From Desulfobulbaceae bacterium (GTDB taxonomy: Bacteria > Desulfobacterota > Desulfobulbia > Desulfobulbales > Desulfocapsaceae): a DNA stretch of 22,370 nt. Numbering within the stretch: position 1 is the first letter of the stretch; each line of letters begins with the position of its first letter. This document shows positions 1 through 22,370 of this stretch, piece by piece. Position numbers and translations under genes: made by a program. The notes under the pieces were generated by a model that did no database searches, was not told the DNA's origin, and saw only the letters and a list, made by a program, of their open reading frames with translations. The DNA is taken from positions 1-22,370 of the forward strand of contig JAUVON010000007.1 in the NCBI GenBank assembly GCA_030599175.1, read 5' to 3'.

Positions 1-1
1 C

Positions 2-94
2 ATGCATCTCTCCTTGAATAGTATCTTACTGCCTGACCAATTTAAAAGACTGATCAGCAGGCTGCAACAGTTTTTGCATTTTGTCGAAAAATGA
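2..94 (+). CDS. Possible C-terminal tail of an upstream gene (partial, unidentified)
   Basis: Of the three plus-strand frames at the left edge, only this one stays open beyond about 20 bases. It runs to a TGA at 92-94. The roughly 30 residues end in an amphipathic, helix-like stretch (DQFKRLISRLQQFLHFVEK). That would suit the end of a soluble protein, but it is too short to recognise. An ATG at position 2 is in frame but has no visible ribosome binding site in the window. It could equally be chance open frame. Confidence 0.3.
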   Translation: MHLSLNSILLPDQFKRLISRLQQFLHFVEK

Positions 95-100
95 GAGTCG

Positions 101-129
101 TTGACATCGAAGGATCCTCAGTTAATAAT
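101..129 (+). promoter_or_regulatory. Probable sigma70-type promoter for lspA
   Basis: A perfect TTGACA at 101-106 is followed, after a 17-base spacer, by AATAAT at 124-129, which matches five of six bases of the -10 consensus. Transcription would begin near 136. That leaves a leader of about 40 bases before the preferred lspA start at 177, but only about 14 bases before the ATG at 150. This favours the later start. Confidence 0.6.
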
Positions 130-176
130 GATGCCAACATTCATTCATCATGACAAACAATTCCCCGGGAAAAAAC

Positions 177-713
177 ATGAGTCGTCACCTTAACTCCGGA
201 TGGCCACAATTTAATCCATCCACTATTATCTTCAGACGTCTGTTTATTGTCCTGTTTGTCTTGTTTTTTATCATTTATTCCGACCAATACACAAAATCAA
301 TCGCTCAAAAGTACCTTTCAGGCCTGTCCTCTGTTTCTTTCTACTCAGAAACTGTAATTTTTTCCTACGTTGAAAACAGTGTCGGATTTCTTGGGATGGT
401 CAGCGAATATCCCCAGTATTTCCAGTTTTTTCTCCTTAACATCTGCGTCCCGGTCATTCTGCTGTATTGCCTGTACTATCTACTTTTCAAGAAGAATCTT
501 CCTGCCCTTCACATCACGACCCTCAGCATCATAACAGGAGGAGGTATCAGCAATCTGCTCGACAGAATGATTAACAGTGGTGCAGTAATCGACTTTATCC
601 AGATTCGCATCGGCCTTTTTAAAACCGGGATATTCAATCTGGCTGATATATATATTATCGGAGGTTCCTTTCTCCTTGGATTTCTATTTTTAAAAAACAA
701 GCCTGATGAGTAA
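177..713 (+). CDS. lspA: Lipoprotein signal peptidase (signal peptidase II)
   Basis: This is the inner-membrane aspartyl protease that cleaves the signal peptide from prolipoproteins after lipidation of the lipobox cysteine. The sequence shows the family blocks: a D-x-x-T-K pattern in the first membrane helix (SDQYTKSIA), ENSVGFLGM where the family usually has an N-x-G-x-x-F block, then GGGISNLLDR, AVIDFI and FNLADIYII. The Asp in VIDFI and the Asp in FNLAD correspond to the two catalytic aspartates of the family. Four hydrophobic segments fit the usual topology. An ATG at 150 would give 187 residues, longer than the usual 160 or so. I prefer the ATG at 177 (178 residues) because a GGGA lies about eight bases upstream of it and the upstream promoter would leave almost no leader for 150. 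The gene stands alone, 125 bases before asd, on the same strand. Confidence 0.9.
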   Translation: MSRHLNSGWPQFNPSTIIFRRLFIVLFVLFFIIYSDQYTKSIAQKYLSGLSSVSFYSETVIFSYVENSVGFLGMVSEYPQYFQFFLLNICVPVILLYCLYYLLFKKNLPALHITTLSIITGGGISNLLDRMINSGAVIDFIQIRIGLFKTGIFNLADIYIIGGSFLLGFLFLKNKPDE

Positions 714-838
714 TCCGACATCTTCTGCTACAAAGACAGTAATCACCATTTTTTAGCGAGCTTTTTTCCTTGTTTTATGTAAAAAGTTGGAATTCTGACT
801 TTCAGAAATCGATCAAACTAACTTATATGGAGTCTTCA

Positions 839-1957
839 ATGCTTAAAGTAGGATTTGTTGGATGGCGGGGAATGGTAGGTTCTGTTCTTATGGAACGAAT
901 GACAGCTGAGAGTGATTTCCAGAGATTAGATCCGGTTTTTTTCACAACTTCACAGATTGGTCAACAAGGACCGGATGTTGGTGGAGGAAGCAAGCCACTT
1001 GAAGATGCAATGGATCTTGGGAAACTGGCAGAGATGGATATTATAATGTCTTGCCAGGGAGGTGGTTACACATCATCAGTCTATGATAATTTGAGGAAAA
1101 ACTGGAGTGGTTACTGGATTGACGCCGCCTCAACCCTGAGAATGACTGAAAATTCCATAATAGCATTAGATCCCGTTAATCGAGCCATAATTGATGATGG
1201 TCTTAAACGTGGTATCAAAGACTATATTGGCGGCAACTGTACCGTTTCGCTCATGCTTATGGCCCTTGGCGGCCTGTTTGAACAGGACCTCATTGAATGG
1301 GTCAGTTCCATGACCTATCAGGCGGCCAGCGGTGCCGGTGCCAAGAACATGCGGGAACTTATCAGTCAGATGGGTGCACTCGAAATGGATGTGGCAGAGT
1401 TACTTTCTGATCCGTCATCGGCAATCCTTGATATCGACAAAAAAATCACTGCCAAGCTCAATGACGGTTCTCTGCCTCTTGACAACTGGGGAGTCCCACT
1501 GGCGGCAAGCCTGATCCCCTGGATCGACGTAGCTGTTGAGAACGGTCAGACTAAAGAAGAATGGAAGGGCATTGTCGAAAGCAACAAAATTCTCGGTCGA
1601 AAAGAAGAACAGATCATACCCATTGACGGTCAATGTGTGCGAATTGGTGCCATGCGCTGTCACTCCCAGGCATTTACCATCAAACTGAAAAAAGATATCA
1701 CCGTTCAAGAAGCTGAAGAGATCATCTCAAACCATAATCAATGGGTAAAAGTTATCCCTAACGAAAGAGAAATCACTTCCCGAGAGCTCACCCCGGTCAA
1801 AGCATCCGGTACCCTGACAGTACCAATTGGCCGTATTCGAAAAATGAATCTCGGATCTGAATACTTGACAGCCTTTTCTGTTGGTGACCAACTTCTCTGG
1901 GGTGCAGCGGAACCTGTACGTAGAATGCTAAAAATTGTTCTTAGGCATATCAGTTAG
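839..1957 (+). CDS. asd: Aspartate-semialdehyde dehydrogenase
   Basis: It reduces 4-aspartyl phosphate to aspartate 4-semialdehyde with NADPH, the branch point to lysine/diaminopimelate, threonine and methionine. The 372-residue product resembles the E. coli-type enzyme along its whole length. It has an N-terminal Rossmann motif [14 protein letters not shown], the catalytic cysteine C134 in [11 protein letters not shown], the QAASGAGA block, and RCHSQAF with the active-site histidine. The open frame extends upstream to an ATG at 770, but the start at 839 is favoured because a GGAG (829-832) sits six bases before it and because the family begins directly with the Rossmann strand. The last eight bases overlap the convergent hydrolase gene. 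lysA, a later step in the same pathway, lies about 19 kb away in the window. Confidence 0.96.
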
Positions 1958-2594
1958 CTGATTGTTTGCCAACGTTCGCGTTCGCCACCTTCAGCCATTC
2001 TAACATCGGATCGATCCATTCCCGGTAGGGTTTGTAAACCAAGCCGTGCCCGATATCAAGACTGAGAACGATTTCCTCAAACTTCCCCAGCCCTTCCGAT
2101 CGCTGAAAATATAATGCCGGAGTTATTGACAGTTTATCGGATCGGTCGTGGATCGAAAGGACATTCCCATACAGCTTCAAGTCTTTATCTTTCAAATATT
2201 TCTTAAATAAGCCAGCCAGAAATACATAGTTTACCTCTTCTTCCCGAAGCATAGTTGAAATAAAAGCGCCAATGGCACCACCTCTGGAGGCACCAACTAT
2301 GGTGATGTTACTTGGCGAAACCCTGTTTGCCAGGAGTTGTTTCACCTGAGATGCAATCTTCTCGGCATAGGGCTTAATCTCGGTGCCCTTTTCCCGCACC
2401 TCACTTATCACGATGAATCCTTCCTTGGCCAGTTCCTCTCGGATGAGTTCGTATTCATAATATCCGTGTTCTTCACTTTTGGGGCGGATTCCAGCCTCCT
2501 CCACAATCAGCCCGTGTAGGTAAAAGAGATAACGTTTTGTGCTGTCGGGATTGTCTGGTACGTTCTGGAGAATATTGGTATTCATAGCTTGCAT
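1950..2594 (-). CDS. Small alpha/beta-hydrolase fold protein, substrate unknown
   Basis: This 214-residue protein has the signs of an alpha/beta hydrolase. There is an oxyanion-type LHG near residue 27, a nucleophile elbow GASRGG with Ser103, a likely acid in the IHDRSD segment (Asp150 or Asp153) and a C-terminal GHG with His183. There is no signal peptide or membrane segment, so it is probably a cytoplasmic esterase, thioesterase or similar enzyme. Nothing in the sequence or its neighbours fixes the substrate. The start at 2594 is supported by GGAG six bases upstream on the minus strand. Its 3' end overlaps the convergent asd by eight bases, so the two transcripts would be antisense to each other at their ends. 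Confidence 0.8.
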
Positions 2595-2683
2595 CTACGA
2601 CTCCTTTTCCGAAAGGTTACTACTTATCTTTATGCCGGATTGTGGTGATGGTAGTCCCCTGGATATTCTAACCTGTCAAAAAA

Positions 2684-2986
2684 TTAACTTTGATAGTCGA
2701 TCATTTTCCTGTCGATTGTCCTTGGCCGTACAATTTTTCCCGCTTTTACATGTTCTGGATGATTTTGATAATTTTCAAGGGCTTCATGGGACTCAAATTC
2801 TGAGTATAAAACAATATCTCCTGATGTTTCTTTTTCACGAAAATCAAAACCAACCTCTGTTTTCAGTAGTCCCGGAATTTTTCCAACGAGATTTTCGAGA
2901 ACATCTTTTATTGCCAGAGCATCTACACATCTATCCAGTGGCAATGTTTTGTTTTTAAGCTTCCATATTACAATATGTTTTATCAT
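2684..2986 (-). CDS. Dabb (stress-responsive alpha/beta barrel) domain protein
   Basis: The 100-residue product begins MIKHIVIWKLK and ends its core with HPEHVKAG. This is the pattern of the Dabb family, small dimeric ferredoxin-like alpha/beta barrel proteins of mostly unknown function. Length and start agree with the family. No good ribosome binding site is seen upstream, but an in-frame stop lies close before the ATG, so no longer start is available. It lies 89 bases upstream of the hydrolase gene on the same strand and could be co-transcribed with it. No catalytic role can be assigned. Confidence 0.8.
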   Translation of the reverse strand: MIKHIVIWKLKNKTLPLDRCVDALAIKDVLENLVGKIPGLLKTEVGFDFREKETSGDIVLYSEFESHEALENYQNHPEHVKAGKIVRPRTIDRKMIDYQS

Positions 2987-3409
2987 TTTATCAAATTTTA
3001 GCAGGGCAAATTAAAACAGTAACCTCAAGGTCTATTCCATACACAACAAAAATTATCAAACGGTAAAAGTATCTGATGATACCGCTTCTTTCAAAGAATA
3101 CCATAAAATCAAAAACAGTAATAATATATAGGAGATATGTTGATTTTCATATCAGTGCGGAACCGTAAAAATTTTATTACGTATATCATGAGGTAAGGTT
3201 AAGTTGCGATAGGCAAACGCTCAGTTAAGATGTTTCCTGACATCTCCAAATCCTGGAAATATCAATTTGCCAGCAGAGATATAACTGTGTAGACAACCTG
3301 TCAATAACAATGAAAAACATAGTGTGCAAATGCTTTTAAGACAAGCTTTTGCAAGCCAATTACCGGCAGTAGCCAACGACTTGGCAAAAGGGGATTTACC
3401 GATACGATA
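2987..3409. other. Gene-free stretch with overlapping imperfect inverted repeats
   Basis: No convincing coding frame is seen on either strand in these 423 bases. The half nearer the U32 gene contains two overlapping inverted repeats that could fold alternatively. Arms 3325-3335 and 3343-3353 pair with one mismatch and a seven-base loop. Arms 3346-3355 and 3380-3390 pair with one bulge. Neither is followed by a T-run on either strand, so they are not typical intrinsic terminators, although they lie just downstream of the minus-strand U32 gene. The remainder is AT-rich and holds nothing I can name. Confidence 0.4.
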
Positions 3410-4714
3410 TTATGCGTCCTTCTCTTGGGTATAATTATGGCGTTGTGCTTTCTTCCGCCGCAAGATACCGCTCACTTCACCTGAGACAAGATTCGGTTCA
3501 GTCTTTAACAGGACTCGGTTTCCCGGGTTGGCTTTAGTTATCTCCCTCCCCTCTTCATTGCACATGGCTATAATTTTCAATGCTAACACACCCATGGTGC
3601 GATTCATATATTCAATCTGTTCTCCAGCAAAGACCGTATTGCGGATTTCAACCAGTGGAGTGGCCCCGGTCTCACGGATAACCGCCACCGGTTCATAGGT
3701 TTGTACTGTTCTGGATGAAGAATAAATCATTTCACTTGCCCCCGGTCGTTCCTTGATAAAATTCTCCGTTGCCCCCCGGGTTCCTGTTTTTTGAATTTCC
3801 TGCACCAATTCCTCCGGCAGACGAATTGAGTCCGGTTCCAGCCATTCCAGTGCTGAAAGTTGTCCCAGATAGTCGAGTGCAGCCCGATATACCCTGACTA
3901 CCCCGCCAACATAGAAAATCGATTTCATCCGCCCTTCGATTTTCAGAGAATCAACCCCGGCCATGACCAGTTGCGGCAGCATCTCAAGCAGGCAGAGATC
4001 CTTGGAATTGAAGATATATGTTCCTCTTTCATCTTCTTCCACCGGAAAATATTCACCGGGACGTTTCTCTTCCACCAACCCATAACTGTAACGACATGGA
4101 TGGGCACAATTCCCTTGATTGGCATCCCTGCCGGTCATATAACTGGAAAGCATACATCGCCCTGAATAGGAGATACAGATAGCCCCGTGAACAAAAATCT
4201 CCAGCTCCCCGGTCACCTTTGTTCTTATTTCTCGTATCTCTTCCAAAGAGAGTTCTCTTGCAAGGTTTAACCTGCCCGCCCCCTGTTCCAACCAGAAGTC
4301 AGCCGATGCATGATTTGTCACATTGGCCTGAGTTGAAAGGTGAATGGGCAGATCAGGCACGATCTTATGAGCAATCGCAAGTATACCCGGATCTGAGATA
4401 ATAAGACCATCAACCTGAATCTGCTGCAATCCAAAAAGATATTCCTCCAATCCTTGCAGATCACTATTATGTGCTATAATGTTTACTGTTACGTAAACTT
4501 TGACTCCATGTGCATGTGCATATAGCACCCCTGCCTGCATCGCCTGATGGCTGAAATTTCCTGCCTTTGCCCTGAGACTGAATATCTTTCCGCCCAGATA
4601 AACAGCATCCGCTCCATAGTGGACAGCGGTAACGAGTTTCTCATAATTACCAGCGGGCGCCAACAGCTCCGGCAGAACCGGGACGACACCTTTGTGACTT
4701 CCATTTTTGTTCAT
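3410..4714 (-). CDS. Peptidase U32 family protein, TrhP (YegQ)-like tRNA uridine hydroxylation protein
   Basis: Members of this U32 branch are needed for prephenate-dependent formation of 5-hydroxyuridine at wobble position 34 of tRNA, although they are named after collagenase-like peptidases. The protein opens with PELLAPAG and GADAVYLGG. It then has the family signature FVHGAICISYSGRCMLSSY and a cysteine set (GRC, NCAHPC) typical of U32 proteins, followed by DSLKIEGRMKS. The C-terminal part contains the PGNRV-type small domain. The frame can be opened further to a TTG at 4765, but that start has no ribosome binding site and precedes the conserved N-terminus by too much. The ATG at 4714 gives 434 residues, close to the family length, though its Shine-Dalgarno is also poor. 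It is divergent from mnmA. Assignment to TrhP rather than another U32 subgroup is by overall pattern only. Confidence 0.85.
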   Translation of the reverse strand: MNKNGSHKGVVPVLPELLAPAGNYEKLVTAVHYGADAVYLGGKIFSLRAKAGNFSHQAMQAGVLYAHAHGVKVYVTVNIIAHNSDLQGLEEYLFGLQQIQVDGLIISDPGILAIAHKIVPDLPIHLSTQANVTNHASADFWLEQGAGRLNLARELSLEEIREIRTKVTGELEIFVHGAICISYSGRCMLSSYMTGRDANQGNCAHPCRYSYGLVEEKRPGEYFPVEEDERGTYIFNSKDLCLLEMLPQLVMAGVDSLKIEGRMKSIFYVGGVVRVYRAALDYLGQLSALEWLEPDSIRLPEELVQEIQKTGTRGATENFIKERPGASEMIYSSSRTVQTYEPVAVIRETGATPLVEIRNTVFAGEQIEYMNRTMGVLALKIIAMCNEEGREITKANPGNRVLLKTEPNLVSGEVSGILRRKKAQRHNYTQEKDA

Positions 4715-4845
4715 GGTGATGTATTGTGATACCTTATTCCAAACGGCTGTCACCCAAGAGAGCAACCGAATTCATAGTGATTAAAATGAACTTCCTTTTT
4801 AACCCTTCTTAATAGAGTACCCCCCCAGGGATTGCAAGATAATCA

Positions 4846-5880
4846 GTGAAAGAAAAACGTGTCGGCATAGCAATGAGTGGTGGAGTTGACTCCACCGCAT
4901 GCGCCCTTCTTCTCAAAGATCACTACGAGATTGAAGGATTTTTCATGCAACTTGCCCAGCCCGGATTTGCACAACAGAAAGTGAAGGTTGAGTCCATTGC
5001 AGAGAGAATTGGCATCAGACTGAACGTAATCGATCTCCGTCAAGAATTTGAAGAGAAGGTGCTGCGCTACTTTTCCTCAAGTTACTTCGATGGTCTTACT
5101 CCAAACCCATGTGTTATGTGCAACCGTGAAATCAAATTCGGCTTGTTTATGGAAAGTATATTGAACCATGGCATGGATAAAATTGCTACCGGCCACTATG
5201 CAAGGATAATTGAACATGATGGTCTTTTCCGGCTGCACTGCGGTGCTGATCCCAAAAAAGATCAATCCTACTTTCTCTCCCGACTGGACCAACAGCAGCT
5301 ATCCCGACTCCTCTTTCCTCTTGGTAAAAAAGAAAAGGAGTTCATCTATCTGTTTGTTGAGCAGCACGGGTTTAATGATTTTCGTGGTCAAGAGAGTCAG
5401 GATGTCTGTTTTCTTGAGGATATGAGCACTGGTAATTTTTTAGAGACACGCTCACCAAAGGCAGACAGCAGTGGTCCTATTCTGTCGAGTTCAGGTGAAC
5501 ATCTTGGCACTCATCACGGCCTCTTTCATTATACAATCGGCCAGAGAAAAGGCTTGGGTATATCCAGTGACGCTCCACTCTATGTCATCGCCCTGGACAA
5601 AGAAAATAACAGTATAATTGTTGGCAGCAATGAGGAGTTATTCAAAGATATAATTCAGCTCAGAGACCTCCACTGGCTCGCCGGTTTTCCTCCTCTTTTA
5701 GATAAAGATTATAGTGTCCGCATCAGGTACAGCCATAGAGGGGCTGCGGCAACTTTAACCTTGAAAGAAAACGACCTTGGCAAACTTTTGTTTAGGGAGC
5801 CGCAGCGAGCCATTACGCCTGGACAGTTTGCGGTAATTTATGACAATACAGAACTCATTGGATCAGGCATTATCGTCTAA
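4846..5880 (+). CDS. mnmA: tRNA-specific 2-thiouridylase MnmA
   Basis: MnmA activates U34 of tRNA(Lys, Glu, Gln) with ATP and inserts sulfur to give 2-thiouridine. The 344-residue product shows the PP-loop SGGVDS at residues 11-16, TPNPCVMCNREIKF with the catalytic cysteine (Cys92), ATGHYARI, KDQSYFL, the second catalytic cysteine in QDVCFL (Cys188), and the C-terminal GLFHYTIGQRKGLGI block. The segment between the PP-loop and NPCVMCN is shorter than in E. coli MnmA, but both catalytic cysteines are kept. The start is a GTG. The conserved N-terminus begins right at it, so no better start exists. The gene is followed by mtaB after only 15 bases, which suggests one transcript. Confidence 0.95.
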   Translation: MKEKRVGIAMSGGVDSTACALLLKDHYEIEGFFMQLAQPGFAQQKVKVESIAERIGIRLNVIDLRQEFEEKVLRYFSSSYFDGLTPNPCVMCNREIKFGLFMESILNHGMDKIATGHYARIIEHDGLFRLHCGADPKKDQSYFLSRLDQQQLSRLLFPLGKKEKEFIYLFVEQHGFNDFRGQESQDVCFLEDMSTGNFLETRSPKADSSGPILSSSGEHLGTHHGLFHYTIGQRKGLGISSDAPLYVIALDKENNSIIVGSNEELFKDIIQLRDLHWLAGFPPLLDKDYSVRIRYSHRGAAATLTLKENDLGKLLFREPQRAITPGQFAVIYDNTELIGSGIIV

Positions 5881-5895
5881 CAGATCACCTTATTA

Positions 5896-7221
5896 ATGAA
5901 AAAAATACTCATCACAACCCTGGGCTGTAAGGTGAACCAGTATGAATCCGCTGCCTTTAAAACCGGTTTTGAAGACGCCGGATATACCATTGCAGCCTCG
6001 GGTGAAAAGGCGGATATAGTTGTCATCAACACCTGTGCAGTAACTGCAAATGCCGGCGCTCAATCCCGTCAAGCCGTTCGTCATAGTGTCCGTGCAAATC
6101 CAGGAGCGCACATCGTAATTACCGGCTGTTTTACCGAAACCGGAGCAAAAAAACTTTCTCAGGAAAAGGAACTCCTTGGTCGAAAATACTCCATCGTCGG
6201 CAACAGCAAAAAGGATAGTCTGGTACAAAATACCTTGAAGAATAAAGGAGAGAGGCAACAGGTCGATCTTGGTTCCATACTGGAGAAAAAGGAGATTTGC
6301 CATCTTCCCGTCAGACGATTTGGCGATAGAAGCAGGGCCTATTTGCGAATACAGGACGGCTGTGAAAGCTACTGCACCTACTGTATCGTCCCCTATACCA
6401 GGGGACCAAGTAGAAGCCTGCCGCGATCTGAAGTAATTGAGCAGGCAAAACTATTTGGTTCGGAAGGTCACAAAGAGATTGTACTGACCGGTATCCACCT
6501 TGGACTATATGGAAGAGATCTCGGTCAGGGAGAAGACTTTGTATCCATCCTTGATGAGTTAAGCAGCATTACACCGGAGATTTTATATCGTATCAGCTCT
6601 CTTGAGCCCCTTGAAATCACAGATGCCCTGCTCTCACTTATGAAGAGTCGTGACAATATACAACCGCATCTGCATATTCCTCTGCAAAGTGGAAATGACG
6701 AAATTCTGTCTCGCATGAACAGAAGATATAGCACGGCTGAATTTTATGGAATTATTGCTAAATGCAATGAAACTCTACCGGATGGTGCTTTAGGGATCGA
6801 TATCCTTGCTGGTTTTCCCGGTGAGACAGATAATCATTTCAACAGCAGCCTGGCATTTCTGGAAGCATTAGATTTTACCTATCTCCATGTTTTTCCTTAC
6901 TCAATAAGAGAGGGAACAGTCGCAGCAGGATATGGTGATCAGGTGACTAAAAAGACGAAAAAGTCGCGTGTTACCATTTTACGGAAATTGAGTGAACAGA
7001 AAAGAGATATCTTCTATAAAAGCCAGGTCGGAAAAAAATATCCTGTACTCATTGAGGGACAGAGAAGCAGGGATGGTTTTTTAAAAGGCTTTACAAGCAA
7101 TTATGTAGCAGTCAAGTTCCAGGGGCCAGACTCCCTTTTAAACAATATAACCAGAGTGAAACTCCTCTCCCTGGAAAAGGGACATGTTGTGGCAGAACGA
7201 GAGAGAAATAATGAGAGTTGA
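5896..7221 (+). CDS. mtaB: tRNA t6A37 methylthiotransferase MtaB
   Basis: This radical SAM enzyme adds a methylthio group to N6-threonylcarbamoyladenosine at tRNA position 37. The N-terminal methylthiotransferase domain carries the three cluster cysteines in TLGCKVN (Cys11), NTCAVT (Cys47) and TGCFTE (Cys78). The radical SAM motif CESYCTYC has Cys156, Cys160 and Cys163. A C-terminal TRAM-like region follows from about residue 375. TLGCKVNQYES and the total of 441 residues fit MtaB rather than MiaB or RimO. It lies 15 bases after mnmA, and its last 11 bases overlap the cinA start, indicating an mnmA-mtaB-cinA transcription unit. Confidence 0.93.
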   Translation: MKKILITTLGCKVNQYESAAFKTGFEDAGYTIAASGEKADIVVINTCAVTANAGAQSRQAVRHSVRANPGAHIVITGCFTETGAKKLSQEKELLGRKYSIVGNSKKDSLVQNTLKNKGERQQVDLGSILEKKEICHLPVRRFGDRSRAYLRIQDGCESYCTYCIVPYTRGPSRSLPRSEVIEQAKLFGSEGHKEIVLTGIHLGLYGRDLGQGEDFVSILDELSSITPEILYRISSLEPLEITDALLSLMKSRDNIQPHLHIPLQSGNDEILSRMNRRYSTAEFYGIIAKCNETLPDGALGIDILAGFPGETDNHFNSSLAFLEALDFTYLHVFPYSIREGTVAAGYGDQVTKKTKKSRVTILRKLSEQKRDIFYKSQVGKKYPVLIEGQRSRDGFLKGFTSNYVAVKFQGPDSLLNNITRVKLLSLEKGHVVAERERNNES

Positions 7222-8461
7222 AATAATTGCCATTGGGGATGAACTGACCTCAGGCAGGATCCTCAATACAACCAGTGGATTTGCTGCCAGAAATCTTTTT
7301 GAAGCTGGGTATGAGATTTATGCCATGCATACAATAGGCGACAGCCCGGGCCTGATCGGTGAAGCACTGAAACGAGCGATAGGCAGAGTTGATGCTATAA
7401 TTGTTACCGGCGGCCTGGGCTACACCGATGATGATCTGACAAACGAGGCTGTATCCAAAGCCCTCAATCGACCAACCATGCCCAACCTTGAGATCCTTTC
7501 AAGTATACGGGAACATCTGGGTGAAATCACCAATGCCCCTGTGGGGGAACTGGAAAAACTTGCCCTGCTGCCAAAAGGTGCCCAGGTCTTGAGTCCGCAT
7601 TCTCTAATGGCCGGTTACCAGTTGATTCACGAAGACAGGCCAATTTTTTTCCTCCCCGGCGTACCGAGTCAGATGAAACAGCTCCTGGTGGAACATGTGC
7701 TTCCAACCCTCTCAACCTGGCATAAAGACCACCATCTCTCCACCTACCAGACGATTTTCAGGATCTTCAATCTTCCTGAAATAGAGGTGAATCGCCGAAT
7801 TTCAAGTCTTGATTTCCCACCTGATGTCCATATCGGTTACTATCCTGTTTTCCCCGAAGTCCACTTGAGTCTTATTGTACGAGATAAAAAAACGAACAAC
7901 GCAAAGAGGCTCTTCAGGTCATCGAGTAAGGCTATATGCACAGTGCTTGGTGATGCCATCTACGGTCAGGATAGTGACTCCATGGAACGTGTGGTAGGAC
8001 ACCTCTTGAAAAAAAATAACTTTCAGCTGGCTGTTGCCGAATCATGCACAGGAGGACTTATCTGCAAAAAACTCACCGACGCTCCCGGCAGTTCTTCCTA
8101 TTTCCTCGGTGGAGTTGTTTCCTATGCAAATTCTCTAAAAAGTGACTATCTTGATATTCCCATGAAACTACTCAATAAGTATGGTGCTGTAAGCCGGGAA
8201 GTTGCTGAAGCAATGGCTGTAGGCGTAAAAAACAACAGCTGCTCTGATATTGGACTCGCAGTTACAGGAATTGCAGGTCCTGAAGGCGGGACAGAGCAAA
8301 AACCTGTGGGCACCATATATATAGGAATTGCTGCAGCGGAAGAGAACTGGGTAACCAAGTTCCATTTCTCAGGTGACCGCTGGCAAATCCGCAACCTTAC
8401 AGCTCAAAGTGGACTTGACCTCATACGAAAATATCTATTGCAACAGGATTCCGAAAAATAG
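7211..8461 (+). CDS. cinA: CinA: MoaB/MogA-like domain fused to NMN deamidase (PncC) domain
   Basis: The N-terminal half has the molybdopterin-binding-like pattern (AIGDELTSG, TGGLGYTDDDLT). The C-terminal half has the PncC-type NMN amidohydrolase signature (AESCTGG, GGVVSYAN, VTGIAGPEGGTEQKPVGT). PncC recycles nicotinamide mononucleotide to nicotinate mononucleotide in pyridine nucleotide salvage. The 416 residues match full-length CinA. The ATG at 7211, inside the end of mtaB, is chosen because MRVEIIAIGDE is the family N-terminus; the longer frame from 7184 lies within mtaB. cinA next to recA is a common bacterial arrangement, but here a repeat element and about 220 bases separate them. 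Confidence 0.94.
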   Translation: MRVEIIAIGDELTSGRILNTTSGFAARNLFEAGYEIYAMHTIGDSPGLIGEALKRAIGRVDAIIVTGGLGYTDDDLTNEAVSKALNRPTMPNLEILSSIREHLGEITNAPVGELEKLALLPKGAQVLSPHSLMAGYQLIHEDRPIFFLPGVPSQMKQLLVEHVLPTLSTWHKDHHLSTYQTIFRIFNLPEIEVNRRISSLDFPPDVHIGYYPVFPEVHLSLIVRDKKTNNAKRLFRSSSKAICTVLGDAIYGQDSDSMERVVGHLLKKNNFQLAVAESCTGGLICKKLTDAPGSSSYFLGGVVSYANSLKSDYLDIPMKLLNKYGAVSREVAEAMAVGVKNNSCSDIGLAVTGIAGPEGGTEQKPVGTIYIGIAAAEENWVTKFHFSGDRWQIRNLTAQSGLDLIRKYLLQQDSEK

Positions 8462-8489
8462 CAAACTCACTTTTAAACCCGATAGTATG

Positions 8490-8517
8490 TTGAAATAAGA
8501 TTTTTATATATTATTAA
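8490..8517 (+). promoter_or_regulatory. Possible recA promoter
   Basis: TTGAAA at 8490-8495 and TATTAA at 8512-8517 are separated by 16 bases, in an AT-rich stretch just after cinA. This would give a recA leader of about 160 bases containing the repeat element. I see no LexA-type operator overlapping it that I could name with confidence. Confidence 0.3.
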
Positions 8518-8560
8518 CTGTATATTCATATTCACAAACACCTTCCTTATAAAGGATAAA

Positions 8561-8651
8561 TTCGTAAAAAGTCTTTTCAAAGCTCCCTGATGGCTATGAA
8601 AAAAGTTTGACATACAAGGCGTAGGAGATCAGACTTTTTACAACGCCATCA
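8561..8651 (+). repeat. Palindromic GTAAAAAG-family repeat, copy A (upstream of recA)
   Basis: Arms 8588-8610 and 8629-8651 can pair over 23 positions, with 19 Watson-Crick pairs and one G-T pair, across an 18-base loop. A further left-end-like half (TTCGTAAAAAGTCT, 8561-8574) lies just upstream and can pair with the same right arm (GTAAAAAGTCT with AGACTTTTTAC). The right end reads ACTTTTTACAACGCCATCA, close to the end of copy B near 11721-11739. It lies entirely between cinA and recA and would be transcribed as a hairpin in the recA leader. It looks like a non-autonomous palindromic repeat; no transposase is present. Confidence 0.7.
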
Positions 8652-8682
8652 TAAATAAATTTTACTCTTATCGGAGAACAAC

Positions 8683-9750
8683 ATGGCCCCAGATGCAAAA
8701 AAAGGGAAAATCAGCAGCATCGATAATGCAATCAGTCAGATTCAGAGACAGTTTGGAAAAGGTTCCATCATGCGTCTTGGTTCACAGGAAGCACAAAACG
8801 TACCGGTCATTCCAACCGGAGCCCTCAGTCTTGACATTGCCCTCGGTGTCGGAGGTTTTCCAAAAGGCAGGGTTGCTGAAATCTACGGTCCTGAATCTTC
8901 CGGCAAAACAACACTTGCGTTGCACGTCGTCGCAGAAGCACAAAAAGCTGGTGGCACCGCAGCCTTCATTGATGCCGAGCATGCACTTGATACAAACTAC
9001 GCTAAACGCCTCGGTGTTGACATTGACAACCTGCTGGTTTCTCAACCCGACTTTGGCGAACAGGCCCTGGATATTGCCGAAATTTTAATACGATCTGGAG
9101 GTGTTGATGTCATTGTCATCGACTCAGTCGCAGCCCTTGTCCCCCGTGCCGAAATCGATGGCAACGCAGGAGATTCCCATATGGGGCTACAGGCCAGATT
9201 GATGTCACAGGCCATGAGGAAGTTTACCGGCGTCCTGAATCGAAGCAATACTGTTCTCATCTTTATCAACCAGATCAGGATGAAAATCGGCGTCATGTTT
9301 GGTAATCCGGAAACCACCACTGGAGGGAACGCGCTCAAATTTTATTCATCCCTGCGTCTTGATATCCGTAGAATTGGACAGATAAAAGATGGGCAGGATG
9401 TCATCGGTAACAGAACTAAGGTTAAAGTGGTCAAAAATAAAGTGGCTCCTCCTTTTAAACTTGCTGAGTTCGATATTATTTATGGAGAGGGAATCTCAAA
9501 AGTAGGCGACATGCTGGACCTGGCTGTTGACATGGAAATTGTTGATAAAAGTGGATCCTGGTATTCCTACCTTGATGAGAGGATTGGTCAGGGTAGAGAA
9601 AACGCCAAGAAGTTCCTTATGGATCAACCTGAGATGTGCCTTGATATAGAAAATAAGGTCAGACTGGCTTATGGACTTGCCGAACGAACCGAACAGGTTC
9701 AACCTGCCGAGTCTAGCGAATCGATCGAACCAACCAGACCGGCCGAGTGA
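8683..9750 (+). CDS. recA: Recombinase RecA
   Basis: RecA is the DNA strand-exchange ATPase and SOS co-protease. The 355-residue product shows the Walker A motif GPESSGKTT near residue 66, the conserved [10 protein letters not shown] and [16 protein letters not shown] blocks, and the L2 loop region ([16 protein letters not shown]). The C-terminal tail is rich in Glu, Pro and Ser ([17 protein letters not shown]), in line with the acidic regulatory tail of the family. The start has GGAG upstream (TTATCGGAGAACAACATG). Nothing is missing or interrupted. Confidence 0.99.
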
Positions 9751-9854
9751 TCAAGTTTTCTCTTTAACACCCATGAAATGAATTTCACAACAATGACACC
9801 GCTTCGCTGTTATGAAAGAAACGTAACAAGGAACAAACCGTCAGGGAAATATGT

Positions 9855-11261
9855 ATGCATAAAAAGAAAAACACTTTCGATGTCATTATCGTAGGCGGTG
9901 GACCAGCAGGGCTTTTCGCCGCCTATTATCTTAGCGAACACTCCAACCTCGATATACTTGTCATCGAAAAAGGCAAACCCTCACTTGAGCGAAAATGCCC
10001 GATTAAGGACTCGGGATGCATTCAATGCCAACCATGTAATATTCTCTGCGGGATAGGTGGTGCTGGTCTTTTTTCTGATGGGAAATTAAACTTTATACAT
10101 AAACTAGGGAAAACAGACCTCACACAGTTTATGGGTGTCTCTGCGGCAAAGGCCCTTATTGACGAGACGGAAGTTATTTTCAATCACTTCAACATGGATG
10201 GCAGGGTATACCCCACCGATATGGAAAAAGCCCGGGAGATGCGGAAAGAGGCAAGAAAACAGGGCATCGACCTCTTGGTAATTAAACAGAAGCATCTTGG
10301 CAGCGACAACCTCCCCACTCATATTGCCAAAATGGCCGATCATGTAGCCGATCAAGGTGTTGTATTCCATCATTCAGAAAAAGTCACTGAACTCATTGTA
10401 GACAAAGGCAGGGTAAAGGGCGTTATAACTGACAAATCAACCTATAACGCACCATATATAATAATGGCCCCGGGAAGAGTCGGTGCTGACTGGGTTGCAA
10501 AAGTAGCCAGAGACCATAATATAGGGATATCTCAAAGAGGGATTGAGGTTGGGGTTCGTGTAGAGGTTCATAACGAAATTATGGAGGATATATGCTCCAT
10601 TATTTATGACCCCACCTTTTTTGTGAGAACCTCAAAATATGATGACCAGACACGAACTTTCTGCACCAACTATGGAGGCTATGTAGCCCTCGAAAATTAC
10701 CAGAAATTCGTCTGCGTTAACGGCCATGCCTTTATGGACAAAAAATCAGAAAACAGTAATTTTGCCTTTCTCTCCAAGGTAGTGTTGACAGATCCGGTTG
10801 AAGACAATCAGGCCTATGGAGAATCCATAGGTAAAATCGCCACCCTTATTGGTGGTGGCAAACCTCTTCTTCAGCGGTTTGGAGATCTTAAACGAGGTCG
10901 AAGGTCAACCTGGAACAGGGTCAAAAACAGTTATATAGAACCGACCCTGAAAAATGTTACCTGTGGTGACATTGCCATGGCTCTACCTGAAAGGATACTC
11001 ACAAACCTCATAGACGGCCTGAATCAACTCAACCAGGTTATTCCAGGGGTGGCAAACGACGGTACCCTTCTCTATGCCCCGGAAATCAAATTTTTTGCTA
11101 CTCAGGTTGCCACTGATAACAACCTGGAAACATCTATTAAAGGGTTGTTTGTTGCTGGTGATGGTCCCGGCGTTGCAGGTAATATAGTTTCGGCCACAGC
11201 CACCGCTCTGATACCTTCTAAAGAAATTATCAGAAGAGAGGTGATTTGTGTTGACTCTTGA
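9855..11261 (+). CDS. FAD-dependent dehydrogenase (COG2509-type), function unknown
   Basis: The protein opens with a dinucleotide-binding strand-turn-helix (DVIIVGGGPAGLFAAYYL) ending in the acidic residue of VIEKG. It ends with a second FAD-contacting block (GLFVAGDGPGVAGNIVSATA). Between them is a cysteine-rich segment at residues 48-65 (CPIKDSGCIQCQPCNILCG) followed by GGAGLFSDGKL, which is typical of the COG2509 family of uncharacterised flavoproteins. At 468 residues it is of normal length. No membrane segment is seen. The Shine-Dalgarno is modest (CAGGGA about eight bases before the ATG). It sits between recA and rubredoxin, and the rubredoxin promoter overlaps its 3' end. Its electron partners are not known. 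Confidence 0.85.
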   Translation: MHKKKNTFDVIIVGGGPAGLFAAYYLSEHSNLDILVIEKGKPSLERKCPIKDSGCIQCQPCNILCGIGGAGLFSDGKLNFIHKLGKTDLTQFMGVSAAKALIDETEVIFNHFNMDGRVYPTDMEKAREMRKEARKQGIDLLVIKQKHLGSDNLPTHIAKMADHVADQGVVFHHSEKVTELIVDKGRVKGVITDKSTYNAPYIIMAPGRVGADWVAKVARDHNIGISQRGIEVGVRVEVHNEIMEDICSIIYDPTFFVRTSKYDDQTRTFCTNYGGYVALENYQKFVCVNGHAFMDKKSENSNFAFLSKVVLTDPVEDNQAYGESIGKIATLIGGGKPLLQRFGDLKRGRRSTWNRVKNSYIEPTLKNVTCGDIAMALPERILTNLIDGLNQLNQVIPGVANDGTLLYAPEIKFFATQVATDNNLETSIKGLFVAGDGPGVAGNIVSATATALIPSKEIIRREVICVDS

Positions 11262-11279
11262 TCTGTTGCGATTATAATG
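11252..11279 (+). promoter_or_regulatory. Near-consensus sigma70 promoter for rubredoxin
   Basis: TTGACT (11252-11257) and a perfect TATAAT (11274-11279) are 16 bases apart. The -35 box lies inside the last codons of the flavoprotein gene. Transcription would start near 11286, giving a leader of about 43 bases to the rubredoxin ATG with its strong GGAGG (11316-11320). Confidence 0.72.
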
Positions 11280-11328
11280 AATCGGTTGGTAATAATAATT
11301 ATTATTTAAATTTACGGAGGTATTACAG

Positions 11329-11487
11329 ATGGCAAAATGGAAATGCCCTTGTGGTTACATTTATGATCCCGCAGATGGAGATGAAGACAATGGTGTAGCC
11401 AAAGGAACAGCCTGGGAGGATGTACCCGAAGATTGGGTTTGTCCTCTTTGTGGTGCAGAAAAGGACGCCTTTTTTGAGGTTGACTGA
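11329..11487 (+). CDS. Rubredoxin
   Basis: A 52-residue one-iron electron carrier, too short for many gene callers. It has the rubredoxin pattern: GYIYDP, then a Gly/Asp-rich turn ([13 protein letters not shown]), then [16 protein letters not shown]. The second iron knuckle is the usual CPLCG (Cys38, Cys41). The first is CPCG (Cys6, Cys8), with one residue between the cysteines instead of two. The ATG at 11329 follows a strong GGAGG eight bases upstream, and the gene has its own promoter and a likely terminator. In anaerobes rubredoxin donates electrons to superoxide reductase, rubrerythrin or rubredoxin:oxygen oxidoreductase. Desulfoferrodoxin is encoded in this window about 7 kb away. Confidence 0.93.
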
Positions 11488-11496
11488 TATCCTTTC

Positions 11497-11541
11497 GAGC
11501 TGAAAAGTCTTGTGATCCATACACTACTCTTCAGCTCTTTT
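11497..11541 (+). terminator. Probable intrinsic terminator after rubredoxin
   Basis: Arms 11497-11507 and 11527-11537 (GAGCTGAAAAG with CTCTTCAGCTC) pair with one mismatch around a 19-base loop and are followed directly by TTTT. The hairpin begins ten bases after the rubredoxin stop. The loop is long and the T-run short, so it may be a moderate terminator. Confidence 0.5.
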
Positions 11542-11581
11542 ATCAAAACAGTAACCCTGCCCTATTCAGGTACACCACTAC

Positions 11582-11738
11582 TGATGGTTTCGCAAAAAAC
11601 CTAATTCGCAGGATGGATTCGTAAAAAGCTTCATATCCGAGGCGCATAAATTTTCTATCATTTCGTCGTACTAAAGTACGTCGGAATGATAGAAAATTTA
11701 TAGCAACGAAGTAGATGAAGAGTTTTTACGATTCCATC
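11582..11738 (+). repeat. Palindromic GTAAAAAG-family repeat, copy B, with nested long hairpin
   Basis: The outer arms are 11612-11634 and about 11715-11738. The left reads GATGGATTCGTAAAAAG and the right, reversed, GATGGAATCGTAAAAA; both continue into CTTCAT. Inside lies a second inverted repeat, 11646-11672 with 11675-11701, pairing at 25 of 27 positions around a two-base loop. A further left-end-like half (TGATGGTTTCGCAAAAAAC, 11582-11600) precedes the element, mirroring the doubled left end of copy A. The right end stops one base short of the stop codon of the selenoprotein gene, which is read from the other side. In RNA the whole would form one long cruciform-like hairpin and may act as a bidirectional transcript end. 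Confidence 0.8.
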
Positions 11739-11739
11739 A

Positions 11740-12081
11740 TTACTCTTTAATCAGAGTCTCATACATCTCGTCATTATAACCGATATAGAACACATCACCT
11801 CGTCTTAGAGCTGGTGCTCGAAGATTTCCGGTTCTACCAGTCACCCTTTTCAACAGTTCTTCTCTATCAGCTGTTTCAGGGTTGAACTCGAGAATCTTCG
11901 TACCGCTGGTAACGTAGATTTTCTCCGCAGCACCAAGTAAATCCCAGACACCGTCAATTTTCAAGGTATCCTTGGCCGCATTTACTTCTTCAGCCACAGA
12001 GACATTGCTCTGCTCAAAAACCGCCCGGGCTTTTTTACAAGAGACTCACCCTTTACGCATATACGCCCAATCTATGCTCAT
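11740..12081 (-). CDS. ArsC-family selenoprotein with UxxC motif (in-frame UGA read as selenocysteine)
   Basis: From an ATG at 12081, with a strong ribosome binding site (GGGGGAG five bases upstream), the frame runs for 113 codons with a single internal TGA at codon 12 (12046-12048). It reads MSIDWAYMRKG-U-VSCKKARAVFE. The UGA falls at the first position of a U-x-x-C motif at the end of the first strand, where thioredoxin-fold ArsC/Spx-like proteins have their redox cysteine. The downstream part (KVTGRTGNLRAPALRRGD) resembles the C-terminal ArsC-like region. A hairpin fitting a bacterial SECIS element follows the UGA. Without recoding, only an 85-residue GTG-initiated fragment without an active site would be called. 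It lies 52 bases after ferritin on the same strand, so is probably co-transcribed. Its substrate is unknown; an arsenate reductase role is not supported by context. SelA/B/C genes are not in the window. Confidence 0.88.
12008..12043 (-). promoter_or_regulatory. Putative bacterial SECIS element
   Basis: On the minus-strand mRNA the hairpin begins two bases after the UGA. Its lower stem is CUCU (12043-12040) with AGAG (12011-12008), followed by an internal loop. The upper stem is AAAAA (12035-12031) plus CC with GG plus UUUUU (12020-12016), with one bulged G at 12030. The five-base apical loop is CGGGC (12027-12023). The loop starts 18 bases after the UGA and has a G among its first two bases. 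Both features agree with the published general pattern of bacterial SECIS elements. Folding was judged by eye. Confidence 0.7.
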
Positions 12082-12133
12082 CTTTACTCCCCCCTTCTAA
12101 TTTTATACAGTGATATTGAAATTGAGAAAAATA

Positions 12134-12640
12134 TTATTCTGCAGGGAGTGTGAAAACTCGTTTCCCCATCTCCAGATCCATAGCAAACATACCTGCAGAA
12201 TCATCACCAATCATTTTCATTTTCTCGACAACTTCTCCCACTGAAGCTTCTTCTTCCACCTGTTCAGCGACAAACCACTGTAAAAAATTATTGGTAGCGT
12301 GGTCTCTTTCTGCAAGAGCCGCATCCACAAGATCATTTATAAGCCCGGTAACCTTAGCTTCGTGAGCTGCTGTTTCCTTTATTACCTCAAGCGGCGAAGA
12401 CCAGTTACACTGAGGCTTATCAATTGCCTCGAATCCTGCACTCCCACCTCTTTCAAGGAGATAATCAAGCATTTTTGTTGAATGGTAAAGTTCTTCCTGG
12501 GCCTGAGCACGCATCCAACTTGCAAACCCGGAAAGACTCCTTTCACTAAACCAGGTTGACATAGAGAGATAGAGATAGGAAGAATATAATTCAGCATTTA
12601 TCTGGCCATTAATGACCTCAGTCATTTTCTTACTTATCAT
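12134..12640 (-). CDS. ftnA: Bacterial non-haem ferritin
   Basis: This 168-residue ferritin forms the 24-subunit iron-storage shell and oxidises Fe(II) at a di-iron ferroxidase centre. The ligands stand at the classical bacterial FtnA positions: Glu17, Glu50 and His53 (EELYH), Glu94, Gln127 and Glu130. The LYSSYLYLSMSTWF helix and FLQWFVAEQVEEE helix are typical of the family. There is no haem-binding Met at the bacterioferritin position, so this is FtnA-type. The ATG at 12640 has AGGAG about nine bases upstream. It precedes the selenoprotein gene on the same strand by 52 bases, and lies between rubredoxin and the oxidase operon. Confidence 0.95.
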   Translation of the reverse strand: MISKKMTEVINGQINAELYSSYLYLSMSTWFSERSLSGFASWMRAQAQEELYHSTKMLDYLLERGGSAGFEAIDKPQCNWSSPLEVIKETAAHEAKVTGLINDLVDAALAERDHATNNFLQWFVAEQVEEEASVGEVVEKMKMIGDDSAGMFAMDLEMGKRVFTLPAE

Positions 12641-12715
12641 TCCTGGTAACTCCTGTTTTACTTTTGTTTAATAGACATGATGCCCTACGGGCAGGTTGAA
12701 GCTTTTTAGGCTGAA

Positions 12716-12734
12716 GGAAAAACTTTGTTTTTCC
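12716..12734. other. Short perfect hairpin between ctaB and ferritin
   Basis: An eight-base perfect stem (GGAAAAAC with GTTTTTCC) closes a three-base loop. A second small inverted repeat, TGCCCTACGGGCA, lies at 12681-12693. Both are in the 182-base gap between the end of ctaB and the start of ferritin, both minus strand. The first could end the oxidase transcript, and the second lies about 40-53 bases upstream of the ferritin start and could be an operator. Neither has a decisive T-run or a motif I recognise. Confidence 0.3.
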
Positions 12735-12822
12735 GATACATGAACATCATAGTAATTAAGAAAAAAAGGTGCCAGGTTTTTTCCATACACTGGAAGAGCT
12801 TCAAGGACATGGAACAACCATA

Positions 12823-13716
12823 TTATAACCAAATATTTCCAGCTGTTACTATAGTCATATGTAGAAAAAGCGCTCCATTCAGAACGGAGAACAACAGTTT
12901 ATAGTTAACAGTCCGTACCATACTAAAACTCAAAAGGAACCATATCAGCAGGGCGAAGGAATTCATAATTATCAGGATACGAACTGTTATATCATTTACT
13001 GAAGGAAGGATTGAAAATAATGCCATGACAGAGACTAATGCACCAATCCAGGTAATAAACAACCGCCTGATTGACGTCTCTTTAAAATATGAAAACAGAC
13101 TCGGAATTACCCCTTTTTGATAATCATCCCTGTAATGTAAAATAATGAGCCAGAAATGAGGGATCTGCCACAAAACCATCAGGCCGATGAGAAGAAATGG
13201 TTCAAAAGCTGTTTTTCCCCCACCTCCAATGAGCCAGCCAATGTATGGCACTAATGCTCCGCATACAGCACCCGGCACAATTGCCAAAACAGTTTTTGTC
13301 TTAAGTGGGGTATAAATGCCATTGTACAGCACCACCGCAAACATTGCTACGCCAAGGGGAAATCCATTTTCGGCAACCGTATATAGAACTGCCAACCCTG
13401 TTCCGAACAACAGAACCGTCTGAATTCCAGCATACAAAAGGGAGACCCTCCCCCGGGGAAGAGGCCTGTTTCTGGTTCTTTCAAAATGCGCATCAAGGCG
13501 ATATTCCTGGATGGAGTTCAGCGTTGCTGCTCCTGCGGCAAGAAAGAAAAGCCCCCCTCCTGTCAAAAAAGCACGTAAACAAACTGTTGGATAGGCAAGG
13601 AAGAAGCCAAACAGAGCTGAGAAACCAATAAACAGGCAGAGCGGCAGTTTTGCCAGAGTTGCCCCTGACTTTAATTTCAAACAGTCCATAATCGCGCGCC
13701 AAACCCCATCTATCAC
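12823..13716 (-). CDS. ctaB: Protohaem IX farnesyltransferase (haem O synthase), UbiA family
   Basis: It farnesylates haem B to haem O, the precursor or form of haem used by the oxidase encoded just upstream. The 297-residue protein has about eight hydrophobic segments, a first prenyl-diphosphate motif region ending in ERTRNRPLP (residues 79-87) and a second motif LWQIPHFWLIILHYRDDY. In the first motif the usual N-x-x-x-D-x-x-x-D reads NSIQEYRLD, with Glu in place of the first Asp. The GTG start overlaps the coxB stop (GTGA), which suggests translational coupling. An ATG nine codons later is possible. It is the last gene of the oxidase operon. No haem A synthase (ctaA) is present in the window, so whether the enzyme uses haem A or O cannot be told. 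Confidence 0.88.
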   Translation of the reverse strand: MIDGVWRAIMDCLKLKSGATLAKLPLCLFIGFSALFGFFLAYPTVCLRAFLTGGGLFFLAAGAATLNSIQEYRLDAHFERTRNRPLPRGRVSLLYAGIQTVLLFGTGLAVLYTVAENGFPLGVAMFAVVLYNGIYTPLKTKTVLAIVPGAVCGALVPYIGWLIGGGGKTAFEPFLLIGLMVLWQIPHFWLIILHYRDDYQKGVIPSLFSYFKETSIRRLFITWIGALVSVMALFSILPSVNDITVRILIIMNSFALLIWFLLSFSMVRTVNYKLLFSVLNGALFLHMTIVTAGNIWL

Positions 13717-14306
13717 TCTTCTTCATCGAGCCATTTCAGATATTCAGCCTTTGGCACAATCCGTAATTTGGCAAGCATTGAAGAGTGGCCAACACCGCAG
13801 TATTCAGTACATTGAATATCATATTCCCCGATTTTATCGGCATAGAACCAGGCATAAGTATCCATCCCCTTAACTGCATCTACTTTAATACGAAAGGCAG
13901 GGATATAGAGGCTATGTACAACATCAAGAGAAGTGATGTTTAATTTGATGGCCTCACCCAGGGGAACGACAAGCTCATTTTCCGTCTCCTTATCGTTCTC
14001 ATAGACAAAAAGCCAGGAAAACATCTGCCCTGCCACCTCAATCTCCATAGCATCCTCAGGCACAGATCGTAATCCAATATAGGAGGTCCAGCCAACATAA
14101 AACATGGAGAGGGCAATCAGGGTCGGCACAATCGTCCATATTATTTCCAGGAGATAATTATCTCTTATATCAGAGGCTACAGGGTTTTTACTTCTCCTGT
14201 ATCTGATAACAAAATAGACCATAACAACTGTTATACCGAACAGCAGGAAAATGGAAATGCCGAGGATATACCAGAACGCCTGATCTACACCTTGAACCGG
14301 ATTCAT
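13713..14306 (-). CDS. coxB: Cytochrome c oxidase subunit II (CuA-containing)
   Basis: Two N-terminal membrane helices (about residues 12-35 and 52-78) lead into a periplasmic cupredoxin domain. The complete CuA site is present: His131, then CTEYCGVGHSSM with Cys166, Glu168, Cys170, His174 and Met177. This makes it a cytochrome c oxidase rather than a quinol oxidase. There is no fused cytochrome c domain at the C-terminus and no lipoprotein signal. The ATG at 14306 is preferred over a GTG at 14318, because the GGTGGAG that serves as ribosome binding site, six bases upstream, overlaps that earlier codon. The gene ends in a four-base overlap with ctaB and starts 15 bases after the subunit IV gene. 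Confidence 0.95.
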   Translation of the reverse strand: MNPVQGVDQAFWYILGISIFLLFGITVVMVYFVIRYRRSKNPVASDIRDNYLLEIIWTIVPTLIALSMFYVGWTSYIGLRSVPEDAMEIEVAGQMFSWLFVYENDKETENELVVPLGEAIKLNITSLDVVHSLYIPAFRIKVDAVKGMDTYAWFYADKIGEYDIQCTEYCGVGHSSMLAKLRIVPKAEYLKWLDEEE

Positions 14307-14321
14307 AGAAATCTCCACCTT

Positions 14322-14609
14322 TTATCTAAAGGCCACATCCCAAAATGTAAACCCAATCATTATAAAGAGAAAACTTATCGTACCAACGAAGGAAAGATTG
14401 ATAATTGGTCCCTCATATTTCAAATGCATAAAGAAAAGCAGCACAAAGGTGACCTTTGTACAGGCAATGGCCAGGGCCAGCGGTACATTAAAAAATCCGA
14501 GATCAAGATATGATACAGCGACCGTAATCCCGGTCAGGACAAGGAGAACACCTAAGATCAACGCCAGCTTGGTATAGCTTAAAATATGATTATTTTCCTG
14601 TGGTTCCAC
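14322..14609 (-). CDS. Cytochrome c oxidase subunit IV family protein
   Basis: A 95-residue protein with three hydrophobic segments. It shows the small-subunit pattern LALILGVLLVLTGITVAVSY, a central helix and LLFFMHLKYEGP. Proteins of this kind assist assembly or stability of haem-copper oxidases. The frame opens as far as 14672, inside coxC, but the GTG at 14609 has AGAGG seven bases upstream and gives the usual family length. It lies between coxC and coxB. Confidence 0.88.
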   Translation of the reverse strand: MEPQENNHILSYTKLALILGVLLVLTGITVAVSYLDLGFFNVPLALAIACTKVTFVLLFFMHLKYEGPIINLSFVGTISFLFIMIGFTFWDVAFR

Positions 14610-14640
14610 GATTATCCTCTCAAAAAGGTATGACCTCTTC

Positions 14641-15237
14641 CTATAAAACCAGGTAAAAAAGCGGGAAAACAAAAATCCAGATCAAATCTACCAGATGCCA
14701 GTAAAGCCCCGAATTCTCAAGCATGGAGTATTTCGACTCGTTTATCCTTCCTGCCAGTACAAGGACCAGGCTGATAGAGAGCAGGGTCATGCCGGCAATA
14801 ACATGCAATCCGTGCAGACCGGTGATAACATAATAAAGGCCAAAGAATATATTCAGCCCCGGCTCTCCGGAGACCAGTGTCTCCGAATTGGGGTAGATAT
14901 CATGATGAAATTTTGCGCTCCATTCAAAGTATTTATTAACAAGGAATATTACACCACAGAGAATTGAAAAAATGAGAAAACCAACGGCCTGCTTTTTCGC
15001 TTTCCGCTGAATCGCTGTTATCGATGCGGCCACAGTAAAACTGGAGATAAGAAGAACGACCGTATTCACAGCGCCAATTTTTCTATCCAGTTCTCTGCCC
15101 CCCTCGGCAAAAAATTCTGGGTACGTATAAAAATAGACCGCGTAGAGGACAAAGAGACCACCAAATAAAATGATCTCTGAATAAAGAAATAGCCACATTC
15201 CTATTTTTATACCAGTCTTATCAATGGGCCTGTTCAC
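14641..15237 (-). CDS. coxC: Cytochrome c oxidase subunit III
   Basis: A 198-residue membrane protein with five hydrophobic segments. It has the subunit III features MWLFLYSEIILFGGLF, GAVNTVVLLISSFTVA, the KYFEWS helix end, and ITGLHGLHVIAGM, then YWHLVDLIWIFVFPLFYLVL at the end. The five-helix form, without the first two helices of mitochondrial-type subunit III, is common in bacteria. The start is a GTG at 15237 with GAGGG seven bases upstream, ten bases after the coxA stop. Confidence 0.94.
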   Translation of the reverse strand: MNRPIDKTGIKIGMWLFLYSEIILFGGLFVLYAVYFYTYPEFFAEGGRELDRKIGAVNTVVLLISSFTVAASITAIQRKAKKQAVGFLIFSILCGVIFLVNKYFEWSAKFHHDIYPNSETLVSGEPGLNIFFGLYYVITGLHGLHVIAGMTLLSISLVLVLAGRINESKYSMLENSGLYWHLVDLIWIFVFPLFYLVL

Positions 15238-15247
15238 GCAATTTCCC

Positions 15248-16879
15248 TCATCGCTTATTCCCCTTTACCTGCGCTGCAATTTCAGAAAAGTCATAAGGAA
15301 ATTCCATTATTTGTGGTTTTTCAACAAAATTATGTACAGGAGGAGGTGATGGTACTGTCCATTCCAGTGTCGTTCCTCCCCAGGGATTTGACGAGGCGGG
15401 TACACGCTGCCTGAAACTCATAAGTAAATTCACAAACATTATCAATATACCTATGCAGAGGAGATACGCTCCAAAACCAGCTAAGAAATTACCCGTCTCA
15501 TATTTGGGCAGATAATCATAATACCTCCTCGGCATTCCCTGCATACCAAGGATAAGCATTGGCACATAATGAAAGAGAAACCCGATAGCGGTGAGCACGG
15601 AGCCAATATACGCTTTTTTAAAATCATACATAATGCCAAACATTTTCGGCCACCAGAAATGCAGTGCAGCAAAAAAAGCAAAACCGGTCCCGCCAAACAT
15701 GACAAAATGGAAATGAGCAACAACAAAGTGAGTATCATGCACATGTATATCGGGACCGACCGCACCAAGAACAAGTCCCGTCAAGCCGCCAATACTGAAC
15801 AGGTAGATAAAAATTAATGCAAGCAGAAGCGGCGGAGTCATCTCGATGGAGCCCTTATACATGGTAGCTATCCAGGAAAACACTTTAACAGCTGAGGGGA
15901 TCGCCACCAGAAAGGTGAGAAGAGAAAAGAAAAAGACGGAAACGTCGCTCATACCGCTGGTGTACATATGATGCGCCCATACCAGCGACCCTGCAACAGC
16001 TATCCCCATGGAGGACCAGACTATTGCCTTATAACCGAATATCGACTTTCGGGAAAAAACAGGAATTATTTCTGAAATTACTCCCATACCGGGCAGTATC
16101 ATAATGTAAACAGCAGGGTGTGAATACATCCAGAACAGATGTTGATAGAGTATTGGATCTCCACCCTTATCAGGATCAAACAACCCCACAGAAAAAAGCC
16201 TCTCAACCACGACCAGGACAAGAGTGATAGAAATAACAGGCGTTGCAAGTATCTGGACCCATGCAGTAGCATACAGAGACCAGGTGAAAAGGGGGATCTG
16301 CATCAGCCCCATTTTCTTGTCCCGCATGCGATGAAATGTTGTGATAAAATTCAGGCCCGTCAGCATGGATGACATCCCAAGGATAAATGCAGCCATTACG
16401 GTAAGGCTGACGTTGGTGTTAACCTCAACACTGAAGGGCACATAAAAAGTCCATCCGGTATCCGGGAACCCTTCCCCGCTAAAGAGAGAAATCAGTGCCA
16501 GGAGCCCGCCAAACATAAAGAGGTACCAGCTGAACAAATTCAGGCGTGGAAAAAACACATCATCCGTTCCCAGTTGAATCGGCAGGAAGAAATTCCCAAA
16601 AATAGCAGGAACCGCAGGGATAACGAAGAGAAAAACCATAATTACCCCATGAAGGGTAAAGAGAGAATTGTAGAGTTCCGGCCCCATAATGGTCCTGCCC
16701 TGACTCATCAACTCTGTTCTCAAGAGCAGGCCGCACAACATGGCGATGACGAACCAGAAGAGAATGGCCCACATATACATAAGGCCGAGACGCTTATGAT
16801 CATGGGTTAAAAGCCAGGCTCTGATGCCGGTCAATCCGGCAGGTGACGGAGTATCGTAAAAGGATTCTGTTGTGGTCAT
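15248..16879 (-). CDS. coxA: Cytochrome c oxidase subunit I, type A2 haem-copper oxidase
   Basis: This is the catalytic subunit that reduces O2 to water and pumps protons. All metal ligands can be read: low-spin haem His77 and His391, high-spin haem His389, CuB His254, His303 and His304, and the cross-linked Tyr258. K-channel Lys332 (IPSAVKVFSW) and D-channel entry Asp107 and Asn96 are present. The D-channel glutamate of GHPEV is absent; the motif is YSHPAV (252-257), the defining mark of type A2 enzymes. Its 543 residues contain twelve or so membrane helices, with no fused subunit III. The ATG has AGGA about nine bases upstream. It follows the SCO gene by 52 bases, a gap that contains a repeat fragment. 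Confidence 0.97.
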   Translation of the reverse strand: MTTTESFYDTPSPAGLTGIRAWLLTHDHKRLGLMYMWAILFWFVIAMLCGLLLRTELMSQGRTIMGPELYNSLFTLHGVIMVFLFVIPAVPAIFGNFFLPIQLGTDDVFFPRLNLFSWYLFMFGGLLALISLFSGEGFPDTGWTFYVPFSVEVNTNVSLTVMAAFILGMSSMLTGLNFITTFHRMRDKKMGLMQIPLFTWSLYATAWVQILATPVISITLVLVVVERLFSVGLFDPDKGGDPILYQHLFWMYSHPAVYIMILPGMGVISEIIPVFSRKSIFGYKAIVWSSMGIAVAGSLVWAHHMYTSGMSDVSVFFFSLLTFLVAIPSAVKVFSWIATMYKGSIEMTPPLLLALIFIYLFSIGGLTGLVLGAVGPDIHVHDTHFVVAHFHFVMFGGTGFAFFAALHFWWPKMFGIMYDFKKAYIGSVLTAIGFLFHYVPMLILGMQGMPRRYYDYLPKYETGNFLAGFGAYLLCIGILIMFVNLLMSFRQRVPASSNPWGGTTLEWTVPSPPPVHNFVEKPQIMEFPYDFSEIAAQVKGNKR

Positions 16880-16903
16880 TATTCTTGTCCTGTTCGTTAC
16901 TTC

Positions 16904-16920
16904 GAAAAGACTTTTTACAA
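16904..16920 (-). repeat. Fragment of the GTAAAAAG repeat family between SCO and coxA
   Basis: Read on the minus strand, GTAAAAAGTCTTTTC (16918-16904) is identical over 15 bases to the left half of copy A upstream of recA (8564-8578), followed in both by a near-identical AAG. No partner arm is seen in the 52-base gap, so it is a remnant or a chance match. It lies within the oxidase operon, just before the coxA ribosome binding site. Confidence 0.4.
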
Positions 16921-16931
16921 GTTTATCTTAC

Positions 16932-17792
16932 TTATTCGTCATCTCTCCCCGGTTTTTGTGTTTTCCTTCTGAAGTAAAAAAACACAAAACCAAGAACCAG
17001 ACCAAACAGGGCAATAACTGACACTTTTACGGTCTGAAAAAGAGATTTATTGGTATCAGGATCATAATCAAAACAAAAAGCAAGAAGCCTCTTTACTGAA
17101 AGAGACGGGGTTCCTTTTTGCGCGTCAAGAAGTGCCATATCAATGTCTCCCGCCAGAAAAGAGCCATAAACATAGCGGATAATCCTGCCTTTGCCATCAA
17201 GGATCATCAATGCTGAAGGATGAATAAAGGTAGTATCATCCATTTTTTTAAAACGAAAACCGAGAGAATCGGTTACTGTTTTGATATTGTTTTTTGTGCC
17301 GGTAAGAAAATACCACTCTGCAGCTGGGAAATCATCACCAACTATCTTGAGATAGTTTTCTTTTGCCCGGCTTGCAACTTCTGAAGTCTCCACCTCATTA
17401 AAGCTTAAGGCGATTACCCTGTAGTCTTTCCCCGGCATGAAACTGAGTTCCTTCAGTGCCACCGCTAGATTGGCAAGGTTTTGACTGCAGATAGCGGGGC
17501 AATAGAAATAAATGGGCAGAACGATAGTCGGTTTGTCAATAATACTGCCAAGGGTAATTTTTCCGCCATCTTCACCAACAAATTCAAGATGCAGTGGAAT
17601 ATAATCGCCTGTCTTCTCGTTGATCCACTTCTCTCCTTCCGGTACCTGCCCGGAACTCATCATGTCCTGGGCAGACATTGTATGCTCGGAATGACTCATC
17701 TTGTCGCTTTGAGCATATGTCACACCCACGTTCGACAAAAGAAAAAGCAAGAGGAGCGAAAGGAGACGACTATTTAAGAAGCTTTGGTTCAT
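16932..17792 (-). CDS. SCO1/SenC family copper chaperone, membrane-anchored
   Basis: SCO proteins deliver copper to, or reduce the cysteines of, the CuA site of subunit II. The 286-residue product has an N-terminal signal-like helix (residues 9-27). A Met/His-rich stretch follows (MSHSEHTMSAQDMM, 32-45) that may bind copper. The thioredoxin-like domain carries the CPAIC copper motif (Cys98, Cys102) and the distal His191 in FIHPSAL. A second helix (about 255-274) anchors the C-terminus. A conserved AFCFDYDP precedes that helix, as in other C-terminally anchored SCO proteins. It lies eight bases after the DOMON gene and upstream of coxA, consistent with oxidase assembly. Confidence 0.92.
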   Translation of the reverse strand: MNQSFLNSRLLSLLLLFLLSNVGVTYAQSDKMSHSEHTMSAQDMMSSGQVPEGEKWINEKTGDYIPLHLEFVGEDGGKITLGSIIDKPTIVLPIYFYCPAICSQNLANLAVALKELSFMPGKDYRVIALSFNEVETSEVASRAKENYLKIVGDDFPAAEWYFLTGTKNNIKTVTDSLGFRFKKMDDTTFIHPSALMILDGKGRIIRYVYGSFLAGDIDMALLDAQKGTPSLSVKRLLAFCFDYDPDTNKSLFQTVKVSVIALFGLVLGFVFFYFRRKTQKPGRDDE

Positions 17793-17800
17793 GATCTTCT

Positions 17801-18355
17801 CTATTTTTTAACGGCCTCAGAAGCCCCTGTGTTGAGGTTGACTTTCAGAGCAGTTCTATATTTATGTTTCGTCTTGAAACTGTCCCGGCTTGGCCCATAA
17901 GCGAGCAGCACTATAGTGTCACCATTGACATCAATAACCGGATCATATTTATCGGTGGATTTAAGAGGCATGGTAAACTCTATTGTGGTAATGCCACCCT
18001 CCTCTGTTCCTCCAACCAGTGCCGCATCAACAGTTCCCCCTAGTTTTTTATCAGAGCTGTGCTTGGTAGGCCCATTACCAAATTCATCAATTATTTTCGC
18101 CTCACCCTTTTTTACATAGCCAAGAACAAAGTTTGCGTCCTTCATTTTCTTGCTCGGATTAAAGCCAATGCCAACCCAACCTTCTGTTTCCGCCGACATT
18201 TTCACGGCAAGAGTATCTCCGACAACCTTCCAGCTAAAAGACATTTTTTTAGCTTTTGCCTCATGGTCATATTCCGCGCCATATACACCTGAAACAGCAG
18301 TCATCAACACGACACAGATCGCTGCAACTAAACTGATTATTTTTCTAGTTTTCAT
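17801..18355 (-). CDS. Exported DOMON-domain protein, possible haem b cytochrome
   Basis: The 184-residue product has a clear Sec signal peptide with cleavage expected after VYG (residue 26). A single DOMON domain follows: FSWKVVGDTLAVKM, GWVGIGFNP, KMKDANFVLGYV, FTMPLKSTDKYD, LLAYGPS and KHKYR. Met71 and His164 are 93 residues apart and sit where DOMON cytochromes such as cellobiose dehydrogenase and AIR12 have their haem b Met and His ligands. This is inference from alignment by eye. The start at 18355 is chosen because GGAG lies five bases upstream and the signal peptide begins there. The frame extends to 18430 without such support. It is the first gene of the oxidase operon. A periplasmic electron carrier or sensor role is possible. 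Confidence 0.82.
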   Translation of the reverse strand: MKTRKIISLVAAICVVLMTAVSGVYGAEYDHEAKAKKMSFSWKVVGDTLAVKMSAETEGWVGIGFNPSKKMKDANFVLGYVKKGEAKIIDEFGNGPTKHSSDKKLGGTVDAALVGGTEEGGITTIEFTMPLKSTDKYDPVIDVNGDTIVLLAYGPSRDSFKTKHKYRTALKVNLNTGASEAVKK

Positions 18356-18448
18356 AATTTCTCCGAATCTATTTGCATATATATACATTTCGCCTCTGCT
18401 ACTTGGTGGCATACTATCACACTCCCGCAAACAAAAAAAGGCTTTAGC

Positions 18449-18476
18449 ATTATACCAACAATGTTTTTGCTAATAA
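18449..18476 (-). promoter_or_regulatory. Likely promoter of the oxidase operon
   Basis: On the minus strand a perfect TATAAT lies at 18454-18449. A weak -35-like TTATTA (18476-18471) lies 16 bases further upstream. Transcription would start about 85 bases before the DOMON start. The weak -35 may mean that an activator is needed. The rest of the divergent gap (18431-18623) also serves desulfoferrodoxin and contains an inverted repeat, ACCGTGATTACGGT (18525-18538), of unknown role. Confidence 0.45.
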
Positions 18477-18623
18477 TTACTAAATGGGAGTTATTTCCAT
18501 AAATTTTAATTGAAAATACTGACTACCGTGATTACGGTTCAGCATTGTACCCTTTTAAAGGAGTATACATAGTCAAGGGCGATCTCCGCCTTACTCCCAC
18601 TTACCTTAACTGGAGGAAATAGT

Positions 18624-18998
18624 ATGGCAGAAAAAATGGCAGTATATAAATGTGAACTTTGTGGAAATATTGTTGAAGTTCTTACAGCCGGATCGGCTGA
18701 GTTGATGTGCTGTGGGCAGCAGATGGTCATGCAGACAGAGAACACAACCGATGCCGCAGTAGAAAAACATGTCCCTGTACTGGAGAAAAAAGGTGATGGC
18801 TGGCAGGTGAGCGTAGGCTCTGTAGATCACCCGATGACCGACGACCACTATATAGAATGGATAGAGCTTATTGCCGGTGATACTGTATATCGCCAATTTC
18901 TCAACCCATCAGACAAACCAACTGCCTATTTTCCATCAGTTGAGGGTGATGTGTCAGCCCGTGCATATTGCAACCTTCATGGTCTCTGGAAAGCCTAA
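18624..18998 (+). CDS. dfx: Desulfoferrodoxin (two-iron superoxide reductase)
   Basis: It reduces superoxide to hydrogen peroxide without producing O2, usually with electrons from rubredoxin. The 124-residue protein has both metal sites. Centre I has the four desulforedoxin cysteines (Cys10, Cys13, Cys29, Cys30). Centre II has His49, His69, His75, Cys116 and His119, with the active-site Glu47 and Lys48 in the EKHVP motif. These are the standard positions of class I enzymes. The ATG has GGAGG seven bases upstream. It is transcribed divergently from the oxidase operon and shares its upstream region. Confidence 0.97.
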
Positions 18999-19014
18999 GC
19001 CTCGTTTAAACCAC

Positions 19015-19051
19015 GTCCCCTGTGGAGAGAGTTGACGATCCAACAGGGGAC
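19015..19051 (+). terminator. Strong hairpin after desulfoferrodoxin, possible terminator
   Basis: GTCCCCTGTGG (19015-19025) pairs with the right arm 19040-19051 (CCAACAGGGGAC) over 11 base pairs with one bulged base, around a 14-base loop. It begins 16 bases after the dfx stop. It is GC-rich, but no T-run follows on the plus strand, so intrinsic termination is uncertain. It could instead be a processing or stability element, or lie in the fumC leader. Confidence 0.4.
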
Positions 19052-19082
19052 ACATTCCCCCCGATACCTTTAACATGCAGCT

Positions 19083-20483
19083 ATGGACAAAAACACCAGC
19101 TATCGTATAGAAACCGACAGTATGGGTGATGTCCAGGTACCATCCCGGGCATTGTATGGTGCACAGACTCAGCGTGCAGTTGAGAATTTCACAATATCCA
19201 GCCAGACACTCCCCTGGTCCTTCATTCGAGCGATTCTTCTTATCAAACAGTCTGCCGCCGTTGCCAACAACGAGATTGGCCTCCTCTCTGACGAACTCAG
19301 TGGCGCCATTATAGACAGTGCTGCTGAGCTTCTTGCCATCAAACCGATGAAAGAGTTCCCTGTTTCAGTGTTTCAAACAGGATCCGGAACCAGTACAAAC
19401 ATGAATGTCAATGAGGTAATCTGTGGTATTGCGAAACTAAAAGGAATAGAGCTTTCAGCCAATGACCATGTCAATCTCGGCCAGAGCAGTAATGATGTCA
19501 TTCCCACGGCCCTGCATATTGCCGCTGCAGTTGAGACGGAAGAAAAACTACTTCCCGCACTTGGCAGCCTGGCGGATGAAATTCTGCTTTTTGCCGATAA
19601 CAACAGGGATGTCATAAAAACAGGCAGAACTCATCTCATGGACGCCCTGCCAATCCGGTTGAAAGCTGAGTTTGAAGGCTGGGCAGCTCAGATCAATGAG
19701 TGTTGTGAACGGATTGACGATACCCTCGTGAGACTTCGGCGATTACCTCTTGGAGGTACAGCTGTAGGCAGCGGAGTCAACTGCCACCCTGATTTTCCAG
19801 GAAAAGCTATTACAGCAATAAATGAAAAAACAGGTATTGCCTTTACAACAACCGTATCTTTTTACAAAGGTATCAGCAGTCTTGACACTATAGTTGAACA
19901 TTCGGGCACACTTAAAACCACAGGCATAGCCTTAAGCAAGATCGCAAATGATCTGCGCTGGATGAACTCCGGCCCTCTAGCCGGACTGGCGGAGATAAAA
20001 TTGCCGGCTCTGCAACCCGGATCAAGTATCATGCCGGCAAAGGTGAACCCGGTGATCCCGGAAGCAGTCTGCATGGCTGTTGCTCAAGTTGTGGGCAACG
20101 ATGCGACAATTCATGTTGCCGGACTCGGAGGAAATTTTCAACTCAATACCATGCTACCGATAGCTGCGGTAAGCATATTGAATTCCATCGAACTGTTAAC
20201 GGGAAGTGCCCTTTCCCTTGCAGAAAAAGCGATTTCAGGAATCATAGTCAACCGCGAAACCTGCCAACACTCTCTCACACTCAATCCGATACTCGTTACT
20301 TCACTGAATCCAATCATAGGCTACATGAAAGCCGCAGAGATAGGTAAAGTTGCAGCAGCAGAAAAGAGACCGGTGATCGATGTGGCAAAAGAGTTAACCG
20401 ACATTCCTCATAAAGAGTTGGCACAACTGCTTGACCCGAAAAATCTTGCCGACTGGTTTAAGGATAGAAACAAACCCGAATAA
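19083..20483 (+). CDS. fumC: Class II fumarate hydratase
   Basis: It interconverts fumarate and malate in the citric acid cycle, using no iron-sulfur cluster. The 466-residue product has the fumarase/aspartase signature GSSIMPAKVNP. It also has QTGSGTSTNMNVNEV, the substrate loop GQSSNDVIPTA, and TGRTHLMDALP. The HLMDA form, with the fumarase-type His, argues for fumarase rather than aspartate ammonia-lyase, which has Q in that place. No clear Shine-Dalgarno precedes the ATG. A class II, oxygen-stable fumarase is noteworthy beside superoxide reductase and oxidase genes, but neighbours do not otherwise suggest an operon. Confidence 0.92.
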   Translation: MDKNTSYRIETDSMGDVQVPSRALYGAQTQRAVENFTISSQTLPWSFIRAILLIKQSAAVANNEIGLLSDELSGAIIDSAAELLAIKPMKEFPVSVFQTGSGTSTNMNVNEVICGIAKLKGIELSANDHVNLGQSSNDVIPTALHIAAAVETEEKLLPALGSLADEILLFADNNRDVIKTGRTHLMDALPIRLKAEFEGWAAQINECCERIDDTLVRLRRLPLGGTAVGSGVNCHPDFPGKAITAINEKTGIAFTTTVSFYKGISSLDTIVEHSGTLKTTGIALSKIANDLRWMNSGPLAGLAEIKLPALQPGSSIMPAKVNPVIPEAVCMAVAQVVGNDATIHVAGLGGNFQLNTMLPIAAVSILNSIELLTGSALSLAEKAISGIIVNRETCQHSLTLNPILVTSLNPIIGYMKAAEIGKVAAAEKRPVIDVAKELTDIPHKELAQLLDPKNLADWFKDRNKPE

Positions 20484-20701
20484 ATCGGAATTTTAGAATG
20501 CTTGGATAAGTGCCATGGAAGTAAGTTTAACCACATAATTTTAAACGACCTTCCTCACTTGCTTGTTTTTTATTACAGAAGTTCTGGAGTAAGGTACTAA
20601 TAACCCCCGGTATCGTATCGACAAAGACATCGACCGTTCTATCAACAGTGAAAGAAACCAGTCGAATCCCCATACAGCAACTACCATAAGAGAATTTTGC
20701 T

Positions 20702-21961
20702 ATGCCAATGTCCCAGTCTTTTAAGAACAGGCTTTTCCCCGTACTCAAAAAAGTAGCAGGCCACTTTCAAACTCCCTTTCATATCTACGATGAGTCCGGC
20801 ATAAGAGAAACGGGCAGACGTTTGCAAGCGGCCTTTAATGAAATCGATACATTCAAGGAATATTACGCTGTTAAGGCACTGCCAAACCCCAGGATACTGG
20901 AGATTATGCAGTCCATGGGTTTTGGTTTTGATTGCAGTTCAATCACGGAGTTACAGCTCTGCCGCAAAATCAGTGGTCACGGTGAAGATATCATGTTCAC
21001 CTCCAACAACACCAGTCGTGAAGTTTTCATTGAAGCTGAAAAGGATGGCGGATGCATCCTTAACCTTGATGATATCAACCTGATAGATAAACTACCAACG
21101 ATGCCTGAGCTCATCTCTTTCCGTTACAACCCCGGTGCAAGGCGTACAGGCAATGATATTATCGGCAATCCTCTTGAAGCTAAATACGGTGTCAGTCATG
21201 AACAGATCATCGGGGCCTATCGCAAGGTAAAGGCTAAAGGGGTGACTCGTTTTGGCATCCATACCATGGTTGCTTCAAATGAGTTGAACTATAAATATAT
21301 GGTTCAGACTGCGCAAATGCTCCTTGAATTAATTGCCGAAATCAGCGCTGAGCTAAACATTGAGTTTGAATTCATCAATATTGGAGGAGGGCTGGGTATT
21401 CCATATCAACCCGATATCCCAAGTCTGGATCTAGAGAGTATGGGCAGAGAGATTACCGTACTTTTCCATGACTTTAAAAAACAGCATGGCTACGTTCCTG
21501 CACTCTTTATGGAGAGCGGCCGATTTATGACCGGCCCCCATGGTGTTCTAGTTGTCACAGCAATAAACCGGAAGGAAATCTATCGCACCTATGTGGGGGT
21601 TGATGCCTCCATGAGCGCCCTTATGCGTCCAGCCTTGTATGGAGCCTACCACCATATTGATGTCCTCGATAAAAAACAATCCGATGGGGTGGAAACTGTG
21701 GATATTGTGGGATCGCTGTGTGAGAACAATGATAAATTTGCTATTCAGCGGGATCTGCCTCCCCTTACTGACGGTGATCTCCTGATCATTCATGATACCG
21801 GCGCCCACGGTCATTCCATGGGCTTCTCTTATAACGGTAATCTGCGGCCAAAAGAGTTACTGCTTACAGCGGATAACAGGGTTGAGATTATACGAAGGGA
21901 AGAACGGTCTGAAGATTATTTTGCCACCCTGCAATTTGACCCGGACAGTCTCACCCTCTGA
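20702..21961 (+). CDS. lysA: Diaminopimelate decarboxylase
   Basis: A PLP enzyme of alanine racemase fold type III that makes L-lysine from meso-diaminopimelate. Lys58 in YYAVKALPNP is the PLP lysine. GFDCSS, NIGGGLGIPY (phosphate binding), ESGRFMTGPHG and the inter-subunit GSLCENNDKF with the catalytic cysteine are present. The final block reads GAHGHSMGFSYNG where classical LysA has GAYG-type residues, so it belongs to a divergent 420-residue subgroup. A related decarboxylase activity cannot be excluded. An in-frame stop lies 18 bases before the ATG at 20702, and an ATG two codons later is also possible. The 218-base gap before it holds no gene I can support. It is followed by nth after 90 bases. 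Confidence 0.85.
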   Translation: MPMSQSFKNRLFPVLKKVAGHFQTPFHIYDESGIRETGRRLQAAFNEIDTFKEYYAVKALPNPRILEIMQSMGFGFDCSSITELQLCRKISGHGEDIMFTSNNTSREVFIEAEKDGGCILNLDDINLIDKLPTMPELISFRYNPGARRTGNDIIGNPLEAKYGVSHEQIIGAYRKVKAKGVTRFGIHTMVASNELNYKYMVQTAQMLLELIAEISAELNIEFEFINIGGGLGIPYQPDIPSLDLESMGREITVLFHDFKKQHGYVPALFMESGRFMTGPHGVLVVTAINRKEIYRTYVGVDASMSALMRPALYGAYHHIDVLDKKQSDGVETVDIVGSLCENNDKFAIQRDLPPLTDGDLLIIHDTGAHGHSMGFSYNGNLRPKELLLTADNRVEIIRREERSEDYFATLQFDPDSLTL

Positions 21962-22030
21962 TTCTCTTGTGCACGATCCCATTTTGACTTATCCATCTCA
22001 AACTTCCGATAAGCGTAAACATCGAGTGAC

Positions 22031-22048
22031 CTTTTTACGAGGCTATCA
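22031..22048 (+). repeat. Right-end remnant of the GTAAAAAG repeat family before nth
   Basis: CTTTTTACGAGGCTATCA matches the right ends of copy A (CTTTTTACAACGCCATCA) and copy B (TTTTTACGATTCCATCA) in length and at most positions. No left arm is present nearby. The GAGG inside it lies nine bases before the nth start and may serve as its ribosome binding site. Confidence 0.45.
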
Positions 22049-22051
22049 AAC

Positions 22052-22370
22052 ATGACCATAGACATCAGTAGTTTTTTAGAAACAGTGGCAGACGAAGTCA
22101 AAGATAAAGAAGTCCCGGTGGTTGATCTGATCGCCGTGCAGACCAGAGATCCCTTCAAGGTTCTGGTGGCAACCATACTCTCTGCCCGAACAAAAGATGA
22201 AACAACCGCCAAGGCTTCAAAAAAACTCTTTCGTCTTGCCCCTGACAGAAAGGCTCTTGACCGGCTCGCGGAAGATCATATTGCAAAACTCATCTACCCC
22301 GTCGGATTCTATAAAAACAAAGCGGGTTATCTGTCAAAGCTCCCTGCGGCCCTGGAAGAAATTGGGGGAA
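22052..22370 (+). CDS. nth: Endonuclease III, N-terminal part (gene runs off the window)
   Basis: Nth is a base-excision repair glycosylase/AP lyase of the HhH-GPD family. The 106 codons visible show PFKVLVATILSARTKDETT, then KLIYPVGFYKNKAGYL, which match the N-terminal helices of endonuclease III just before the helix-hairpin-helix. The catalytic Lys and Asp and the C-terminal 4Fe-4S cysteines would lie beyond the window edge and cannot be checked. The ATG at 22052 has GAGG about nine bases upstream. It is on the same strand as lysA, 90 bases downstream. Confidence 0.87.
   Translation, partial: MTIDISSFLETVADEVKDKEVPVVDLIAVQTRDPFKVLVATILSARTKDETTAKASKKLFRLAPDRKALDRLAEDHIAKLIYPVGFYKNKAGYLSKLPAALEEIGG

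Follow-up and report, generated by a model that had tools for sequence, protein, structure and literature searches.

The stretch of DNA analysed here (the window) comprises 22,370 nucleotides of a contig from a Desulfobulbaceae bacterium. Its minus strand carries a short reading frame with a single TGA close to the start codon, and the features of this locus are as follows.

12134-12640, minus strand: ferritin gene (PF00210), upstream of the selenoprotein gene
12086..12094, minus strand: purine-rich ribosome binding site GGGGGGAGT, from direct reading of the sequence
11740..12081, minus strand: predicted ArsC-like selenoprotein gene, 113 aa, with one in-frame TGA (Sec12); NF041106 at E 7.4e-36, 123 bits, cut-off 85
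12046..12048, minus strand: TGA very probably read as selenocysteine, codon 12, U12 of the U-V-S-C motif, from the alignment of loci
12037..12039, minus strand: Cys15 codon, second residue of the UxxC pair, from the alignment of loci
12004..12045, minus strand: candidate SECIS region, a hairpin with the 5-nt apical loop CGGGC that starts 18 nt past the TGA, from folding against codon shuffles
11329-11487, plus strand: rubredoxin gene (PF00301), facing the selenoprotein gene

Direct reading of the minus strand confirms the gene structure described in the first-pass annotation: the sequence AGAAGGGGGGAGTAAAG precedes an ATG at 12081, and this is followed by 11 codons, the TGA (12048-12046), 101 sense codons and a TAA (11742-11740). 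A Cys codon three residues beyond the TGA gives the motif U-V-S-C. For this region the open reading frame listing of the window holds just an 85-aa frame with a GTG start (11997-11740), matching the earlier expectation that routine gene calling would return a headless protein of that length.

The read-through product aligns end to end with the NCBIfam model NF041106, 'ArsC family (seleno)protein' (residues 3-107 on positions 1-107 of the 107-position profile), and scores 123 bits (E 7.4e-36) against a curated cut-off of 85, while the headless frame alone reaches 77 bits, below that cut-off. Because the reading frame before and after the TGA fits one curated family over its full length, the match is more than chance, and the UGA occupies the first position of UxxC, as the family requires. 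The best match in Pfam is glutaredoxin, at its cut-off (22.9). A profile built from 51 sequences (the window protein and 50 relatives) and compared with solved structures retrieved Spx, YffB, a putative arsenate reductase and glutaredoxins, and on this basis the product is predicted to adopt a thioredoxin fold of the ArsC/Spx/glutaredoxin type. No substantive difference separates the window protein from NF041106 (ArsC_rel_Se_1), with which it shares the end-to-end match over the cut-off, the Sec at the redox position and the UxxC motif.

The in-frame TGA is widely conserved in the family. Among 58 relatives, a set that includes the window's own genome, 38 contain a match to NF041106, each with exactly one TGA, and 37 of these matches are over the cut-off. 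The 395 genomes of the phylum yielded 36 matches, 28 of them over the cut-off and each again with exactly one TGA (28/28). Eight over-cut-off genomes are common to both sets, leaving 57 distinct genomes with exactly one in-frame TGA apiece, and Cys at the UGA position was found in none of these 57. The eight below-cut-off matches of the larger set comprise five with one TGA and three with no TGA in the matched stretch. The position of the codon was verified in an alignment of 51 of 54 loci, including the window gene (L066, L071 and L072 were left out, the last two being below the cut-off), where the TGA lies at the motif in 51/51. The first-pass annotation had allowed that resequencing might show a sense codon at 12046-12048; this is not borne out, since dozens of other genomes retain the TGA and a sequencing error is therefore very unlikely. 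At position 15 the aligned loci carry Cys in 50 cases and Ser in one, and the second Cys is thus not absolute, the exception (L041) having UASS. The two below-cut-off loci left out of the alignment (L071 and L072; 32-33 bits), which are among the eight mentioned above, represent an ArsC/Spx-like sibling protein that has UTTC and RRPV motifs and a TGA at the redox position; the matched stretch of L071 is free of stops and begins at profile position 11, apparently past the TGA.

A scan of named genomes returned at least 570 relatives, and among the best 80, which were examined, 77 have the TGA (L115 included), three have a Cys codon in its place (TGC/TGT), and all 80 have Cys at +3. Cultured carriers among the named loci include Desulforhopalus vacuolatus (L095) and Desulfopila aestuarii (L106). 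This is a classic Sec/Cys pair, and it is the pattern of Cys or Sec at residue 12 with Cys at residue 15 for which the earlier note had proposed to search. As one of the two scan patterns itself contained Cys at the Sec position, Cys forms are if anything over-represented among the named loci. They belong to Desulfobulbaceae bacterium SZUA-615 (L105), Proteobacteria bacterium KR13_N2.mb.116 (L109) and Desulfurivibrio sp. SURF_16 (L113). A confinement of Cys forms to genomes devoid of SelB was ruled out, selB being over the cut-off in 3/3; these CxxC proteins occur in SelB-keeping genomes, an exchange between Sec and Cys in which the Sec machinery was retained. Six other loci, none of them with Cys, lie in genomes of which five have selB over the cut-off, the exception being that of L133. 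The rare Cys forms in SelB-keeping genomes offer natural Sec/Cys pairs for testing what the selenol buys.

Homology at the DNA level continues upstream of the UGA, and the concern that homologues might start only after it is accordingly not borne out. Comparison with five genes from the same genus gives, for the 11 codons that precede the TGA, 1, 1 and 17 changes at codon positions 1, 2 and 3, respectively, corresponding to 14 synonymous and 3 nonsynonymous differences in 55 codon comparisons. The codons ahead of the TGA evolve as protein, under purifying selection. The 16 codons right after the TGA are more variable (8 synonymous and 29 nonsynonymous of 80 compared). Across the 51 aligned sequences W5, Y7, R9, G11, A18, A35, G82, G85, L87, R88, A89, P90, G101 and Y107 are invariant.

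These observations bear on two readings of the codon that dispense with selenocysteine, both of which can draw on database annotation. Among 108 database relatives, 91 lack the part ahead of the TGA, most of them being entries of 66-102 residues that start past it, and this would agree, as does the headless form given by ORF calling in the window, with a UGA that is a real stop, the gene being either the 85-residue frame from the GTG at 11997 or a pseudogene. We consider such a stop very unlikely: W5, Y7, R9 and G11 lie ahead of the TGA and are invariant in 51/51 loci, strong purifying selection acts on the upstream codons, and 57 genomes retain the TGA, which gives way to Cys codons where it is replaced. 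The remaining 17 database relatives are full length over the motif and show W at the Sec position, as expected if an altered code had UGA read as tryptophan. They come from contigs of 0.5-2.1 kb and are best explained as products of gene calling with a table in which TGA encodes Trp; furthermore, an ordinary TGA (11485-11487) terminates the rubredoxin gene next door, the genome contains tRNA-Sec and selB, and the sense codons found in place of the TGA at the DNA level encode Cys in 3/3 cases, leaving the tryptophan reading with a practically negligible probability. With 91/108 relatives headless and 17/108 bearing a probably false Trp, the family is easy to miss.

At the level of the family, the RNA just downstream of the UGA carries a structure signal. 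RNAalifold, run on the gap-free alignment of the sequences past the UGA, returned neither a consensus pair nor a shared hairpin, and by eye the hairpin shifts by a few bases between subgroups, for which reason folding energies of 42-nt segments were compared with protein-preserving codon shuffles in the 51 genes. The most negative segment spans +3 to +45 relative to the first TGA base (mean z -1.08, s.e. 0.13, n=51), followed by the segments at +207 (z -0.66) and, overlapping the first, +15 (z -0.60). A bSECIS-like loop, defined here as a hairpin that closely follows the UGA, has a G in its apical loop and falls within set numerical limits, occurs in 43/51 genes against 23.7 expected from the shuffles. 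Related sequences were counted as independent in these family-wide tests, and their errors are therefore too small. The window gene has such a hairpin (loop CGGGC, 18 nt after the UGA; -11.8 kcal/mol); its stability alone is not significant against codon shuffles (z -1.46, p 0.085), and neither is the single-sequence fold against dinucleotide shuffles (z 0.14). Structure past codon 12 is weaker in the three Cys genes (z -0.46, -0.15 and -0.83), a number of genes too small to weigh. At E <= 1, Rfam returned five matches of microRNA type, all with scores far short of the gathering threshold, and four of the five fall on a palindrome downstream of the gene.

A survey of selA, selB, selC and selD, as proposed in the first-pass annotation, gave a positive answer for three of the four. 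The host draft genome encodes selB (368 bits) and tRNA-Sec (selC; 77.2 bits), both over the cut-off, so the refuting case of a genome without selB/selC does not apply. It also has two selD genes over the cut-off, G000:C44:2733-3659 (L047) and G000:C185:3580-4509 (L048), and since each contains one in-frame TGA, the selenophosphate synthetase here is probably itself a selenoprotein. In this draft (430 contigs, 86.8% complete) selA was not found; among seven same-genus genomes it is over the cut-off in G002, G005 and G006 and was not found in G001, G003 and G004. For the 58 relatives the corresponding counts are 46 for selA and 51 for selB. Three of the 38 carriers have no selB over the cut-off (G004, G017 and G031), all of them many-contig drafts, and G031 has tRNA-Sec and selA nonetheless. 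In G004 (72% complete) and G017 (94%) no selB, selA or tRNA-Sec was found over the cut-off, with tRNA-Sec scored in 150/212 and 150/518 candidates, respectively, and our guess is that assembly gaps account for the missing machinery.

Insertion of selenocysteine at codon 12 is very likely in view of the NF041106 match, the conservation of TGA and Cys, the selection on the upstream codons, the RNA signal and the presence of selB, selD and tRNA-Sec. We are highly confident that the window gene is a genuine member of NF041106 whose UGA codon 12 specifies Sec, and the original identification of an ArsC-family selenoprotein with U-x-x-C is upheld by the family score, the conserved TGA, the Cys forms and the selB and tRNA-Sec of the host. 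To call it hidden was an overstatement, as the family is already curated and reviewed. In Table 1 of a 2026 review NF041106 is entered as 'Arsenate reductase-like protein' with UxxC, apparently in the section headed 'Predicted with high confidence' (PMC13188914), and an arsenate reductase-like UxxC family appears in a 2022 review (PMC9312934). The 2008 GOS survey includes two Sec-containing ArsC-like types, 'Arsenate reductase 1' (UxxS) and 'Arsenate reductase 2' (cd03032, UxxC); compared by motif, type 2 has the same UxxC as the window protein and type 1 differs (PMC2398784). Fourteen arsenate reductase selenoproteins were already counted in the 2005 Sargasso Sea survey (PMC1088965). With these listings the kind is known, and the result is a correct re-annotation inside an existing curated family, adding a further member and no new kind of protein. 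Its significance is mostly one of annotation, namely the rescue of a gene that routine calling cuts at the Sec codon.

A catalytic route can be proposed from the predicted fold and the conserved residues. SelB and Sec-tRNA(Sec) would read the UGA at codon 12, in all likelihood guided by the hairpin just downstream. The selenol of Sec12 may then attack a substrate in its oxidised form, with a disulfide or a similar oxidised sulfur species as the most likely candidate, Cys15 would act as the resolving thiol for the intermediate, and a thiol system such as thioredoxin could recycle the enzyme. In thioredoxin folds a cis-proline lines the active site, and knowledge of the fold suggests that the conserved G-x-x-G-N-L-R-A-P region supplies it here. 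Provided that the protein is a selenoprotein, a role as a thiol-disulfide or similar sulfur reductase is probable, and a switch of the Spx type or genuine arsenate reduction appears less likely than such a role. A literature search on the function of the NF041106 family found no paper, which is no proof of absence, and according to the 2026 review nearly all selenoproteins of this sort are largely uncharacterized in function (PMC13188914).

Another reading is that of a selenocysteine-containing, Spx-like regulator in which U-x-x-C would form a redox switch that controls RNA polymerase binding. Spx carries CxxC at the same place. The best solved relatives in the profile comparison are Spx chains (E 7.9e-6), and the second-best NCBIfam model is Spx/MgsR (TIGR01617; E 6.3e-6); profile similarity to this group (PDB 3l78, 1z3e) covers nearly the whole length, with a two-residue redox motif near the N-terminus and LRxP within the aligned part. 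The window protein differs in that Sec replaces the first Cys, and its 26.5 bits are far under the Spx/MgsR cut-off of 75.05. ArsC-like enzymes share the fold with Spx, and similarity of fold alone does not confer RNA polymerase binding, so that a regulator of this type seems unlikely. That it is a selenol redox sensor of the Spx kind acting on RNA polymerase in strict anaerobes is quite unlikely, although, if true, it would make the protein a selenocysteine-based switch of transcription under oxygen or sulfur stress. A further reading is a true arsenate reductase using a selenol. The Pfam ArsC model (PF03960) does detect the protein (E 0.00091), albeit with 19.9 against a gathering score of 24 and behind glutaredoxin, which is at its cut-off, and inspection by eye found no ars gene among the ORFs of the window or the 16 largest groups of neighbours. 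Arsenate reduction is accordingly given a slim chance, and a thiol-disulfide or related sulfur reductase remains the preferred function.

The first-pass annotation also proposed that the protein works with the iron and oxygen-defence genes around it. Neighbours were grouped by BLAST in the 51 loci, over up to ~1.5 kb on each side with some flanks cut by contig ends, and relatives of the window ferritin were found in 12/51 and of the window rubredoxin in 15/51. In the first eight loci of each group the ferritin gene lies upstream on the same strand and the rubredoxin gene downstream on the other. A rhodanese-rubrerythrin protein is encoded directly downstream in six other loci (one, from L018, was checked in Pfam), and at L018 a Fur-family regulator follows beyond it. 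The oxygen/iron link is recurrent, not general, and limited to a minority of relatives; with ferritin and rubredoxin in 12/51 and 15/51 loci, respectively, the iron and oxygen-defence neighbourhood is lineage-local. The rhodanese-rubrerythrin loci lend the proposed partnership some support, and as a claim about the protein's role it exceeds the evidence. In seven loci the upstream gene resembles a type II topoisomerase subunit (named by eye).

Elsewhere in the window a desulfoferrodoxin gene is found at 18624-18998, and apparent haem-copper oxidase subunit genes, named by eye, at ~13.7-16.9 kb. Between the selenoprotein and rubredoxin genes, at 11612-11738, lies a MITE- or REP-like element that has 16-nt inverted repeats at its ends and encloses a 27-nt palindrome. 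With 40 of 99 candidates scored, it occupies at least 40 places in the genome including that in the window, at 80-100% identity and mostly over at least 115 bases.
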